Source: Prevotella sp.
GTDB taxonomy: Bacteria > Bacteroidota > Bacteroidia > Bacteroidales > Bacteroidaceae
Direction of reading: 5' to 3'
Assembly: GCA_017548275.1 (NCBI GenBank)
Contig: JAFZAH010000003.1
Location: 62,001 to 126,000 of the forward strand
DNA: 64,000 nt
Shown: piece after piece, positions 1 through 64,000 of the stretch
Layout of the letters: each line of letters starts with the position of its first letter
How positions within the stretch are numbered: the stretch's first letter is position 1
Made by a program: the position numbers and the translations under genes
Notes under the pieces: generated by a model
Database searches by the model: none
Told to the model about the DNA's origin: nothing
The model's input: the letters and a program-made list of their open reading frames with translations, nothing else

Positions 1-743
1 TGCTGAAAGATGAAGGAGCCACCGCTTTCACGACCAACTTCGATGATCTGGGTGATGCAGATATCAACGACCCCAACTTCGTAGGTTTCGACCAGATTCC
101 GGGTCTTGCCTCACAGCGACTCATGGAAGAGGGTTACGGTTTTGGCGCGGAAGGCGACTGGAAGACCGCTTGTCTGTATCGCACACTGTGGGTTATCCAG
201 CAAGGCATGCCCACCGGATGCTCGTTCCTTGAGGATTACACGCTGAACTTCGCCGGCGACCGCAGTTCATGCCTTCAGAGCCACATGCTCGAGGTGTGTC
301 CACTCATCGCCGTGGATAAGCCCAAACTCGAGGTACACTTCCTCGGCATCGGTATCCGCAAGCAGCAGACCGCCCGTCTGGTGTTCACGTCAAAGGTAGG
401 CCGCGGTATCAAAGCCACCGTTGTTGACCTTGGCAACCGTTTCCGCCTGATTTCACAGGAAGTGGAGTGCATCGAGCCGAAACCCATGCCTAATCTGCCC
501 GTGGCATCTGCCCTGTGGGTTCCCCAGCCTACCTTCGAGATTGGCGCTGGCGCATGGATTCTTGCCGGCGGTACACACCACAGCGCTTTCTCATATGACA
601 TCACCGAGGAATATTGGGAAGACTTCGCAGAGATGCTCGGCATTGAGTATGTGAGAATCAACAAAGACACCAAGATCAGTGAGTTCAAACATGACTTGCA
701 GATGAACGAGGTGTATTACATGCTGAATAAGGCTTTGAAGTAA
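1..743 (+). CDS. araA: L-arabinose isomerase, C-terminal part
   Basis: Converts L-arabinose to L-ribulose in the cytoplasm. The gene enters from the left edge; the open frame is readable from base 3, so the N-terminal half is outside the window. Family metal-ligand regions are visible: the Glu of LEDYTLNF, the His of SHMLEVCP, and the late His pair in GGTHHSAFS. It is followed by an FGGY kinase, an arabinofuranosidase and a transketolase, which fits an arabinose operon. The spacer to the kinase (744-867) holds two C-rich palindromes. Identification is firm; only the truncation limits it. Confidence 0.96.
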   Translation, partial: LKDEGATAFTTNFDDLGDADINDPNFVGFDQIPGLASQRLMEEGYGFGAEGDWKTACLYRTLWVIQQGMPTGCSFLEDYTLNFAGDRSSCLQSHMLEVCPLIAVDKPKLEVHFLGIGIRKQQTARLVFTSKVGRGIKATVVDLGNRFRLISQEVECIEPKPMPNLPVASALWVPQPTFEIGAGAWILAGGTHHSAFSYDITEEYWEDFAEMLGIEYVRINKDTKISEFKHDLQMNEVYYMLNKALK

Positions 744-858
744 GCCCCCATTCTATCCCTCCCCCAGGGGAGGGCCTAATTACATTGTTTAACTATAAAA
801 AAGATTGCCCCTATAACCTCTCAACACACCTCCCCCCTCGGGGGAGGAAGGAGGGGGG
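741..858. repeat. Inverted pair of C-rich palindromes (REPIN-like)
   Basis: Two short hairpins face each other between araA and the kinase. The first is CCCTCCCC at 757-764 pairing with GGGGAGGG at 767-774. The second is CCTCCCCC at 829-836 pairing with GGGGGAGG at 840-847. The outer flanks AAGCCCCC (742-749) and GGGGGGCTT (852-861 region) are also inverted relative to each other. Single copies of the same style occur at 16711-16740, 32643-32675 and 46224-46257. This resembles a REP doublet; the mobility is inference. Confidence 0.6.
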
Positions 859-867
859 CTTATTACC

Positions 868-2457
868 ATGACTCCAAAACAAACGATAGAATCTGGGAAA
901 GCCATCCTCGGTATAGAGTTTGGTTCGACCCGCATTAAGGCTGTGCTCATTGACGAGGAGAACAAGCCCATCGCCCAAGGTTCCCACGAATGGGAGAACC
1001 AATTGGTTGACGGTCTTTGGACCTACAGCATCGAGGCCATCTGGTATGGTCTGCAAGACTGCTACGCCGAACTGCGCAAGGATGTGCTCCGTCAATACGA
1101 CTGTGAGATTGAGACCTTGGCCGCCATCGGTTTCAGTGCGATGATGCACGGTTATATGGCATTTGACGAAGAGCAGAAGATACTCGTTCCGTTCCGCACA
1201 TGGCGCAACACTAACACCGGCAAGGCTGCTGCAGAACTTTCCGCTCTTTTCAATTACAACATCCCCCTGCGCTGGAGCATCAGCCACCTGTATCAGTGCA
1301 TTCTCGACAATGAGGAGCATGTGAATGACATCAAATATCTTACCACACTGGCAGGTTATGTTCACTGGCAGGTGACAGGTCAGTTTGTGTTGGGTGTAGG
1401 CGACGCTTCAGGAATGATACCCGTTGACCCTAAGACGAAGACCTACGACGCTGAGATGGTACGTAAGTTCGACGAATTGGTCGCACCGAAGGGATTCTCA
1501 TGGAAATTGCTCGACATTCTGCCGAAATCGCTGAACGCTGGCGAGAACGCCGGTTTCCTCACGCCCGAGGGTGCCCAGCGATTGGATGTGAGCGGCCATC
1601 TGAAGGCAGGCATCCCCGTCTGTCCTCCCGAGGGTGACGCAGGCACCGGCATGGTGGCCACCAACGCTGTGAAGCAGCGCACAGGTAACGTGTCGGCCGG
1701 CACCTCATCATTCTCGATGATTGTGCTGGAGAAAGAACTGAGCAAGCCCTACGAGATGATAGACATGGTGACCACCCCCGACGGTTCACTTGTAGCCATG
1801 GTGCACTGCAACAACTGCACGAGCGACCTGAACGCCTGGGTGAACCTGTTCAAAGAATATCAGCAATTACTGGGAGTGCCCGTAGATATGAACGAGGTGT
1901 TCGGCAAGCTCTACAACAATGCCCTCAACGGCGATGCAGACTGCGGCGGACTCATCTCTTACAACTATATCTCCGGTGAGCCTGTGACTGGTCTGGAAGA
2001 AGGCCGTCCGCTCTTCGTGCGTTCTGCCAACGACAAGTTTACCCTTTCCAATTTCATGCGCGCACATCTATACGCCTCAGTCGGTGTGCTGAAAATCGGC
2101 AATGACATTCTCTTCAAAGAAGAGAAAATCAAGGTGGACCGCATCACCGGTCACGGTGGTCTGTTCAAGACCAAAGGCGTGGGGCAACGTGTGCTCGCAG
2201 CCGCCATCAACAGCCCGATCTCCGTCATGGAGACTGCAGGCGAAGGCGGTGCATGGGGTATCGCCCTTCTTGCCGGCTATGCAGTGAACAATCCTCAGAA
2301 ACTCAATCTTGCCGACTATCTCGAAGAAGTGGTCTTCGCCGGAAATACCGGCGTGTCTATCGCTCCTACGGCTGAAGATGTGGCAGGTTTTGAGAAATAC
2401 ATCCAGAACTACAAGCGTTGTCTGCCCATCGAGCAGAGCGCTGTGGAGAACAAGTAA
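868..2457 (+). CDS. FGGY-family carbohydrate kinase (probable L-ribulokinase of Bacteroidales type)
   Basis: Predicted to phosphorylate the pentulose made by AraA. The 529-residue protein starts its ATPase fold with [11 protein letters not shown] near residue 15 and has the GDAGTGMV motif with candidate catalytic Asp257. A second nucleotide-binding region, [13 protein letters not shown], lies in the C-terminal half, followed by [11 protein letters not shown]. Length fits FGGY kinases. Position directly after araA and before an arabinofuranosidase argues for L-ribulose as substrate, although sequence alone could be called xylulokinase-like. The start ATG lies 6-7 bases downstream of a G-rich palindrome arm rather than a normal ribosome binding site. 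Confidence 0.88.
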
Positions 2458-2550
2458 GACGGACAGAACCGGTGACACAAGCAAGACTTATGTCACTGGT
2501 TCTTCTGATAGAAAGGGAAAAACGGTTTTCAAACGTATTATATAAAAAAC

Positions 2551-4098
2551 ATGATGAGAAAAATAAGCACCCTTATCCTTTTCGCAGCACTCACCTTTAC
2601 TGCGAGTGCTCAGGATGCAACAGTGACCATACACGCCAATGACGGCAAATCGACCATCAGCAAAGAGATTTACGGTCAGTTTGCCGAGCACCTTGGCTCA
2701 TGTATCTACGGTGGTCTCTGGGTGGGCGAGAACTCACCTATCCCCAATGTCAACGGCTACCGCAAAGACGTGTTTGACGCACTGAAAAACCTTCAGGTGC
2801 CCGTCTTACGCTGGCCTGGCGGTTGCTTTGCCGATGATTACCATTGGATGGACGGCATCGGTCCGAAGAGCCAACGCCCGTCATTGCGTAACAACAACTG
2901 GGGCGGCACCATCGAAGACAACTCCTTCGGTACACATGAGTTTCTGAACCTCTGCGAGTTACTGGGTTGTGAGCCTTACATCAGCGGTAACGTAGGCAGC
3001 GGCACGGTGAAAGAAATGGCACAGTGGGTGGAGTACATGACCAGTGACAGTGACACGCCAATGGCCCGTCTGCGCCGCCAGAACGGTCGCGACAAGGCTT
3101 GGCACGTGAAGTATTTCGGTCTGGGCAACGAGGCTTGGGGCTGTGGCGGTAATATGACAGCCGAGTACTACAGCAACGAGTACAAGAAGTTCAACACCTA
3201 CCTCCGCGACTACGACAACAACAAACTCTACCGTATCGCATCGGGAGCCACTGACTATGATTACGACTGGACGACCACGCTGATGAAAAACATCGGCAAC
3301 CGCATGAACGCCCTCTCCGTACATTATTATACTGTCAAGGATTGGGATCATAAAGGAAAGGCCACCATTTTCACCCCCGAGGAATATTATCTGACCTTGG
3401 ACAAATGTCTTGACGTGGACAACGTGGTGCGCAAACACTGTGCTATCATGGACGAGATAGACCCGGAAAACAAAATCGCACTTTTGGTGGATGAATGGGG
3501 CACATGGTGGGACGAAGAGCCGGGCACCATCCCAGGACACCTGTTCCAACAGAACACCATGCGCGACGCCATGGTCGCTTCGCTGATGCTCAACATCTTC
3601 CACAAATACACCTATCGCGTGAAGATGTGTAACATCGCCCAGGTGGTCAATGTGTTGCAATCAATGATTCTGACTGACCAGAAAGGCACCGGTCATATGG
3701 TTCTGACCCCGACCTATCATGTGTTTGAGATGTACAAGGGATTCCAAGAGGCCACTTGGTTGCCTTCAGACCTGAAATGCGATAACACAAAAGCCAGCAA
3801 TGGCAACAACGTAGCCAAGGTGAGCGCATCGGCAGCCAAAATGAAAGACGGCAGCCTGATTGTCGCCCTCTCCAACGTGATGCTCGACCAGCCTCAGGCT
3901 ATCGCCCTCAACCTCGACGGTTTTGACGCCAAGAACGTGACAGGTCGCATCCTGACAAGCAAGAACATCACCGACTATAATGATTTCGAGCACCTTAGCA
4001 CCGTATCGCCGAAAGAGTTCAAAGAGATGAAGGTGAAGAAAAATGCCATCACAGTGAGGATGCCCGCCCAATCAATTGTAGTGCTCAACATCAAATAA
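2551..4098 (+). CDS. Alpha-L-arabinofuranosidase, GH51
   Basis: Releases terminal arabinose from arabinan or arabinoxylan fragments. The 515-residue protein has an N-terminal signal peptide ending near TASAQDA, so it is exported, probably to the periplasm. The fold is the GH51 barrel plus a C-terminal beta domain. Predicted acid/base Glu194 lies in GLGNEAWGCGG and the nucleophile Glu315 in LLVDEWGTWW. It lies between the kinase and transketolase genes and supplies substrate for araA. The gap from the kinase is about 90 bases without a clear promoter, so cotranscription is likely. Confidence 0.95.
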   Translation: MMRKISTLILFAALTFTASAQDATVTIHANDGKSTISKEIYGQFAEHLGSCIYGGLWVGENSPIPNVNGYRKDVFDALKNLQVPVLRWPGGCFADDYHWMDGIGPKSQRPSLRNNNWGGTIEDNSFGTHEFLNLCELLGCEPYISGNVGSGTVKEMAQWVEYMTSDSDTPMARLRRQNGRDKAWHVKYFGLGNEAWGCGGNMTAEYYSNEYKKFNTYLRDYDNNKLYRIASGATDYDYDWTTTLMKNIGNRMNALSVHYYTVKDWDHKGKATIFTPEEYYLTLDKCLDVDNVVRKHCAIMDEIDPENKIALLVDEWGTWWDEEPGTIPGHLFQQNTMRDAMVASLMLNIFHKYTYRVKMCNIAQVVNVLQSMILTDQKGTGHMVLTPTYHVFEMYKGFQEATWLPSDLKCDNTKASNGNNVAKVSASAAKMKDGSLIVALSNVMLDQPQAIALNLDGFDAKNVTGRILTSKNITDYNDFEHLSTVSPKEFKEMKVKKNAITVRMPAQSIVVLNIK

Positions 4099-4150
4099 AT
4101 ACGTCAAAATCAACTGATTCAAATATTCAACATCTAAATAAAACAAAAAC

Positions 4151-6163
4151 ATGAACGACAACAAAGTGATGAACCGTGCGGCAGACAACATCCGTATTCT
4201 GGCTGCTGCCATGGTAGAAAAAGCAAAGAGCGGACACCCCGGCGGAGCCATGGGTGGCGCAGATTTCATTAACACACTGTACAGCGAGTTTTTAGTATAT
4301 GATCCCGAGCGTCCCGAGTGGGAAGGCCGCGACCGTTTCTTCCTCGATCCGGGTCACATGGCCCCGATGCTCTACTCACAACTCGCCCTGATTGGCAAAT
4401 ATGACCTGGAAGACCTGAAGAACCTCCGTCAATGGGGTTCAGTGACACCCGGTCACCCCGAGCGTGAGATAGCCCGTGGCATTGAGAACACCTCCGGTCC
4501 TCTGGGTCAGGGTCACACCTTCGCCGTCGGTGCCGCTATCGCCGCTAAATTCCTGAAAGCCCGTCTTGGCGACGTGATGAACCAGACCATCTATGCTTAC
4601 ATCTCTGATGGTGGTGTGCAGGAAGAGATTTCTCAGGGTGCAGGCCGTATCGCCGGTAATCTGGGACTCGACAACCTGATCATGTTCTACGATGCCAATG
4701 ACATCCAACTCTCCACCAAGACTGAAGTGGTGACCTGCGAGGATACTGCTAAGAAATACGAGGCATGGGGTTGGTTCGTGCAGAAGATTGACGGTAATGA
4801 CGTGGATCAGATTCGCGAGGCTATCAAGAAAGCACAAGCAGAGAAAGAGCGTCCGAGCCTGATTATCGGTCACTGTGTGATGGGTAAAGGCGCCCGCAAG
4901 GCCGACGGCAGCAGTTACGAGAGCAACTGCGCCACTCACGGCGCACCTCTCGGTGGCGACAACTTCGTACAGACGATGAAGAATCTGGGCGCAGACCCGG
5001 AGAATCCCTTCGTTATCTTCCCCGAGGTGAAAGAGATGTATGCCAAACGTGCTGAAGAACTGAAGAAGATTGTGGCCGAGCGCTATGCCGCCAAGGCAGA
5101 ATGGGCGAAAGGTCATCCCGAGCAAGCCGCTCAGTTGGAAGAGTGGTTCAGCGGCAAGGCTCCGAAAGTGGATTGGAGCAAAGTGGCCCAGAAGGCAGGT
5201 GCTGCTACCCGTGGCGCCTCTGCTACTGTGCTGAGCGTGTTGGCCGAGGAAGTGCCCAACATGATTTGTGCTTCCGCCGACCTGTCGAACTCCGACAAGA
5301 CCGACGGTTTCTTGAAGAAGACCCACGACATCGTTCGCGGCGACTTCAGCGGTGCATTCTTCCAGGCAGGTGTTGCCGAGTTAACCATGGCTTGCTGCTG
5401 CATCGGTATGGCTCTACACGGTGGTGTCATCCCCGCTTGCGGAACGTTCTTCGTGTTCTCCGACTACATGAAACCCGCCGTCCGTATGGCCGCCTTGATG
5501 GAACTGCCCGTGAAATTCATCTGGACACACGACGCTTTCCGCGTAGGTGAGGATGGTCCTACCCACGAGCCCGTAGAGCAGGAGGCACAGATCCGCCTGA
5601 TGGAGAAACTGAAGAACCACCACGGCAAGAACTCCGTGCTGGTAGTCCGTCCTGCTGACGCCGAGGAGACCACCGTCTGCTGGCGCATGGCCATGGAGAA
5701 CACCGACACTCCGACCGCACTGATTTTCTCACGTCAGAACATCGACATGCTGCCCGAAGGCAACGACTACAACCAAGCCATGAAGGGTGCATACGTGGTA
5801 GCCGGCAGCGACGAGGATTACGATGTGATTCTGTTGGCAAGCGGTTCTGAGGTTTCCACTCTGGAAGCCGGTGCTGCCCTGCTCCGTGAGGACGGCGTGA
5901 AAGTGCGCGTGGTGAGCGTTCCCTCTGAAGGTCTGTTCCGTAACCAGCCGAAGGAGTATCAAGAGAGCGTATTGCCCGCTGGCAAGAAGAAGTTCGGTAT
6001 GACCGCCGGTCTGCCTGTGACCCTCGAAGGCCTTGTAGGTGCTGACGGCGTAGTCTGGGGCTTGCAGAGTTTCGGATTCTCCGCACCTTACAAAGTGCTT
6101 GACGAGAAACTGGGCTACAACGGCCAGAACGTATATGAGCAGGTGAAGAAATTGTTGGCATAA
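4151..6163 (+). CDS. tkt: Transketolase
   Basis: Thiamine diphosphate enzyme of the non-oxidative pentose phosphate pathway, taking the xylulose 5-phosphate made from arabinose. The 670-residue length is normal. Visible parts are the N-terminal SGHPGGAMGGADF loop, the TPP/metal segment with SDGGVQEE in place of the commoner GDGE, and the central pyrimidine-domain region FSDYMKPAVRMAALM followed by DGPTHEPVEQ, which is diagnostic. It is the last gene before the terminator at 6188-6226, which makes it the end of the arabinose operon. Confidence 0.97.
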   Translation: MNDNKVMNRAADNIRILAAAMVEKAKSGHPGGAMGGADFINTLYSEFLVYDPERPEWEGRDRFFLDPGHMAPMLYSQLALIGKYDLEDLKNLRQWGSVTPGHPEREIARGIENTSGPLGQGHTFAVGAAIAAKFLKARLGDVMNQTIYAYISDGGVQEEISQGAGRIAGNLGLDNLIMFYDANDIQLSTKTEVVTCEDTAKKYEAWGWFVQKIDGNDVDQIREAIKKAQAEKERPSLIIGHCVMGKGARKADGSSYESNCATHGAPLGGDNFVQTMKNLGADPENPFVIFPEVKEMYAKRAEELKKIVAERYAAKAEWAKGHPEQAAQLEEWFSGKAPKVDWSKVAQKAGAATRGASATVLSVLAEEVPNMICASADLSNSDKTDGFLKKTHDIVRGDFSGAFFQAGVAELTMACCCIGMALHGGVIPACGTFFVFSDYMKPAVRMAALMELPVKFIWTHDAFRVGEDGPTHEPVEQEAQIRLMEKLKNHHGKNSVLVVRPADAEETTVCWRMAMENTDTPTALIFSRQNIDMLPEGNDYNQAMKGAYVVAGSDEDYDVILLASGSEVSTLEAGAALLREDGVKVRVVSVPSEGLFRNQPKEYQESVLPAGKKKFGMTAGLPVTLEGLVGADGVVWGLQSFGFSAPYKVLDEKLGYNGQNVYEQVKKLLA

Positions 6164-6187
6164 CACACACTGTTTTTCACCACTCCC

Positions 6188-6226
6188 ACTCCTGTCTTGC
6201 GTTCCAGACGTGAGACAGGAGTTTTC
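6188..6226 (+). terminator. Rho-independent terminator after transketolase
   Basis: Arms at 6188-6202 and 6208-6222 form a 15-bp stem with two G-U pairs around the loop TCCAG, followed by TTTTC. It ends the arabinose operon. Confidence 0.9.
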
Positions 6227-6267
6227 TTAACTGTAGGGAAAACCCTATTACATTTTAGGGCTTTCTT

Positions 6268-6300
6268 TTTGTTTTTCTATTGAGATTTCCCTTATCTTTG
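6268..6300 (+). promoter_or_regulatory. Bacteroidetes-type promoter
   Basis: TTTG at 6268-6271, a 21-base gap, then TATCTTTG at 6293-6300. It precedes the small secreted-protein gene at 6368. Confidence 0.7.
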
Positions 6301-6367
6301 CCGCAGAAAGAATCGCAATCTGTTTTTGGTTCTTTGAAACCTATTGTCAAACCTATCATTTACAATT

Positions 6368-6784
6368 ATGAAAAACGTTCATCACACCTTTTCCAGATTG
6401 ATGGTATTGGGAGTCCTGTTCCTCCTTTTTGCCATCCCCCAAGGCGTTTCGGCCTACGATGGAGCAGACCCTTACTTCAAAGTCACCGATGTAACTTTTT
6501 ATGACGGTTCCTGTGAAATCTGTGGTTATTTTTCCAACAGCGGTGACATGGCAGCAGAAATGACAAAAATAGAACTATCCATAGACGTAAAGTTGAATGG
6601 CGAAGTCTTGTTTACTGTCACACAGACGTTTGATTTAAATCAGTTATATGTCTGGGGGGGTGCTCCATATAAAACGTTCAGTATCGATAACAACTCGTTC
6701 AAGAGCAAATATAACGGAGATGAATACGGATGGACCGTCAATAAGCACTGGTGGTGGAAAGACGTCAAACCTATTGGCATGTGA
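6368..6784 (+). CDS. Small secreted protein of unknown function
   Basis: I do not recognise a family. The 138-residue product has a clear signal peptide (basic start, hydrophobic run VLGVLFLLFA, cleavage near GVSAYDG). The mature part is beta-rich in appearance with a Cys pair in SCEIC, several Trp/Tyr residues and a KHWWWKD cluster near the end. The start at 6368 is chosen because it opens the signal peptide and lies 67 bases after the promoter; an in-frame start 24 bases upstream is possible. A run of seven G at 6654-6660 lies inside the coding region. It is transcribed separately from the arabinose genes. Confidence 0.7.
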   Translation: MKNVHHTFSRLMVLGVLFLLFAIPQGVSAYDGADPYFKVTDVTFYDGSCEICGYFSNSGDMAAEMTKIELSIDVKLNGEVLFTVTQTFDLNQLYVWGGAPYKTFSIDNNSFKSKYNGDEYGWTVNKHWWWKDVKPIGM

Positions 6785-6823
6785 CGACACGTGCATTTCC
6801 TAAATGTGTTTTTCTTCGTTTCA

Positions 6824-6855
6824 TTTGGTTATTCCATTAAGTTGATGTACCTTTG
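6824..6855 (+). promoter_or_regulatory. Promoter of rpiB
   Basis: TTTG at 6824-6827, 20 bases, then TACCTTTG at 6848-6855. Because the TTG at 6853 is part of this element it cannot be the start codon, which places the start at ATG 6880. Confidence 0.85.
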
Positions 6856-6879
6856 CAATATAAACTCAACAGAAGAACT

Positions 6880-7317
6880 ATGGAAATCAAGACCATTGGT
6901 ATAGCAAGCGACCACGCCGGCTATGAACTGAAACAGTATGTGAAGAAGTATCTGGAAGAAAAGGGGTATGCCTACAAAGACTACGGCACCTATACCGACG
7001 ATTCCTGCGACTACAGCGACTTCGGTCACGCTTTGGCGCGTGGTATCGAAGAAGGCGAGGTCTATCCCGGCATCGCTATTTGCGGCAGTGGTGAGGGCAT
7101 TAACATGACGCTCAACAAGCATCAATCAATCCGTGCCGGATTGTGCTGGATACCTGAGATAGCACATCTCATCCGTCAGCACAACGACGCTAACGTGCTG
7201 GTGATGCCCGGCCGTTTCATCGATGAGGAGATGGCACGCCGCATCATGGACGAGTATTTCGCCACGGATTTTGAGGGCGGCCGTCACCAGCGCCGTATCG
7301 ACAAGATACCGGTATAA
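6880..7317 (+). CDS. rpiB: Ribose 5-phosphate isomerase B
   Basis: Interconverts ribulose 5-phosphate and ribose 5-phosphate. The 145-residue length is typical of RpiB/LacAB proteins. The N-terminal GIASDHAGYELK motif binds the sugar phosphate, and ICGSGEGINMTLNK contains the family's active-site loop. Here the usual Cys of the GTGIG-type loop is the Cys in AICGSGEG. The late RHQRRIDKI segment is also typical. It has its own promoter and terminator but sits beside the arabinose operon, whose pentose phosphates it helps use. Confidence 0.95.
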   Translation: MEIKTIGIASDHAGYELKQYVKKYLEEKGYAYKDYGTYTDDSCDYSDFGHALARGIEEGEVYPGIAICGSGEGINMTLNKHQSIRAGLCWIPEIAHLIRQHNDANVLVMPGRFIDEEMARRIMDEYFATDFEGGRHQRRIDKIPV

Positions 7318-7342
7318 GCAACCGTTTTCTTGTAAAAGTATT

Positions 7343-7380
7343 ATAAGCAGAGCATCCGAGAGTTCGGATGCTCTGCTTAT
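7343..7380. terminator. Terminator after rpiB
   Basis: A perfect 17-bp stem, arms 7343-7359 and 7364-7380, with loop GAGT. The right side runs into an AT stretch. It separates rpiB from the LytTR gene. Confidence 0.85.
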
Positions 7381-7440
7381 ATATATGATGGTCTCTATTC
7401 TTTTCGTACATTATTTACCCATTATTTAAGCAGAAATGTG

Positions 7441-7448
7441 TACCTTTG
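7441..7448 (+). promoter_or_regulatory. -7 element of the LytTR regulator gene
   Basis: TACCTTTG, 18 bases ahead of the ATG at 7467. The -33 side is weak (only TTTA). Confidence 0.6.
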
Positions 7449-7466
7449 TACACAAAGAAAAGCGGT

Positions 7467-8291
7467 ATGTCATTATTAAACCGAAAATATCCATTTCCAC
7501 AGAGCAGGCACAGGCTACGAGACTGCGCATTGTATTGTGTCATCGTGTTCCTTATTTTATATATCTTGCAACCCTTCGGCTTCAGCCTATATCAGGGCAA
7601 CAAATTGCTGGCCTCTTTGGGATTCGGAGCGATTACCTTTGTATGTTGTGCTGTGTTTACTTTTGCCGTTTTCCTGCCTTTGTCCAAAAGAGTCAAGGTC
7701 TGGAAGGTTTGGCACCAAGAGTTGGTTGTATTAGCCATGGTGCTCTTTATCGGCATTTGCAATTTCTTTCTGTTCTCGTATTTGTTCTATCATTCTCTTT
7801 CCTTACACTCCTTCTGGCTGTTCCTCTATTGGACACTGATTATAGGCGTCATTGTGACCATCTGCTCAGTCGGTATCAGTTACTATCGATACCTGCGCAG
7901 TCAGTTGGAGACCTTGCTTGACAAAACGACGGAGCAACAAGAGGACATTACCATCACCATTCATGACACTAACATCAGGGGGAATGACTTGCAACTGGTA
8001 ATCAACGACCTGTTATATATTGAGGCTCAAAAGAACAATGTAGTTGTTTTTTTCACAAAGGACGGTACTATACAAAAAAGAGAAGTCCATACGACGTTAA
8101 CCGCAGTACTCGATGACTTGCAAACATACGATAACATCTTTCAGTGCCACCGTTCATTTGTAGTTAACCTGAACAATATCTCATCAGCACAGGGCAACTC
8201 CAACGGTTACCAACTGAAACTCGGCAAATGCCCAACAGTGGTGCCCGTTTCCCGTACCTACGTGCCTAAACTTCGCTCATTTATTGCTTAG
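7467..8291 (+). CDS. Membrane-bound LytTR-family transcriptional regulator
   Basis: The 274-residue protein has about four hydrophobic segments in its first 150 residues and a C-terminal LytTR DNA-binding domain (about 170-274) with YIEAQKNNVVVFF, FQCHRSFVVNLNNI and VPVSRTYVPKLR. LytTR domains usually bind direct repeats through a beta fold. No receiver or histidine kinase domain is present, so the signal is probably sensed in the membrane. The start at 7467 is used because the upstream TTG lies in the -7 element. Its stop codon lies inside the first of four 20-bp repeats that precede the TonB-receptor gene, the probable target. Confidence 0.88.
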   Translation: MSLLNRKYPFPQSRHRLRDCALYCVIVFLILYILQPFGFSLYQGNKLLASLGFGAITFVCCAVFTFAVFLPLSKRVKVWKVWHQELVVLAMVLFIGICNFFLFSYLFYHSLSLHSFWLFLYWTLIIGVIVTICSVGISYYRYLRSQLETLLDKTTEQQEDITITIHDTNIRGNDLQLVINDLLYIEAQKNNVVVFFTKDGTIQKREVHTTLTAVLDDLQTYDNIFQCHRSFVVNLNNISSAQGNSNGYQLKLGKCPTVVPVSRTYVPKLRSFIA

Positions 8292-8399
8292 TCAATCGTC
8301 CTTTTTCTTAGTCATTCGTCAACGGGTTTAGTCTTCTGTCCGTTGTTATAGCCGTCTGTCACGGATATTTGGAGGAGTCTTAGTCCATGCGTATTTTTG
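8288..8399 (+). promoter_or_regulatory. Four 20-bp iterons plus promoter of the TonB-receptor gene
   Basis: Direct repeats start at 8288, 8308, 8328 and 8348 with exact 20-base spacing. Units 1-3 read TTAGTCAATCGTC, TTAGTCATTCGTC and TTAGTCTTCTGTC; unit 4 is ATAGCCGTCTGTC. Seven bases further is TTTG (8368-8371), then 20 bases, then TATTTTTG (8392-8399). A fifth partial TTAGTC lies at 8380. The layout is that of an activator array upstream of a promoter; assignment to the neighbouring LytTR protein is inference. Confidence 0.75.
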
Positions 8400-8403
8400 C
8401 AGC

Positions 8404-10455
8404 ATGAAACAACGACTCACATATCTCATTCTTATGGTGCTGACTGCATGGAAGGTAGCAGCACAGACAAATGTTTCGGGGTTCGTCACTGACGGCCGCG
8501 AACCGCTGGCAGGTGCCAATGTATTTATATTAGGTACGATAGACGGATGCCAAACCGATTCTCTCGGACATTTCTCATTTGTTACGGCAAAAGAAGGCGA
8601 ACAGACATTAAAGGTGACGTTTATAGGCTTCGAAGACTATCTATTAACGTCCAGCCAACTGACAAATTTATCTATCAGAATGCATGAAAAGGCAACCACG
8701 ATAGATGAAGTAGTCATAACAGCCAGCACCTATAGTTTTGGCAAGAGCGAAAACTTCAAGACGATGGATGCGCTTGATGTCGTGATGGCAGGCAATTCAT
8801 GTGGTGACGTAGTGGCGGCTCTGCAGACATTGCCCGGCACCCAAAAAGTGGGTGAGAACGGGAAACTCTATGTCAGGGGCGGCGAGAGCGAGGAATGCCA
8901 GACCTTTATCAACGGCATGCACGTTCTCACACCTTATAGCACAAATGTTGAGGGACAATCACAACGCGGACGTTTTTCTCCATTTTTGTTCAAGGGCATC
9001 AACTTCTCCTTAGGCGGCTATGGCGGTGAATACGGACAGGCATTGTCATCGGTGCTGCCAATGGAAACGACCGACGTGGTGACAAGCGACAAACTCGGTG
9101 TGAGCGCTTCGCTCGTAGATTGGAACGCAGGCGGCACGAAGGCATTCAACAAAAGCAGCCTCTCGTTCAATGCCGACTATACCAGTATGGGACTTTACAA
9201 CGCGCTCTTCCCTGACCGTTGCGACTGGACGCGCCCTTACCGGAAACTGTCTGGTGAGGCTCAATACAAAGCAGAAATATCAGGAATGACCGTACTGAAA
9301 TCCTACGCTGGCTACGACTTGACTTCAGTCGGCCAACACATAGATGACCTTAATCTGTCGTTCAAAGAGCACAACATCTACGTCAATACTACGATTAAGA
9401 CTAGCATCGGCCATGGTTACAGCCTGTTTGCAGGTATCGCCAATTCGTCGGTATTCAAGGACATAGACGATGCGCAAACCCTCGGCGACCACTACCACAA
9501 CCTCCGGAACGAAGTCCATCTGAAAGCCGAATTGAAAAAGGTGTTTACCCCTACATTGAAGATGTCAGCAGGATTAGAAGACTACATCCGTAACAGTTCG
9601 ATGCAATACGAAACATATCGATATCATGTTGACTACAACCTGTCGGCTGCTCACCTCGATGCGCAGTGGCGAATTATCCCCCGGCTGTTTCTCAATCTCT
9701 CGTGCAGGGCGGAGCATCTGAATTATGTCAACGACTGGATGTTGATGCCTCGTGCTACTGTGAGTTACATTCCTAACAACCGGTTCCAACTCTCGGCTAT
9801 GTTCGGACGATATAGTCAGACAGCCGAGGATGAATATATAGCGAGCAGCGGGAAACATCTGGCTCAAGGCACAGCCGACCACGCCATCGTCAGTCTGCAA
9901 TACAGCACTGCGAAAACCTTACTCCGCATAGAGCCATACTACAAGAAATACCGCCACTTGCCTCTGCTTGCAGAAGGTGCATATACCTCCGACGGCTATG
10001 GCACAAGCCGAGGCTTCGACGTTTTCTTTGAGAATCACTCTCTGGTTAAAAATATCGCAACCACCATTTCTTACTCATTCAACGACTCAGAGCGTTTATA
10101 CCTTGACTATACCAGTCTGCGCACTCCTGAATATGCCTCACGTCATAATATCCGACTGACCGCAAAATATTCTATTGGAAAGTTCATCATAGGTCTGGCA
10201 GAGTCGTATGCCAGCGGACGCAAATACACGATGGGCACGACGCCTTGTTATAACAGTCTTGATGCCAACATCACCTATTTGCTTCATCCCAAGGTCATTG
10301 TCTATTCTTCGCTCAACAACATACTTGGTCGCACCAACGTGTATCGTTATCAATCTGACGGCACACCCGTCACAGCAACCCGCGACCGCTTCTTCTATAT
10401 CGGAATATTTGTTTCACTTAAAAGTAATAAAGCGTATGACATTTCAAATTTCTAA
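8404..10455 (+). CDS. TonB-dependent receptor-like outer membrane protein with N-terminal carboxypeptidase-like domain
   Basis: Predicted outer-membrane beta barrel. The 683-residue protein has a signal peptide ending at KVAAQ, a CarboxypepD_reg-like domain (about 22-100, GFVTDGREPLAGANVFI), a TonB-box-like TTIDEVVITAS near 100, a plug domain with LYVRGGESEECQTFINGM, and a barrel ending in an aromatic strand. It is shorter than SusC-type receptors and has no SusD partner. The start codon is only four bases after the -7 element, so the mRNA could be leaderless or nearly so. The following secreted-protein gene overlaps its end. Confidence 0.85.
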   Translation: MKQRLTYLILMVLTAWKVAAQTNVSGFVTDGREPLAGANVFILGTIDGCQTDSLGHFSFVTAKEGEQTLKVTFIGFEDYLLTSSQLTNLSIRMHEKATTIDEVVITASTYSFGKSENFKTMDALDVVMAGNSCGDVVAALQTLPGTQKVGENGKLYVRGGESEECQTFINGMHVLTPYSTNVEGQSQRGRFSPFLFKGINFSLGGYGGEYGQALSSVLPMETTDVVTSDKLGVSASLVDWNAGGTKAFNKSSLSFNADYTSMGLYNALFPDRCDWTRPYRKLSGEAQYKAEISGMTVLKSYAGYDLTSVGQHIDDLNLSFKEHNIYVNTTIKTSIGHGYSLFAGIANSSVFKDIDDAQTLGDHYHNLRNEVHLKAELKKVFTPTLKMSAGLEDYIRNSSMQYETYRYHVDYNLSAAHLDAQWRIIPRLFLNLSCRAEHLNYVNDWMLMPRATVSYIPNNRFQLSAMFGRYSQTAEDEYIASSGKHLAQGTADHAIVSLQYSTAKTLLRIEPYYKKYRHLPLLAEGAYTSDGYGTSRGFDVFFENHSLVKNIATTISYSFNDSERLYLDYTSLRTPEYASRHNIRLTAKYSIGKFIIGLAESYASGRKYTMGTTPCYNSLDANITYLLHPKVIVYSSLNNILGRTNVYRYQSDGTPVTATRDRFFYIGIFVSLKSNKAYDISNF

Positions 10456-10975
10456 AATCCGTGTGTTCGCCATCGCCCTCTGTCTGATGGCCAGTATCAG
10501 TATCAACGCCCAAGAGGTATCGCAGATGCAGTCACTCATTGAACAGTCGCTCAGCAAAATTCAACAACCGACCCCAGAGGCATACCTCAATTGTATTGCT
10601 GAATTGGAACGCATTGATGCGATGTTTCCCGACAGCATCCAGCCCAAGCAACAAATGGTCCTGCAAAGTCTTTTCTTCTCTGTTATGAATCCCCAAACCG
10701 AGCAGACCAATCGTCTGATAACCCAAGCAGAACAGACTATCAATCAAATAGAGCAGATGAAGGGGGCAGACAAATCAGATGTCTATACCCTGAGAGGCTT
10801 TCTCTATATGGTCCGCATCGTGCAAGACCCTGCTCAGAACGGGCAACGGTACTATCTCGACGTCATGCAGAACTATGAAAAGGCGTTGAAACTCAATCCA
10901 AACAATCAACTTGCCAGAGAATTACAAGAGAAGTTTTTTGAGGGCATGAAACAGGCAACAGGGGGAATGAACTGA
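10436..10975 (+). CDS. Secreted TPR-like protein of unknown function
   Basis: A 179-residue product whose ATG overlaps the last 20 bases of the TonB-receptor gene, implying translational coupling. It has a signal peptide ending at ISINAQ and a helical, Gln-rich mature part. YYLDVMQNYEKALKLNPNNQLA near the end is a typical TPR helix pair. It probably acts in the periplasm together with the receptor, but no reaction can be assigned. An earlier in-frame start within the receptor gene is possible but would destroy the signal peptide. Confidence 0.72.
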   Translation: MTFQISKIRVFAIALCLMASISINAQEVSQMQSLIEQSLSKIQQPTPEAYLNCIAELERIDAMFPDSIQPKQQMVLQSLFFSVMNPQTEQTNRLITQAEQTINQIEQMKGADKSDVYTLRGFLYMVRIVQDPAQNGQRYYLDVMQNYEKALKLNPNNQLARELQEKFFEGMKQATGGMN

Positions 10976-11011
10976 GCAAATAAAGTGCAACCATAGTTTG
11001 TACTCATATAC

Positions 11012-11043
11012 AAGCAGGGCACCTGATTTTAGGTGCCCTGCTT
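11012..11043. terminator. Terminator after the receptor/TPR pair
   Basis: A perfect 13-bp stem AAGCAGGGCACCT / AGGTGCCCTGCTT at 11012-11024 and 11031-11043 with loop GATTTT, then ATTTCG. It could also serve the opposing gene at 11151. Confidence 0.8.
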
Positions 11044-11150
11044 ATTTCGTATTTATGGAAGGTGGTGTTTCATTTACACTCTTCATCGAAAAACTATCAT
11101 GCCCCGACTTTTTATGGGAATGATGAGAATGTGGCGAGAGTGTTCACAGA

Positions 11151-11999
11151 TTATTTGATGGCCGGAACGTCGAGTTTTGATATCTGATACATCAGATTGG
11201 TCGCGTCGTCCTTGATGCTGAACACATCAGCGTGTTTCGGATCGGAGAGGACGTATTTACGCATTTGCGTGTTGTCATGGAAGATGCTCATGATAACATT
11301 TCCGCCCTCCACTTTCTGCACACCCAACGAATGGTCATTGTTGGAGTATCTGAATTGCCCGTCGTTGTCGATATAGAAAGGCGCCTCGTTGATAACAAGG
11401 TAATCGCCATAAGACGAATAATATTTGAGGAAGTTTTTCTCTTGTCCATCTTCTATCAGCCATTGTCCGACGATGGCCGTGAGAAGATCATGGAAAGGCA
11501 GTTTTTTCGCGTTGAGTGCCACATCATAGGGCTCGAAGAAAGCATCTGCCCACGCGTTAACCCCATAATCGTAATGGTACCAACTGAATTGTTTAATTTT
11601 GATACCTTTGAGATACATCATCGTGATACCATCATCCAATGCGATGTTGGCATGGTCACCATATTGATCGTAAGTGAGATTCATCTCATACGAATACTCT
11701 TGTCCTTCATACCAAACGTCCTCCAATCCCATCAGTTGCTGGAGATTATCATCGTATTTGACATAGACTTTCATCTTGCCCTGCTTGGACAGGTCGATGA
11801 CCATATCTTTCAAATGTGCCGGTAGTCCACCTCCGTTCTTGCTGTGCCATACTTTGTATATTTTTGTCGTCACGTTGGTGGCGGCTTCTTCATCGCTATC
11901 ACTGCCGCATGATGATACCGTAACAGCGCTGAAGCCGACGAGTATCATTAGGATGATGGCCCATAGTTTCTTACTCATTGACACTATATCCTTTTTCAT
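11151..11999 (-). CDS. Lipoprotein of unknown function
   Basis: A 282-residue protein with a lipoprotein signal: hydrophobic run IILMILVGFSAVTVSSC and an acidic GSDSDEE stretch right after the Cys, common in surface lipoproteins of Bacteroidetes. The rest contains YDDNLQQLMG, many Tyr and Asp residues and a lipocalin-like beta pattern, but I cannot place it in a family. A second start seven codons later (11978) gives a more usual short signal peptide. It stands alone between a terminator and the mrp gene. Confidence 0.75.
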   Translation of the reverse strand: MKKDIVSMSKKLWAIILMILVGFSAVTVSSCGSDSDEEAATNVTTKIYKVWHSKNGGGLPAHLKDMVIDLSKQGKMKVYVKYDDNLQQLMGLEDVWYEGQEYSYEMNLTYDQYGDHANIALDDGITMMYLKGIKIKQFSWYHYDYGVNAWADAFFEPYDVALNAKKLPFHDLLTAIVGQWLIEDGQEKNFLKYYSSYGDYLVINEAPFYIDNDGQFRYSNNDHSLGVQKVEGGNVIMSIFHDNTQMRKYVLSDPKHADVFSIKDDATNLMYQISKLDVPAIK

Positions 12000-12031
12000 G
12001 ATGAGTTGATATTTAGATATGAATTAAAATT

Positions 12032-13126
12032 TTACTTTACTTTGACACGTTGAGTAGGCGGTGCGTCAGCATTGCGCCGGTTGACAGTAGTGACTACCGC
12101 CTGTGCAAGGTTGATAAACGCCAAGCCCGTTATGGTATCGCTGTCGAGGGCAGCGGGTTTGCCCTTATCACCACTCTCACAGATGCTTTGCACAATTGGA
12201 ATTTGCGCCAAGAGCGGCACCTCCATCTCCTGCGCCAATTCCTTGCAACCCTCTTTTCCGAAAATGTAATAGCGGTTTTCGGGCAACTCGGCGGGAGTGA
12301 ACCATGCCATGTTCTCGACCAGTCCGAGGATGGGTACATTTACCTTATCATTTCGGTACATATCGATACCTTTGCGCGCGTCGGCCAATGCCACTTTCTG
12401 CGGTGTGCTCACGATGACCGCTCCAGTGATGGCAAGTGTCTGGAGCAGAGTGAGGTGGATATCACTCGTTCCCGGCGGGGTGTCGAGAATGAAATAATCG
12501 AGTTCGCCCCAGTCGGCATCGGCAATGAGTTGTTTGAGCGCATTACATGCCATGCCGCCCCGCCACAATGTAGCAGTCTCGGGACTGACAAAGAAACCAA
12601 TGCTTAACAATTTGACACCGTATTTCTCAATCGGCTCAATCAGGTCACGCCCGTCAACTTTAACCGCATAGGGTCTGGCATCCTCAACGTCGAACATTTT
12701 CGGCATAGACGGTCCGAAAATATCGGTATCGAGCAGACCGACACGATAACCCAGACGGGCAAGCGCTATGGCGAGGTTGGCACTGACGGTGCTCTTCCCC
12801 ACTCCACCCTTTCCGGAACTGACCGCAATGATGTTTTTCACCTGCGGCAACAGTTTGTCGGGTTCAGGTCTTTTCGACTGAAATTCGGCAGTGATGCCCA
12901 CGACCACATCTTTCCCCACATGATAGTGAATGGCCGCCTCGGCAGCCTTGAGGGTCGATTTGATAAAGGGGTCGGTGTCGCGCGGGAATATAATTGAGAA
13001 CGACACATTCATTCCGTCGATGCGTATGTTGTCGGCCACCATCTCATTTTCCACCAGGTTTTTCTTGTTGCCCGGATAGGTGACAGTAGCAAGCGCGTCC
13101 AAGATGAGTTTCGGATAGAGAGGCAT
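12032..13126 (-). CDS. mrp: Mrp/NBP35-family P-loop ATPase (Fe-S cluster carrier type)
   Basis: A 364-residue protein with an N-terminal MIP18/DUF59 domain (about 1-90) and a Mrp ATPase domain with the deviant Walker A SGKGGVGKSTVSANLA, switch DTDIFGPS and DTPPGTSD. It probably loads Fe-S clusters onto target proteins. The cluster-binding CxxC expected after VENM is absent: the segment reads WFTPAELPENRYYI. The start at 13126 is preferred because the longer frame would begin inside the -7 element CAAAGGTA (13157-13164 on the plus strand). Three heptamers of the TTTGAG type lie in its leader. Confidence 0.92.
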   Translation of the reverse strand: MPLYPKLILDALATVTYPGNKKNLVENEMVADNIRIDGMNVSFSIIFPRDTDPFIKSTLKAAEAAIHYHVGKDVVVGITAEFQSKRPEPDKLLPQVKNIIAVSSGKGGVGKSTVSANLAIALARLGYRVGLLDTDIFGPSMPKMFDVEDARPYAVKVDGRDLIEPIEKYGVKLLSIGFFVSPETATLWRGGMACNALKQLIADADWGELDYFILDTPPGTSDIHLTLLQTLAITGAVIVSTPQKVALADARKGIDMYRNDKVNVPILGLVENMAWFTPAELPENRYYIFGKEGCKELAQEMEVPLLAQIPIVQSICESGDKGKPAALDSDTITGLAFINLAQAVVTTVNRRNADAPPTQRVKVK

Positions 13127-13131
13127 ATTGG

Positions 13132-13152
13132 GTTTGAGGTTTGAGATTTGAG
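13132..13152. repeat. TTTGAG-type heptamer repeat, 3 units
   Basis: GTTTGAG, GTTTGAG and ATTTGAG in tandem, between the -7 element and the start codon of mrp. The same heptamer recurs at 22128-22162 and 30444-30471. Confidence 0.8.
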
Positions 13153-13230
13153 ATTGCAAAGGTAGTGAAATTATTGATAAAAAGGAAAGGGTCCGTGATT
13201 TTTTAACAAAGGAGTATTATCCCATACTTC

Positions 13231-13773
13231 TTATCTCTTCTTCATTCCCGCCTTTCTTTGTTGGCGTTCCACATAGAGCGGATCATTATAGGTGCGGTCC
13301 CAATTATCGAGCAGTTCACGGTTTTTCTTCCTTGCTTTGCTGTTGAGGGGTTTCTTCCTGAACATCTCGAAGAAATCGAACTGTACCATCGCAGGAGGAG
13401 GCGCATATAGGTAGGCATCTTTTGTGGCATCTGAGACCATCGATTTAATGCCTTTTCTGCTTTCGCCCCAAACCACCACCTCATTGAGGGTATTAGCACG
13501 AGGAAGAAGGAAGATGGTATCAACCATCTCATGACTCTGCATTGTGGTGCTGAGATACTTGGGATGCGAAACAGTGGCGCTCGAGAAAGGGCGGTCGATG
13601 TGCGCCATGCCCCTGTAATCCGTCTTGGCCACGCTGCCGGAATCAGTATAGATTTTCACATCTCTCAGGGGCACGCCCGACTCGATGTCGGCCACCACCA
13701 CATCCATTTGCGCCTTTGCCTGAAGAGCCCCCATCAGCCAAAGGGTCAGTACCCATAATAGGATTTTTCTCAT
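13231..13773 (-). CDS. Small secreted protein with carboxypeptidase-like regulatory domain
   Basis: A 180-residue protein with a signal peptide ending at ALQAKAQ. Residues 23-100 resemble the short CarboxypepD_reg beta domain found at the N-terminus of TonB receptors: DIESGVPLRDVKIYTDSG, then DTIFLLPRANTLNEVVVWG. The C-terminal 60 residues are basic and carry no recognised motif. No barrel follows, so it is a free-standing domain. Its function is unknown. It shares a divergent region with the lipoprotein/radical SAM operon starting at 13902. Confidence 0.7.
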   Translation of the reverse strand: MRKILLWVLTLWLMGALQAKAQMDVVVADIESGVPLRDVKIYTDSGSVAKTDYRGMAHIDRPFSSATVSHPKYLSTTMQSHEMVDTIFLLPRANTLNEVVVWGESRKGIKSMVSDATKDAYLYAPPPAMVQFDFFEMFRKKPLNSKARKKNRELLDNWDRTYNDPLYVERQQRKAGMKKR

Positions 13774-13901
13774 TTCTTCTTCAAAAATACGTCTATCGCA
13801 TTATGAATGGGACAAATTGACAGATATTAACACCATAATTAAATATTTTTGTCAACGGATGACAGGAATTAACCTAAAAAGAATAAAAAGGACACATATT
13901 A

Positions 13902-13933
13902 TTTGGAGTGTATGGATAAAACCGCTATATTTG
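13902..13933 (+). promoter_or_regulatory. Promoter of the lipoprotein/radical SAM operon
   Basis: TTTG at 13902-13905, exactly 20 bases, TATATTTG at 13926-13933. The first lipoprotein gene starts 51 bases later. Confidence 0.85.
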
Positions 13934-13984
13934 CAACATGAAGAGACAAACCGCTCATAGAGCCTTGTCATAATTGGAGCACTG

Positions 13985-14206
13985 ATGAGAAACAAGCGAT
14001 TAATCATAGGATTATTGACCGCCACAATGGCCCTCTTGGGATTCCAATCGTGCAAGACCAAGCCACACGGCCATGTGCTCGGATACGGCCCTGCCCTACC
14101 GGGAATCGGCACCGTTATCAAAGAAGGCGGTCCCGACGGGAAAGCGATTAACGAGAAAGACTCGACCAATCAAGTACAAAAAGAAGAACAAACAGCCAAA
14201 CCATAA
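13985..14206 (+). CDS. Small putative lipoprotein 1 of a radical SAM operon
   Basis: A 73-residue protein. The signal segment ends in ALLGFQSC, with Cys23 as the predicted lipidated residue. After it comes a short, Gly/Pro-rich mature part containing GYGPALPG (Tyr34-Gly35-Pro36) and a charged tail. The LLGFxSC signature recurs in lipoproteins 3 and 4, so these are paralogous substrates or partners of the radical SAM enzyme at 14975. I recall a TIGRFAM pair describing a radical SAM/lipoprotein system in Bacteroides and Prevotella; that match is from memory. Confidence 0.8.
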   Translation: MRNKRLIIGLLTATMALLGFQSCKTKPHGHVLGYGPALPGIGTVIKEGGPDGKAINEKDSTNQVQKEEQTAKP

Positions 14207-14209
14207 ATC

Positions 14210-14410
14210 ATGAAATTTTCAACAATAGCCCGATACGCATTGGCATCTTTAGCCATCGTAGCATTCACGTGTAATATGTCGTCCTGCAAGAGCCGTCAAT
14301 ATGTAGGACCAGTCAACGGCAAGATACTCAAGTCCGACGACCTGATGAAAGACTCAAAGACGGATAACACGCCCATACAGCAACTCAACAGTCTTGATAA
14401 TAATAAATGA
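14210..14410 (+). CDS. Small putative lipoprotein 2 of a radical SAM operon
   Basis: A 66-residue protein, three bases after lipoprotein 1. The hydrophobic segment LASLAIVAFT leads to CNMSSC, with Cys26 the likely lipidation site. The mature part starts KSRQYVGPVNGK, where YVGP looks like a degenerate form of the YGxP motif of its neighbours. The tail is polar (DLMKDSKTDN). Its stop overlaps the start of lipoprotein 3 (ATGA), so the two are translationally coupled. Confidence 0.78.
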   Translation: MKFSTIARYALASLAIVAFTCNMSSCKSRQYVGPVNGKILKSDDLMKDSKTDNTPIQQLNSLDNNK

Positions 14411-14685
14411 GAAAGGACAAACGCAACTGGATGATGGGAATATTGACTGGTATGATGGGCATGCTGGGCTTTTCATCATGTTGCAGCCATAAGAACGTCA
14501 TTGATGTTCCCTTGACCAAATACGGACCTCCTGTCACCTTTGACCTACCAGTGGAATTGATAGAGGTGGAAATCGACGGGAAGACCGTTCAGATGACGCG
14601 CGATCAATATCAGGAATGGCGCAAGAAACAGCAACAACAACAGATGATTGTCAAATATGGTGCGCCCACCACTAACTTCAACTAA
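14407..14685 (+). CDS. Small putative lipoprotein 3 of a radical SAM operon
   Basis: A 92-residue protein overlapping lipoprotein 2 by four bases. The signal GMLGFSSC places the lipidated Cys at 25, directly followed by another Cys. It has two YG-P motifs: KYGPPVTF near residue 39 and KYGAPTTNFN at the C-terminus, separated by a charged segment with a QQQQQ run. The repeated motif makes it the best candidate substrate for modification by the downstream enzyme. Only the secretion signal and operon position are firm. Confidence 0.8.
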   Translation: MRKDKRNWMMGILTGMMGMLGFSSCCSHKNVIDVPLTKYGPPVTFDLPVELIEVEIDGKTVQMTRDQYQEWRKKQQQQQMIVKYGAPTTNFN

Positions 14686-14732
14686 TTAGTGGTATATTTT
14701 CTGTTTTCAGGTAACAAACAACAGTCATTATT

Positions 14733-14957
14733 ATGCTTATTAACAAAGCGAGAAACCTTACTTATATCATTCTTGCCGGCATTTTGTCATTGCTGGGCTT
14801 TTCTTCATGCCGTTCTTCAAAGAGCATAACGATAGAGCGTGACAAGGAAGGCATGATTATACCCCGCGATGACCCCGGGCGTATACGCCTGATGTATGGA
14901 GTGCCGCCACGTAACTATATTCAAAGGGATGTGATAAGAGAGGAAGAAGTGAAATAA
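14733..14957 (+). CDS. Small putative lipoprotein 4 of a radical SAM operon
   Basis: A 74-residue protein. The signal ends in LSLLGFSSC (Cys26), and the mature part carries MYGVPPRNY at residues 54-62. It lies 17 bases upstream of the radical SAM gene. The shared LLGFSSC and YG-P motifs link it to lipoproteins 1 and 3, while the rest is not alike, as expected for substrates recognised through a short motif. Confidence 0.8.
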   Translation: MLINKARNLTYIILAGILSLLGFSSCRSSKSITIERDKEGMIIPRDDPGRIRLMYGVPPRNYIQRDVIREEEVK

Positions 14958-14974
14958 TAAAGGGAGATGTAATC

Positions 14975-16042
14975 ATGCTGTCCCTCAGGAAGAAACTTGG
15001 TTTAGAGATAGAACGCAAGTTACAAAACAGCCTGATAAAGGAGCATCCTCTCCGTCAGTTGTTTTGGGAGAGCACATTGCGCTGCAATGTGGCTTGTCGT
15101 CATTGCGGCAGTGATTGCAAGAAGTTGCCTGACAAGCCCGACATGCCTCTGGAAGATTTTCTGCCTGTTCTTGACAATATCGCCGCCCATACCGACCCTC
15201 ACAAGGTATTTGTCATCATCTCGGGTGGTGAACCGCTGGTGCGCGACGATTTAGAGCGTTGCGGCCGAGAGATTTACAAGCGCGGTTTTCCTTGGGGCAT
15301 GGTGACCAATGCATTGTATCTGACCAAGGAGCGTTTTGATGCGCTTGTGGATGCCGGCATGCACTCAATGACGGTCAGCATCGACGGCCTGAAAGAGAGC
15401 CACAACTGGATGCGCCGCCATAAAGACAGTTTTGACCGCTGCTCGGAGGCACTGGATATCCTTGCCAATCAGACAAAGGTTGTGTATGACGTGGTGACCT
15501 GTGTCAATTCCCGCAATTATGATGATTTGCCAGAACTGAAGGAGTTCCTTATCAGCAAGAAAGTGCCGGGTTGGCGTATCTTCACTATCATCCCCGTTGG
15601 ACGTGCTGCGAATGACCCTGAAATGCAAATCAGTCCAGAACAGTTGCGCGGCATGATGCAATTTATCAAAGATAACCGTAAAGAAGGCCGCATACACACG
15701 TCATACTCTTGCGAGGGCTTTTTGGGAGAGTTAGAGACCGAGGTGCGCGATCATTTCTATTTCTGTCAGGCAGGTGTGATGGTCGCATCGGTGCTCATCG
15801 ACGGCAGCATCTCCGCTTGTGGCAGCATCCGTGCGAATTACCATCAGGGAAACATCTATCAAGATGATTTTTGGGAAGTATGGGAGAATAAGTTCCAACC
15901 CTACCGTGACCGCAGTTGGATGCGTAAAGACGAGTGCGAGGACTGCAAATATTTCCGCTACTGCCGCGGCAATGGCATGCACCTTCGCGACAGCGACGGC
16001 AAACTGCTGCTGTGCGACCTGAAGAAACTGAAAAGTCAGTAA
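14975..16042 (+). CDS. Radical SAM/SPASM peptide-modifying enzyme of the lipoprotein operon
   Basis: A 355-residue cytoplasmic enzyme. The radical SAM cluster motif CxxxCxxC is Cys37, Cys41 and Cys44, followed by an additional Cys48; SGGEP at 83-87 binds SAM. The C-terminal part has a SPASM-like Cys set, including ACGSIRANYHQGNIY and Cys321, Cys324, Cys330 and Cys347. SPASM enzymes usually modify peptides through auxiliary Fe-S clusters. Four small lipoproteins are encoded immediately upstream in the same operon. No protease or transporter gene accompanies it, which suits substrates exported by the general secretion and lipoprotein routes. The exact chemistry is unknown. Confidence 0.9.
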   Translation: MLSLRKKLGLEIERKLQNSLIKEHPLRQLFWESTLRCNVACRHCGSDCKKLPDKPDMPLEDFLPVLDNIAAHTDPHKVFVIISGGEPLVRDDLERCGREIYKRGFPWGMVTNALYLTKERFDALVDAGMHSMTVSIDGLKESHNWMRRHKDSFDRCSEALDILANQTKVVYDVVTCVNSRNYDDLPELKEFLISKKVPGWRIFTIIPVGRAANDPEMQISPEQLRGMMQFIKDNRKEGRIHTSYSCEGFLGELETEVRDHFYFCQAGVMVASVLIDGSISACGSIRANYHQGNIYQDDFWEVWENKFQPYRDRSWMRKDECEDCKYFRYCRGNGMHLRDSDGKLLLCDLKKLKSQ

Positions 16043-16115
16043 CCGGCAGCGGCAAAACCGCTGCCTACGGAGAAGAACACGACATACCAAGAGGTGCGAG
16101 GTATGCCGGGAAACA

Positions 16116-16706
16116 TTACAGATATTCTATTTGGGCTTTATCGACTACGACCCACCGGCCGCGGTCGAGACGTGCTGTGCCGGGAGTGCAAGTGAAACGC
16201 GACGACTTGGCTGTAGAAAACGAGCAGGCGCGCTCAATGTATTTTTTCGAACTGTTGTTAGCCTTGCTCAATTGTGTATCGCTCATGGTCACGAAACGGA
16301 ACTCCGCCTTGCCGCTACCCGTCAAACGGAACTCATAATAGGTGTCCTCGGTCTGAGCAGGCTGTCGTGACGCATCGTCGAACGTGCCGTCGTCGGCAGG
16401 CCAACGGAAATAAAACACATCATCACGACTTGGAGTGGCAACCTGCTGTGTAGAAATAGTTTTTGCGGTGAGCGGCTCGGAGTAGAACATCTTCTTCTCC
16501 ATGGAGGCAAGCCGCTCGTCGAGCAGACGCAAGGTCTCGCGGCACTCGGCAATCTCGCGTTCCAACTGCTCTTTCAATTCTTTTTTTGTGGCAAAATAAT
16601 CTGTCGCCTCTTTCTCGTAGGCGTCATTTTTCTGGCTCACCGAACGTACACGGTATTCGGTGTATGCGATGGCTGCGGCGAAAAGGAGAATTGTTAATAT
16701 AATCAT
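16116..16706 (-). CDS. Membrane-anchored coiled-coil protein, last gene of the tubulin/actin-like operon
   Basis: A 196-residue protein with one N-terminal transmembrane segment (ILTILLFAAAIAYT), then a coiled coil of roughly residues 25-75 rich in Glu and Lys, then a beta-rich C-terminal domain with YYEFRLTGSGKAEFRFV. I know no family for it. It is the fifth gene of the operon that starts at the promoter near 23519, and lies 50 bases after the giant ATPase gene, with a C-rich palindrome in the gap. A bridging or anchoring role is inference. Confidence 0.7.
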   Translation of the reverse strand: MIILTILLFAAAIAYTEYRVRSVSQKNDAYEKEATDYFATKKELKEQLEREIAECRETLRLLDERLASMEKKMFYSEPLTAKTISTQQVATPSRDDVFYFRWPADDGTFDDASRQPAQTEDTYYEFRLTGSGKAEFRFVTMSDTQLSKANNSSKKYIERACSFSTAKSSRFTCTPGTARLDRGRWVVVDKAQIEYL

Positions 16707-16710
16707 AGGA

Positions 16711-16740
16711 AACCCACCCCTACCCTCCCAAGGGAGGGAG
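16711..16740. repeat. C-rich palindrome
   Basis: CCCTCCC (16723-16729) and GGGAGGG (16732-16738) separated by AA, preceded by ACCCACCCCTA. It matches the elements at 741-858. Confidence 0.6.
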
Positions 16741-16756
16741 TATTGTTAATTATGAA

Positions 16757-19700
16757 TTATGAATTGTGTGTAGCGATGTGGTATGCGAGCCGGCTGATGC
16801 CTCCGGTGAGCGGGATGAAGAAGAGCGAATCGTTGATTTCGGGGTTCTCCTCGCCTGCCATGTCGTCGCGTCGGGCAGCCAGCACCTTGTTGAAGTCCTG
16901 TTCAGCCTTCTCCGTCATGATGGTGCGGAAATCGGCAAACTCCCGTTCATTCGCCACACCGAAGTACTTGGCGAAAGAGTATTTTCCGTTGAGACCGAAG
17001 AAGAACTCCACAAAACGGAGATAATCGTCAAGCACCTCCTTGCGCACGCTGTCTGTAATATCCTTATAGCGTGGTTGGGCAATGTTGTCGAGCGTAGCAG
17101 AACCCGTGCAGAAACGGGTGATTTCCTCCACGTCAGCCACCACGAAACGGTCTTTCATGTTCAGTCCGCCTTTACAAGTGATTTCCTTCGGGTTTTCTAC
17201 AAGTTTCAGTTCCACTTTGCCGTCATCGCCCAATATCTCGTTGAAGATATGTCGTGCCATGGTTTGCAGCGCGTCGATGTTACCTATCAGCGTAAGCACT
17301 TTCGAAGCCGTGCCGCTGACGGTGATATACGCTGGTGTGGGCAGCGACTTGGTCTTGAGCAGACGTGCAGCATAGTAAATCTCTGCGGCATAGAAGAGGA
17401 GCAGCACCACACGCAATTGGCTATTGCCCCGCAACTCCTCGGAGAAAGACACGCCTCTGCCTTGCATACGGGGGTTGCTGTCGAGCGAATAGAGGAATGA
17501 GACGAACTCGGCACTGGAGCGCTTCGATTTCTCATATACATCGCTCACACCTGTGATGTCGCGCAACTTGAGGTCGAAATCAGGTGCAAAGGCCCGTACG
17601 AATCCATTATATTCGCTGCCCCGTCCGAGGAAATCGCCATAGATATTGTTACCGGCGAAACGAACGGACGAAATGAGCACCGCACGGTTGTCGCGATGGT
17701 AAACCACAAAGTCGGTCGTGCCACCACCGATATCCATCGATACGACAGGCCTTGTCTCGGCATCGACATCCTCTTTCTTCGTGTAGTAATAATAGGGAGC
17801 GAGCGACTCCGCCACTTTCTGCAAACGTGCTCCCTGAGGAGCGATGAGTTTGCGGCAGAGTTTGTTCCACGATGCCTCGAGCGCGGCAATCTGATAGGGT
17901 TGCATACAGACGGGATAGAACCATGTGATGCCCGTGCGTGAGAGCATGCCACCTGAAAGGAGCACTTTATTGCGTATGAGCATCAGCAATTCCTCGAAAT
18001 ATGCCTCTACCAAGAGATTATTCCCCCGGCTGTTGTTCCATTTCAAGTCAGGTCTTGTCTCATTGTAATCATAGGTATCCTCTTTCTCATAATGGAAACC
18101 GATGTTATAATCCGCAAGGGGCAAGACGTCGCGACCGTCAACGGTATGACCAGTTCGGAAACAAAGATTGGTACGCATGGGGAATCGTGCCACCTCGCCT
18201 GAGCCTATAGTAACGGGCAGGAATTCTTGCATAAAGGCCTGAGCCGGTCCGCCAAAGAACGTTTCCAATCCCTCGGAGTCCAACAGCGAAACCGTGCGCT
18301 GTGAGAGCGAGTTGAGGGGCAGCACCTGTGCTTCTTCCTGTGCGATGACAAATGGTCTCGCCTCGGAATCGGTATCGGTCTGGTATTCAATATGTGTATT
18401 GGTCGTACCAAAGTCGATGGCGAAATCAAAGACCTTATTGCCCTGTTTCACCTCACGGTAGCGCGGTATGAGCACGCCCTCGGCATCGCCGTTGCTCACG
18501 CAGATATAATCAAACTCATCATCCAGACAGAAATAGCGGGAAGAAAGGAAATGCTGCGACTTGTCGGCACGGTTGACCTGCACCGCATCCATGGGTTCGA
18601 CAGCATGGTTTTGATAGGCTCTGACCGTATATTGATACTGGTCTTTCTTGTATCCCGTGGTATCTTCATCGACGAGATATATGCGCTGCGGACGGGCTAT
18701 CGTGGGTTCATCAATATGGAATGAGGGGAAGAGGAAGATGTCAAATCTGCCTTCCACCACGGGCCATACATCTCTTGCTGAATCGGCGGTCGCCTGCATG
18801 GGAGTGTAATCGCGTCTGAGGGCAATGTACCTGCCTTTCTGCACAGGGATATTGACCACGGCGCGAATGATTCCGCCAGGCAATTCGCTCAGAGAAAAGA
18901 CGGGCGTGGATGAAGTGCCTGCAAACCCGGCGACGGTTTTCACCGATAGATAGCGGAAAATGGCGGGTTTCAGCGGTATAAGATAGGGGCAGTCGTCATT
19001 GACTTTCCTTCCGTCACGCTCCAACGATGTGACATAGGCCGCGTCGTTCACGGGATAAGGCAACCGAATGAGCGTCGGTTGGAACACATCTTCGGCTGTC
19101 AGATACGGATATTGCGTAGTATCGAAAGGCAACGTACGCTCCTCCATGGGACGCTGGTCGGCCTTCGGCGCCATGAGGTGTGCATTCCAGTCGGCAGTGA
19201 CATAACGCATACCATTCTCAAAATAAGGCTCAGCAGGAAGCACGAGCGGAGGTCTGTCGCATGGTTTTTCAGCCAAGATGCGGAAGTCGCTGTCAGTGGC
19301 GATAGTGTTGCCACGCAGACACATCAGAGGAATGTCACCCGGCAACAAGAGTTGTGAGTTGCCTGTCTGCAGCGGCATATACATACTGGTATAAAGCCCG
19401 GGCGTATAAGTATTCAACCTATTCTTGAACTCAGTGTCCTTATCTGCTCTGAAACAGGCATCTACATACGCATAGAACTCGTGATAGAGTGCATTGAACT
19501 CAGGTTGTTTAGCCAACAGATACACAAATTCGCGGAAGCGCTGGTCGCGGTCGATAAGCGAGCGGTATGTACCATCAGCATCAGGATGAAACGCCTCGTG
19601 ATAATTGCTGAGATATACGCCATGGACGTAAGAAAGGTCATTGGCAGATGCCATGCACACGGATGTAGGCGACGTGCCACCCACGATATTGATTTGTCCG

Positions 19701-20176
19701 AGCGCCCCCTCGCCCACGTAATTGAGCATATAGACGAACTGCATCTGGTCGAAATGGAACGACTGCGCATCCTGAGAGAGGAAGAGGGCGAGCGTTTTAG
19801 CCACACTCTCATGCTCGCTGACACCATCAGAAGCCAATGTCTGCAAATCGCGGTTCTTATCCCATGTCACGATTTGAAACATCTTTTCATATTTGGCTTT
19901 GTAGCCGAAGAATATCTCGAGCACATCGAGGGCATTTGCCACGAGTTTGTGATAAATGGTCGAACCGCGCTCATTGCCCCGTTCCGCACAATAGGCGAAA
20001 GCCGTTTTGGTCAGTTCGTATCCGGCGAATGGCGTGGGAATGGATGTGATGGGCAGTGAAGCCTTCGCGCCGTTGGGGTCATCGATGGCCTCGATGTCTT
20101 TCGACCCAACCTGAGCAGTCTCCTGCCATCCGTCGATGGTCTCTGCGCCTTTATGGAATCTGAAAACGTATGGCAT
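16757..20176 (-). CDS. Giant Hsp70/actin-like ATPase
   Basis: A 1139-residue cytoplasmic protein with no signal peptide. The first 580 residues match nothing I know. An actin/Hsp70-type nucleotide fold follows: phosphate-1 FAIDFGTTNTHIEY near 580-595, phosphate-2 SMDIGGGTTDFVVYH near 810-825, and an adenosine-binding-like VSGTASKVLTLIG near 950-965. The overall size resembles SrfB-type virulence-associated proteins more than DnaK. Its gene is seven bases downstream of a tubulin-like gene, suggesting that the two proteins form one machine together with the VWA protein. Substrate and location are unknown. Confidence 0.8.
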   Translation of the reverse strand: MPYVFRFHKGAETIDGWQETAQVGSKDIEAIDDPNGAKASLPITSIPTPFAGYELTKTAFAYCAERGNERGSTIYHKLVANALDVLEIFFGYKAKYEKMFQIVTWDKNRDLQTLASDGVSEHESVAKTLALFLSQDAQSFHFDQMQFVYMLNYVGEGALGQINIVGGTSPTSVCMASANDLSYVHGVYLSNYHEAFHPDADGTYRSLIDRDQRFREFVYLLAKQPEFNALYHEFYAYVDACFRADKDTEFKNRLNTYTPGLYTSMYMPLQTGNSQLLLPGDIPLMCLRGNTIATDSDFRILAEKPCDRPPLVLPAEPYFENGMRYVTADWNAHLMAPKADQRPMEERTLPFDTTQYPYLTAEDVFQPTLIRLPYPVNDAAYVTSLERDGRKVNDDCPYLIPLKPAIFRYLSVKTVAGFAGTSSTPVFSLSELPGGIIRAVVNIPVQKGRYIALRRDYTPMQATADSARDVWPVVEGRFDIFLFPSFHIDEPTIARPQRIYLVDEDTTGYKKDQYQYTVRAYQNHAVEPMDAVQVNRADKSQHFLSSRYFCLDDEFDYICVSNGDAEGVLIPRYREVKQGNKVFDFAIDFGTTNTHIEYQTDTDSEARPFVIAQEEAQVLPLNSLSQRTVSLLDSEGLETFFGGPAQAFMQEFLPVTIGSGEVARFPMRTNLCFRTGHTVDGRDVLPLADYNIGFHYEKEDTYDYNETRPDLKWNNSRGNNLLVEAYFEELLMLIRNKVLLSGGMLSRTGITWFYPVCMQPYQIAALEASWNKLCRKLIAPQGARLQKVAESLAPYYYYTKKEDVDAETRPVVSMDIGGGTTDFVVYHRDNRAVLISSVRFAGNNIYGDFLGRGSEYNGFVRAFAPDFDLKLRDITGVSDVYEKSKRSSAEFVSFLYSLDSNPRMQGRGVSFSEELRGNSQLRVVLLLFYAAEIYYAARLLKTKSLPTPAYITVSGTASKVLTLIGNIDALQTMARHIFNEILGDDGKVELKLVENPKEITCKGGLNMKDRFVVADVEEITRFCTGSATLDNIAQPRYKDITDSVRKEVLDDYLRFVEFFFGLNGKYSFAKYFGVANEREFADFRTIMTEKAEQDFNKVLAARRDDMAGEENPEINDSLFFIPLTGGISRLAYHIATHNS

Positions 20177-20183
20177 ATCCTAA

Positions 20184-21644
20184 TTAGATATTATATTTTC
20201 TTTTGATGACATTGTTGATGGCGGTCTCATGCACGGTTATAAAGAAATTGTACGCGTCGAGCCCCTTGATACGTTTCATCGACACATCGGATATCTCGGT
20301 GTCGATGGCTGGAAAACCTTGCAGGTTCTTTCCGAAGATACGGTCCATCATGGATGTTTTCCGAGGTTCAATTCCTTTGATGGTATCGAACACATCTTTC
20401 TCGTTGGTATATAACTCGAACGGCTGGAAAGAACGCTGATTATCAGAGAGTTCTTTGAGCCATTGAGAGCGGTATGCGTCGACAAACTGGCCCAAATCAA
20501 TGAAAAACGCATCTGAATAAGACGTGTTTTTCATGGCATTGGTCTTCGCCCACGCATAATTCTTAGTCTCATTGAAATGCTCAAGATAGAAACGCGAGAA
20601 AAGATAAAAACTAATCATCTCACGTCCCATTTGGCTGAAGGTAGAGGCACCCAACTCCGACAATGTGAGCGGATTGAAGTCGTGCTTCACGCCAAACTCG
20701 CGGAAAGAGGTCTGTGTGCCGTTGCGCTGATGTTGCACATCCGTGCGGCAAAAATCGACGATACCCAATGCGGCAGCCAGTTCCACAAAATGCGCCTTAT
20801 TGCGTTGTTCTGTGGCTCCCTCCACGTTGTTGTAGCGGTTCTTGATGGCATCGCAGACATAATAGAGCGCATCGACATTGAGGTTGCCGATATAATACTT
20901 CAATGCAGCCTTTGTCTTGGAGATGAAGGTCTCCATTTTTATCTGGCTCTCCTTGTCGTCTTTGAGTCCGAAATACGGCAGCACCGACACCGCTCCGATG
21001 GGGGCGTTGGCGATGGCCGAAGAATTGGGTATATCAAGCGCTTCCGCCTCGCGGAAAGTTTTTTGGAACAACGGGAATCCCGCCGCACCCGTTCCGCCGA
21101 AAATACTGGAGATGATGAACAGTTTGTCACCACTCTGGAAATTCTGCAACAGCGACACAAGCGACTCTGTGTTCATGGGGTCGTTGAGCACGATGGCACC
21201 CATGTTGGGATTGCCCTTGAAACCCACGTCGAGCGGACAGTTGAGGTTGCTGTCAGAGAAGAGGAGCGAGAAAAGCGCCTGATTGGGGTCAGCATGACCT
21301 TCCGACGTGAAACGGTTGTATGCGATATAATCGCCAAACCTCATGTTGGCCACATTGTTGAGATGGAGGCGGAAATTGGTCCCCATGTCATCAATCTGGG
21401 TAAAGAAATATCCACGTTTCTCGGGTCTGTTGTCAAACGACAGATGTGAGCGAATTTTCTGATAGAGTTGCATCAGTCCCACTGTACGTGTGAGGTCGCC
21501 GTTTGACGTGTCCGGATCGACAATGACCGGGACGACGGTGTCGATGTTCTTTCCGAGCGATACACCCGACGCCAACAGCATGGTGAGCGACCGCAACACA
21601 CGTGCGCCCGTTCCGCCGATGCCATAAATATAGAGTTTGCTCAT
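20184..21644 (-). CDS. Tubulin/FtsZ-like GTPase candidate
   Basis: A 486-residue protein. The N-terminus KLYIYGIGGTGARVLRSL gives a Gly-rich nucleotide loop, and near residue 178 the segment SSIFGGTGAAGFPLF resembles the tubulin signature GGTGxG with one extra residue. These fit the bacterial Tubulin_2-like family rather than true FtsZ, which is shorter and lies in the cell-division cluster. No membrane segments are visible. The gene sits seven bases upstream of the actin-like ATPase gene, so their products probably act together. Confidence 0.75.
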   Translation of the reverse strand: MSKLYIYGIGGTGARVLRSLTMLLASGVSLGKNIDTVVPVIVDPDTSNGDLTRTVGLMQLYQKIRSHLSFDNRPEKRGYFFTQIDDMGTNFRLHLNNVANMRFGDYIAYNRFTSEGHADPNQALFSLLFSDSNLNCPLDVGFKGNPNMGAIVLNDPMNTESLVSLLQNFQSGDKLFIISSIFGGTGAAGFPLFQKTFREAEALDIPNSSAIANAPIGAVSVLPYFGLKDDKESQIKMETFISKTKAALKYYIGNLNVDALYYVCDAIKNRYNNVEGATEQRNKAHFVELAAALGIVDFCRTDVQHQRNGTQTSFREFGVKHDFNPLTLSELGASTFSQMGREMISFYLFSRFYLEHFNETKNYAWAKTNAMKNTSYSDAFFIDLGQFVDAYRSQWLKELSDNQRSFQPFELYTNEKDVFDTIKGIEPRKTSMMDRIFGKNLQGFPAIDTEISDVSMKRIKGLDAYNFFITVHETAINNVIKRKYNI

Positions 21645-21703
21645 TTTTTAGGTTGAGGGATGAGGGTTTAGTGTTCTAATTGAGAGGATTGTTTTTAATT
21701 AGA

Positions 21704-22120
21704 TTAGAATGGCACGTTTCGGCAACGGCTGCTGAATGATTTGAACAACAGCGATGCGATGATGTAGAATATAAACGCCCATGCGAAGACGATGACGGCA
21801 AAAGTGATATAATCGCTCGTGACAATCTCCGCGTCATAGATATTCTCACGGAAGGCGTAATCTTCTAATTTGGCACGGGCGATGACCATGGCAACCACGG
21901 CAGCCACTACGGAGGTCAACGCGCCAGTTAAAGCCCATTTTCCTGTCCGAGCCAGCAAGATGTGGTCGAGCACGATATAATAGACAAATGCCACTGCCAC
22001 CGGAAGGAGCAGCATCACATAAAAAACCGAACTATAGCCGTCTGCGGCATACATGTATTTGGAAAAGTCGCCCAGATAAGCGGCGTCCCACAATTCAAAA
22101 AGGTTGGTAATCAGTTCCAT
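21704..22120 (-). CDS. Small membrane protein of the tubulin/actin-like operon
   Basis: A 138-residue protein with three predicted transmembrane segments: YVMLLLPVAVAFVYYIVL, LTGALTSVVAAVVAMVIA and ITFAVIVFAWAFIFYIIASL. No recognised family and no catalytic motif. It is the second gene of the five-gene operon, between the VWA-like protein and the tubulin-like protein, so it may link an outer sensor to the cytoplasmic pair. That role is inference. Confidence 0.7.
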   Translation of the reverse strand: MELITNLFELWDAAYLGDFSKYMYAADGYSSVFYVMLLLPVAVAFVYYIVLDHILLARTGKWALTGALTSVVAAVVAMVIARAKLEDYAFRENIYDAEIVTSDYITFAVIVFAWAFIFYIIASLLFKSFSSRCRNVPF

Positions 22121-22127
22121 CTATTTG

Positions 22128-22162
22128 GTTTGAGATTTGAGATTTGAGGTTTGAGATTTGAA
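22128..22162. repeat. TTTGAG-type heptamer repeat, 5 units
   Basis: GTTTGAG, ATTTGAG, ATTTGAG, GTTTGAG and ATTTGAA in tandem, between the first two genes of the operon, ending two bases before the VWA gene's stop. Confidence 0.85.
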
Positions 22163-22164
22163 GT

Positions 22165-23469
22165 TTACTCATATCTTCCTACGGTGACTTTGAGGTGGAA
22201 GATGTCCTGACCAGTTGTTCCTCTGACATTGTGGAAGGCGCCATAGATGCCTTCGACCAATTCATAGAGGGCATAGGATTGGTCAGGTGCGGGATAACCG
22301 CTAAGATGTTTATCGTAACTGCTTTGTTTGACCCAATCGGGTATTTTATTCTTCAGTTTGATAGTGACTTCTGGCGCATAACCCTGGGTATTGCCCACTG
22401 CAAGTTGCATGACGATGGGATGCACGAAATAATCACTCTCCGAGAATTTGGCTTTGTCGGTGAGCGTCACCATCCGGTATTGTTCAGGCGACACCTCATA
22501 GTTGGCCGTGTCGAGCAGATAACTGCGGTCCACAAACAACTGTTCCACGCCGATGCCAACTGCAAATTTCAGGTCGTCCTGCTGTTGGTCGGTCACGATA
22601 TTGTGGATATTGATGCGGTCGTGTGCAGGATGGATTCTCCGTGCATTGGTGAATCCCGAGGTGAGCACGCGGGCAGTCTGTTGGTCCAAGTCCCATGTTT
22701 TCTCCGAAGACATGAGGAATTTGTTTCTCAATCCCGGCATACCCGTCGAAGTGTTTTCCAGTTCCATGTGAGCGACCATGTCAGCCAACTGGTCTTTTCC
22801 GCCCATCATGACAATGTAATAAGGGCGCTTGCCGTAATACATCATCGGCAAGTTACCCTCATAGTGATAGCCCTGGAACAGCGATTCCATCTGCATGAAG
22901 ATAACGGCGAACTCCTTGCCTTTATCCTGATATTTTCTGATGGCTTTCATGAAGGTGCCGGTAGTGGATGACGCTGCGGCTGAGAGCAGATTGCCCACAT
23001 TGTCAACATCGTAAATGCAGTCGCTGACAAGCACACTGACGGTGTCGCCCTGGGTGTGGTCGAGCAATTGCTTAAAGATGTGGTTGATATCTGACGAACC
23101 CGTATGTCCCACTTTCATGGAAGTGGTGTTCAAATTCAAAACAAAACTGTTGAGGTCTTGACAAATGGGAGCGTCGTAGATATCATCATTGACAAATAAA
23201 ATCTTGGTATCGTCATAATAACCGTCGGCTTTGGCGATGAGATGCCCGAGCGCGTTTTTGAACTGCGAATTCAAAGTGACGAAACCGTCCATCGACCCGG
23301 AATTCTCCAGATAGATTCTGACCACGGGTTTCGCCGTATTCATTGTCGCCGTATCAGAAGGGAGATAATTCCCGTCGCCGGAACGGTGTCCAGCGGGGCG
23401 GCTGATAAAAAATATGACAGCACCCACCACTGCTATGAGCAGCAGAAGTGCGAGCGATTTTCGTTGCAT
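22165..23469 (-). CDS. VWA-like membrane-anchored protein, first gene of the tubulin/actin-like operon
   Basis: A 434-residue protein with an N-terminal membrane anchor (ALLLLIAVVGAVIFFI) and a domain on the outer side of the inner membrane. The VWA-like fold starts at VRIYLENSGSM: residues Glu55-x-Ser57-x-Ser59 resemble the metal-ion site DxSxS with Glu replacing Asp. Further candidate ligands are HTGSSD near 122-127 and VSDC at Asp150. The C-terminal half is of unknown type. It heads the operon behind a complete promoter. The VWA role is metal-dependent protein binding; the partner is unknown. Confidence 0.75.
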   Translation of the reverse strand: MQRKSLALLLLIAVVGAVIFFISRPAGHRSGDGNYLPSDTATMNTAKPVVRIYLENSGSMDGFVTLNSQFKNALGHLIAKADGYYDDTKILFVNDDIYDAPICQDLNSFVLNLNTTSMKVGHTGSSDINHIFKQLLDHTQGDTVSVLVSDCIYDVDNVGNLLSAAASSTTGTFMKAIRKYQDKGKEFAVIFMQMESLFQGYHYEGNLPMMYYGKRPYYIVMMGGKDQLADMVAHMELENTSTGMPGLRNKFLMSSEKTWDLDQQTARVLTSGFTNARRIHPAHDRINIHNIVTDQQQDDLKFAVGIGVEQLFVDRSYLLDTANYEVSPEQYRMVTLTDKAKFSESDYFVHPIVMQLAVGNTQGYAPEVTIKLKNKIPDWVKQSSYDKHLSGYPAPDQSYALYELVEGIYGAFHNVRGTTGQDIFHLKVTVGRYE

Positions 23470-23518
23470 GCGATAGTGTAAAATTCGAATCTGACACCCA
23501 TCGAAATGAATGACGGCA

Positions 23519-23550
23519 CAAAGATACGAATTTATTCTGATTTAGCCAAA
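23519..23550 (-). promoter_or_regulatory. Promoter of the VWA/tubulin/actin-like operon
   Basis: Reading the minus strand: TTTG (23550-23547), 20 bases, TATCTTTG (23526-23519). Spacing is ideal and the first start codon is about 50 bases further on. Confidence 0.85.
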
Positions 23551-23605
23551 GATTTCATATTTTTTGGCAAAAAACAAGAAGAAGCGATTTAATAGAGAAA
23601 AAAGG

Positions 23606-23645
23606 GGAGACAGAAGGAGATAAAGGGAGATAGAAGGAGATAAAA
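23606..23645. repeat. 20-bp tandem duplication
   Basis: GGAGACAGAAGGAGATAAAG at 23606-23625 is repeated with one change at 23626-23645. A degraded inverted copy (TTATTTCCTTCTATCTTC) lies at 23703-23720, so the stretch between the operon promoter and the TonB-receptor gene holds only repeats. Confidence 0.65.
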
Positions 23646-23740
23646 GACAATACTGTGCGAATAATGATTCAGGCACAAAAGTAATGGCATTTTTATCTTC
23701 TCTTATTTCCTTCTATCTTCTCTATAAATATATCTTGGTT

Positions 23741-26173
23741 TTAGAAACTTACCCTCAGGTCAACACCCACTTGCACAGGGTTTCCACGCTGTGCAAAATA
23801 GTATTTGGTGCCAGACGCTGCGGAAGGAACAGCAAAGGTATTGTAATTGGTGTCGGTGAGGTTACGGCCCCAAAGACTGACATTCAACCATCCGAAATCA
23901 GCATCGGCATGTGCACCGAGCACAGCATAGATATCCTGCGACATGGCGTTTGCCTCATCCCAATAGGTCTTCCCTTGTCCGGAGAGGTTGGCACCAATGA
24001 TGATAGCCTTGATGAAAGAGCCCTGGAAGGGATGACGGTAGTCGGCTGCGGCATGGAAGGTGTGCATGGGAACGTACGGGACGTAATTGTCTTTGTAACT
24101 GACGGTTTGCGTCACACCTCCGACAGTTTCCTGGTCATCGTATTCCTTGAACACAGCATGGGTGAAACCGTATCCCGCCGACCATGACAAGCGGTTGTCA
24201 AAGGCTTGTCCGCGAAGCGAGGTCTCGATGCCGCAACTGAAACTCTTACCGGCATTGACCATCATACGTCCGAAGCCGTAATCGCCTGCCATGACAGAGA
24301 GTTGCTGATCGCGCACCTGCATATAGAATGCGCTGAAATCGAACTGCATGGAACGGTCGAAGAGGTTAAGATGCGTGCCCGCCTCATAGTTCCAACTCAC
24401 CTCAGGTTTATAGGCAATGGTCTCACGGATAATGGCATAATCCTCATCGGTATGAGGCACATCGTAATCGCCGCGCATGGCATTCTGAGAATTGGCATTG
24501 AGTTCGGTCTGCAGAATGTCTGAGAACATCTGGATATTGAATCCGCCAGCACGATAGCCCTTGCTCACCGTGGCATAGACATTGCTGCCGTTGTCATCGA
24601 TGCGGTATAACAGCCCGACTTTTGGGAGTAATTGTCCGAAATCATTGTGTTCCTGATGCGAAAGTGCCGACGTGAGCGCATAAGTGGCCTCCGTTCCCAT
24701 CACATTGGCAGTCATTGCCATGGTCGCCTGAGTGTCGTATTCTACCTCGCTGCGGGTGAAATCATAACGGAGTCCGAGCGTGGCAGTCAACCGGTCAGTG
24801 ATATCGATGTTGGACTCATGGAAGAAACCGAGGTTGAACTGCGGTGTGCGGAACAATCCCGGCACATCCATCGTGACATCCATCGTAACCCCTCCAGCCT
24901 TCTCGATAGCCGCTTTTGCTGCGAGTTCAGCCATCGCTTGCGGCATTCCCTGCTGCACCATTCGTCCGGCCATGGACTGCACCATGGCATTGTACATCGC
25001 CGTCTGTATGGCATTGCCGATGGGAGCGGTAATGCCCTCGCCGAAATATACGGGCGCTATGGTCTTCAGCCAAGTATAGGACCCGAAAGCACCGACAGTC
25101 CAGTGCCAGCGGCTGTTGTTACGGCTTTTGACGACAAACTCCTGCGACAGTGCGTTTTGAAACTGCCGCTGCTCCAAGTGCATAAAATCTTCCGGCAGAT
25201 AGTCCTGGTCCATCAGCATGTAATCCTTCAAATATTGATACGAGGTGGTGGAGAAGAAATCAAATCCATTGGCTTCGACCTTGAAGTTAAGGGCGGTGTT
25301 GAGCATATTACGGCGATAATTGCTCTGCCTGTTAGTAGAAGGAGAGGCCGTTTTTCCCGTCGCCTCATCCAACACGCCATAGGGGAATCCGTTTTGGCGA
25401 ACATACTGATAATCAGCAATATAATCGAAAGATGCACGTTGCGAAAGCAGTCCCATCAGACGCAGTTTTCCTCCAGCCTCATTCATCAGGTCGGCACGCT
25501 CTCCACTATACTGATTGCGAAAGAAACCGTTTTGTCCGTTGTAGAATCCAGCCAAACTGAAAGCGAAGCGGTCGGACAGTTTCTGATAATGTGCCGCCTC
25601 TATATTACGATAAAAATGTGAGCCGAAACCGAGTTTCACATCCGTGCCCTGATAGCGCATGGGGCTTTTGGAATACATACGCACCAGACCGCCTTCTGTA
25701 TTCAGTCCATAGAGCGTGCCCTGAGGTCCGCGCAGCACATCCACACGGTCGAGTTCATACGTATGGAAATTGAACGCACTTTTGCTCATCAATGGCATGC
25801 CATCGACATAAATACCCACGGCGGGGCTGTTTACACGCGAACCGATGCCACGGATATACATCGACGATGTTAGGCGCGAACCATATTGAGGCATAGCGAA
25901 TGACGGCACATAGGCAGCCATCTCACGAATATCGCGCACATTCAGACGCTGCATGTCACTGGCATCGAACATGGTGGAACTAACGGGTTGACGACGCAGA
26001 AGCGCACTTTCTTTGGGTTGAGACACGACGATGACTTCATCTAAATCATAAACGCGTGAAGAGTCATTGACGTGCTCATCAGCGACAATACCCTCCTTAA
26101 CTTCCTCAATAGCAGACACTTGGAAAGGTATGGCCAGCGCCATGGCCAATACGATAATGGATTTTCTAATCAT
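23741..26173 (-). CDS. TonB-dependent receptor
   Basis: Outer-membrane active-transport receptor of 810 residues. Signal peptide IIVLAMALAIPFQVSA, then a TonB-box-like DLDEVIVVSQ, a plug with QRLNVRDIREMAAYVPSF, SSMYIRGIGSRVNSPAVGIYVDG and VLRGPQGTLYGLNTEGG, then a beta barrel ending VGVDLRVSF. It lacks the N-terminal carboxypeptidase-like domain typical of SusC, and has no SusD gene beside it. The substrate is not evident; siderophore or vitamin receptors share this form. The start at 26173 opens the signal peptide and lies 20 bases downstream of the -7 element TACCTTTG (26193-26200, minus strand). Confidence 0.92.
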   Translation of the reverse strand: MIRKSIIVLAMALAIPFQVSAIEEVKEGIVADEHVNDSSRVYDLDEVIVVSQPKESALLRRQPVSSTMFDASDMQRLNVRDIREMAAYVPSFAMPQYGSRLTSSMYIRGIGSRVNSPAVGIYVDGMPLMSKSAFNFHTYELDRVDVLRGPQGTLYGLNTEGGLVRMYSKSPMRYQGTDVKLGFGSHFYRNIEAAHYQKLSDRFAFSLAGFYNGQNGFFRNQYSGERADLMNEAGGKLRLMGLLSQRASFDYIADYQYVRQNGFPYGVLDEATGKTASPSTNRQSNYRRNMLNTALNFKVEANGFDFFSTTSYQYLKDYMLMDQDYLPEDFMHLEQRQFQNALSQEFVVKSRNNSRWHWTVGAFGSYTWLKTIAPVYFGEGITAPIGNAIQTAMYNAMVQSMAGRMVQQGMPQAMAELAAKAAIEKAGGVTMDVTMDVPGLFRTPQFNLGFFHESNIDITDRLTATLGLRYDFTRSEVEYDTQATMAMTANVMGTEATYALTSALSHQEHNDFGQLLPKVGLLYRIDDNGSNVYATVSKGYRAGGFNIQMFSDILQTELNANSQNAMRGDYDVPHTDEDYAIIRETIAYKPEVSWNYEAGTHLNLFDRSMQFDFSAFYMQVRDQQLSVMAGDYGFGRMMVNAGKSFSCGIETSLRGQAFDNRLSWSAGYGFTHAVFKEYDDQETVGGVTQTVSYKDNYVPYVPMHTFHAAADYRHPFQGSFIKAIIIGANLSGQGKTYWDEANAMSQDIYAVLGAHADADFGWLNVSLWGRNLTDTNYNTFAVPSAASGTKYYFAQRGNPVQVGVDLRVSF

Positions 26174-26278
26174 TTTATAAAATATTTGCCTGCAAAGGTA
26201 AAACAATGCCAACAAATACACAATCCTTATTTGTTAGGAATAGGGAAAAAATGGTTCATTAAATAATAAATCCGCTCA

Positions 26279-26692
26279 CTATTTCTTCTCAAAGTGCTGC
26301 ACAACATCAGGATGATCTGCCAAAATCAACGTCAAACGATTTGAGGTAAGTTGTTTGATGCGATAATCCCAGGGATCATTATCACCGCCATAAAGACCTT
26401 TGAAAATAGTAATGTGTCTCCCGAAATCGGAAAGAATAAACACCCGTTCCTCAGAATGATTGCCCGCAAAGGCATCATTCACTTCGATAATACATTTGCC
26501 ACTTGTGTCCGAGTCGAAAATGAACGTGTAATACACATATCCCTCGCAAATCACGTCTTTGTCATAAACCTGCATCCATTTACCACTCAACAGACCGATT
26601 TCAATATCGTCTTCTTCTCCACATCCACATGACATGAAAGAAACAGCAGTAAACATCATGAGGAAGAATACGCGCCAAACTTTTGTGTTCAT
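26279..26692 (-). CDS. Small lipoprotein, lipocalin-like size
   Basis: A 137-residue protein with lipobox AVSFMSC and an acidic GEEDDIE after it. LLSGKWMQVYDKD opens a beta-rich domain reminiscent of lipocalin-like lipoproteins. The start at 26692 is used because the longer frame adds a His/Arg/Asn-rich segment before the signal peptide. The function is unknown. Confidence 0.7.
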   Translation of the reverse strand: MNTKVWRVFFLMMFTAVSFMSCGCGEEDDIEIGLLSGKWMQVYDKDVICEGYVYYTFIFDSDTSGKCIIEVNDAFAGNHSEERVFILSDFGRHITIFKGLYGGDNDPWDYRIKQLTSNRLTLILADHPDVVQHFEKK

Positions 26693-26763
26693 CTTTATAT
26701 TGTTTTTGTTTCTATGAAAACAACCATATCTATGAAATCTTGCATGAGAAACGAAAAAAACGT

Positions 26764-27753
26764 TCACTCATTTATTGTTCCGCAATGGGGGCAACGGCCT
26801 TTGCTGTGTATTTGCTTGCCGCAATTGCCGCAGATATAAGGAGAGCGGATGCGTGTAAAATATTGGTAGAAGGCAAAAGCGATGTATGCCACAAGCACGA
26901 GATAGCCAAGCACGGAAGTGGTGACCGTGGAAAAGAAAAGATAATTGAAGGCGCACACACCAAAGAGGCCCAACAAATAGACTACCGCGCCCAAAGGGGT
27001 GAGATGACGGAATGTGTCATCGACCGAGGCGATGAACAACACCAAAATCATCCATGCCGACACCAAAAACAGTGCCAGCGGGAAGGGATGCACCAAGGGA
27101 TTGAGCAAGGGGTGGAAATAGAAATGCCGCCACATTTCCGGGTCATGCTGCTGGATATAAGAGTAGATGGTCGCAGATATAGCCACCATGACAGCCAACG
27201 ATGTGGGATAGAACGTGGCGATGTCTCTAAAATGCACGATATACGCCTGCCGTTTCCTAATCATGCTAAAGGTATATCCCATGATAAGGACAATTAGTAG
27301 GAAGAGGAAGAACTGATGATGGCGGTTGGAAAAAAACATGATGAATCGGGAGACAGGGTCGTCGGGCGTCACGTTTTTCAGCATATCACTCTCCCTTACC
27401 CATCCTGACACCGACTGATCCTGCGCCAATTCAATCCACACTGAGTCGATAGTGTCGGCCTTGATGATACGGATGTCGGCCACCACGAGCACACGGTCGC
27501 GTTCCACCTCAAATGAATCGACGGGCAATCCCGACACTTTCTCCTCAGGCAACTGGCTGGTAAGCGTGAGTGAGTCGGTGCTGGCGCGGAAATTGTAATT
27601 GCGGGCATAGTGATGCAATTGTCTGAACACGACGGTATCAACCACATTGAGACTGTCGGTCAGGCTCGTGTCAGGACTGATACGATACTGCTGACACGAA
27701 ACAGATGTAAGTGCCAACAATAACAAGCAAACAAAAAAATTATACCTGCGCAT
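26764..27753 (-). CDS. Membrane lipoprotein with SH3-like and zinc-ribbon domains
   Basis: A 329-residue protein. The N-terminal lipoprotein signal ends in LTSVSC, followed by a domain with WIELAQDQSVSGWVRESDM, which resembles a bacterial SH3-like domain. Four to five transmembrane segments follow (about 140-300). The C-terminus has CGNCGKQI and GRCPHCG, a four-Cys zinc ribbon. Its start overlaps the end of the U32 peptidase gene by 14 bases, so the two are coupled. No specific function can be given. Confidence 0.78.
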   Translation of the reverse strand: MRRYNFFVCLLLLALTSVSCQQYRISPDTSLTDSLNVVDTVVFRQLHHYARNYNFRASTDSLTLTSQLPEEKVSGLPVDSFEVERDRVLVVADIRIIKADTIDSVWIELAQDQSVSGWVRESDMLKNVTPDDPVSRFIMFFSNRHHQFFLFLLIVLIMGYTFSMIRKRQAYIVHFRDIATFYPTSLAVMVAISATIYSYIQQHDPEMWRHFYFHPLLNPLVHPFPLALFLVSAWMILVLFIASVDDTFRHLTPLGAVVYLLGLFGVCAFNYLFFSTVTTSVLGYLVLVAYIAFAFYQYFTRIRSPYICGNCGKQIHSKGRCPHCGTINE

Positions 27754-29515
27754 AGAGATTCATCTGACAATGTTGACAATCAAACTGCAACGTAAACCGT
27801 CGGCCGTCGCCCATAATAAGTGTTAGGGGTTCATGCCATGAAGGACGTTTTCCGCCACGGCGCACACAGTAACCCATGACAAAACGGAGACAGTGGCGGC
27901 ACTGCATGAGAGGTTTTTCCACTTCCTTCTCCGATGAAGACAGTGTGTCAGCGGAGAGGGTATGCTGTCTATCCACACCTATTTCTTGACTCTTTTCTCT
28001 CGTTTCTGAAGACACCAAAACAGACAACTTTTCAACCGTTTGGCGACGTAAATCAGCGAGCAAACTGGAGGGGATAAAACATCCTGAGGCATCATCAGAC
28101 ACGGCCATATCGACACACTCAAAGACAGTTCCTCCGAGTTTAGTCAATTGGCGTACGATATTGTCATGCTGCGGTTTTTGAGCAGGCTGATGGGCAAAAG
28201 CGATTTCTTCCCTTGCAGCACAATCTGTTCCGATTACCTTTATATCCAACGCAAAACCTTGGTCGATGGCAGAAAAAAACATCATGACAGGAATGGTCCT
28301 GACCGCCGTTTCATGAGCCAATAAAGACGTGAACGCCTGGTCGGCATTACGATAGAGTGCGGTGTCAGGTTTCAATTCTTTCGGCATCTTATAGGGGAAA
28401 AGACGGTTGTTCTCTACCCTATTGATGCGGAAACCCGTCAGTTGACGCTGATCGTCGAAGAAGCACAGGCCATCGCCATTGGCAAACTGAGCCGTACCCG
28501 CCACATTGAACGACTGTCCACGTATCTCTTTTACCTTACCCACATATTCACCAATGGCTTTTGGTGTGTCAGGCGAGGCTATATCGGGAGTGCGGCCATG
28601 CAGGAAATAGTCGGTATACCCACGGTTGAACGTCTTGCGCAGGTCGGGAGTGAACGCATATTTGACCCTGCCGAGCGAACTGCGCAGAAACTCACCTTTT
28701 CTACGGTTGATGATTTCGTTGAGACGTATATTGTATGCCGCCACCACATTTTTCACGTAATCGGCATCCTTGAGACGCCCCTCAATCTTCAGCGACATGA
28801 CCCCAGCATCAAGCATTGCCTCGAGGTCATCGATGCGGCACATATCTTTGAGCGACAACCAATAACGCTCACCGAGCGAATGGCCGTCGGCATCCTGTAA
28901 ATTAAATTTCAACCGACAAAACTGCGCGCATTCGCCACGGTTTGCACTCCTCTGGAAACAGTATTCCGAAGCATAGCAAGCGCCCGAATAACACACGCAC
29001 AAAGCCCCATGGACAAACGCCTCCAACTCCACCTGCGGTACCTGCTGACGAATGTCGCGTATCTCATCGAGCGACAATTCACGAGCCAACACCACACGCG
29101 AGAAACCCATGTCAGCCAGTTGGCGCACCTTGTCGGCATCTCGGTTGTCGGTCTGCGTGGAAGCATGCAAGGCGGGCATTTTCACCCCTTGGTCACGCCA
29201 ATCGAGCACCATCTGCCTGACCGCCATGTCCTGAACGAGGATGGCGTCCACTTGCGCGTCGGCCAACTGTCTCAACATCCGACGCACATCCTCATGCTCG
29301 TCAGACTGCAGGAGGGTGTTGACCGTGACATACACTTTCGCCTGAAAACGGTGAGCGTATTGGCAAAGCATAGTAATGTCTTCAATAAAATTGCCTGCAG
29401 CGGCACGCGCCCCATAACGGACAGCCCCGATGTAAACTGCGTCAGCGCCATGGTCGATAGCCGCCATACCGCACTCAAGATTTTTAGCAGGTGCCAGCAA
29501 TTCTATGGTTCTCAT
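27740..29515 (-). CDS. U32 peptidase-family protein (TrhP/YegQ type)
   Basis: A 591-residue protein. The barrel begins ELLAPAKNLECGMAAIDHGADAVYIG, and the family signature EAFVHGALCVCYSGACYASEYC is followed by NRGECAQFC with further Cys residues. Family members are now linked to tRNA wobble-uridine hydroxylation (TrhP in E. coli) and to Fe-S clusters, though they were named collagenase-like. The C-terminal half with a late Cys set (QCRHCLRF, FDCQHCQMN) is longer than in E. coli TrhP. It follows the metA-type gene by one base, suggesting one operon. Confidence 0.88.
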   Translation of the reverse strand: MRTIELLAPAKNLECGMAAIDHGADAVYIGAVRYGARAAAGNFIEDITMLCQYAHRFQAKVYVTVNTLLQSDEHEDVRRMLRQLADAQVDAILVQDMAVRQMVLDWRDQGVKMPALHASTQTDNRDADKVRQLADMGFSRVVLARELSLDEIRDIRQQVPQVELEAFVHGALCVCYSGACYASEYCFQRSANRGECAQFCRLKFNLQDADGHSLGERYWLSLKDMCRIDDLEAMLDAGVMSLKIEGRLKDADYVKNVVAAYNIRLNEIINRRKGEFLRSSLGRVKYAFTPDLRKTFNRGYTDYFLHGRTPDIASPDTPKAIGEYVGKVKEIRGQSFNVAGTAQFANGDGLCFFDDQRQLTGFRINRVENNRLFPYKMPKELKPDTALYRNADQAFTSLLAHETAVRTIPVMMFFSAIDQGFALDIKVIGTDCAAREEIAFAHQPAQKPQHDNIVRQLTKLGGTVFECVDMAVSDDASGCFIPSSLLADLRRQTVEKLSVLVSSETREKSQEIGVDRQHTLSADTLSSSEKEVEKPLMQCRHCLRFVMGYCVRRGGKRPSWHEPLTLIMGDGRRFTLQFDCQHCQMNLYAQV

Positions 29516-29516
29516 C

Positions 29517-30434
29517 TTACTTTATCTCATCGATATTGAACGGTGTAGTCTGATAGACGTAATAGTTAATCCAATTGTTGTAGAAGAGATTGGCATGTGA
29601 GCGCCAAGTGACCAGCGGTTTTCGGTCGGGGTTGTTGTCGCGGTAATAATTGACAGGTAACTCCACATCATTGCGCACCCCCAAATCGCGCCGATATTCC
29701 TTGTCGAGCGTGTCGGGCGCATATTCGAGATGTCCCGTGACGAAGATTTCCCTACCTCCGCGAGCCATGACTATCCCCACCCCACTCTCTTCTGACTCCG
29801 CCAGCAGTTGGAGGTCGGGACATGCGAGGATATCCTCACGCCTAATCTCTGAATGTCGGCTTTGAGGCATATAGAACACATCGTCGAACCCCCTGAAAAT
29901 CGGCACCAGCGCATCGACCTTTGTTTGGGGGAATATGCCGAACATTTTCTTTTCAAGCGGATATTTGGGTATGCCAAAATGGTAATATAACCCTGCCTGT
30001 GCCGCCCAGCAGATGAAGAGGGTACTGGTGACATGTGTCTTTGCCCAAGCAAAGATATCTGTTAACTCCTCCCAATATGCCACCTGCTCGAAATCGAACT
30101 GTTCGACGGGAGCGCCTGTGACAATCATACCGTCGTATTTTTCTTTACGCATGATTTCGAAATCCCTATAGAACATCATCATGTGTTCTATGGGGGTGTT
30201 TTTCGGCGTATGGCTACGCAATTTCATGAACGATATTTCCAATTGGAGGGGCGTGTTGGAAAGGAGACGCACCAAGTCGGTCTCGGTGGTCACCTTCAAA
30301 GGCATGAGGTTGAGGATGGCTATCCGCAAGGGACGAATGTCCTGCGAATGTGCTCTGGTGTCGTCCATCACGAAGATGTTCTCACGCTTTAGCAAATCAA
30401 TGGCCGGCAAGCGGTCAGGCAGTCTTAAGGGCAC
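29517..30434 (-). CDS. metA: MetA-type homoserine O-acyltransferase, predicted acetyl-CoA-specific
   Basis: First step of methionine synthesis from homoserine. The 305-residue protein keeps the MetA numbering exactly: nucleophile Cys142 in LFICWAAQAG, and His235 and Glu237 in VTGHLEY. Residue 111 is Glu (GAPVEQFDF). In the family, Glu at 111 goes with acetyl-CoA and Gly with succinyl-CoA, so homoserine O-acetyltransferase is the likely activity. The start is a GTG at 30434, fixed by alignment with the family N-terminus (PLRLPDRLPA). A TTTGAG heptamer array lies ten bases upstream. Confidence 0.93.
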   Translation of the reverse strand: MPLRLPDRLPAIDLLKRENIFVMDDTRAHSQDIRPLRIAILNLMPLKVTTETDLVRLLSNTPLQLEISFMKLRSHTPKNTPIEHMMMFYRDFEIMRKEKYDGMIVTGAPVEQFDFEQVAYWEELTDIFAWAKTHVTSTLFICWAAQAGLYYHFGIPKYPLEKKMFGIFPQTKVDALVPIFRGFDDVFYMPQSRHSEIRREDILACPDLQLLAESEESGVGIVMARGGREIFVTGHLEYAPDTLDKEYRRDLGVRNDVELPVNYYRDNNPDRKPLVTWRSHANLFYNNWINYYVYQTTPFNIDEIK

Positions 30435-30443
30435 TTTATATGG

Positions 30444-30471
30444 GTTTGAGATTTGAGATTTGAGGTTTGAG
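30444..30471. repeat. TTTGAG-type heptamer repeat, 4 units
   Basis: GTTTGAG, ATTTGAG, ATTTGAG and GTTTGAG in tandem, ten bases upstream of the metA start codon. Same orientation relative to transcription as the other two copies. Confidence 0.85.
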
Positions 30472-30537
30472 GTTTATTCTCGAACAGAATTACCTCTCAC
30501 CCGTTTGACTGACAATTAATTCTTTCATTTGATGGTA

Positions 30538-32568
30538 TTACCAGAGGCTGAGACGCTGTTCTTTTGGGATGAACATTTTGTCACCCTCTTTGATATTGAA
30601 AGCATCATACCACATGTCGATATGGGGCAGAGCGCCATCGACACGCCAACGACCGAGTGAGTGGGGGTCGCTCTTGGTGCGGTTGCGAATCTCAGCCTCG
30701 GTGATATTGCCAGCCCATACTCCGGCATATGCGAGGAAGAAGCGCTGTGCGGGTGTGAAACCGTCGATATCGGGCAACGGGTTGTCTTTTGTCGCATTGA
30801 GGAAAGCGTAGTAAGCCACCTGCAGTCCGCCGTGGTCGGCCAGATTCTCGCCCAATGTGAGTTTACCATTTGCGTTGAGGTCGGGCAGCACTTTGATGGC
30901 TGAGAAGAAATCAGCATATTTGCCGGTACGCTCCGTGAAATTCGTACCATCCGACTCGGTCCACCAGTCTGTCATGTTACCCACCTTGTCATAGTGGCGA
31001 CCCTGGTCGTCGAAACCGTGCGTCATCTCGTGACCGATGACCACACCGATGGCACCATAGTTGAACGCGTCGTCGGCAGTCATGTCAAAGAAAGGCACCT
31101 GAAGAATACCCGCAGGGAAGCAGATTTCATTGGTGGTGGGGTTGTAATATGCATTGACGGTCTGAGGAGTCATGAACCACTCAGTGTTGTCAACGGGTTT
31201 ACCAGCCTTTTCTTTGATTTCATACTTATCCCAGAACTTGCGACACTCCTGCACATTATCGAAATATGACTTGGCGGGGTCGATGGTGAGTCCGCTCATG
31301 TCTTTCCACTTGTCGGGATAACCGATTTTGACATAGAAAGTGGCGAGTTTTTCGAGCGCGTTTTTCTTTGTCTCCTCGCTCATCCAGTCTTGTGCCTGAA
31401 TGCGCTCACCGAGTGCAATCTGGAGGTTTTTCACCAGCGTCTCCATACGTTGTTTAGCCGCAGCGGGGAAATAGCGCTCCACATACATTTTTCCGAGCGC
31501 CTCGCCCATCTGCGCCTCCACCTGATTGGTGGCACGTTTCCATCTGGGATAGTCCTCTTTTCTGCCGGACATGGTTTTACCAAAAAACTCGAAGTTGGCA
31601 GTCTGCACATCATCGCTGAGATAAGATGCCGATGACATAATGATATCCCACTGGATATAAGCCCTCAACTCATCAGGCGTGATATCGGCAAGCACCTTAT
31701 CAGCACCCTCCATGAATGTCGGTTGTCCGACTACAATCTCCTGAACCGTCGAGAGAGGAACATCGTCAGCCTTCAACAAAGCGGAGAGTCTGACATGCGG
31801 ATATTGACGCTCGAAATCGCTCATGTCCATTTTGTTGTAATTGGCCTCCACATCACGCAGTTCAGTGCGCGATTTAGACACTCGAGCGAGTCTGAGTTCC
31901 ACATTGAAAACATCCTTTGCCTTCTGACGCGCTTTCTTGTCGTTATAACCGAAGACCTTGAACATTTTCACGATATGCTCCTTGTAAGCCTCACGAATCT
32001 TAGTGGTTGCCTCGTCGGTCTCGAGGTAGTAGTCCTTCATGCCGAGTGTTAGTCCTCCCTGTGAAACGTTGAGGATATTCATCTTGGCATTTTTCTCGTC
32101 AGCGCCAAATCCAAAACGTACTGGCACGCCATAAGCGAAGGCGGCATACTTCAACTGCAACTGTTGCAGAGCATATACGGTCTTGGTGTTCTCAATTTCC
32201 TTGAGCAAAGGAAGCACGGGCTTCACGCCGTCTTTGTTGCGTCTGACGGAGTCCATAGCGAGTTTGTAGTAGTCGCTGAGTTTCTGCTCCACCGTTCCTT
32301 TGGGATAAGTCTTTTCCTGCAGTTCCTTTAGGATGGCGTTGACGCGCTGGTTGTTGTCCTCGCCCAAACGGTCGAAGGAGCCATAGCGTGAATAGGCAGC
32401 GGGCAACGGATTCTTGGTCATCCATCCGCCACAGGCGTACTGATAGAAACTGTCGCCGGGTCTTACCGTCCGGTCAAGGTCTGTGAGGTCAATGCCCGAT
32501 TTGAGTGCCTGTGCCATGCCTGCGGCAGAGACAGCCACCATTGTCATCATCATAAATAGTTTTTTCAT
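30538..32568 (-). CDS. M13-family zinc endopeptidase (PepO/neprilysin type)
   Basis: A 676-residue secreted metallopeptidase. The signal peptide is MMMTMVAVSAAGMAQ. Zinc site HEMTH lies in VIGHEMTHGFDDQGR, with third ligand Glu in GENLADHGG, both diagnostic. The N-terminal helical lobe has SFYQYACGGWM. The C-terminus ends in SLW instead of the Cys-containing tail of mammalian members. It probably degrades peptides in the periplasm. The start at 32568 is chosen over a frame 20 codons longer because only that gives a signal peptide. Confidence 0.93.
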   Translation of the reverse strand: MKKLFMMMTMVAVSAAGMAQALKSGIDLTDLDRTVRPGDSFYQYACGGWMTKNPLPAAYSRYGSFDRLGEDNNQRVNAILKELQEKTYPKGTVEQKLSDYYKLAMDSVRRNKDGVKPVLPLLKEIENTKTVYALQQLQLKYAAFAYGVPVRFGFGADEKNAKMNILNVSQGGLTLGMKDYYLETDEATTKIREAYKEHIVKMFKVFGYNDKKARQKAKDVFNVELRLARVSKSRTELRDVEANYNKMDMSDFERQYPHVRLSALLKADDVPLSTVQEIVVGQPTFMEGADKVLADITPDELRAYIQWDIIMSSASYLSDDVQTANFEFFGKTMSGRKEDYPRWKRATNQVEAQMGEALGKMYVERYFPAAAKQRMETLVKNLQIALGERIQAQDWMSEETKKNALEKLATFYVKIGYPDKWKDMSGLTIDPAKSYFDNVQECRKFWDKYEIKEKAGKPVDNTEWFMTPQTVNAYYNPTTNEICFPAGILQVPFFDMTADDAFNYGAIGVVIGHEMTHGFDDQGRHYDKVGNMTDWWTESDGTNFTERTGKYADFFSAIKVLPDLNANGKLTLGENLADHGGLQVAYYAFLNATKDNPLPDIDGFTPAQRFFLAYAGVWAGNITEAEIRNRTKSDPHSLGRWRVDGALPHIDMWYDAFNIKEGDKMFIPKEQRLSLW

Positions 32569-32642
32569 ATAAGTTATATTATTATTAGGTTTCTTTTTTG
32601 AGGGCGGCGATAGAATCACCGCGTGCAAGTATAGGAATTATA

Positions 32643-32675
32643 ACCCGCCCCGACCCTCCAAGGAAGGGAGGAGCA
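32643..32675. repeat. Imperfect C-rich palindrome
   Basis: ACCCGCCCCGACCCTCC followed by AAGGAAGGGAGG. It resembles the palindromes at 741-858 but is degraded. It lies just outside the ABC-F gene end. Confidence 0.45.
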
Positions 32676-32683
32676 ATTGTGAT

Positions 32684-34681
32684 TTACGGGTTGCTTATTG
32701 TTTCCAATTGCTCGGAGAGTTGCTCCCATCGTTCCACCTCCTCGTCGAGTGCCTTTTTGGTGGAAGTATATTCCGTGATGAGGGTTACATCGGAGGCACC
32801 TTGGGGAGTACATAAAACAGAGTCGAGTTCTTTAAGGCGGGCTTCCATTTTCTCAATTTTTGCCTCGCTCTCTTTCACGGCTTTTTCCGCCTTTCGTATC
32901 TCTTTTTGCCGCTGTTTGCGCTGTTCGTATGCATTGAGCGACTGTTCAATTTCCGCATCGGATTTTTCAGAAGAGACGGAGGTGGCGTTTTTTCCAGAGA
33001 TTCCAGGTTTTCCGGTTTCTCCTTGAGGAACGGAGGGTGTCTGGACCGCGGCTCTGAGAGTCAGCGCCTCATCAATGGTTTCTGCATTGCGGAGGAAGTC
33101 ATAGATGCCTCCGAGATGCTCACGCACACGACCGCCGCCAAACTCATACACTTTGGTCACGAGCCCGTCGAGGAACTCACGGTCATGACTGACAATAATG
33201 GCTGTGCCGTCGAAAGCCTTGATGGCCTCTTTCAGCACATCCTTCGACTGCATGTCGAGATGATTGGTCGGCTCGTCGAGAATGAGAAAATTAACGGGTT
33301 CCAGCAGCAGGCGTATCATGGCCAAACGACTTCTCTCACCTCCACTCAGAACTTTCACTTTTTTGTCAGACGCCTCGCCACCGAACATGAAAGCCCCGAG
33401 GATGTCTTTGATGCGGAGACGTATGTCGCCTTTCGCCACCCGATCGATGGTATCGAACACTGTCACGTTCTCATCGAGCAATTGCGCCTGATTCTGGGCG
33501 AAATAGCCAATTTGCACATTATGACCGATTTTCAACATACCCGTATAGGGAATCTCGTCCATGACACATTTCACGAGTGTGGTTTTTCCCTCACCGTTTT
33601 TTCCGACAAACGCTACTTTCTCTCCACGCTTGATGGTCAGCGTGACATGGTCGAAAACGGTGTGCGCGCCATAGTCTTTACGTACCTCGTCGCAAATAAG
33701 CGGATAATCACCGCTTCGCAGACACGGAGGGAATTTCAGTCTAAGCGCGGAGTTATCCACCTCGTCAATCTCAATAGGAACGATTTTAGCAAGTTGTTTG
33801 ATGCGGCTCTGCACCTGCACGGCCTTGGTCGGTTTGTATCTGAAGCGCTCGATGAAATCTTTCATGTCGGCTATCTCGCGCTGCTGGTTCTCATAGGCAC
33901 GCAACTGCTGTTCGCGTCGCTCGGCACGCAGCACCACATACTCGTCATATTTTACCTTGTAGTCGATGACCTGACCGCAAGAGATTTCGAGCGTGCGGTT
34001 GGTGACACGATTGATAAATGCACGGTCATGGCTGACGAGGATGACAGCACCAGATGATTGTGCAAGAAACTGCTCGAGCCAGAGGATGCTCTCGATATCG
34101 AGATGGTTGGTCGGCTCGTCGAGCAACAGGACATCAGGCCGTTGCAAAAGAATTTTCGCCAATTCAATACGCATACGCCATCCACCTGAGAACTCCGATG
34201 TAGGGCGTTCAAAATCTGTGCGTAAGAAACCCAATCCGATGAGTGTGCGTTCTATCTCCGCCTCGGCATTCTCCGGACCAAGCATCATGTAACGGTCATG
34301 CTCCTGCGTGAACCGCTCAACCAACGCCATGTATTCATCACTTTCATAGTCGGTGCGCTCGGCCAGTTGCGCCTGCATTCTATCGATACGTGCCTTGATG
34401 CGGTCATTGCCGGCAAAGGCTTTTCTGGCCTCCTGCTTGACGGTCGTGTCGTCTTGCAACGCCATAACTTGCGGCAGATAACCTATGGTAGTATCGGCAG
34501 GAATGGCCACATTGCCTTCGGTGGGTTTTTGCAAGCCTGCGATGATTTTGAGAAGTGTGGATTTTCCAGCACCGTTTTTACCCACGAGCGCAATACGGTC
34601 GCGGTCATTAACCACGAACGACGCGTCGTGAAACAACGGTTTCACGCCAAACTCCACTTTTAATCGCTGTACAGAAATCAT
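32684..34681 (-). CDS. ABC-F family ribosome-associated ATPase
   Basis: A 665-residue cytoplasmic protein with two ABC domains and no membrane segments. Domain 1 has Walker A GKNGAGKSTLL near 35-45, signature FSGGWRMR and Walker B LLLDEPTNHLD. Domain 2 has GKNGEGKTTLV, signature LSGGERSR and LILDEPTNHLD. The linker of about 80 residues with RAERREQQLRAY is the ribosome-entering arm of ABC-F proteins. The C-terminal coiled coil (about 565-660) is typical of the Uup/YheS side. It probably resolves stalled ribosomes or affects antibiotic tolerance. Confidence 0.92.
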   Translation of the reverse strand: MISVQRLKVEFGVKPLFHDASFVVNDRDRIALVGKNGAGKSTLLKIIAGLQKPTEGNVAIPADTTIGYLPQVMALQDDTTVKQEARKAFAGNDRIKARIDRMQAQLAERTDYESDEYMALVERFTQEHDRYMMLGPENAEAEIERTLIGLGFLRTDFERPTSEFSGGWRMRIELAKILLQRPDVLLLDEPTNHLDIESILWLEQFLAQSSGAVILVSHDRAFINRVTNRTLEISCGQVIDYKVKYDEYVVLRAERREQQLRAYENQQREIADMKDFIERFRYKPTKAVQVQSRIKQLAKIVPIEIDEVDNSALRLKFPPCLRSGDYPLICDEVRKDYGAHTVFDHVTLTIKRGEKVAFVGKNGEGKTTLVKCVMDEIPYTGMLKIGHNVQIGYFAQNQAQLLDENVTVFDTIDRVAKGDIRLRIKDILGAFMFGGEASDKKVKVLSGGERSRLAMIRLLLEPVNFLILDEPTNHLDMQSKDVLKEAIKAFDGTAIIVSHDREFLDGLVTKVYEFGGGRVREHLGGIYDFLRNAETIDEALTLRAAVQTPSVPQGETGKPGISGKNATSVSSEKSDAEIEQSLNAYEQRKQRQKEIRKAEKAVKESEAKIEKMEARLKELDSVLCTPQGASDVTLITEYTSTKKALDEEVERWEQLSEQLETISNP

Positions 34682-34795
34682 ATCACCGAATAAATCGGAT
34701 GCAAAAATACGAAAAAAAATGGAATGTGGCTAATGGATTACCATCTTTTTGGTTTCTTACCCGTTTGGAGGATGACCGTTGGAGGGAGTTGGGGG

Positions 34796-37606
34796 TTATT
34801 TGTCGGGGGTTATATTCAGAATGATATTGGCAATCCCTACAAAATCTGCCACGTCGATGACGTTATCGCCATCGATATCCGCCGCCTGACGTATGAACAC
34901 GTCTGATGATATACCCAAGATATCATTAGCCACCAAAACGAGGTCAGCCACATCGACACACCCATCACCATTCACATCACCCTTCATCAAGATAGTAATG
35001 GTCGGGACAGGGGCATCTGCCTCCATAGTGATGTATGCTAAAGAACCATTGACATCGACACTATGGTCCCAACTATTGACTCTCTCTGGTGCATATAGTG
35101 TTGTCCCGTCCTCAGCAATCAACAATTCAGTCCCGTCCGTCTTCCGTCCATTTTTCACAATCATACCCCGGAAAGAATAATTACCGTGGGTGACAGTCCG
35201 CCCATTCTCGAACTGGTTATTTCTCCATCCGGGCGAGAAGGAAACGGTCACCTGTTCAAAGACGGGCGATGCGTCCACCTCCTTTGCGGGTCGGATAAGA
35301 TAAGGTATGCCTGCGAAGATACATTTCTGCTGTGGTGTTGTGAACAACATCCTCGTACTATCGGCATAGACTTCGGAAAACTCACGCAAATCGAATTCAT
35401 CGCCAAAGATGTTTTTCAACTGATTCTCATCAACAGAGAATGGCAAGGTGATGGCATTCCATTTGTCTTTGGCAAAGGAACGGTTGTGCATAGTAACATT
35501 CATCAGGCGGTCTTTCGTGGCGTTGAAATCCGACGACGCAACATCATACGTGAAATCCGTAACGGCCATCGCCTCCTCGTATTTCTCCGTGAGCAGTTGC
35601 TGCACCACATCGATACGGGTGTCAAGCCAATCTTTCAATTGTTGCACATAGGGCGCATAATCCTGCCATTGGTAATAGACCTGCATACTACCTATAGGCG
35701 GAGTGACACCCCAACGGTCATAATTAAGTTGACGTGTCTCAGGAACCAGTGACGCGAGCATGTCAATTTTATCGTAGAGCGTCTCTTTCAACCCATCGGT
35801 CACCATCTGGTCAAACGTCTCCTTCAACCGTTTGATAAAAGCCGGATCCTGATACATCACCTGCACCTGCATTCTCGGAACCATGCCGTTTGGCACATAT
35901 GGCACGAGGATGTCGTCTCTGGAACAAGTGATGTTGCCGTATGCCAAATCCTTGTCCCAAACGGGATTGGGCATGAGTTTTCCGTCCACCTCCCGACATG
36001 CCTTGACCGACATCAGCCCGTCATAATCGCCGGTTATCTCCGTGACAATGAGGAATTTAAGCCACACATCCTCGTCATTGGTCGAACGCCATCCTGTCAC
36101 GGGGTCGGTATATCCCTCATTGAACGAGGGCAGCCACTCGTATTGGAAATAGTCCTTGAAGGGTTGGAGAAATTCGTTGAGCGCCTGCTCGTCGGTCTCA
36201 TCGGCCGGCTCAGGGTTTTTCACGTTCAACAGTACAGGCGAAGAGAAACATACGGGCTGGTCGAGCATGTCGCCGCGGCCTTGGAATTCCACAAACCACC
36301 CCGTTTCCTCATCAACATTGACGCGGTCGGGGTCAACCTCGCAATGGTCGGTCACCTGATAGCAACCTCTATAATCACCATTGATGACCAAATCGATGAA
36401 CTTATAACCTGGAACGAACGGCATGCCCACGAGAGCACTCAATTCAGAGGTCAGCGCATTCCGTATGAGCGAGTTGTCGAAAGCGTTGGCCAACAACACC
36501 CAATTTCGTTTGGCATAGCCCCGTCCAAGCAAGTCGTGCTTATGTGCCTTACCGTCGGATGAAGTCTTTTTGCTGGCAAATTTCAGACGGTAAGCCCTTT
36601 TAGACGGATCGGCGGTGGAGTTTCCCCTGACTTTGATTTCCATATCTTGCTCAGAGGTTTCTTCGAATGACTCCAAATATTGCGGACTCTCGGTATCGTC
36701 AGTGGCAATGACCTTGATGGTGGCATAATGATAAAGGGCTGTGCCCGTAGTCCTGTCTTTAGTCAAATCGGTGTCGAGGTCATTGACATCGGGAATATCG
36801 ATATAGATGGCAGGAACACTCGACAATTGCTGTCGATTGGCTATTTTTGAAGCCAACGAGTCGTCATTGCCACCATTTCCTCCTGTCGCTGCCAGTGCCA
36901 CAGTGATATTGGTATTGCCGTCAGTGGCGAAAAAGCCGTGCACTCCGGGGATTGACGCCTGTTGGGGCATGCCGTCACCCATATACGCCATTTTCATCAG
37001 ACTCCCGTTATACCATCTAAAAGCATGATAATTGTTAATCAGTTCCCACCCCGCTTTGGGGAAGAGTGTTCCCCTGAAATAGAGCGTTTCGCTGCCTTGC
37101 TTGGCGAGATTGCTTTCGTCAGTCATGGAAAGGACAACATTGCTGAACACAGGGTCGGACACCACATCGGTCACGAGGATGAAATAAGCCTGTCCCGCCG
37201 CCAGTTGGGGCTCGACCATCTCTTTGAATTTGAATTGAGTACCATCTAAAGAGTCAAACCCTTGTATTTTGTAATTGTCTGCCCCGAAAGCACTGTCGAG
37301 CACACTTTTCGACACATCGAAAGGAAGGCAGATGATATCCCATTGCCCAGCGGCGAAAGTGCGGTTAGTAATTGTCACATCATATACTTCGCCCACTGTG
37401 GCATTGACAGAATAATCTTCCACGGCATTAATCGTCAACGGGGTGGCACCCGATGCGACAACGGGAGCACACAAAAGGACAAAAAACAAATAGAAAGATT
37501 GCCACCATGTCTTAACGGTGCATTGACGCCCCGCCATGATGAATTTGGCAGCGACGTAATCAGATGGTTTCATTGTGTTCAACATCTTGTCTTGTTTAGG
37601 TTTCAT
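34796..37606 (-). CDS. Secreted CotH-like kinase domain protein with C-terminal dockerin
   Basis: A 936-residue protein with an N-terminal hydrophobic segment (FYLFFVLLCAPVVASG) acting as a late signal peptide. A beta domain (about 65-230, DVTITNRTFAAGQWDIICLPF) is repeated near 700-790 (NVTMHNRSFAKDKWNAITLPF). The centre is CotH-like: VRGNSTADPSKRAYRLKF, RNWVLLANAFDNSLIRN and VWDKDLAYGN. The C-terminus has two dockerin repeats, GDVNGDGCVDVADLVLVAND and DIDGDNVIDVADFVGIANI. CotH proteins phosphorylate secreted proteins; the dockerin suggests docking to a cell-surface or cellulosome-like scaffold. Which scaffold is unknown. Confidence 0.85.
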   Translation of the reverse strand: MKPKQDKMLNTMKPSDYVAAKFIMAGRQCTVKTWWQSFYLFFVLLCAPVVASGATPLTINAVEDYSVNATVGEVYDVTITNRTFAAGQWDIICLPFDVSKSVLDSAFGADNYKIQGFDSLDGTQFKFKEMVEPQLAAGQAYFILVTDVVSDPVFSNVVLSMTDESNLAKQGSETLYFRGTLFPKAGWELINNYHAFRWYNGSLMKMAYMGDGMPQQASIPGVHGFFATDGNTNITVALAATGGNGGNDDSLASKIANRQQLSSVPAIYIDIPDVNDLDTDLTKDRTTGTALYHYATIKVIATDDTESPQYLESFEETSEQDMEIKVRGNSTADPSKRAYRLKFASKKTSSDGKAHKHDLLGRGYAKRNWVLLANAFDNSLIRNALTSELSALVGMPFVPGYKFIDLVINGDYRGCYQVTDHCEVDPDRVNVDEETGWFVEFQGRGDMLDQPVCFSSPVLLNVKNPEPADETDEQALNEFLQPFKDYFQYEWLPSFNEGYTDPVTGWRSTNDEDVWLKFLIVTEITGDYDGLMSVKACREVDGKLMPNPVWDKDLAYGNITCSRDDILVPYVPNGMVPRMQVQVMYQDPAFIKRLKETFDQMVTDGLKETLYDKIDMLASLVPETRQLNYDRWGVTPPIGSMQVYYQWQDYAPYVQQLKDWLDTRIDVVQQLLTEKYEEAMAVTDFTYDVASSDFNATKDRLMNVTMHNRSFAKDKWNAITLPFSVDENQLKNIFGDEFDLREFSEVYADSTRMLFTTPQQKCIFAGIPYLIRPAKEVDASPVFEQVTVSFSPGWRNNQFENGRTVTHGNYSFRGMIVKNGRKTDGTELLIAEDGTTLYAPERVNSWDHSVDVNGSLAYITMEADAPVPTITILMKGDVNGDGCVDVADLVLVANDILGISSDVFIRQAADIDGDNVIDVADFVGIANIILNITPDK

Positions 37607-37661
37607 ATATGATTATCAGCAGTTTTCACGTCGGTTATAGTGTCTTCCACGTAAACTGTTG

Positions 37662-37695
37662 CAAATGTAATCATAATTTTTTAATTAAAAACAAA
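37662..37695 (-). promoter_or_regulatory. Promoter of the CotH gene
   Basis: On the minus strand: TTTG (37695-37692), 22 bases, TACATTTG (37669-37662). Confidence 0.6.
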
Positions 37696-37728
37696 TCGTG
37701 TTATATTTTTACTTTCAAGAAAATCGAC

Positions 37729-37736
37729 TATATTTG
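37729..37736 (+). promoter_or_regulatory. -7 element of the tex gene
   Basis: TATATTTG, 24 bases upstream of the ATG at 37761. No convincing -33 box. Confidence 0.55.
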
Positions 37737-37760
37737 CAGAAAATAAGCAAACGACACACC

Positions 37761-39905
37761 ATGAACCCATTTACTCAAATCATCTCCAAGCATCTGAACC
37801 TGCCCCAACAAGGGGTTGAAAACACACTCGCACTGCTCGACCTGGGCTGCACCATCCCCTTCATCGCACGATACCGCAAGGAGCGGACCGGCGGATTAGA
37901 CGAGGTGCAAATCACACAAATCAGCGAGTGGAACGACCGTTTGAAAGAGATACAGAAACGCAAGGAGACCATCGTCAAAACCATCACTGAACAAGGGAAG
38001 ATGACTCCCGAATTGGAGAAACGCATCAACGACAGTTGGGATGCCACCGAACTGGAAGACATCTATCTGCCCTATAAGCCTAAACGTCGCACACGTGCAC
38101 AGATAGCACGCGAACAAGGTCTGGAGCCACTTGCCACCTTATTGTTGCTACAACGTGAGCCACATCCTGAACAAGCCGCCGAACGTTTTGTGAAAGGCGA
38201 CGTGGCCGATGTGGAGTCAGCCATCCGTGGAGCGCAAGACATCATCGCAGAGATGGTGAGCGAAGATGAGCGTTCGCGCAACAGTGTGCGCGGTGAGTTC
38301 CGCCGCGAGGCCGTCATCACTTCAAAAGTGGTGAAAGCGAAAAAAGACAGCGACGAGGCCGCTAAATTCTCCGACTATTTTGATTTCTCCGAACCTCTTC
38401 GCCGCTGTTCATCGCATCGTCTGCTGGCCATGCGCCGCGGCGAGAGCGTAGGCATCCTACGTGTGAGCATCAGTGCCGATGACGAGCGGTGCATCGACCG
38501 GCTGCAGCGCCAGTATATGCGCGGTTTCGGCCCTTGCGCCCGTCTGGTGGGCGAAGCGGTGGAGGACGGATATAAACGTTTGCTCAAGCCGTCAATCGAG
38601 ACAGAATTCTCATCATCGAGCAAGGAGAAAGCCGACGACGAGGCCATCGTGGTGTTCACGGACAATCTGCGTCAACTGCTGTTGGCTGCACCGCTGGGCC
38701 AGAAGCGTGTGATGGGCATTGACCCTGGTTTCCGCACGGGTTGTAAAGTGGTTTGCCTTGACGCGCAAGGCAATCTGTTGCATCATGAAGCAGTCTTCCC
38801 CCACCCTCCTGTGGCACACCGTATGCAGGCGACAGTACATGTGGAGCAGATGGTGGAGGACTACAAGATAGAAGCCATCGCCATCGGCAATGGTACTGCG
38901 AGCCGCGAGACTGGCGATTTCATCCGCGACCTGCATTTCAATCACCCTGTACAGACGTTTGTGGTGAGCGAGGATGGTGCGAGCATCTACAGTGCTTCGA
39001 AGACAGCCCGTGAGGAGTTTCCCGACGAGGATGTGACGGTGCGCGGCGCGGTGAGTATCGGCCGACGCTTGATGGACCCGTTGGCTGAACTGGTGAAGAT
39101 AGACCCGAAGAGCATCGGCGTGGGACAGTATCAGCACGATGTGGACCAAGGAAAACTGAAAAAGAGCCTTGACATGACGGTGGAGAGTTGCGTCAACTCG
39201 GTCGGTGTAAATCTGAACACCGCCTCTCAGCATCTGTTGATGTATGTGAGCGGTCTTGGACCTGTATTGGCGAAAAACATCGTGGATTACCGCCGAGACA
39301 ACGGGGCATTCACATCACGCGCTCAATTGAAGAAAGTGCCACGTTTGGGGCCATCGGCCTACGAGCAGTGTGCGGGTTTTCTGCGTATTCCCGGAGCGAA
39401 AAACCCATTGGACAACAGCGCCGTACACCCTGAGAGTTACCATATCGTGGAGCAGATGGCGAAAGACTGCGGTTGCACGGTAGGCGACCTTATTTCCAAC
39501 AAGGACAAGCGTGCATCAATAGATGTGAAACGCTATGTGACAAGCGACGTGGGACTGCCCACGCTGACTGATATCATGAGCGAGTTGGAGAAACCAGGCC
39601 GCGACCCGCGCGAACAGATAGAGGAGTTTGAGTTTGACCCGAACGTGAAGGAGGTGGACGATTTGGAGGAAGGCATGATACTGCCTGGCATCGTGACAAA
39701 CATCACCAAGTTCGGCGCGTTTGTCGATATCGGCGTACATCAGGACGGTCTGGTACATATCTCGCAACTGGCCGACCGCTATGTGAAAGACCCGGCAGAC
39801 GTGGTGAAACTGCACCAACACGTGACGGTACGGGTTAAAGAGGTGGACCAGCGAAGGGGCCGCATCTCGCTGAGTATGAAGGGTATCAACAACAAGAAGA
39901 AATGA
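37761..39905 (+). CDS. tex: Tex-family RNA-binding transcription accessory protein
   Basis: A 714-residue cytoplasmic protein. The N-terminal helical part has LPYKPKRRTRAQIA. The YqgF/RuvC-like domain contains GIDPGFRTGCKVV and IAIGNGTASRET. A helix-hairpin-helix region is NLNTASQHLLMYVSGLGPVLAKNI, and the C-terminal S1 domain is GIVTNITKFGAFVDIGVHQDGLVHISQ. Order and length are typical for Tex. The start at 37761 lies behind a -7 element, and a frame 21 codons longer begins inside the promoter. Confidence 0.95.
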   Translation: MNPFTQIISKHLNLPQQGVENTLALLDLGCTIPFIARYRKERTGGLDEVQITQISEWNDRLKEIQKRKETIVKTITEQGKMTPELEKRINDSWDATELEDIYLPYKPKRRTRAQIAREQGLEPLATLLLLQREPHPEQAAERFVKGDVADVESAIRGAQDIIAEMVSEDERSRNSVRGEFRREAVITSKVVKAKKDSDEAAKFSDYFDFSEPLRRCSSHRLLAMRRGESVGILRVSISADDERCIDRLQRQYMRGFGPCARLVGEAVEDGYKRLLKPSIETEFSSSSKEKADDEAIVVFTDNLRQLLLAAPLGQKRVMGIDPGFRTGCKVVCLDAQGNLLHHEAVFPHPPVAHRMQATVHVEQMVEDYKIEAIAIGNGTASRETGDFIRDLHFNHPVQTFVVSEDGASIYSASKTAREEFPDEDVTVRGAVSIGRRLMDPLAELVKIDPKSIGVGQYQHDVDQGKLKKSLDMTVESCVNSVGVNLNTASQHLLMYVSGLGPVLAKNIVDYRRDNGAFTSRAQLKKVPRLGPSAYEQCAGFLRIPGAKNPLDNSAVHPESYHIVEQMAKDCGCTVGDLISNKDKRASIDVKRYVTSDVGLPTLTDIMSELEKPGRDPREQIEEFEFDPNVKEVDDLEEGMILPGIVTNITKFGAFVDIGVHQDGLVHISQLADRYVKDPADVVKLHQHVTVRVKEVDQRRGRISLSMKGINNKKK

Positions 39906-40191
39906 AGATTCAAACATGCAACTGCATAATCAACAAATTAAACGGTCTTTATCGACAACTGATTAAATGCAAAATTTACGAAAAAACAACGGATTGCACA
40001 TATTAAACGGATTCACAAATAAGAACTACGAATTAAGCGATTTTTACGAATTAGACTAATGTCTGAACTCCTGAATAAAGATTACGAATTCAACGAATAT
40101 CGCTTGAGAAATAAACGCATAAAAAAGTGACCGCCAAACTTGCGTCTGGCGGTCTGTTTTTCTCAAATTTTTAGTTCGTCTGTGAGAGGAA
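39906..40191. other. AT-rich spacer with ACGRATT repeats
   Basis: Six copies of ACGGATT, ACGAATT or ACGAATA occur at 39989, 40007, 40028, 40046, 40084 and 40093, partly spaced 18-21 bases apart. I see no gene here. The right end holds the terminator at 40129-40162. Confidence 0.5.
40129..40162. terminator. Bidirectional terminator between tex and the Ala-rich lipoprotein gene
   Basis: GACCGCCA (40129-40136) pairs with TGGCGGTC (40147-40154); a T run follows to the right, and an A run (40121-40126) on the left serves the minus strand. Confidence 0.8.
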
Positions 40192-40434
40192 TTATTTCTT
40201 AACAGCCTCTTCAACCTTAGCAGCAGCCTCTTCAACCTTAGCAGCAGCAGAGTCAGCAACCTCAGCAACCTTAGCAGCAGCAGAGTCAACAGCAGCAGCG
40301 CTGTCAGCAACAGCCTCAACAGCAGCCTTTGCGCTATCAGCAGCGACCTCAGCAGCGTTCTCGGTCTTCTTACCATCACAAGCAGCGAAAGTCATAGCAG
40401 CTGCAGCAACGAACAAAAATACTAATTTTTTCAT
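40192..40434 (-). CDS. Alanine-rich small lipoprotein with repeated coiled coil
   Basis: An 80-residue protein with lipobox AMTFAAC (Cys19). The mature part is an almost perfect helical repeat of Ala, Lys, Glu, Val and Asp/Ser: VADSAAAVDSAAAKVAEVADSAAAK and so on, with an 11-residue rhythm. The DNA shows the matching tandem repeat of GCAGCAGCCTCTTCAACC type. It resembles Lpp-like or histone H1-like helical proteins; a role in the envelope is the safer reading because of the lipobox. A -7 element TACCTTTG (40493-40486, minus strand) lies 50 bases upstream. Confidence 0.8.
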   Translation of the reverse strand: MKKLVFLFVAAAAMTFAACDGKKTENAAEVAADSAKAAVEAVADSAAAVDSAAAKVAEVADSAAAKVEEAAAKVEEAVKK

Positions 40435-40799
40435 TTTTTCTAAGCTTTTTAAATTCTGTAAAACAATCAGTTTATTAAAACGCTGCAAAGGTAGTGCATT
40501 TTTTCAATGCCGCAAATATTTTTTTAGATTTTTTTTAAGTGTATTTGTAACATTTTTATAAAATACTGATAATAAGATACTTACAAATTGTAAAATAATG
40601 TTAATTTCCCGTGTACCCACACAAAAATAACTTTATTGCTTATTTTTTGTGTTTATTTGTATCATTTTATGTTTCGGAAAAACGTCTGGAAATTCCTCCG
40701 CTATTATCCGCCGTATAAGAAACTTATTGACCGTTTTTTTGGTGGTTTTAAGAAAAAAAACTATTTTTGCAACTGTTGATAATCAATATACCTTAAAAT
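40435..40799. other. Divergent AT-rich regulatory spacer
   Basis: No gene seen. It holds the leftward -7 element at 40486-40493 and the rightward promoter at 40738-40769. The stretch between them is A/T tracts. Confidence 0.6.
40738..40769 (+). promoter_or_regulatory. Promoter of the pair at 40800-42793
   Basis: TTTG at 40738-40741, exactly 20 bases, TATTTTTG at 40762-40769. Confidence 0.8.
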
Positions 40800-41360
40800 A
40801 TGAAAAAGATACTATTACTGACTTTCTTTTTGTGTGCCACATTCTCTGCAAAGGCACAAAATACAGAAACGCAGATTCAGAAAATCCGTGATTTCTACAA
40901 TCTCATACAAACACAAGTGAAAGAGGGTTACAGTACGGAGAACCCCATCGGCACCGCCGTCATCGACCATATAGCCACTTACAGCGCAGTGGGATACCGA
41001 AAAGGAAAAACCGAGATCTACACCTATCTTTATGATGGCGAAGATTTCGACTCCGAGTTGTTCAACACACAGCAGGTGGTGTTCATCCGCGAGCAGTACG
41101 AACGTGGTGTATGGGAACATTACAACGAATTTCTCTACGACCCCGAAACGCGCGAGGTGATTTTCTGTCTGTTCCATTTCATGGATTCCGAGTCGGGCAA
41201 TTTTGTAGATAAGCGTTTCTATTTCTCCAAAGGCAAACTGATTAAAGTCACGCCAAACGCCGATGACGCGAAACAGGCAAAGAAAGTAAAGGCAATCGCC
41301 GAACACATGTACTCATTCGGCAGGTCTGTCTTCGAGGATACCGGTTTAGAAATCGAGTGA
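40800..41360 (+). CDS. Secreted protein of unknown function
   Basis: A 186-residue protein with signal peptide KKILLLTFFLCATFSAKAQ. The mature part begins with a helix and then has beta segments rich in Tyr and Phe (TEIYTYLYDGEDFDSELF, VIFCLFHFMDSESGNFVDKRFYFS). I know no family. Its stop codon overlaps the ATG of the next gene by one base (TGATG), so the two proteins probably work together. Confidence 0.75.
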   Translation: MKKILLLTFFLCATFSAKAQNTETQIQKIRDFYNLIQTQVKEGYSTENPIGTAVIDHIATYSAVGYRKGKTEIYTYLYDGEDFDSELFNTQQVVFIREQYERGVWEHYNEFLYDPETREVIFCLFHFMDSESGNFVDKRFYFSKGKLIKVTPNADDAKQAKKVKAIAEHMYSFGRSVFEDTGLEIE

Positions 41361-42793
41361 TGACACACTATCAAGGCATCAGACAAACGTGGAGGTCGGC
41401 ATTTGCTGTCGGCCTTCTTGTATGGTGTCTGATATCATGTGGGGAAGGCAATAACCAACAGGGGGCGACCGCTCAAGCCGACGCCTTGCTCGACAGTGCC
41501 ATGACCTACATCGACCTTGGCGACGACCAACGGGCGATGATGGCACTCAAACAGGCTGAGGGTTTGATTGACGAACTGCCAGACGCCAAGCAGCCTTTCC
41601 AAATCACCTATTATATTGGATGGGTGAATGAGCGAAACAGGGCCTATACCCTGGCACAAGAATATTATGGGAAGGCGCTCGTCTACGCCCAAGAGATGCA
41701 ACGGCCGCAACTCCAACTTGACGTGCTTCTGAGACGGACACAGACATTTTTCGACATGAACCAACCCGACTCGGCATGGATGACCAACCAGGAGGCAGCG
41801 GTGCTCGCCAATCATGCCGACGACAGCCAACATGCCCTATTGCTGCGCCATACCGCCTATTATGAACTGCAACGCGACTCATTCGACAATGCCGCCCAAC
41901 ACGCCTATCAGTCGGCCATCATGGCACAAGACTCCACGTCGATGGGCGAGGCACTAGCCTTGTTGTGCGCCGCATATATCCGACAGGGAAATGACACCCA
42001 AGCCGAACTGGTGATGCGCACCATGCCCGGTCAAGACGGCGCCATGCGGCGCAACAGACTCTTGTTGCAAGGCGAATACATGGAGGGAAAAGGCGATTAC
42101 GAGGAAGCCATGAAAGCGTATAAGCAACTGGTGGGCATCAACGACTCGTTGGCGCGGATGCAACGCAATGTGGAGTTGGTCAGTCTGCAGGAACGCTATG
42201 ACCGAGAGGTTCTTTCACGTGAGAAAGCCGAACAGCGCATCTGGTATTCACTAGCGATAATCGCATTGCTCTTTATCGTCTTCGGCACATGGCTCATTCT
42301 CAGCCGCCGCCACCGCCGCATCTATCGCCGCTACCATGAGGGATTACGCGACATGAACCGACAGTTAGGCGCGCGCGAACTGACCATCAGCGAACTGAAA
42401 GCGGACATCGACCGCCGTCTGACCGAGATGCAGACACTCCGGCAACAATTAAGCCAATTCTCATCGCAAACGGCCAGACGCGAGGTGGAAGAGATCTTCA
42501 CGTCGGTATCGGACACGAAAGCGGGCATCGACGTGCTCCACGCCATCGTCAGCGGACAAAACATCAGCCAGTTCGGAAGACGTGAGGAGACGGCGCTACG
42601 ACAGGTTCTGCAACCTGTCAATCCACAGTTGGCGGCACAACTCGACTCTGCCACGCAACCACTCACGCCCAAAGAGGTGTTTTATTGTGTCATGCAACAC
42701 TATGGCATGACCGATGAGCAAAAAGTCCAATCATTCTGCTGCACCCCTCAAGCCCTCCGCTCCATCAAAAGCCGGTTGGGTAAGAAACTGTAG
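41360..42793 (+). CDS. TPR transmembrane regulator with C-terminal HTH-like domain
   Basis: A 477-residue protein. The N-terminal hydrophobic segment ends in LLVWCLISC, possibly a lipobox. Periplasmic TPR helices (about 40-260) follow. A transmembrane segment WYSLAIIALLFIVFGTWLIL lies near 285-305, then a cytoplasmic coiled coil with SELKADIDRRLTEMQTLRQQ. The C-terminal end LTPKEVFYCVMQHYGMTDEQ with SIKSRLGKKL looks like the LuxR-type HTH used in Bacteroidetes TPR regulators. It could sense the secreted product of the overlapping upstream gene. DNA targets are unknown. Confidence 0.75.
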   Translation: MTHYQGIRQTWRSAFAVGLLVWCLISCGEGNNQQGATAQADALLDSAMTYIDLGDDQRAMMALKQAEGLIDELPDAKQPFQITYYIGWVNERNRAYTLAQEYYGKALVYAQEMQRPQLQLDVLLRRTQTFFDMNQPDSAWMTNQEAAVLANHADDSQHALLLRHTAYYELQRDSFDNAAQHAYQSAIMAQDSTSMGEALALLCAAYIRQGNDTQAELVMRTMPGQDGAMRRNRLLLQGEYMEGKGDYEEAMKAYKQLVGINDSLARMQRNVELVSLQERYDREVLSREKAEQRIWYSLAIIALLFIVFGTWLILSRRHRRIYRRYHEGLRDMNRQLGARELTISELKADIDRRLTEMQTLRQQLSQFSSQTARREVEEIFTSVSDTKAGIDVLHAIVSGQNISQFGRREETALRQVLQPVNPQLAAQLDSATQPLTPKEVFYCVMQHYGMTDEQKVQSFCCTPQALRSIKSRLGKKL

Positions 42794-42806
42794 AATGTAA
42801 CAACCA

Positions 42807-43214
42807 TCATTTCATTATGAAGGGTACGGGTAATATGTATTTTTGTCTGATTCTCTCACCATTCAGGCTTGCGGGATTCCAACGAGGCATGTTTTTCACC
42901 AACCGAAGCGCCTCCTCGTCGAATGCGGGATCAAGGCTGCGCACGACCTTCACATCACTGATGGTGCCGTCTCTCTCGACCATGAAACTAACGGTGACAC
43001 GCCCCTGAACACATGATTCAACATCAGGCCACTGCAAATTCTCTTCCAGATAGCGTCGCAACGCTGCAGGTCCACCAGGAAAAGAAGCTTGCATCTCGGG
43101 ATCGGAGAAAATACGCTCTTGTCTTACACTGTCTTTGCGTTCTACCACTTCTTGTGCCGACAGGGTCATGCCCCATGTTGACAGCATCATGAATATCAAT
43201 ACTTTATTTTTCAT
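42807..43214 (-). CDS. Small periplasmic protein with TonB C-terminal domain
   Basis: A 135-residue protein: signal peptide VLIFMMLSTWGMTLSAQ, then a TonB-type C-terminal fold with GRVTVSFMVERDGTISDVKVV and a Pro-rich tail, RWNPASLNGERIRQKYILPVPF. Classical TonB has a membrane anchor and a long Pro-rich spacer; both are missing, so it is a free-standing domain protein as often seen in Bacteroidetes. A -7 element TATCTTTG lies at 43240-43233 on the minus strand. Confidence 0.85.
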   Translation of the reverse strand: MKNKVLIFMMLSTWGMTLSAQEVVERKDSVRQERIFSDPEMQASFPGGPAALRRYLEENLQWPDVESCVQGRVTVSFMVERDGTISDVKVVRSLDPAFDEEALRLVKNMPRWNPASLNGERIRQKYILPVPFIMK

Positions 43215-43410
43215 AACGATTGATTTTTGATGCAAAGATAGTTTACTTTTGGCTCATTTACAATACCCTATAGAATATTGACACAAAAGGAAAATGCAAT
43301 CTGCTGAAAGATAACGTGTTACATATTCGACACAGATACTTTTGACACGACAAGTTTTCGCTTTGGCTCTCCTAAGGATGTCAGCCATCTCCAATGTAGG
43401 AGCAAAAATG

Positions 43411-43435
43411 AAGGGCGTTTTAACACGCCCTTCCA
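43411..43435 (-). terminator. Terminator of the sigma factor operon
   Basis: AAGGGCGT (43411-43418) pairs with ACGCCCTT (43425-43432). On the minus strand the stem is followed by CATTTTTGC. Confidence 0.7.
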
Positions 43436-43457
43436 CAACAAACCCTATCAACACCCT

Positions 43458-44147
43458 TTATGCCACATGACTGTAGTTCAGATTTGCCTCCTCATGGAAA
43501 ATATTGAGGAGGCGTGCCATTTGTTGCTCGTTCAGATTGTATTTGCGCGCGAAGTCAGAAGTTGTGTAACCCTTCTGCCCCATATCGTACATATCTTTAA
43601 GCAGTTTTCCTGTACCATATATGCGCTTGTCAACACGAAGTTTAAGACCATTAAGCGCGTCTTCGTAGCGAACTTTATAATCTGCCGCCAAGTAGGACGC
43701 TCCGGTCAAAGTGTCTATCATAGTGATACTTTCGTTATCGTCCTCAAAGATTTTCTCGTCAAGAGACTTGCACACGTACTTTTGCTTAAATAGTTTATCA
43801 ACATTGCGAATCTCCCTCTCAACATACCAAGTTGCATATGAAATGAAGCGCCACCCTAGACTTGCGTCAAACTTTTCGGTCGCCTTGATAAGACCTTCAC
43901 AACCGGCTATGATGCGGTCTTCCAAAGGTGCGTGCGTCCATAATGGTTGTTTTGCCACTTTTAGTGCGTATCGCATATTTGCCACCACAAGTTCGTTGCG
44001 TGCATTGACGTCTCCTTCTTTAATGCGGAGCCAAAGATCGTACTCTTGTTTGTCTGATAATGGTTTTGTCTTGTTGATGTCGCTCGTCAATCTTTTTAAG
44101 CAACTGGTGCTACGGTCTGTGAAGATAATTCTATTATTATTTATCAT
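43458..44147 (-). CDS. Divergent short sigma-70-family factor
   Basis: A 229-residue protein. Regions 1.2-2.4 align with Bacteroidetes RpoD: LSDKQEYDLWLRIKEGDVNA, NELVVANMRYALKVAK, AGCEGLIKATEKFDASLGWRF and FISYATWYVEREI, the -10-recognition helix. Region 3 is much reduced, and the C-terminal TTSDFARKYNLNEQQMARLLNIFH is a weak region 4 candidate. Typical RpoD in this phylum is about 285 residues, so this is a compact alternative. The gene is 29 bases downstream of an unknown gene and lacks its own promoter. It could recognise a promoter subset, but no regulon is visible. Confidence 0.75.
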   Translation of the reverse strand: MINNNRIIFTDRSTSCLKRLTSDINKTKPLSDKQEYDLWLRIKEGDVNARNELVVANMRYALKVAKQPLWTHAPLEDRIIAGCEGLIKATEKFDASLGWRFISYATWYVEREIRNVDKLFKQKYVCKSLDEKIFEDDNESITMIDTLTGASYLAADYKVRYEDALNGLKLRVDKRIYGTGKLLKDMYDMGQKGYTTSDFARKYNLNEQQMARLLNIFHEEANLNYSHVA

Positions 44148-44176
44148 ATTTTAAAAAAAAATATGTTATCAGGTTA

Positions 44177-44719
44177 TTAATTATTGATACTGAGAGAGTT
44201 GTCTATTATGACTGTACCTCCTTGCTGTACGAAAGGAATAAGTGTCTTGCCATTGTGCCTCTGTGGGCGGTCGATTACCAATTGTTCTTCCGATGGGGCG
44301 ACCTGGCGTATTGCTTTGCGCGATTGACTGACTGACTGGCTGAAGAAATGATTGAAATCTGTTCTGTCTATAGTATTCAGCAGCGAATCGTAGTCCCTAA
44401 GGTATATCTGACAGTACAACTTGCGCAGCTCTTGATAGTTGTTTGCCTCTAAAGACCTTCGTTGAAACCCCTTAGGGTGAAGTAACGCGTAAATATAGAT
44501 TAGTCGTGAATAGCGGTCTGGAAATTTGACTTCTGTCTCTGTGCCGTCTTCTTGTATCAGCAACACTTGATATCTTCCACCTGTTGTGCCTTGTGCTCTT
44601 ACTTCGATCGCTATCGTTTGTTTCCTTAGTTTTTCATCAGCCAACATGTATTCTTTCAACCGGCGCCTTATTTCTTCGTCCGACATGTTTTCTATTAAGC
44701 GTGTAATACAATCTTGCAT
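44177..44719 (-). CDS. Unknown protein cotranscribed with the sigma factor
   Basis: A 180-residue cytoplasmic protein without signal peptide. The N-terminal helix DEEIRRRLKEYMLADEKLRKQT is followed by a beta segment IAIEVRAQGTTGGRYQVLLI, then GTETEVKFPDRYSRLIYIYALLHP and a Ser/Gln-rich tail. I know no family. It sits 29 bases ahead of the sigma gene, a typical place for an anti-sigma factor or co-regulator, but nothing in the sequence proves that. Confidence 0.65.
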   Translation of the reverse strand: MQDCITRLIENMSDEEIRRRLKEYMLADEKLRKQTIAIEVRAQGTTGGRYQVLLIQEDGTETEVKFPDRYSRLIYIYALLHPKGFQRRSLEANNYQELRKLYCQIYLRDYDSLLNTIDRTDFNHFFSQSVSQSRKAIRQVAPSEEQLVIDRPQRHNGKTLIPFVQQGGTVIIDNSLSINN

Positions 44720-45093
44720 ATTAAAATATTCAAGTTCACAATTGAAAATAAGAAATGATGATGAGGAGTCTCTATAGAGAAGGGGATTTCAAATCATCGT
44801 ATTAGATAGTAGTTTTACTTCAGATGATCATAAAATTGATGAATAATTAAATTAAGGTATAAGTGGTTATCGCAAGAGAGATTCGTTGGAGAGAACGATT
44901 TACGCGTCTAGTCAAGTATGGTTTTAGTTTTTCAGATGTCACAAAAAACTCATTTTGCCAGGGAAATAATGATTAAAATTAAGGTAGAAAATAGATTAAG
45001 AAGTAAAGTAGAGGGGAATCCTTAGATTAGTTCAATTGCACTGTTTGATAATGTTTTTCAACTGGTCATATTGGTCCTATATTTTTCGGAATG

Positions 45094-45124
45094 CAAAGGT
45101 AATACTTAATTCTGAAATACCAAA
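45094..45124 (-). promoter_or_regulatory. Candidate promoter of the sigma factor operon
   Basis: Minus strand: TTTG (45124-45121), 19 bases, TACCTTTG (45101-45094). Next downstream gene starts 370 bases away. Confidence 0.6.
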
Positions 45125-45586
45125 ATGAATTAATGTTTTTTAAGAAAAAACCTGTATTGCCAATAAAAGTTATATCAATAAAGCGTATTTCTCATTTATT
45201 TGTCATTGCCTATCCACAAGTACATCATCATTGCGAAAAGGCTGTCGAACTGTGAGGAATCCATCATATTACTATCGTTTTTCCTATGCAAAGGTATGAA
45301 AAAAGTCAAGCTTTTGCTGAACTTTTATACGTATAACATGCTATTCGGGGGCAAATTCTATACATTTGCCTAAAAAACAATCCTCACTTCACATCCTCAA
45401 AACCTAAGACCTTATAGCCTAAGATATCGAAGACTTTCAAAATTACTACAATTTATATGCCACGAGAAAGGGACATACCGTTCTTTTTTGGCTGCAAGAC
45501 CATGGCAACATGTGCGATTGCCTGTTAAATGTTGTTTTTTTATGCACTTTTCGTGTCAATATGCAATGATTTTCCTAAAAAAGTAA

Positions 45587-45594
45587 TAATTTTG
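45587..45594 (+). promoter_or_regulatory. -7 element of the cupin regulator gene
   Basis: TAATTTTG, 39 bases upstream of the ATG at 45634. Confidence 0.55.
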
Positions 45595-45633
45595 CAACCG
45601 ATTTTTAGATTACAACGTTTAATTGAATTTTTT

Positions 45634-46218
45634 ATGTCTAATCATCAAATTTTAGTAGGTAAAAAAATCAAGGGTGTGAGAGAGGCGAAAAACCTCTCTG
45701 TTGAGGAAGTGGCTGAAAGAAGCGGACTTTCGGTGGAACAAATCAACTCGATTGAGAACGACGTGAATCTGCCGTCTCTGGGTCCGCTGATTAAGATAGC
45801 ACGGGCACTGGGTGTGAGACTGGGCACATTTCTCGACGACAACGACGCTTTGGGACCTGTCGTCTGCCGTGCAAGCGAACGTGAGCAAAACAACAGCATC
45901 AGTTTCTCGAACGACGCTGCCGACGCGCGCAAACACATGGCTTACCATCCTCTGGCACAGCAAAAGACCGGCCGACACATGGAGCCGTTCATCATCGACA
46001 TCCATCCGGAGGAGAAGCCCGACTTCAAACTCTCCGCACATGAGGGCGAAGAGTTTATCTACGTCATGAGCGGCGAGATAGAAGTGGATTACGGCAAGGA
46101 GAAGTATCAGTTGGCCGAGGGCGACAGCATCTTCTACGACTCCATCGTGAAGCACCATGTGCATGGTGTGCCGGGTAAGGCCGCCAAAATCCTCGCTGTG
46201 GTGTATATTCCCTTTTAA
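45634..46218 (+). CDS. XRE-family regulator with C-terminal cupin domain
   Basis: A 194-residue protein. The N-terminal HTH (about 10-65) has GKKIKGVREAKNLSVEEVAE and SGLSVEQINSIENDVNLPSL. The C-terminal cupin (about 120-190) has HEGEEFIYVMSGEIEVDYG, EGDSIFYDS and HHVHG. Such proteins bind a small ligand in the cupin. The acyl-CoA ligase gene follows after 94 bases, so regulation of fatty acid use is the natural guess. The start at 45634 follows the -7 element; the longer frame begins upstream of it. Confidence 0.92.
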   Translation: MSNHQILVGKKIKGVREAKNLSVEEVAERSGLSVEQINSIENDVNLPSLGPLIKIARALGVRLGTFLDDNDALGPVVCRASEREQNNSISFSNDAADARKHMAYHPLAQQKTGRHMEPFIIDIHPEEKPDFKLSAHEGEEFIYVMSGEIEVDYGKEKYQLAEGDSIFYDSIVKHHVHGVPGKAAKILAVVYIPF

Positions 46219-46223
46219 GAAGC

Positions 46224-46257
46224 CTCACCCCCACCCCTCTCCAAAGGGCGAGGGGAG
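46224..46257. repeat. C-rich palindrome
   Basis: CCTCACCCCCACCCCTCTCC, then AAAGGGCGAGGGGAG. CCCCTC (46234-46239) pairs with GAGGGG (46250-46255). It lies between the cupin regulator and the ligase, in the same style as the elements at 741-858. Confidence 0.5.
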
Positions 46258-46312
46258 TAATTGCTTCGTTTATGATGGACATATTTCTCTACTTCTTCTC
46301 TCTTAAATAATC

Positions 46313-47965
46313 ATGCAACAACTATTTGAACGCACATTAGGGCAGTGGCTCGAGCATTGGGCTGAGACCACCCCCGACAAAGAATACATCGTATATAGCG
46401 ACCGCGACCTGCGCTTCACATGGAGCCAGTTTAATGAGCGTGTCGATAACTTGGCGAAAGGTCTGCTAGCCATCGGCGTGAAAAAAGGGTCGAATGTGGG
46501 CATCTGGGCTACGAATGTGCCCGACTGGCTCACGTTTCTTTATGCCACGGCGAAAATCGGCGCTGTGCTCGTCACGGTCAATACCAACTACAAACAGGCT
46601 GAGTTGGAATATCTCTGCAAGGACTCAGACATGCACACCCTTTGCATCACCGACGGTACATGGGAGTGCGACTATGTCGAGATGACCTATAAGATGTTGC
46701 CCGAACTGCGCGAGTGCGAACGCGGACATCTTAAGAGCGAGCGCTTCCCCTGCATGAAAAACGTCGTTTTCATCGGCATGGAGAAATACCGCGGCATGTA
46801 CAACACCGCCGAATTGCTTCTGTTGGGCCAGAACATTGAAGACGAGACGCTCGACGAGGTGAAACGCAACGTCACTTGTCACGATGTGGTTAATATGCAA
46901 TACACCTCTGGCACCACAGGATTCCCCAAGGGCGTGATGCTCACACATTATAATATTACTAACGACGGATTTATCACGGGCGAGAACATGGAGTTCACGC
47001 AAGACGACAAACTGTGCGTCTGCGTGCCGCTCTTCCATTGTTTCGGAGTGGTGCTCGCCACGATGAACTGCCTCACGCACGGATGCACCGAGGTCATGGT
47101 CGAGAAGTTCGACCCGCTCGTTGTGCTGGCGTCTATTCATAAAGAGCGGTGTACTGCCGTTTATGGCGTGCCCACGATGTTCATCGCCGAATTGAACCAC
47201 CCGATGTTTTCGATGTTCGACATGAGCAGTCTGCGCACCGGCATCATGGCTGGCAGCCTTTGTCCTGTGGAACTGATGAAACAGGTGTCGGAAAAGATGT
47301 TCCTTACCATCACCAGCGTATATGGTCTGACGGAGAGTTCGCCCGGCATGACCCAGAGCAATATCCACGACACATTCGAGCAGCGCTGCACCACCGTAGG
47401 CCGCGACTTTCCCTTTGTCGAGGTCAAGGTGCTCGACCCCGAGACCGGCGAGGAGTGCCCTGTGGGTGTGCAGGGCGAGATGTGCTGCCGCGGATTCAAC
47501 GTGATGAAAGGTTACTACAAGAATCCACAGGCCACTGCCGAAGTTATCGACAAAAACGGATTCCTCCACTCCGGTGATCTCGGCGTGAAGGACGAGCAGG
47601 GATTCTACCGCATCACGGGACGTATCAAGGACATGATTATCCGTGGCGGTGAGAATGTGTATCCGCGCGAGATTGAGGAATTCCTCTATCACATGCCCGG
47701 CATCAAAGACGTGCAGGTTGCCGCCGTACCCTCGAAGAAATACGGCGAGGAGGTGGGCGCATTTATCATCCTCAATGATGGTGTTAAGATGGAGCCCGAG
47801 GATGTGCGCGACTTCTGCAAAGGAAAAATCGCACGATACAAGACACCCAAATACGTATTCTTTGTAGATGAGTTCCCCCTTACCGGTTCAGGAAAAATCC
47901 AGAAGTTCAAACTCAAGGAGATGAGCCTCCAACTCTGCGAAAAAATGGGAATAGAGGTGATATAA
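46313..47965 (+). CDS. AMP-binding acyl-CoA ligase (fatty acid type)
   Basis: A 550-residue adenylate-forming enzyme that would activate a fatty acid to its CoA ester. Motifs in order: P-loop-like [18 protein letters not shown] near residue 200, [12 protein letters not shown] near 340, [37 protein letters not shown], and the C-terminal catalytic Lys region [12 protein letters not shown]. No membrane or signal segment. It lies behind the cupin regulator and ends at a terminator. Chain length cannot be read from the sequence. Confidence 0.93.
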
Positions 47966-47970
47966 ATACG

Positions 47971-48011
47971 AAATACGAAATACGAGTAATAATTCATATT
48001 TCGTATTTTTT
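47971..48011 (+). terminator. Terminator after the acyl-CoA ligase, with AAATACG repeat arm
   Basis: AAATACGAAATA (47971-47982) pairs with TATTTCGTATTT (47997-48008), followed by T residues. The left arm belongs to a tandem AAATACG heptamer, 3 units at 47964-47984. Confidence 0.7.
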
Positions 48012-48056
48012 ATTTCAATTTTTGAAATTCGTAATTCTTATTTCAAATATATTCCC

Positions 48057-48064
48057 TACCTTTG
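48057..48064 (+). promoter_or_regulatory. -7 element of thrS
   Basis: TACCTTTG, 27 bases ahead of the thrS ATG. A second TATATTTG lies directly before the start (48083-48090). Confidence 0.6.
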
Positions 48065-48091
48065 CAGCCGAATCTTTAAAACTATATTTGT

Positions 48092-50056
48092 ATGTTAGTA
48101 AAAATCACTTTTCCCGACGGTCATGTGCGTGAATACGAACAGGGCGTGACGGGGCTTCAAATCGCAGAGAGCATCTCACCGGCTCTCGCCCGCGACGTTG
48201 TATCTTGCGGGGTCAATGGTGAGACCGTGGAACTCAACCGACCTATCATGGAAGATGCCACAGTGGAACTCTACAAGTTCGACCACGAGGAAGGCAAACA
48301 CACCTTCTGGCACACCTCTGCCCATCTGCTCGCCGAGGCGCTGCAGGAGTTGTATCCCGGCATTCAATTCGGATTCGGCCCTGCTGTTGAGAACGGATTT
48401 TTCTATGACGTGATGCCCAAAGAAGGCGATGTCATCAGCGAGAGCGACTTCCCCAAAATCGAGGAGAAGATGCGCGAACTGGCGAAAAAGAACGAGCCGG
48501 TAGTACGCCGCGACGTAAGCAAAACTGACGCATTGAAGGAGTTTGCCGATGACGGTCAGACTTACAAGTGCGAGCACATCGAGCAAGACCTCGAAGACGG
48601 CACCATCTCCACATACACCCAGGGCGCGTTTACAGACCTCTGCCGTGGTCCGCACCTCATGTCAACCGGAGCCATCAAGGCCATCAAGATAACCAGCGTG
48701 GCTGGCGCATTCTGGCGCGGCGACGCCAAGCGCGAGCAGATGACCCGTATCTACGGCATTACCTTCCCCAAGAAGAAGATGCTCGACGAGTATCTCGTCA
48801 TGCTGGAGGAGGCAAAGAAGCGTGACCACCGCAAAATCGGTAAGGAGATGGAACTCTTCATGTTCTCCGACCGCGTAGGCAAGGGTCTTCCCATCTGGTT
48901 GCCCAAAGGCACCGATTTGCGTCTGCGTTTGCAAGAGTTGCTGCGTAAGGTCCAGAAGAATTTCGGCTATAAGGAGGTCATCACTCCGCATATCGGCGGA
49001 AAGAACCTCTACGTGACCAGTGGTCATTATGCCCACTACAGCAAAGACGCGTTCCGCCCCATCACCACACCTGAGGAGGGTGAGGAATATATGCTCAAGC
49101 CCATGAACTGTCCCCACCACTGTGAGGTGTTCGCATGGAAACCGCGTTCATACAAAGACCTGCCCCTTCGCATCGCTGAGTTCGGCACCGTCTATCGCTA
49201 TGAGAAGAGCGGCGAGTTGCACGGACTGACCCGCGTACGCTCCTTCACGCAGGATGACGCACACATCTTCTGCCGTCCCGATCAGGTGAAGACGGAATTC
49301 CTGCGCGTGATGGACATCATCCAGGCGGTGTTTAAGACCTTCCAATTCGAAAATGTTGAGGCGCAAATCTCACTGCGCGACCCGAAGGACACCGAGAAAT
49401 ACATCGGTACCGATGAGATGTGGGCAGAGAGTGAACAAGCCATTATCGATGCTTGCAAAGAGAAAGGTTTGGAAGCCAAACAAGTACAAGGCGAAGCCGC
49501 TTTCTACGGTCCTAAACTCGACTTCATGGTCAAGGATGCCATCGGACGTCGTTGGCAGTTGGGTACCATTCAGGTCGATTACAACCTGCCGCAGCGTTTC
49601 AAACTCGAATACACCGCCGAAGACAACTCCAAGCAGACTCCGGTGATGATACACCGCGCACCCTTCGGTTCCATGGAGCGTTTCACGGCCGTGCTCATCG
49701 AGCATACCGCCGGACACTTCCCCCTGTGGCTCGCACCCGACCAGGTGGCCATCCTGCCCATCTCCGAAAAATACAATGACTATGCCATCGAGGTGGCTCG
49801 GTTCCTCGACAGCAAGGGCGTGCGCGCCACCATCGACGACCGCAACGAGAAGATTGGCCGCAAGATTCGTGACAACGAAATCAAGCGCGTTCCTTACATG
49901 GTGGTCGTAGGTGAGAAAGAAGCCGCCGACGGCACCGTCGCCATGCGTGTGCAGGGTGGAGGCGAACAGGCAGTCCTTTCCAAAGAAGATTTCGCCGCCC
50001 GCGTGTGCAATGAAGTGGCAGCCCAACTCGCCGCCGCTGACATCAGACCGGAATAA
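48092..50056 (+). CDS. thrS: Threonyl-tRNA synthetase
   Basis: A 654-residue class II synthetase. TGS domain at residues 1-60, editing domain with [11 protein letters not shown], zinc-site Cys in [10 protein letters not shown], class II motif 2 in [25 protein letters not shown], motif 3 [11 protein letters not shown], and a C-terminal anticodon-binding domain with [23 protein letters not shown]. Full length and complete. A long inverted repeat follows the stop. Confidence 0.98.
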
Positions 50057-50101
50057 GACATTGTGAGAGTTTGCCTTTATGACAGGCTCAATAAACGACA
50101 A

Positions 50102-50173
50102 CGAATTTCACCAATTTTGCGAATCCTAATAGTATCCTTATGCGGATTTTGTTCGCAAAAATGGTGAAATTCG
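50102..50173. repeat. Long inverted repeat after thrS
   Basis: CGAATTTCACCA (50102-50113) and TTTTGCGAA (50115-50123) pair with TTCGCAAAA (50152-50160) and TGGTGAAATTCG (50162-50173): 21 bp interrupted by one A/A mismatch, around a 28-base loop. It could terminate both thrS and the opposing gene, but has no T run after the stem, or be a mobile-element remnant. Confidence 0.7.
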
Positions 50174-50206
50174 TAGTATTACCAGACTTGTAAATGAACG
50201 GACGAC

Positions 50207-50659
50207 TTATTCCTTTACAAGATCGAGGTTGTTGCCGGCGGTGAGGTGTTGTTCGTCAAGTAAGTCGGTCATGTTGTATGAGAGCACCAGTTCCCAACCG
50301 TCGTCACCTTTCAGACGGACCTTATCCCCATCGATGGTGTAAGTGCCCTTGCGCATCACGTCAATCAAGTCGCCGTTTTTAGTCTTTTCAAAGTCTTGAT
50401 ACTCGAATGTGCCATCCGATTTCAATGAAAGGTTATGCTGGTCGCCCGACGGTTCACTCCAATTGCCTTGCAACGTGCTCATCAGGGGCGCTATTGACTC
50501 GACAGCTGTTGCGGTTTCAACACTGTCGCATGCAACTGTATTTAAAGTCTCTTCGACGGGTAGAGTATTGTTGTCCTTCTTCTTAGGTTTTTCACTACAG
50601 TCAGATAACATCAGGCAGCAGCCCAGCGCCATGATGAATAAAAAACATTTACGTGCCAT
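50207..50659 (-). CDS. Small lipoprotein, lipocalin-like
   Basis: A 150-residue protein with lipobox LMLSDC (Cys21). An acidic/basic linker with KPKKKDNN follows. The rest resembles lipocalin-like lipoproteins: LQGNWSEPSGDQHNLSL, DGTFEYQDF and GDKVRLKGDDGWELVLSY, with strand-like alternation. The function is unknown. A -7 element TATATTTG lies at 50693-50686 on the minus strand. Confidence 0.75.
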   Translation of the reverse strand: MARKCFLFIMALGCCLMLSDCSEKPKKKDNNTLPVEETLNTVACDSVETATAVESIAPLMSTLQGNWSEPSGDQHNLSLKSDGTFEYQDFEKTKNGDLIDVMRKGTYTIDGDKVRLKGDDGWELVLSYNMTDLLDEQHLTAGNNLDLVKE

Positions 50660-50760
50660 CTTTGTAATTGATATGATTATTGATGCAAATATAACACTAT
50701 TTTTTCATTCATAGTAACAATAAATGTTATTATTTGTTTTTCTTCTTGCATATTTTCACC

Positions 50761-51996
50761 TCACTGTTTAACCACTCGACCTTGCTTGTCAATATATACC
50801 CATTTGTCTTTACGGAAAAAGCGACTGGTTTCTAACACCCTCGCCCGTCCGTTTTTGAAAAAATCCGCTTTTTTCCAGCGGCATGGAATCACCAACTCCC
50901 CACTTTTATCGATGAAGCCCAACTTTTTGTTGAAGTCCTGAACGATGGCAAGTCCCTCACTGAACGCCCATACATTTTTCCATCGGCAAGGAATAACGAC
51001 TTCGCCTGTTATGTCGATATAGCCACATTTGCCGTCTGAATCCTGAACCCCTGCCAAACCATCACTGAAATCACCCATGCCTTTCCAGATGCAAGGGATA
51101 ACGATTTGACCGCTTTGGTCAATCATACCCACCTTTCCACGGTCCTGCACTTTGGCCAATCCTTCATGAAAGGGCCAACCGTTTTCCCAGACACACGGAA
51201 TGGCCATACGTCCTGTGACATCTATATAACCGCATTTCTTATTGTCTCCTTGCACCCCTGCCATATATTCACTGAATTCTCCGGCCTTTCCCCATGTGCA
51301 TGGAATTACTTCATCCCCATGTCGGTCGACAAACCCAAATTTTCTTGTTTTTTTCTTTAGGACTCTTGCCAATCCGTTGTGATAATAACCAATGTAACTA
51401 TACTCGTCGTATGAAACGATCACGTCTTTGTTGCGATTTACCATACCGCAGGAGGGTGTGGCTGTCGAATAATAATGATAGTCCGGGTGCAAGCCTTCAC
51501 GCTCTGCTTCCCGCTGTTCCATATCGGCCTTTTTCTTTGCAGCCTCTGATACGGCAGAAAGCATCCTTCTTGCAGGTTCGGCCGCCACAGAGGGATTTTC
51601 TTCTGCGGGTTCGGCTGCAATAGGGGAAGGCGTGTTTTGGCTTTCTTGATTGTCAGGGTGTCGGTGGCGCCGAGCCATCTCTTCCATGTAGGCTTCACGA
51701 CTTGGCCCGCAGTAGCGCGGGTCGTAGTAGTAATACCAATAGGCGGGATTGGCTTTGTCGTCTAATGCGGAAACAAAAGAAGATTCAGTGAAAGCGGCGG
51801 AGAGTTCGGTATCATGTGTTCGCTTTTCTGATTCTTCGAAGCCATCGATTTCAGAGGCACTTAAGATGTTTCCCTCTTCATCTTCAACTAAACCCGATTC
51901 GCCCAGAACCCTGTAAACAGGGGTCTTTGCCTGACCGGTCATATTCCCTTCGTCAGCAGCATTCAAATCTGCATTATTGTTCGTACTATTGGCCAT
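50761..51996 (-). CDS. WG-repeat protein
   Basis: A 411-residue protein without signal peptide. The N-terminal 200 residues are low-complexity and acidic, with an Ala/Glu-rich segment. From about 215 come six WG-type beta repeats, such as KFGFVDRHGDEVIPCTW, CGYIDVTGRMAIPCVW and KVGMIDQSGQIVIPCIW, ending WVYIDKQGRVVKQ. Each repeat carries a Cys in the IPCxW turn. WG repeats mediate protein binding; the partner is unknown. -7 element TATCTTTG at 52024-52017, minus strand. Confidence 0.85.
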   Translation of the reverse strand: MANSTNNNADLNAADEGNMTGQAKTPVYRVLGESGLVEDEEGNILSASEIDGFEESEKRTHDTELSAAFTESSFVSALDDKANPAYWYYYYDPRYCGPSREAYMEEMARRHRHPDNQESQNTPSPIAAEPAEENPSVAAEPARRMLSAVSEAAKKKADMEQREAEREGLHPDYHYYSTATPSCGMVNRNKDVIVSYDEYSYIGYYHNGLARVLKKKTRKFGFVDRHGDEVIPCTWGKAGEFSEYMAGVQGDNKKCGYIDVTGRMAIPCVWENGWPFHEGLAKVQDRGKVGMIDQSGQIVIPCIWKGMGDFSDGLAGVQDSDGKCGYIDITGEVVIPCRWKNVWAFSEGLAIVQDFNKKLGFIDKSGELVIPCRWKKADFFKNGRARVLETSRFFRKDKWVYIDKQGRVVKQ

Positions 51997-52086
51997 ACCC
52001 TTTACGTTGATGCGTACAAAGATAATGTTTTTTTAATAAAATAGTGATTATCACAGCGTATTTCTATAAAATAAATGTCAAAAATA

Positions 52087-52118
52087 TTTGTGTAATTCAT
52101 TGAAATATACTACCTTTG
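52087..52118 (+). promoter_or_regulatory. Promoter of the infC-rpmI-rplT operon
   Basis: TTTG at 52087-52090, 20 bases, TACCTTTG at 52111-52118. Confidence 0.88.
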
Positions 52119-52143
52119 CAGCCGCTAAACGTAAAATAGGCGA

Positions 52144-52854
52144 ATGAAGAACGACAAAAAACAGAATCAATACCGCGTGAATGAGCAGATTCGCGTGCGT
52201 GAAGTGCGTATTGTGGGCGATAACGGCTCGATGGTGGTACCCACCCGTCAGGCTCTTGACATGGCCCGTCAGCAGGGGGTTGACCTTGTAGAGATTTCCC
52301 CCAACGCGCAACCTCCTGTTTGTCGTCTCATCGACTATTCCAAGTTCCTCTATCAGCAGAAAAAACGTGCCAAGGAGATGAAAGCCAAGCAGGTGAAGAT
52401 AGAGGTGAAGGAAATCAGATTCGGACCCCAGACGGGTGAGAACGATTACGCCTTCAAACTCAAGCACGCTAAGGAATTCCTCGAGGAAGGTAATAAAGTG
52501 CGCGCTTATGTGTTCTTCAAAGGTCGCTCCATCCTTTTCAAAGAACAAGGTGAGGTACTGCTGCTCCGTTTCGCCAACGATCTGGAAGAATATGGCAAGG
52601 TAGAACAACTGCCGCTGCTGGAAGGCAAGAAAATGGCGATTTTCATCGCGCCCAAGAAAGCCGGTGTAGCCAAGAAGAGCCAACAGAAGATGGACCGTGA
52701 GCGCCGCGAAGCCGAGGCACGTGAGCAGGCCAAACAGGTTGAGACCGAAAAGAACGAAGAAACGGATGCCGACATGCCTGCCAACGGCGGTCTCCTCGCC
52801 AATGCAAAAATCAGTGAGGAGGCGCTCAAGAAACTCACGGAGAAAGAAGACTGA
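52144..52854 (+). CDS. infC: Translation initiation factor IF-3
   Basis: A 236-residue protein that binds the 30S subunit. The N-terminal domain has [19 protein letters not shown], and the C-terminal domain has [17 protein letters not shown] and [18 protein letters not shown]. About 40 extra residues follow the usual C-terminus ([17 protein letters not shown]). The start is ATG, only 26 bases after the -7 element, so there is no room for the long autoregulatory leader seen in other phyla. Confidence 0.97.
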
Positions 52855-52857
52855 TAC

Positions 52858-52927
52858 GTGGAACGTGGAACATGGAACGTGGAACATGGAACATGGAACG
52901 TGGAACGTGGAACGTGGAACATGGAAC
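52858..52927 (+). repeat. RTGGAAC heptamer tandem repeat, 10 units
   Basis: Ten adjacent heptamers, GTGGAAC or ATGGAAC, begin three bases after the infC stop and fill most of the spacer to rpmI. Confidence 0.92.
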
Positions 52928-53026
52928 TGGAAGGTTGAAATTCTCAAATAAAAAGAAGAAAAGGTGCGTAACGCCCGGTATATGCGTTGCCGCCGCTATA
53001 TAGTAACAATTAAATAACAAAAAACA

Positions 53027-53224
53027 ATGCCAAAAGTAAAAACGAATTCCGGTGCGAAGAAGAGATTCCGTTTCACCGGTACAGGTAAGATTAAAAGACA
53101 TCATGCTTACCACAGTCACATCCTGACAAAGAAAACCAAGAAGCAAAAACGTAATCTGGTTCACCAGACCCTCGTTGACAAGTCTAACCTCAAGCAGGTG
53201 CGCGATTTGCTCTGCCTCCGCTAA
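53027..53224 (+). CDS. rpmI: Ribosomal protein bL35
   Basis: A 65-residue basic protein of the large subunit, with the typical [20 protein letters not shown] opening and a [10 protein letters not shown] segment. It lies between infC and rplT in the conserved operon order. Confidence 0.97.
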
Positions 53225-53255
53225 ATTGATGTCAAACATTTAAAGGAAGAAAATT

Positions 53256-53600
53256 ATGCCAAGATCAGTTAATCACGTTGCTTCAAGAGCAAAGAGAAAG
53301 AGAATTTTGAAACTCACCCGCGGTTACTTTGGTGCCCGCAAGAATGTTTGGACTGTAGCGAAAAACACTTGGGAGAAGGGTTTGACCTACGCTTACCGCG
53401 ATCGTCGTAACAAGAAACGCACTTTCCGCGCACTGTGGATTCAGCGTATCAACGCTGCCGCACGTCTCGAAGGACTGAGTTACTCACAGTTGATGGGTAA
53501 ACTCCACAAGGCTGGTATCGAGATTAACCGCAAGGTGCTAGCCGACCTCGCCATGAACAACCCCGAGGCTTTCAAGGCTGTCGTCGACAAAGTGAAGTAA
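53256..53600 (+). CDS. rplT: Ribosomal protein bL20
   Basis: A 114-residue basic, helical protein that binds 23S rRNA. Opening [18 protein letters not shown], then [14 protein letters not shown] and [20 protein letters not shown] are family hallmarks. In E. coli L20 represses this operon by binding the mRNA; whether this holds here is unknown. It is the last gene before the terminator. Confidence 0.97.
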
Positions 53601-53620
53601 ATCTTTTCAACATGATATTT

Positions 53621-53655
53621 AATCGCCGTGATTTTCAGAGTCACGGCGATTTTTT
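53621..53655 (+). terminator. Terminator of the infC operon
   Basis: AATCGCCGTGA (53621-53631) pairs with TCACGGCGATT (53641-53651), loop of nine bases, then TTTT. Confidence 0.9.
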
Positions 53656-53723
53656 ATGCAGAGCCAGAAATATGCTGACGGACACGGAAATACCGCCCCA
53701 CCCTTTCTTTCAGACCATCATAA

Positions 53724-53756
53724 AAGGCCCGACTGTTGTAGAAGCAGCCGGACCTT
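53724..53756 (-). terminator. Terminator of the polysaccharide export gene
   Basis: A 12-bp stem with two G-U pairs: 53724-53735 with 53745-53756. Minus-strand read ends in CCTTTTATG. Confidence 0.75.
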
Positions 53757-53781
53757 ATTATTCACTTAAAAATTTGTAGGA

Positions 53782-54579
53782 TTAGTCTCTGAGGATATTA
53801 ACCAGCAGTGAAGCCACTGATGTGACGATACCAATGAACGAGAACCAGATGGTCGTAGATGAACCGATAGCGGAGTTCTTTGCCATCACGCTGTTGGGCT
53901 CCACATAGATGATGTCGTTCTGCTGGAGATAATAGTAGGGATCGTTGAAGATATTAGCATCCGTGAGATTGAAGCGGTGTACGGACTTCTGTCCAGTGGC
54001 ATCCTCACGGATAAGCATCACGTTGGTACGCTTACCATAGATGGAGAGGTCGCCTGCAGATGCGATGGCCTCGAGCACCGACATTTTCTCAGTAGTGACA
54101 GGAATAACCCTTGAACCGAGGGCACCGAGCATGGTGACACGGTAACTGGCCATCTTGACGGTAACGACAGGGTTCTCTGTTTTCGCCATGTAAGGTTTAA
54201 CCTTTTCCTGAATCAATTCTTCACACTGCGACTTGGTCAGACCTACGACATGCAATTTACCCACGACTGGGAAATTGATGGTACCGTCGTTCTCCACGAG
54301 ATAGGTCTGCAGCGAACCGCCACCAGTTGTGAACGAGCCACCTGTACCGAGAGTTCTCTGGACGGAGAGGTTGAAAGGCGAAGCTGCTGCGGGGTCAGAG
54401 GTATGCACCGTGATGTTGAGTTGGTCTTTAGGCATGATTTTGGCATCGAAGAGGCCTTTAGACCCAGCCAGACTGATAGAATCGATATTCTGGAAATAAG
54501 GAATCTGCTTGGCAGACGTACAACTGTCCATGAGCAGCACCATAGCAAATGCTATGAACGGTAAAAGTAGTTTCTTCAT
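53782..54579 (-). CDS. Wza-like polysaccharide export lipoprotein
   Basis: A 265-residue protein with lipobox VLLMDSC (Cys20). The polysaccharide export domain has DQLNITVHTSDPAAASPFN and YLVENDGTINFPVVGKLHV, followed by an SLBB-like region with VTMLGALGSRVIPVTTEKMSV. A C-terminal transmembrane segment is SSTTIWFSFIGIVTSVASLL. Neighbouring capsule genes are absent, so it is an isolated copy. Confidence 0.88.
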   Translation of the reverse strand: MKKLLLPFIAFAMVLLMDSCTSAKQIPYFQNIDSISLAGSKGLFDAKIMPKDQLNITVHTSDPAAASPFNLSVQRTLGTGGSFTTGGGSLQTYLVENDGTINFPVVGKLHVVGLTKSQCEELIQEKVKPYMAKTENPVVTVKMASYRVTMLGALGSRVIPVTTEKMSVLEAIASAGDLSIYGKRTNVMLIREDATGQKSVHRFNLTDANIFNDPYYYLQQNDIIYVEPNSVMAKNSAIGSSTTIWFSFIGIVTSVASLLVNILRD

Positions 54580-54891
54580 AAGAATGATTAAATGCTAAAA
54601 ATTTTTGCAAAATTACGTCTATTTTTCCAAATCGGCAAATATTTCGACGTTTTTATTGAGACAAAGGCACATAAAGGGGTCTTCGACACAAGGACATAAG
54701 ATTTTTTATTGACATAAGAACAAAAGGACATTATTTTGGACATATGGACATGTTTATATTGGCATAAGGACAAAAGGTTATTAAATTACTAAGGGACATG
54801 CGAGATGTCCCTTAGTGTAAAATAAGTTTTTATGTACTTATCTTTATGTCTATAAAAGTTCTAATGTCGAAAAGTCTGTGCGCTGATGTAT
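54580..54891. other. AT-rich spacer with direct repeats and a hairpin
   Basis: No gene seen. A 20-bp direct repeat with two differences occurs at 54708-54727 and 54758-54777 (ATTGRCATAAGRACAAAAGG), together with further GGACAT repeats. A perfect hairpin ACTAAGGGACAT/ATGTCCCTTAGT lies at 54788-54799 and 54805-54816, between the uxaC end and the export gene; it probably ends the uxaC transcript. Confidence 0.6.
54788..54816 (-). terminator. Probable terminator of uxaC
   Basis: A perfect 12-bp stem with loop GCGAG. On the minus strand it is followed by AATTTAATAA, so the U run is modest. Confidence 0.55.
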
Positions 54892-56295
54892 TTAATAGAA
54901 CTTGAAGTAACGGCGGGCGTTGTTGTAGGAGATGTCCTCAACCATACGGGCGAGCGATTCCATGTCGTCGGGCAGCAATCCGCGCTCTACGTCATTGCCG
55001 AGAAGATTGCAGAGCAGGCGGCGGAAATACTCATGACGCGGATATGAAAGGAATGAGCGCGAGTCGGTGAGCATGCCAACAAAGCGGCTGAGCAATCCGA
55101 GCACGGAGAGCGCATTCATCTGGCGTGTCATGCCGTCGAGTTGGTCGTTGAACCACCATCCTGAACCGAACTGTATTTTACCAGGGCACGAACCGTCCTG
55201 GAAATTGCCGAGCATGGTAGCGATAACCTCGTTGGCGCACGGATTCAACGTGTATATGATGGTACGCGTGAGTTTTCCCTTGGCGTTGAGATGGTTGAGG
55301 AAGTGACTCATGGCTTTGGCTGTGTTGAACTCACCGATGGAGTCGAAACCGGTGTCGGGGCCGAGGCGGTCATACATCAGACTGTTGTTGTCGCGGATGG
55401 CACCATAATGGAACTGCTGTGTCCAGTCCGTGTCATAGTCCATCTCAGCCATGATGGTGAGGAAACAATGCTTATATTGGCGCTGCTCGAGCACGGAGAG
55501 AGACTGTCCTCGCATGGCCTTGCCGAAGATAATCTCAATCTGCGAGTCGGTGTAGGGTTCGTCGTAGAACTCCTCGATACCATGGTCTGAGAGGCGGCAT
55601 CCGTTCTCATGGAAGAAATCGTGGCGAAGTTTCAAGGCATCGACCATATCGGCAAACTTCACGATATTGACGCCCGACACCTCTGCCAATTGCTTGACAT
55701 AGTCGGCGAAATCGGGTTTCTCGATGTTCATGGCTTTATCGGGACGCCATGCGGGAATCATCTTCACCTCGAATCCGCTTTCGCGCGTCTGCTTATGGTA
55801 ACGGAGGTCATCGACGGGGTCATCGGTTGTACACACGCACTCCACATTGTAACGACGCATAAATCCTCGTGCTGAGTATTCGGGCAGTTTCAGTTTCTCA
55901 TTGCACTCATCAAAGATTTCGCGAGCCGTCTTGGGTGAGAGGAGTTTGTCAATGCCGAAAGCCGTTTTCAATTCCAGGTGGGTCCAGTGATAGAGGGGGT
56001 TGCGGAAGGTGTAAGGCACCGTCTCTGCCCATTTCTCGAATTTCTCCCAGTCGGAAGTGTCTTTGCCAGTGCAGAAACGCTCGTCAACACCATTGGTACG
56101 CATGGCGCGCCATTTGTAGTGGTCGCCACCTAGCCAAACCTCCGTGATACTTTTGAATTTGTGGTCGTCGGCCACCATCTGCGGAATGAGATGGCAGTGA
56201 TAATCGATGATGGGCATTTTAGCCGCATGATTGTGGAATAGTTCCTGCGCGACTTTGGTATCGAGCAGGAAATTCTCATCCATAAATTTCTTCAT
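54892..56295 (-). CDS. uxaC: Glucuronate isomerase
   Basis: A 467-residue enzyme converting D-glucuronate to D-fructuronate, and galacturonate to tagaturonate, in hexuronate breakdown. Family motifs are PIIDYHCHLIPQ, VCTTDDPVDDLRYH, NCV-type CNPCANEVIATMLGNF and GSGWWFNDQ; length is normal. It stands alone without uxaB or kdgK. A -7 element TACCTTTG lies at 56340-56333 on the minus strand. An alternative start is four codons inside. Confidence 0.96.
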   Translation of the reverse strand: MKKFMDENFLLDTKVAQELFHNHAAKMPIIDYHCHLIPQMVADDHKFKSITEVWLGGDHYKWRAMRTNGVDERFCTGKDTSDWEKFEKWAETVPYTFRNPLYHWTHLELKTAFGIDKLLSPKTAREIFDECNEKLKLPEYSARGFMRRYNVECVCTTDDPVDDLRYHKQTRESGFEVKMIPAWRPDKAMNIEKPDFADYVKQLAEVSGVNIVKFADMVDALKLRHDFFHENGCRLSDHGIEEFYDEPYTDSQIEIIFGKAMRGQSLSVLEQRQYKHCFLTIMAEMDYDTDWTQQFHYGAIRDNNSLMYDRLGPDTGFDSIGEFNTAKAMSHFLNHLNAKGKLTRTIIYTLNPCANEVIATMLGNFQDGSCPGKIQFGSGWWFNDQLDGMTRQMNALSVLGLLSRFVGMLTDSRSFLSYPRHEYFRRLLCNLLGNDVERGLLPDDMESLARMVEDISYNNARRYFKFY

Positions 56296-56424
56296 TTTCC
56301 TTGTTGTTTTAATAGATTAGTGAATTGCTTTGCAAAGGTAACATATTTTATCGAGATGAGTGAATAAAAGGACGAATAGTTTAAGCGTCCTTCATAGAGT
56401 TATACGAGGAAGGGTATATCACTT

Positions 56425-57264
56425 TTAGAAATATTCCGGGCGGTATTCAAAATGCATGGTGTCGTAATGATACCAGCGGCCACCCCAGATGAAACCGTGC
56501 CGCTCGAAGATTTTGACGATTTGCTCGGGAATACGATTCTCGTATTTCAACCCGCGGGTGGTCTCCCCTGCCCCACTGTTCGACCACAGCCAGTAATTGG
56601 AATAATTGGTATTGATGTCGATGGTCATACCGTAACTGTGTGCGCTGAGCCGTTTGGCACCGCGGACAGGTCTCCAATAGAAGGAGGACGACTGTTGCAT
56701 GTATTTCTTCAGTTCGGGCACTTTGGCAATGTCTTCCGCCACCTTTCGTAGTTGTTCGTCTGCATGGTTGACCTTTGTGAAGAGAATCGTCTGGCCAAAC
56801 CAATTGACCTTGACGAGGTTTCGCCTGACAGCGGCTTCATTGTTTCCGTACATCTTTTTGAAGAATGCTTCGCAGCGTGTGCGTCCGGCATCGCTGAGAT
56901 AGCCGGGGATTTTCTCCTCGGGATCGTATTTCATGGACAGCATGTCCTCGATGTCGCAATCGTCGAGCATCACTTCGAACGATTTCTCACGATGGTCGTC
57001 GAAAATGATTTTTGTGCCGTCGGGAAAGACGATGTTATTGTCGCTGTAAGAGAGATGCTGATCGGGGTAGGCATCTATGATTTTTTGTGCGGCAGGAGGG
57101 ATATCGGACTGAGACTGGTCAGACACGCCAGACACGCCGGAATTACCGACGGAATCAGAATATTCAGATTTCTCGGTTGATGTCGCGGGCTTCTGCCCGG
57201 TGGCATTGCCGCAACTCAACATGAGTGCGGCAATGGTAACGGGAATAATGTGTTTGTAATTCAT
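56425..57264 (-). CDS. M15-family metallopeptidase lipoprotein (D-Ala-D-Ala type)
   Basis: A 279-residue protein with lipobox ALMLSC. Ser/Asp-rich spacer, then an M15 domain with SAHSYGMTIDIN, in which His and Asp bind zinc, and YHYDTMHFEYRPE, with the second His. Such enzymes trim the stem peptides of peptidoglycan. The N-terminal 100 residues are extra and unknown. It stands alone. Confidence 0.87.
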   Translation of the reverse strand: MNYKHIIPVTIAALMLSCGNATGQKPATSTEKSEYSDSVGNSGVSGVSDQSQSDIPPAAQKIIDAYPDQHLSYSDNNIVFPDGTKIIFDDHREKSFEVMLDDCDIEDMLSMKYDPEEKIPGYLSDAGRTRCEAFFKKMYGNNEAAVRRNLVKVNWFGQTILFTKVNHADEQLRKVAEDIAKVPELKKYMQQSSSFYWRPVRGAKRLSAHSYGMTIDINTNYSNYWLWSNSGAGETTRGLKYENRIPEQIVKIFERHGFIWGGRWYHYDTMHFEYRPEYF

Positions 57265-57333
57265 ATAATGAAGGGGAAAAGGCTTCCTTTTGGGAGGGTA
57301 ACTTGGACTGTAGAATTTACAGAGTATAGATGT

Positions 57334-57849
57334 TTATTTCAGCCCAGCCTTTTCAAGTTTCTTTTGTGCTTTTTTCTGTTCTTTTTCGGCTTTCTTCATG
57401 GCTTTGTCGGCTTTTTCCTGTTGTTTTTTAGCCTTTTCTGCCATTTTACGCTGTTTATCCTGCTCTTTTTGTTGTTTTTTCATTTCTTTTTCGCGCTTCT
57501 TAGCCTCTTTGGCAGCCTTCTTGGCTTCTTTCTCAGCCTTTTTGGCTTCCTTTTGGGCTTTCTTCATCTCTTTCTCCTGCTTCTTGGCGGCTTTAGCCTG
57601 TTTATCGGCTTCTTTTTGAGCCTCTTTGGCTGCTTTTTCCTGGGCTTTCTGAGCCTCCTCGATACGTTTCTGTTCGGCAAGTGCGGCCTCAGCCTTCGCT
57701 TTCTCCACATCGGGTGTGGTCACTGGTGCTACCATGTTATTGTCTGTCGGAGGCGGCAGAACCTCTACATCGTTGACTACTTGTGCTTTGACGCTGACAC
57801 ATCCGAAGAGTGCTGCGATGACCAACAGGCCTAAGAATTTCTGTTTCAT
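57334..57849 (-). CDS. Lys/Ala/Glu-rich secreted coiled-coil protein
   Basis: A 171-residue protein with signal peptide LLVIAALFGCVSVKAQ. After a Pro-containing part (VEVLPPPTDNNM) nearly the whole chain is a basic coiled coil of KKAEKEAKKAAKEAKK type. It carries no recognised domain. The Cys in FGCVSVKAQ is in the signal and probably not lipidated. A -7 element TATATTTG lies at 57894-57887 on the minus strand. Confidence 0.75.
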   Translation of the reverse strand: MKQKFLGLLVIAALFGCVSVKAQVVNDVEVLPPPTDNNMVAPVTTPDVEKAKAEAALAEQKRIEEAQKAQEKAAKEAQKEADKQAKAAKKQEKEMKKAQKEAKKAEKEAKKAAKEAKKREKEMKKQQKEQDKQRKMAEKAKKQQEKADKAMKKAEKEQKKAQKKLEKAGLK

Positions 57850-58002
57850 ATCCGTAGATTTTAAGTTAATAGTTTTAATCAGGCTACAAATATACATATT
57901 ATATTTTAAAAGAGCAATAATATTTTTGAAAAAAAGGTTGGAGGCTGACGTTATGTGCTATTTGCCTGGGGAGCATTATCCCGCATTACAAATGCTTCAA
58001 AA

Positions 58003-58037
58003 AAGGCACGGAGCGTAATGCTTCGTGCCTTGATGTG
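58003..58037 (-). terminator. Terminator after the small peptide gene at 58056
   Basis: Arms 58003-58014 and 58020-58031 form a 12-bp stem with one G-U pair, loop GTAAT. On the minus strand a run of six T follows. Confidence 0.85.
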
Positions 58038-58055
58038 ATAGAGAGAAGATGATGA

Positions 58056-58229
58056 TTAGTTGTCCCAGACCGACTTGTGTTTGGAGTTTTCTTTCTCGTA
58101 GAAGAAGTAATGCTCGTTAGAGAGGTATTCTCCGTCTTCATCTTCATCGTATTCCTCGTATGATCCTGCCAAAATGGGCTCGTCGACGAGTGCGCGCTCA
58201 TTCAATTGGGGTTTAATATATTTTTTCAT
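58056..58229 (-). CDS. Small peptide 1 (57 residues), paired with the large Ig-like protein
   Basis: A 57-residue ORF, MKKYIKPQLNERALVDEPILAG and so on, ending in SVWDN. It is acidic, with a DEDEDGEY stretch, and has no transmembrane segment. It shares MKKxY[IL]KPxL, an IL(M)A(A)G turn and a VW[DE][DN] C-terminus with the 56-residue peptide at 62327. Both follow large secreted proteins and have downstream terminators, so expression is supported. Such peptides occur widely in Prevotella, but I know no function. Confidence 0.78.
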   Translation of the reverse strand: MKKYIKPQLNERALVDEPILAGSYEEYDEDEDGEYLSNEHYFFYEKENSKHKSVWDN

Positions 58230-58264
58230 AATGATAATTATTATTAAGTGAATGTATAGTGGTT

Positions 58265-58300
58265 ATGTAGTTAAGTAGCACTAAGACTACTTAACTACAT
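58265..58300. repeat. Perfect 14-bp hairpin between the large gene and its peptide
   Basis: ATGTAGTTAAGTAG (58265-58278) and CTACTTAACTACAT (58287-58300), loop CACTAAGA. It has no T run on the minus strand, so it looks like an RNA-processing or stabilising stem rather than a terminator. Confidence 0.75.
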
Positions 58301-58308
58301 GGAATCAA

Positions 58309-61300
58309 CTATCTGTTAATAACTTTCTTACCATTGACGATAATGACACCCTTGTAAGAGGCATTCACCTTCTGTCCGTTGAGGTTGTAAGCATCGCCCT
58401 CGAATGCGGGAGCAGTGGTCTCTACGGTATCAATGCCATCAGTGAAGTCGAAGAAGATTTCGTTAGCGCCGTCAGCCTCGGGCAGGAGGAGATAGCACTT
58501 GTCGACATCAGTAGTTTTGCCTAATGCCATCTTCTTGAATCCTACAGCCTGTTTTGCGGTTGAGTAGAAGAGTCCGTAAGCGCGTCCGTAGTCAGCCTCT
58601 TCCACGGTGTAAGCACCAGTGGATGTGGCGACGAGGAGGTTGCCTTCGGGAGCCTCAGGCATGGTTTCAGTAGCCACTTTCACTGCATACTCGCCCTCTG
58701 CTCCTTCAACCACAACACCCGTGTTGGCGGGAATCTCGGTCACCTGCACTTTGTTGAAGTAGTTGCCGTTCTTCTGTGTGACAATGAAAGCCTGAACGTC
58801 AGCGTCAGAGAAGTCGAGCGGGTATGCGCTGCTGAATGACACAGCACCGCGCTGTCCGACAGTAACAGTCACCTCGACGGGCACATCTTCGTATTCCTTA
58901 TAGAGTTGGATTTGCTTCTGACTGCCTTCCTTGTAATAGCGGAAACGCTTGTCGCTCTTGTTGGAGTTAAAGTTAAGAATCATGGTGCCTTTCAGCGTTT
59001 CACCATCATAAATCTCGAGCGACATCAACACATTACCATTGTCGTCGAAGGCAAATGAATGAGGCGGGAAATTAGCCCTATCCATCTTCAGTGCGTTACC
59101 ATATGTCGTAACACCGATAGTATGACCCGAAGCACTGGTGATTGAGCCGTCGGTTGTATTGATGGTAAAGTACATTGCCTGATCTGTAGCGATAATGTTA
59201 TCGGCACTGATGGTCACAGGCTGGGTATTGTGGTCCACATCGAGATTGTCAAGACTTCCGTCAAATGCCACATTCTCGGGTTCATAGACAATAAGATATC
59301 TACCTGTGGTAAGATCATCGGTTGATGTAATCTTCTTATAATATGTGATGCCTTCGGGTTCGGGTGCAGCACTGACAGTCACTTCGAATTCGACAGTTAC
59401 GGGATTGAAAGCCTCGGCATCGTCTTCTTGGGGTTCGAGGGTGACGGTAACGGTGACAGGACCTTCTGCCAATGCCTCATACGCACTGCCGTCAGAGTTC
59501 ACTTCCAAGACACTCGGATCAGAAGAGACAAACGTGATGAGCGGATCATTACCAGCCTGTTCGTTGACGGTGTAATTCAGTTCAAATGAACCATTGTCGC
59601 CCACGGTGAGTTCCGTCGGTGAGAGTGTCACCTCAGTCACGAGGTCGGGCAGCACACCTACAGCCTCTGGCACCTCGAAGATTTGCAATTCGAGCGTTGA
59701 GTTATAGAGTGTGGGGAATCCGGTTACAGAGTAAGTAACATCGAGGTCAGAGAGCGCGAAGTTACGCGCGTCGCCCTGTCCGTAAAGTTGCACATTCTGA
59801 CCGTTGAGATCAACATAGTATTTACCATTCTCTTCAGTAATGGTTACTTCAGGAACGGTGAACCACTGGCTGAGCACTTCGCTGATAACGGGGAATTGGT
59901 CGGCTGCCACTTCTGTGGGTTCAGGTATAGTCGTTCCTGCCTCGGGAGTGACACCTGAGAGGTCGGTAATTTGCGGGTTTTGGTTGCGCAGTTGGTAGGT
60001 GACGGTAGCAGTGCCGTTGAGCACCTGTCCTGCGGTCAGTCCGTGTCCGCTCTTATACATGACCACTGCACCGCTCTCATCCTGGATGTAAGCGTAATTG
60101 CCGTTGACATAGGTGACGACGGCGTTATCGAGCACCACGTCGTATGTGCCGGCATTGGTTTGCGCTGTCAGTGCGGCGATATTTTCAAGCGTTCCGGCTT
60201 TGACCGTAACAGTGAACTGCTCACTTACAGGCAAATAAGACTCATCGTCGGTCGGTGTAACGGTGACAGTGACGGTGACTGTACCGGGAGCATCAGCACT
60301 ATAATGCAGGCCGTATGTAGGATACCATAATACATCTGCATTTGAAGTGATGTATGAGACATAATAATCAGCGTCTTCAATCAACCCATTATAAGGATCG
60401 AAATCGAGTGTGAAATCACCCTCATCGCCCACGGTTACCTCTAATGGGCTGAGACCGTTAATAGTACCCACGAAGGGGAGTTCGCCTGCTTCCATCTCAG
60501 GCACCTCGAAGATTTGCAGTTCGAGGGTGGTGTTATAAATCGTGGGGAATCCGATGACCGTGTAGGTAACACCTTCCAGGTTAGTGAGCGAGAAGTTTTG
60601 GGCAGCGCCCTGTCCGTAGAGTTGTACGTTCTGTCCGTTAAGGTCCATATAATACTTGTTACCACTCTTTGTAATCGTGGCACCAGTCACTTTGAACCAC
60701 TGGCTGAGCACACTGGCGATTTGCGGGAAATCTTCTGGAGCCACCACTGTGGGCTCGGGAGTCGTTGTTCCGGCCTCGGGAGTCACGCCTGAGAGAGCGG
60801 TAATCTGCGGATTGCCGTTACGCACTTGATAAGTTACGGTGGCTGTGCCGTTGAGCACCTGTCCTGCAGTCAGTCCATGTCCGTTCTTATACATCACCAC
60901 GGCACCACTTGCGTCCTGGATATAGGCATAGTTGCCGTTGGTATATGTAACGATGGCATTGTCAAGTGTGACATCGTATGAACCAGCAACAGTTTGTGCT
61001 GTCAGCGCTGCGATATTGGCAAGGGTACCAGCTTTGACTGTTACGGTGAGTTTTTTGCTCACTTCTTTGTAATTGTCCGTGTCATCGGGCGTGATGGTGA
61101 CGGTAACATTTGCCGTGCCGGCATCATTTGCCTGATATGCACCATCGTTATCTACCTCGATCACATCCTCATTGTCAGAAGCCCATGTGAGGGAGTATGA
61201 GGCGCCATCGGCAAAGTCGGCAGAAAGCGTGAACTCGCCCTGCGAGTCAGCATCTACTTCTACGGGTGAGAATGATACGTTGGTAGCAATAGGAGTCTTG

Positions 61301-61785
61301 CCGGAGGTTACTACTTCATAGTTTACTACTACTGAGGTGAATCCAGCCGTGCCTCCAATGGTAGCAACCATTGGTTCTGTTCCGTCGGTCGGTGTCACGG
61401 TCACGGTTTTGTCTGATACCGTGGCGGTGGCATTGCTCCAAGTGCTGGTTCCTAAAGCGGAGGCATAATTGGTTGACGTAGCCGAGAACACCACAGAGAT
61501 GATCTCAACACCGCTTTCCGGTGCAATGGTCAGTGTTGAACCTTTGTACACGCGCGAAGAGGTATGACCGCCAGCATCACCTCCCAAATAGTTGTTCGCA
61601 TTGGTGCCAGCGTTTGCCTTATCAGCCGTCATAGTGGCATAATCTGACTCCCAAACCACTTGGTCTGCAGATTGAGAGGAATAAGACGCTACGGTCAAAT
61701 CCCACTCGAAGGAATCTTCCGCCCATCCTGTGCTGAACACCGCCAATAGCAGCATCAGCAATGAGTAACGTAGTTTTTTGTTCAT
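58309..61785 (-). CDS. Very large secreted Ig-like/OB-repeat protein
   Basis: A 1158-residue secreted protein. Signal peptide LLMLLLAVFSTGWA; N-terminal domain with SSRVYKGSTLTIAPESG; Ig-like segments such as LTVTVKAGTL; and two near-identical blocks of about 180 residues (61040-60480 and 60206-59665) with IAALTAQT, NGNYAYIQDxSGAVVMYK, HGLTAGQVLNGTATVTY, VLSQWF and GQNVQLYGQG, which look like OB-fold domains of nucleic acid-type proteins. The C-terminus ends NLNGQKVNASYKGVIIVNGKKVINR-like, a tail common in secreted Prevotella proteins. The function is unknown; adhesion or surface binding is likely. Confidence 0.85.
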   Translation of the reverse strand: MNKKLRYSLLMLLLAVFSTGWAEDSFEWDLTVASYSSQSADQVVWESDYATMTADKANAGTNANNYLGGDAGGHTSSRVYKGSTLTIAPESGVEIISVVFSATSTNYASALGTSTWSNATATVSDKTVTVTPTDGTEPMVATIGGTAGFTSVVVNYEVVTSGKTPIATNVSFSPVEVDADSQGEFTLSADFADGASYSLTWASDNEDVIEVDNDGAYQANDAGTANVTVTITPDDTDNYKEVSKKLTVTVKAGTLANIAALTAQTVAGSYDVTLDNAIVTYTNGNYAYIQDASGAVVMYKNGHGLTAGQVLNGTATVTYQVRNGNPQITALSGVTPEAGTTTPEPTVVAPEDFPQIASVLSQWFKVTGATITKSGNKYYMDLNGQNVQLYGQGAAQNFSLTNLEGVTYTVIGFPTIYNTTLELQIFEVPEMEAGELPFVGTINGLSPLEVTVGDEGDFTLDFDPYNGLIEDADYYVSYITSNADVLWYPTYGLHYSADAPGTVTVTVTVTPTDDESYLPVSEQFTVTVKAGTLENIAALTAQTNAGTYDVVLDNAVVTYVNGNYAYIQDESGAVVMYKSGHGLTAGQVLNGTATVTYQLRNQNPQITDLSGVTPEAGTTIPEPTEVAADQFPVISEVLSQWFTVPEVTITEENGKYYVDLNGQNVQLYGQGDARNFALSDLDVTYSVTGFPTLYNSTLELQIFEVPEAVGVLPDLVTEVTLSPTELTVGDNGSFELNYTVNEQAGNDPLITFVSSDPSVLEVNSDGSAYEALAEGPVTVTVTLEPQEDDAEAFNPVTVEFEVTVSAAPEPEGITYYKKITSTDDLTTGRYLIVYEPENVAFDGSLDNLDVDHNTQPVTISADNIIATDQAMYFTINTTDGSITSASGHTIGVTTYGNALKMDRANFPPHSFAFDDNGNVLMSLEIYDGETLKGTMILNFNSNKSDKRFRYYKEGSQKQIQLYKEYEDVPVEVTVTVGQRGAVSFSSAYPLDFSDADVQAFIVTQKNGNYFNKVQVTEIPANTGVVVEGAEGEYAVKVATETMPEAPEGNLLVATSTGAYTVEEADYGRAYGLFYSTAKQAVGFKKMALGKTTDVDKCYLLLPEADGANEIFFDFTDGIDTVETTAPAFEGDAYNLNGQKVNASYKGVIIVNGKKVINR

Positions 61786-62069
61786 AATAATTTAGATTAG
61801 ATTATTAAAAATATTTAAGGTATGATTTCAGTATAGATTTGTTTATTTGGCGGTAAAATTACAAAATGTGATTGAGAAATGCAAAGAAATGCGTGAAAAG
61901 GTTTGAACATTTACATTATTTAACGAAAAGAGGGGATGAAGGCATCGTAGCGTGAATTAGCGTGTGTTTCGGAAAGAAATTGGTATAATTTGAATAATTA
62001 AGTCAGAAATTATGATATTCTAAGGAATTTAGGAATATAAGAATTGGCGGCATCATCCCTTATCCCACC

Positions 62070-62208
62070 GTAGGGATATACTTCATGTATATCCGATTCC
62101 TCTCACCATAAACGTGTTATCTTTTTTCCCTGCCACCTCAGATTTGTGTGACGATTTGTGACGATTTGTATCTGAAAAAAGTCAGGCAAACATGAAGTAT
62201 GCCCCTAC
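62070..62208. repeat. 139-bp element with 19-bp inverted ends
   Basis: Left end GTAGGGATATACTTCATGT (62070-62088); right end ACATGAAGTATGCCCCTAC (62190-62208). They match inverted with 17 of 19 bases. A second hairpin GGATATAC/GTATATCC lies at the left end (62074-62081 and 62087-62094). It resembles a REPIN or MITE. Confidence 0.65.
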
Positions 62209-62269
62209 ATCGTGGTGTTACATCTGTGTAAAGATGTGAAGATGTGGAGTGAAAACTTGACAATAAAAA

Positions 62270-62300
62270 ATGCGGGGAGACAGTGTGTGTCTCCCCGCAT
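62270..62300 (-). terminator. Terminator after the small peptide gene at 62327
   Basis: ATGCGGGGAGAC (62270-62281) pairs with GTCTCCCCGCAT (62289-62300), loop AGTGTGT. The minus-strand read continues in TTTTTTATTG. Confidence 0.9.
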
Positions 62301-62326
62301 CATAGCGGTAGTTCTGAGGAAAAGGG

Positions 62327-62497
62327 TTAGTCTTCCCAGACATTTACTTGGTTTGCACCGAATTCGCCGTCGTACTCATCGTTACCAGGTGTGACGCTCT
62401 GGTCACCCTGTGTGGGGTCGAGTGAGGTACCGGCAGCCATAAGGATGTCTTCCACGAAGACATGTTTCAGTTCGGGCTTTAAATAATTCTTTTTCAT
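62327..62497 (-). CDS. Small peptide 2 (56 residues), paired with the large Ig-like protein
   Basis: A 56-residue ORF beginning MKKNYLKPELKHVFVED and ending VNVWED. After ILMAAGTS the rest is Gly, Asp and Asn-rich. It shares the N-terminal MKK(N)Y[IL]KPxL block, the AG turn and the VW[DE][DN] end with the peptide at 58056. It starts 17 bases after the stop of the large upstream gene and is followed by a strong terminator, so cotranscription is nearly certain. Confidence 0.82.
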   Translation of the reverse strand: MKKNYLKPELKHVFVEDILMAAGTSLDPTQGDQSVTPGNDEYDGEFGANQVNVWED

Positions 62498-62514
62498 ATT
62501 GATGGATTCGTTTA

Positions 62515-64000
62515 TTATTTCACAACAACTTTCTTTCCGTCCTTAACATATACACCGGGCTGGAGAGCACCGTTGACCTTGCGTCCGCTGAGGTCATAAA
62601 CATCGCCATTGAGGTTGTTGAGCAGTTCCACAGCCTTGATAGCGGTGGTGGTGCCGTCCTCGTTATGGAAGATTGCATTCACAGCGTCGTTAGCGTCTGC
62701 GGGCAGGGCGAAGTAACCGCGGAAGCCCTTGATGAATGAGTTGGATCCGCCCTTCTTAATCTGACCGGTTGAGGGAACCACACCGTAAAGGCCAGCCATC
62801 GACATGCGATAGAGGGTAGAGATGAAATACTCATTGGAAATGCCTGCCTCGTAAATCACATTCACATTGGCAAATTCATGCTCATTGCTCTCTGTCTCAG
62901 ACTCAGAATAGAACACATAAGGCTTGCCAGCCTCGAAATTGCCAGTGAATTCAGAGAAGTTAAGGTCACCCTCATCGCTGAGACCAGTGAACTCATAGAC
63001 TTTTACATCGGACATGATATCCAAGATGCTGACACCCTCGAACGGCATAGCAACAGTGTTCCAACCAGCTTTGACACCATAAGTGAAGTTCACAATCGGA
63101 TAAACACCGCTTTCGATAACCTGCTGCTCGGTATCGGTCTCAGAGAGATTGAGCACAGGCACCTCTTCGAGTTCCACGTAAAGGAATGCGTTTACCATCG
63201 TGTTTTTATAACAAGCGAAACGGGGGTTCCCATTGTTATAGTTATATTGCAGTAAGCGTTCATCGTTGTATGCATTGGTAATGGTACCATTATCCGTGTC
63301 AATAGTCCAAAGAGTACCATTTGTCATATATGAACTTTCTGAATAAAGATTATTATTCGAACTTGTTCCTACAGGTTTGGTGTAAGCCAAGAATTCTTCA
63401 CCATTTTGCATATACCAATTACCATTGTCACCAGCCTGAAGCACCACGGGCGATACGGCGGCATCTCTTGCGTCGATAATATGGTTAGCAAAATTCGTTT
63501 CGTTACCCAATGAGGACACCTGTCCGAGATTGCTGCTCACACCGTTGAAGACCTCAAAGCCTTCACCAGCAGTAGCATCTTCATCATAGACAATAAGGTA
63601 GCGGTGTCCGGCCACGAGTTGGTCATTGCTGGTCACTTTCTGATAGAGGCCGCAACCGATAACGGGATCAACAAATACGATGGGCTCACCGATGATGTTG
63701 ACAGTGAAAGTCTTTTGGACATTGCTGTAAGTCTCTTCGTCAAGCGCTGTAACGGTGACAGTGATGTCAGCAGTACCAGTCTGTCCGCCTGTTGTATAAT
63801 TGAATCCATCAAGTGTGATGAGTTCGCTGTTGGTAGATAAAGTCATCTCATAGTCCTCAGCGTTTGCACCCTCGGCAAGTTCCCAAGTGACACCGAATGA
63901 ACCCGTAGCATTGGTTTGCACCTCAGTGGGAGTGATAGCGGTGATGGAAGTAGCGATGGGAGTGCGGGTAATGTGCTCAATCACATAGTTACCGGCTTTG
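62515..64000 (-). CDS. Large secreted Ig-like protein, partial (N-terminus outside window)
   Basis: The frame stays open to the right edge, so only about 490 C-terminal residues are seen. Ig-like segments have TNATGSFGVTWELAEG and TADITVTVTALDEETYSNVQ. A lipocalin/beta-sandwich-like region with LVAGHRYLIVYDEDAT parallels the TTGRYLIVYEPEN region of the protein at 58309, and the C-terminus has VYDLSGRKVNGALQPGVYV. It is thus a paralogue of that protein and also followed by a small peptide gene. Confidence 0.85.
   Translation of the reverse strand, partial: KAGNYVIEHITRTPIATSITAITPTEVQTNATGSFGVTWELAEGANAEDYEMTLSTNSELITLDGFNYTTGGQTGTADITVTVTALDEETYSNVQKTFTVNIIGEPIVFVDPVIGCGLYQKVTSNDQLVAGHRYLIVYDEDATAGEGFEVFNGVSSNLGQVSSLGNETNFANHIIDARDAAVSPVVLQAGDNGNWYMQNGEEFLAYTKPVGTSSNNNLYSESSYMTNGTLWTIDTDNGTITNAYNDERLLQYNYNNGNPRFACYKNTMVNAFLYVELEEVPVLNLSETDTEQQVIESGVYPIVNFTYGVKAGWNTVAMPFEGVSILDIMSDVKVYEFTGLSDEGDLNFSEFTGNFEAGKPYVFYSESETESNEHEFANVNVIYEAGISNEYFISTLYRMSMAGLYGVVPSTGQIKKGGSNSFIKGFRGYFALPADANDAVNAIFHNEDGTTTAIKAVELLNNLNGDVYDLSGRKVNGALQPGVYVKDGKKVVVK

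Follow-up and report, generated by a model that had tools for sequence, protein, structure and literature searches.

Makarova and Koonin (2010) described operons of FtsZl1 (Tubulin_2, PF13809) and VWA genes, for which they proposed a role in membrane remodelling, and the species in their FtsZl1 alignment include Bacteroides caccae; one reviewer of that paper doubted that gene context shows remodelling (PMC2875224). Kaur et al. (2020) described conflict systems built on DO-GTPase/GAP1-N2, some of whose themes feature tubulin and others HSP70 (PMC7159879). The statement in the initial annotation of our locus that no characterised system has this make-up must therefore be qualified, since FtsZl1-VWA operons and GTPase-tubulin/HSP70-VWA systems are both published. 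In the open-access literature searched, we found neither an actin partner or fusion for the published tubulin-VWA systems, as far as the available portions of these sources go, nor an experimental test of the 2010 FtsZl1-VWA prediction.

The locus lies in a window of 64,000 nucleotides of Prevotella sp. DNA, by which we mean the whole stretch that was analysed. An open reading frame (ORF) check located five ORFs between 16116 and 23469, all on the minus strand, exactly where a five-gene operon had been annotated. The genes and their promoter are as follows.

23519..23550, minus strand: Bacteroidales-type promoter, TTTG...TATCTTTG, exact pattern match 49 bases before the first gene
22165..23469, minus strand: VWA-like protein, 434 aa (ORF, one N-terminal TM)
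21704..22120, minus strand: 3-TM protein, 138 aa (hydropathy)
20184..21644, minus strand: Tubulin_2-like (FtsZl1-like) protein, 486 aa (family matches and motifs)
16757..20176, minus strand: actin/Hsp70-superfamily ATPase-like protein, 1139 aa (motifs and weak profile matches)
16116..16706, minus strand: N-terminal-TM, coiled-coil-like protein, 196 aa (TM computed, coiled coil by eye)

The promoter annotated at 23550-23519 agrees exactly with TTTG-N(17-23)-TAnnTTTG, which we take to be the Bacteroidales promoter consensus. The window contains 13 sites of this pattern against 1.34 expected from shuffles, and none of the 13 falls within the operon. The annotated seven bases that separate the stop of the tubulin-like gene from the start of the actin-like gene were also recovered (20177-20183). 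A hydropathy script (cut-off 1.6) found the expected membrane parts, with one TM in the VWA-like protein (residues 5-23), three in the 138-aa protein and one in the 196-aa protein (residues 2-20), whereas it called no TM in either the tubulin-like or the actin-like protein. All five genes are under purifying selection (dN/dS 0.043-0.136 against one relative, L002), and gene order is conserved in relatives, which together rule out chance or decaying ORFs. Searched against Pfam, NCBIfam and PADLOC, the five window proteins gave either no match or matches below cut-off, and the family signal emerges only once relatives are included.

Judged by gene neighbourhood, the tubulin-like and actin-like proteins appear to form a near-obligate unit. 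In 218 genomes of the genus, an actin-like gene was found downstream on the same strand at 76/76 tubulin-like loci, 67 of them by search (gap of 3-408 bp between matches) and the remaining 9 with our own actin profile (E 1.4e-9 to 7.2e-27). Elsewhere, the pair was present at 16 of the 18 loci examined in the order and at 9/10 in the phylum, so that the two genes stay together in the gene-neighbourhood check that had been proposed for them. Tubulin-like genes without an actin-like neighbour were encountered at L102, L103 and L124. At two of the nine phylum loci (L125 and L126), the tubulin and actin parts share a single stop-free ORF of 1681 and 1615 aa, respectively, which matches the actin profile with E 8.9e-13 and 7e-11 and the tubulin profile with E 1.1e-12 and 1.3e-9. 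Cyanobacterial plasmids also carry the pair. Its presence is patchy (genus 71/218, order 16/247, phylum 11/345). A phage origin was considered and rejected, as tblastn of the tubulin-like and actin-like proteins against phages gave no match.

Motifs and weak profile matches support the 486-aa protein as tubulin-superfamily GTPase-like, and with its relatives they uphold the annotation of a Tubulin_2-type protein. In 70 non-redundant sequences selected by our own tubulin profile, the T1-like (GGTG, 10-13) and T4 (SxFGGTG, 180-186) nucleotide loops are both present in 69-70 cases.

21597..21623, minus strand: T1-loop-like motif GIGGTGARV, residues 8-16 (G10, G11 and G13 in 70/70, T12 in 69/70)
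21087..21107, minus strand: T4 signature SIFGGTG, residues 180-186 (S180, F182, G183, G184, T185 and G186 in 70/70)

PF13809 was matched at E<=0.001 by 24 of 40 family members (best 2.2e-10), a set that includes the window protein, itself without such a match, and PF00091 by 16 of the 40 (best 3.1e-9, same threshold). The window protein reached 14.2 bits against Pfam (cut-off 27), and a PDB profile search gave a best E of 0.014, to the Tubulin/FtsZ GTPase 3zid. Our own hhalign comparison of the family with 29 FtsZ proteins stayed at noise level (0.5%), and the link to tubulin therefore rests on Pfam and motifs. Members are mostly 465-580 aa long. A family-profile search of the source genome gave no match for it at E<=0.001, with a control that was positive in 3/14; a canonical FtsZ is encoded elsewhere in the same genome (contig G000:C22).

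Similarly, the assignment of the 1139-aa protein to the actin/Hsp70 ATPase superfamily, as initially annotated, is supported by motifs, relatives and weak profile matches. Phosphate-1, phosphate-2 and adenosine motifs occur in order after an N-terminal part of about 580 residues, and nine key residues are invariant in 72/72 actin-like sequences, which include some near-identical or duplicate loci.

18392..18415, minus strand: phosphate-1 motif DFGTTNTH, residues 588-595 (D588 and G590 in 72/72)
17711..17734, minus strand: phosphate-2 motif DIGGGTTD, residues 815-822 (D815, G817, G818 and D822 in 72/72)
17300..17317, minus strand: adenosine-motif-like SGTASK, residues 954-959 (G955 in 72/72)

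The family has weak Pfam matches (E<=0.1) to FtsA in 6/12 and to MreB in 4/12 members tested (best 0.0019). A cyanobacterial member matches FtsA with E 4.1e-5, yet with 24.4 bits against a cut-off of 31.8, and a PDB profile search with the family found MreB (E 5.4e-4). Comparison by hhalign with 20 presumed FtsA proteins gave 96.4% (E 1.1e-9), with seven other profiles at <=0.3%; this result is partly circular, because the 20 proteins were unchecked weak matches of the same profile. The likeness to SrfB (PF07520) suggested earlier did not hold up as family membership, with 10.1 bits for the window protein against a cut-off of 27.1 and a match at E<=0.1 in 1/12 relatives (best 0.032).

The MIDAS residues and the membrane anchor of the VWA-like protein bear out its annotation as a VWA-like membrane protein.

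23290..23307, minus strand: MIDAS-like motif ENSGSM, residues 55-60 (conserved, as is D150)

In 56 non-redundant sequences selected by our own VWA profile, conservation was 56/56 for E/D55, 56/56 for S57, 55/56 for S59, 54/56 for T/S126 and 56/56 for D150, the first MIDAS D being mostly replaced (50 E, 6 D). Comparison of the family with 29 VWA_2 proteins by hhalign gave 60.6% (E 8.3e-5), the next profile reaching 10.2%, and Pfam VWA families were matched by 0/11 and 0/31 VWA-like members. Beyond its N-terminal TM, the protein is probably periplasmic. At the VWA position of a divergent clade (L158-L166), 7/9 loci have no [DE]xSxS and the other two have one stray match, and L166 alone reaches our VWA profile (E 0.0072); a VWA protein is thus not universal, as this clade mostly lacks both the MIDAS motif and a profile match. 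A small multi-TM protein usually accompanies the tubulin-actin pair.

The tubulin-like and actin-like proteins also appear to diverge in step with the VWA protein, more tightly than with flanking genes. In 12 genomes, identities correlated with r=1.00 for tubulin and actin and 0.97 for tubulin and VWA, compared with 0.67 for tubulin and the flanking marker and 0.34 for tubulin and U32. Together with the linkage data, this is in line with the earlier claim that the tubulin-like, actin-like and VWA-like proteins and membrane parts belong to one conserved unit. Two divergent versions of the operon occupy one chromosomal site. Mean identities between versions are 0.36 for tubulin, 0.31 for actin and 0.22 for VWA, versus 0.79/0.79, 0.72/0.73 and 0.68/0.58 within the two versions, whereas the flanks hardly differ (marker 0.53 between and 0.59/0.61 within; U32, with sequences incomplete in some fetched stretches, 0.44 and 0.50/0.47). 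Plain vertical inheritance at this HTS-U32-lipoprotein site was rejected on these grounds, and the same contrast suggests block exchange of operon versions, which we prefer. Both flanks nevertheless have identities that correlate with those of the operon, at r 0.67 for the lipoprotein (Mantel p 0.001) and r 0.34 for U32 (p 0.019), so the history would be partly vertical, and with this correlation still significant, deep ancestral paralogy with differential loss could also account for the pattern.

The 196-aa gene of the window occupies the place of a variable 3' module, which elsewhere holds a ZorB-like stator gene, TerD, or coiled-coil-like genes. A ZorB-like (MotB/ZorB-like) gene was found at 15/78 related loci, using a profile built from 10 of the 15 loci counted. 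PADLOC matches of the ZorB-like proteins had E 2.3e-10 to 1.8e-27 in 5/6 tested and 0.0072 in the sixth, and the multi-TM partner was clearly ZorA-like in 1/4 tested (E 8e-8). TerD was identified in one tested module (E 2.9e-42). This does not extend to all such 3' genes, as the 192-aa protein of L160, which adjoins a divergent-clade operon, had no Pfam match. The window operon is without stator genes, and 0/5 of its proteins match PADLOC.

Linkage across many bacteria and fusion in two genomes point to an undescribed membrane-linked machine of two cytoskeletal families. In the reading that we prefer, and doubt about as much as we trust, the operon would encode one envelope-anchored NTP-driven machine for the surveillance of, or response to, envelope attack or stress (a diversifying conflict-type role) and not for housekeeping division. 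The VWA domain would bind a ligand outside the inner membrane, such as cell-wall, phage or competitor damage, and the 3-TM protein would relay the signal inward. Inside, the tubulin-like and actin-like proteins may assemble in GTP- and ATP-dependent cycles, either as a polymer or as a switch and its unloader, and the variable 3' module may give output or energy, through a Zorya/Mot-type ion-driven stator elsewhere and through the TM/coiled-coil-like protein here. The linkage and co-divergence of the genes, their patchy presence, the changeable 3' module and the separate canonical FtsZ speak for this reading. Against it count the position of the operon next to HTS, the U32 peptidase and a near-universal lipoprotein, with no defence gene recognised among these neighbours, the negative PADLOC and phage searches, the partly vertical history, the tubulin-like genes that stand without an actin-like neighbour, and a window operon that has no stator genes.

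Less probably, the operon serves membrane remodelling or cell shape, with the tubulin-like protein polymerising beneath the inner membrane and the actin-like protein serving as its anchor or driver, much as FtsA serves FtsZ. This has a precedent in the published FtsZl1-VWA neighbourhood (PMC2875224). The membrane proteins of the operon also speak for it, as does the prevalence of FtsA and MreB among the weak matches that actin-like members have in Pfam. Against it, we judge it unusual for shape genes to be so patchily distributed and to differ so strongly from one version to the other, the TerD and ZorB-like modules suggest other roles, and the gene-context argument met the reviewer's doubt (PMC2875224); on balance we consider it doubtful. 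A chaperone model dispenses with a second filament and casts the large ATPase as an Hsp70-like protein whose only task would be to put together or take apart the membrane complex and the tubulin-like protein; it is compatible with the ASKHA motifs, which suit Hsp70 as well as actin. The size of the actin-like members, which in the fetched loci of the genus are about 1050-1360 aa long and begin with a long N-terminal stretch, and the next downstream protein of L160, which weakly matches HSP70 (17.0 bits, cut-off 20.6), fit it as well, and HSP70 occurs in another theme of tubulin-type systems in the account of Kaur et al. (PMC7159879). However, the family's own weak matches are to FtsA, MreB and similar proteins, with no Pfam Hsp70 domain matched in 12 actin-like members, which makes this model unlikely. 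An NTP-powered machine for secretion, transport or surface mechanics, with an ion-driven stator in some members, would suit the MotB/ZorB-like gene at 15/78 loci, the lipoprotein-like proteins of several 3' modules (by eye) and the gene for a TonB-dependent receptor that directly precedes the operon at several loci of the same site. It is nevertheless improbable: no recurrent outer-membrane channel or secreted substrate was recognised in the operons, a minority of whose accessory ORFs were annotated.

A further reading is that of a composite cytoskeletal NTPase, in which a tubulin-superfamily and an actin-superfamily protein would act as one obligate unit, sometimes a single polypeptide, and would drive a machine spanning the envelope, with an outer VWA sensor and, in many members, a Zorya/Mot-type ion-driven stator; we advance this with rather more reserve than conviction. 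Tubulin-like and actin-like filaments are usually studied as separate systems. FtsZ and FtsA cooperate in bacterial division, and to our knowledge they are not fused. If true, the composite would be without precedent in joining the two great cytoskeletal folds both physically and in catalysis. A widespread near-obligate tubulin-actin operon with natural fusions offers a simple handle on such coupling.

Among known systems, Zorya resembles operon relatives whose ZorB-like protein has the membrane aspartate motif, accompanied at least in L100 by a ZorA-like partner; the available portion of the Zorya source mentions no tubulin or actin-like component of ZorAB, and the window operon has neither ZorA nor ZorB (PMC11890865). 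SrfB shares large size and matches weakly where the actin-type phosphate-2 motif lies, but the window protein is below the family cut-off, and no SrfA/SrfC-type match was seen for the five window proteins (Pfam, E<=1; PMC6950479). The DO-GTPase/GAP1-N2 systems likewise have tubulin homologues, an extracellular vWA near the membrane and a predicted conflict role. From the sections available, however, their core is a GTPase-GAP1 pair, and their tubulin and HSP70 variants are described as "non-overlapping themes" of Firmicutes and Actinobacteria, whereas the window-type operons combine tubulin and actin-like ATPase in Bacteroidota and Cyanobacteria (PMC7159879). No GTPase/GAP1 family was among the Pfam matches of the five window proteins (E<=1) or of 12 actin-like members (E<=0.1), as far as Pfam covers those families. 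Closest are the FtsZl1-VWA operons, which also have a Tubulin_2-type protein with a glycine-rich GTP-binding loop, a membrane or secreted VWA protein and further membrane proteins. In the portion of the paper available, most FtsZl1 members continue beyond the FtsZ domain into a coiled-coil region, compared with 486 aa for the whole window protein, and often occur with P-loop GTPase, kinases or OmpA proteins; its main text, as far as available, names no actin/Hsp70 partner, whereas here the actin-like gene is near-fixed (PMC2875224). With this partner list defined, the 2010 FtsZl1-VWA prediction becomes a testable complex.

The operon occupies positions 23469-16116 of the minus strand, as five tandem ORFs arranged head to tail.

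Genes of the operon, in order from the promoter
First gene, minus strand, VWA-like protein, 434 aa
Second gene, minus strand, 3-TM protein, 138 aa
Third gene, minus strand, tubulin-like protein, 486 aa
Fourth gene, minus strand, actin-like protein, 1139 aa
Fifth gene, minus strand, TM/coiled-coil-like protein, 196 aa

The intergenic gaps are 44, 59, 7 and 50 bases in gene order, the 7 bases separating the tubulin-like and actin-like genes. A Bacteroidales-type promoter (exact pattern match) lies 49 bases upstream of the VWA-like gene. The pattern has 13 sites in the window versus 1.34 expected, none of them within the operon. Compared with the related locus L002, dN/dS was 0.055 for the VWA-like, 0.136 for the 3-TM, 0.043 for the tubulin-like, 0.070 for the actin-like and 0.105 for the TM/coiled-coil-like gene, and all five genes are therefore under purifying selection (dS was saturated against the more distant locus L034). 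The five-gene operon of the initial annotation is borne out. Taken singly, the five window proteins all remained below Pfam and NCBIfam cut-offs and had no PADLOC match. The nine closest loci by protein come from metagenome-assembled Prevotellaceae genomes, with ruminant sources in several titles. Beside the operon, a TIGR04133 radical SAM/SPASM protein (window 14975-16042) adjoins a small lipoprotein-like ORF that contains two KYGxP repeats (window 14407-14685); the two may act as a pair in peptide modification, with no relation to the operon.

The initial annotation had proposed checking whether the tubulin-like and actin-like genes stay together across genomes, and the pair passed strongly. 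In the genus, 71 of 218 genomes carry the tubulin-like gene, at 76 loci (after removal of an overlapping fragment in genome G721). At a threshold of E<=1e-10 the actin-like gene was detected in 65 genomes, every one of them tubulin-positive. It lies immediately downstream on the same strand at 67 of the 76 loci (gap 3-408 bp), and at the other nine the downstream ORF (1128-1357 aa) matches the actin profile with E from 1.4e-9 to 7.2e-27, giving 76/76. The only actin-like match on a tubulin-less contig, G734:C267, is a gene split across two contigs. At the level of the order, the tubulin-like gene occurs in 16 of 247 genomes (19 loci including the window's), accompanied by the actin-like gene at 16 of the 18 loci examined; the nineteenth, G155:C69, is at a contig end. 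The actin profile matched 60 of these 247 genomes at E<=0.001, strongly in only 10 of the 60 (11 loci), all adjoining a tubulin-like gene; nearly all remaining matches, short and near phosphate-2, are taken to be FtsA or MreB. Finally, 11 of 345 phylum genomes have the tubulin-like gene, and 9 of the 10 other than the window's own have an actin-like part. No actin-like neighbour was detectable at the two remaining order loci (tubulin-like genes at L102:8021-9613 and L103:7434-9035) or in the tenth phylum genome (L124:8250-9488), where the genes directly after the tubulin-like one encode a TM-containing protein of 358 aa and a MotB-like protein. At L001:5644-9063, next to a tubulin-like protein 98% identical to the window's, the actin-like gene is interrupted, leaving two ORFs, either by assembly error or by recent decay.

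In two of the nine phylum cases, both parts lie in a single stop-free ORF.

Fused tubulin-actin ORFs
L125:8097-13142, 1681 aa
L126:548-5395, 1615 aa

The tubulin loops fall at residues ~9 and ~188; the match to the actin profile spans residues 993-1354 (L125) and 933-1307 (L126), with DFGTSHS and DLGGGT, and stops short of the adenosine motif in both. Match strength is modest in both ORFs (actin 8.9e-13 and 7e-11, tubulin 1.1e-12 and 1.3e-9, respectively). Downstream of each fused ORF, genes for another membrane protein and for a MotB-like protein follow; the MotB-like protein of L125 matches ZorB at 0.0072 only, and that of L126 was labeled by eye. Two of five cyanobacterial plasmid records inspected (L155, L156) hold small multi-TM, tubulin-like and actin-like genes in the same order, one being annotated as 'tubulin-like doman-containing protein' with a 'hypothetical protein' as neighbour.

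Once relatives are included, the tubulin assignment is solid at the sequence level. Tubulin_2 was matched at E<=0.001 by 24 of 40 family members (best 2.2e-10), the window's protein itself falling short of this threshold, and the Tubulin/FtsZ GTPase domain by 16 of 40 (best 3.1e-9). Two glycine-rich loops, GGTG (T1-like) and SxFGGTG (T4 signature), are conserved in 69-70 of 70 non-redundant sequences. Profile-profile comparison with 29 Bacteroidales FtsZ proteins did not detect the tubulin-like protein (0.5%), which is therefore very distant from FtsZ.

In the actin-like protein a phosphate-1 motif (DFGTTNTH) is followed by a phosphate-2 motif (DIGGGTTD) and then by an adenosine-type motif (SGTxSK); D588, G590, D815, G817, G818, D822, G955, K997 and G1003 are invariant in 72/72 sequences, some of them near-identical. 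Matches to known families are weak: at E<=0.1, Pfam FtsA was matched by 6 and MreB by 4 of 12 members, and the top PDB profile match was MreB (5.4e-4). Profile-profile comparison gave 96.4% for 20 presumed FtsA proteins and at most 0.3% for seven other profiles, a partly circular result because those 20 had entered as weak matches of the same actin-like profile. Residues 1 to ~580 had no profile match. The likeness to SrfB suggested in the initial annotation was not upheld; the protein is below that family's own cut-off, and this identity was rejected.

Although 0 of 31 VWA-like family members match Pfam VWA models, profile-profile comparison with 29 VWA_2 proteins gave 60.6% (E 8.3e-5) in the right region, versus 10.2% for the runner-up profile. 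Among the 56 sequences matching the VWA profile built here, the MIDAS triad is conserved (E/D55, S57 and D150 in 56/56, S59 in 55/56, T/S126 in 54/56), and a crude pattern finds a lipobox-like cysteine in 29/56.

The 3' end of the operon is modular, with four kinds of gene content across loci.

Gene content at the 3' end
Module 1: TM/coiled-coil-like gene (window)
Module 2: small gene and gene with weak zinc-ribbon match
Module 3: multi-TM protein and ZorB/MotB-like gene
Module 4: TerD genes

A ZorB-like gene is present at 15 of 78 loci, of which ten supplied the profile and five were recovered by it; three duplicate loci were left out, overlap among others is possible and some stretches end early. 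Six ZorB-like proteins were tested against PADLOC ZorB models: five matched at 2.3e-10 to 1.8e-27, one at 0.0072. The partner protein was matched by ZorA models at 8e-8 in L100 and at 2.8e-4 in L036, only weakly in L093 (0.028), and gave no match in L099. Module 3 proteins, with the ZorB motif FFWxSYxDLMT, lie 3' of the actin-like gene at L036:9426-11774, L093:12593-14958, L172:14598-16895 and other loci. TerD was confirmed at the one locus tested (L159:11188-12485; PF02342, 2.9e-42), adjoining a divergent tubulin-actin pair; in this clade the MIDAS pattern is mostly missing from the gene at the VWA position. TerD look-alikes were seen by eye at L158, L164 and L122.

At a fixed chromosomal site, HTS - U32 peptidase - lipoprotein (window 26764-30434), different genomes carry two divergent operon versions (6 versus 13 of 19 site stretches). 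The lipoprotein is present in 216 of 218 genus genomes. In the 12 of 19 stretches with all five compared proteins (U32 limiting), tubulin-like identities correlated with those of the actin-like (r=1.00) and VWA-like (0.97) proteins, the lipoprotein (0.67) and U32 (0.34). Mean identity within versus between versions was 0.58-0.79 versus 0.22-0.36 for operon genes, 0.59-0.61 versus 0.53 for the lipoprotein and 0.47-0.50 versus 0.44 for U32. The simplest reading is that the operon was exchanged as a block, though its history is also partly vertical, since the correlations with the flanking genes reach significance (p 0.001 for the lipoprotein, 0.019 for U32). Six tubulin-negative genus genomes (L192-L197) have no operon in the stretch fetched beside the site, the lipoprotein label being visible in five of the six. 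In G674, a one-contig genome (L172), the operon is half a megabase away from the site.

Conserved partnership, joined ORFs, co-divergence and motifs are demonstrated by sequence and genome comparison, and the five gene products are likely to act as a single machine. Its VWA domain would be outside, given the N-terminal TM segment of the window protein and the lipobox-like cysteine of relatives, the 3-TM protein would form the link, the tubulin-like and actin-like proteins would lie inside, and the 3' module may be the source of output or energy. For stator-bearing members, the ion-driven ZorAB motor, which has been shown in Zorya to bind peptidoglycan and to recruit an effector (PMC11890865), could serve as a borrowed model. 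We favour a putative envelope machine for conflict or stress rather than a housekeeping role, because the source genome also has an ordinary FtsZ and because the pattern is patchy, divergent and modular, with Zorya- and Ter-type companions.

In the description of FtsZl1 by Makarova and Koonin (2010), its partners are VWA, GTPase, kinase and OmpA-type proteins and its predicted role is membrane remodelling (PMC2875224); a 2015 archaeal membrane-protein paper cites the FtsZl1-VWA link (PMC5898192). An actin/Hsp70 partner is absent from the main text of PMC2875224, although an unnamed supplementary family may be the actin-like protein. In the systems of Kaur et al. (2020), a GTPase-GAP1 core is accompanied by tubulin or HSP70 in 'non-overlapping themes', in phyla other than those of the tubulin-actin operon (PMC7159879), and a 2023 tubulin-family study found Tubulin_2 separate, scattered and divergent (PMC9871819). 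Within the open-access literature searched, the system therefore stands near, yet differs from, the published FtsZl1-VWA and tubulin/HSP70 systems, the tubulin-actin unit and its fusion being the new element.
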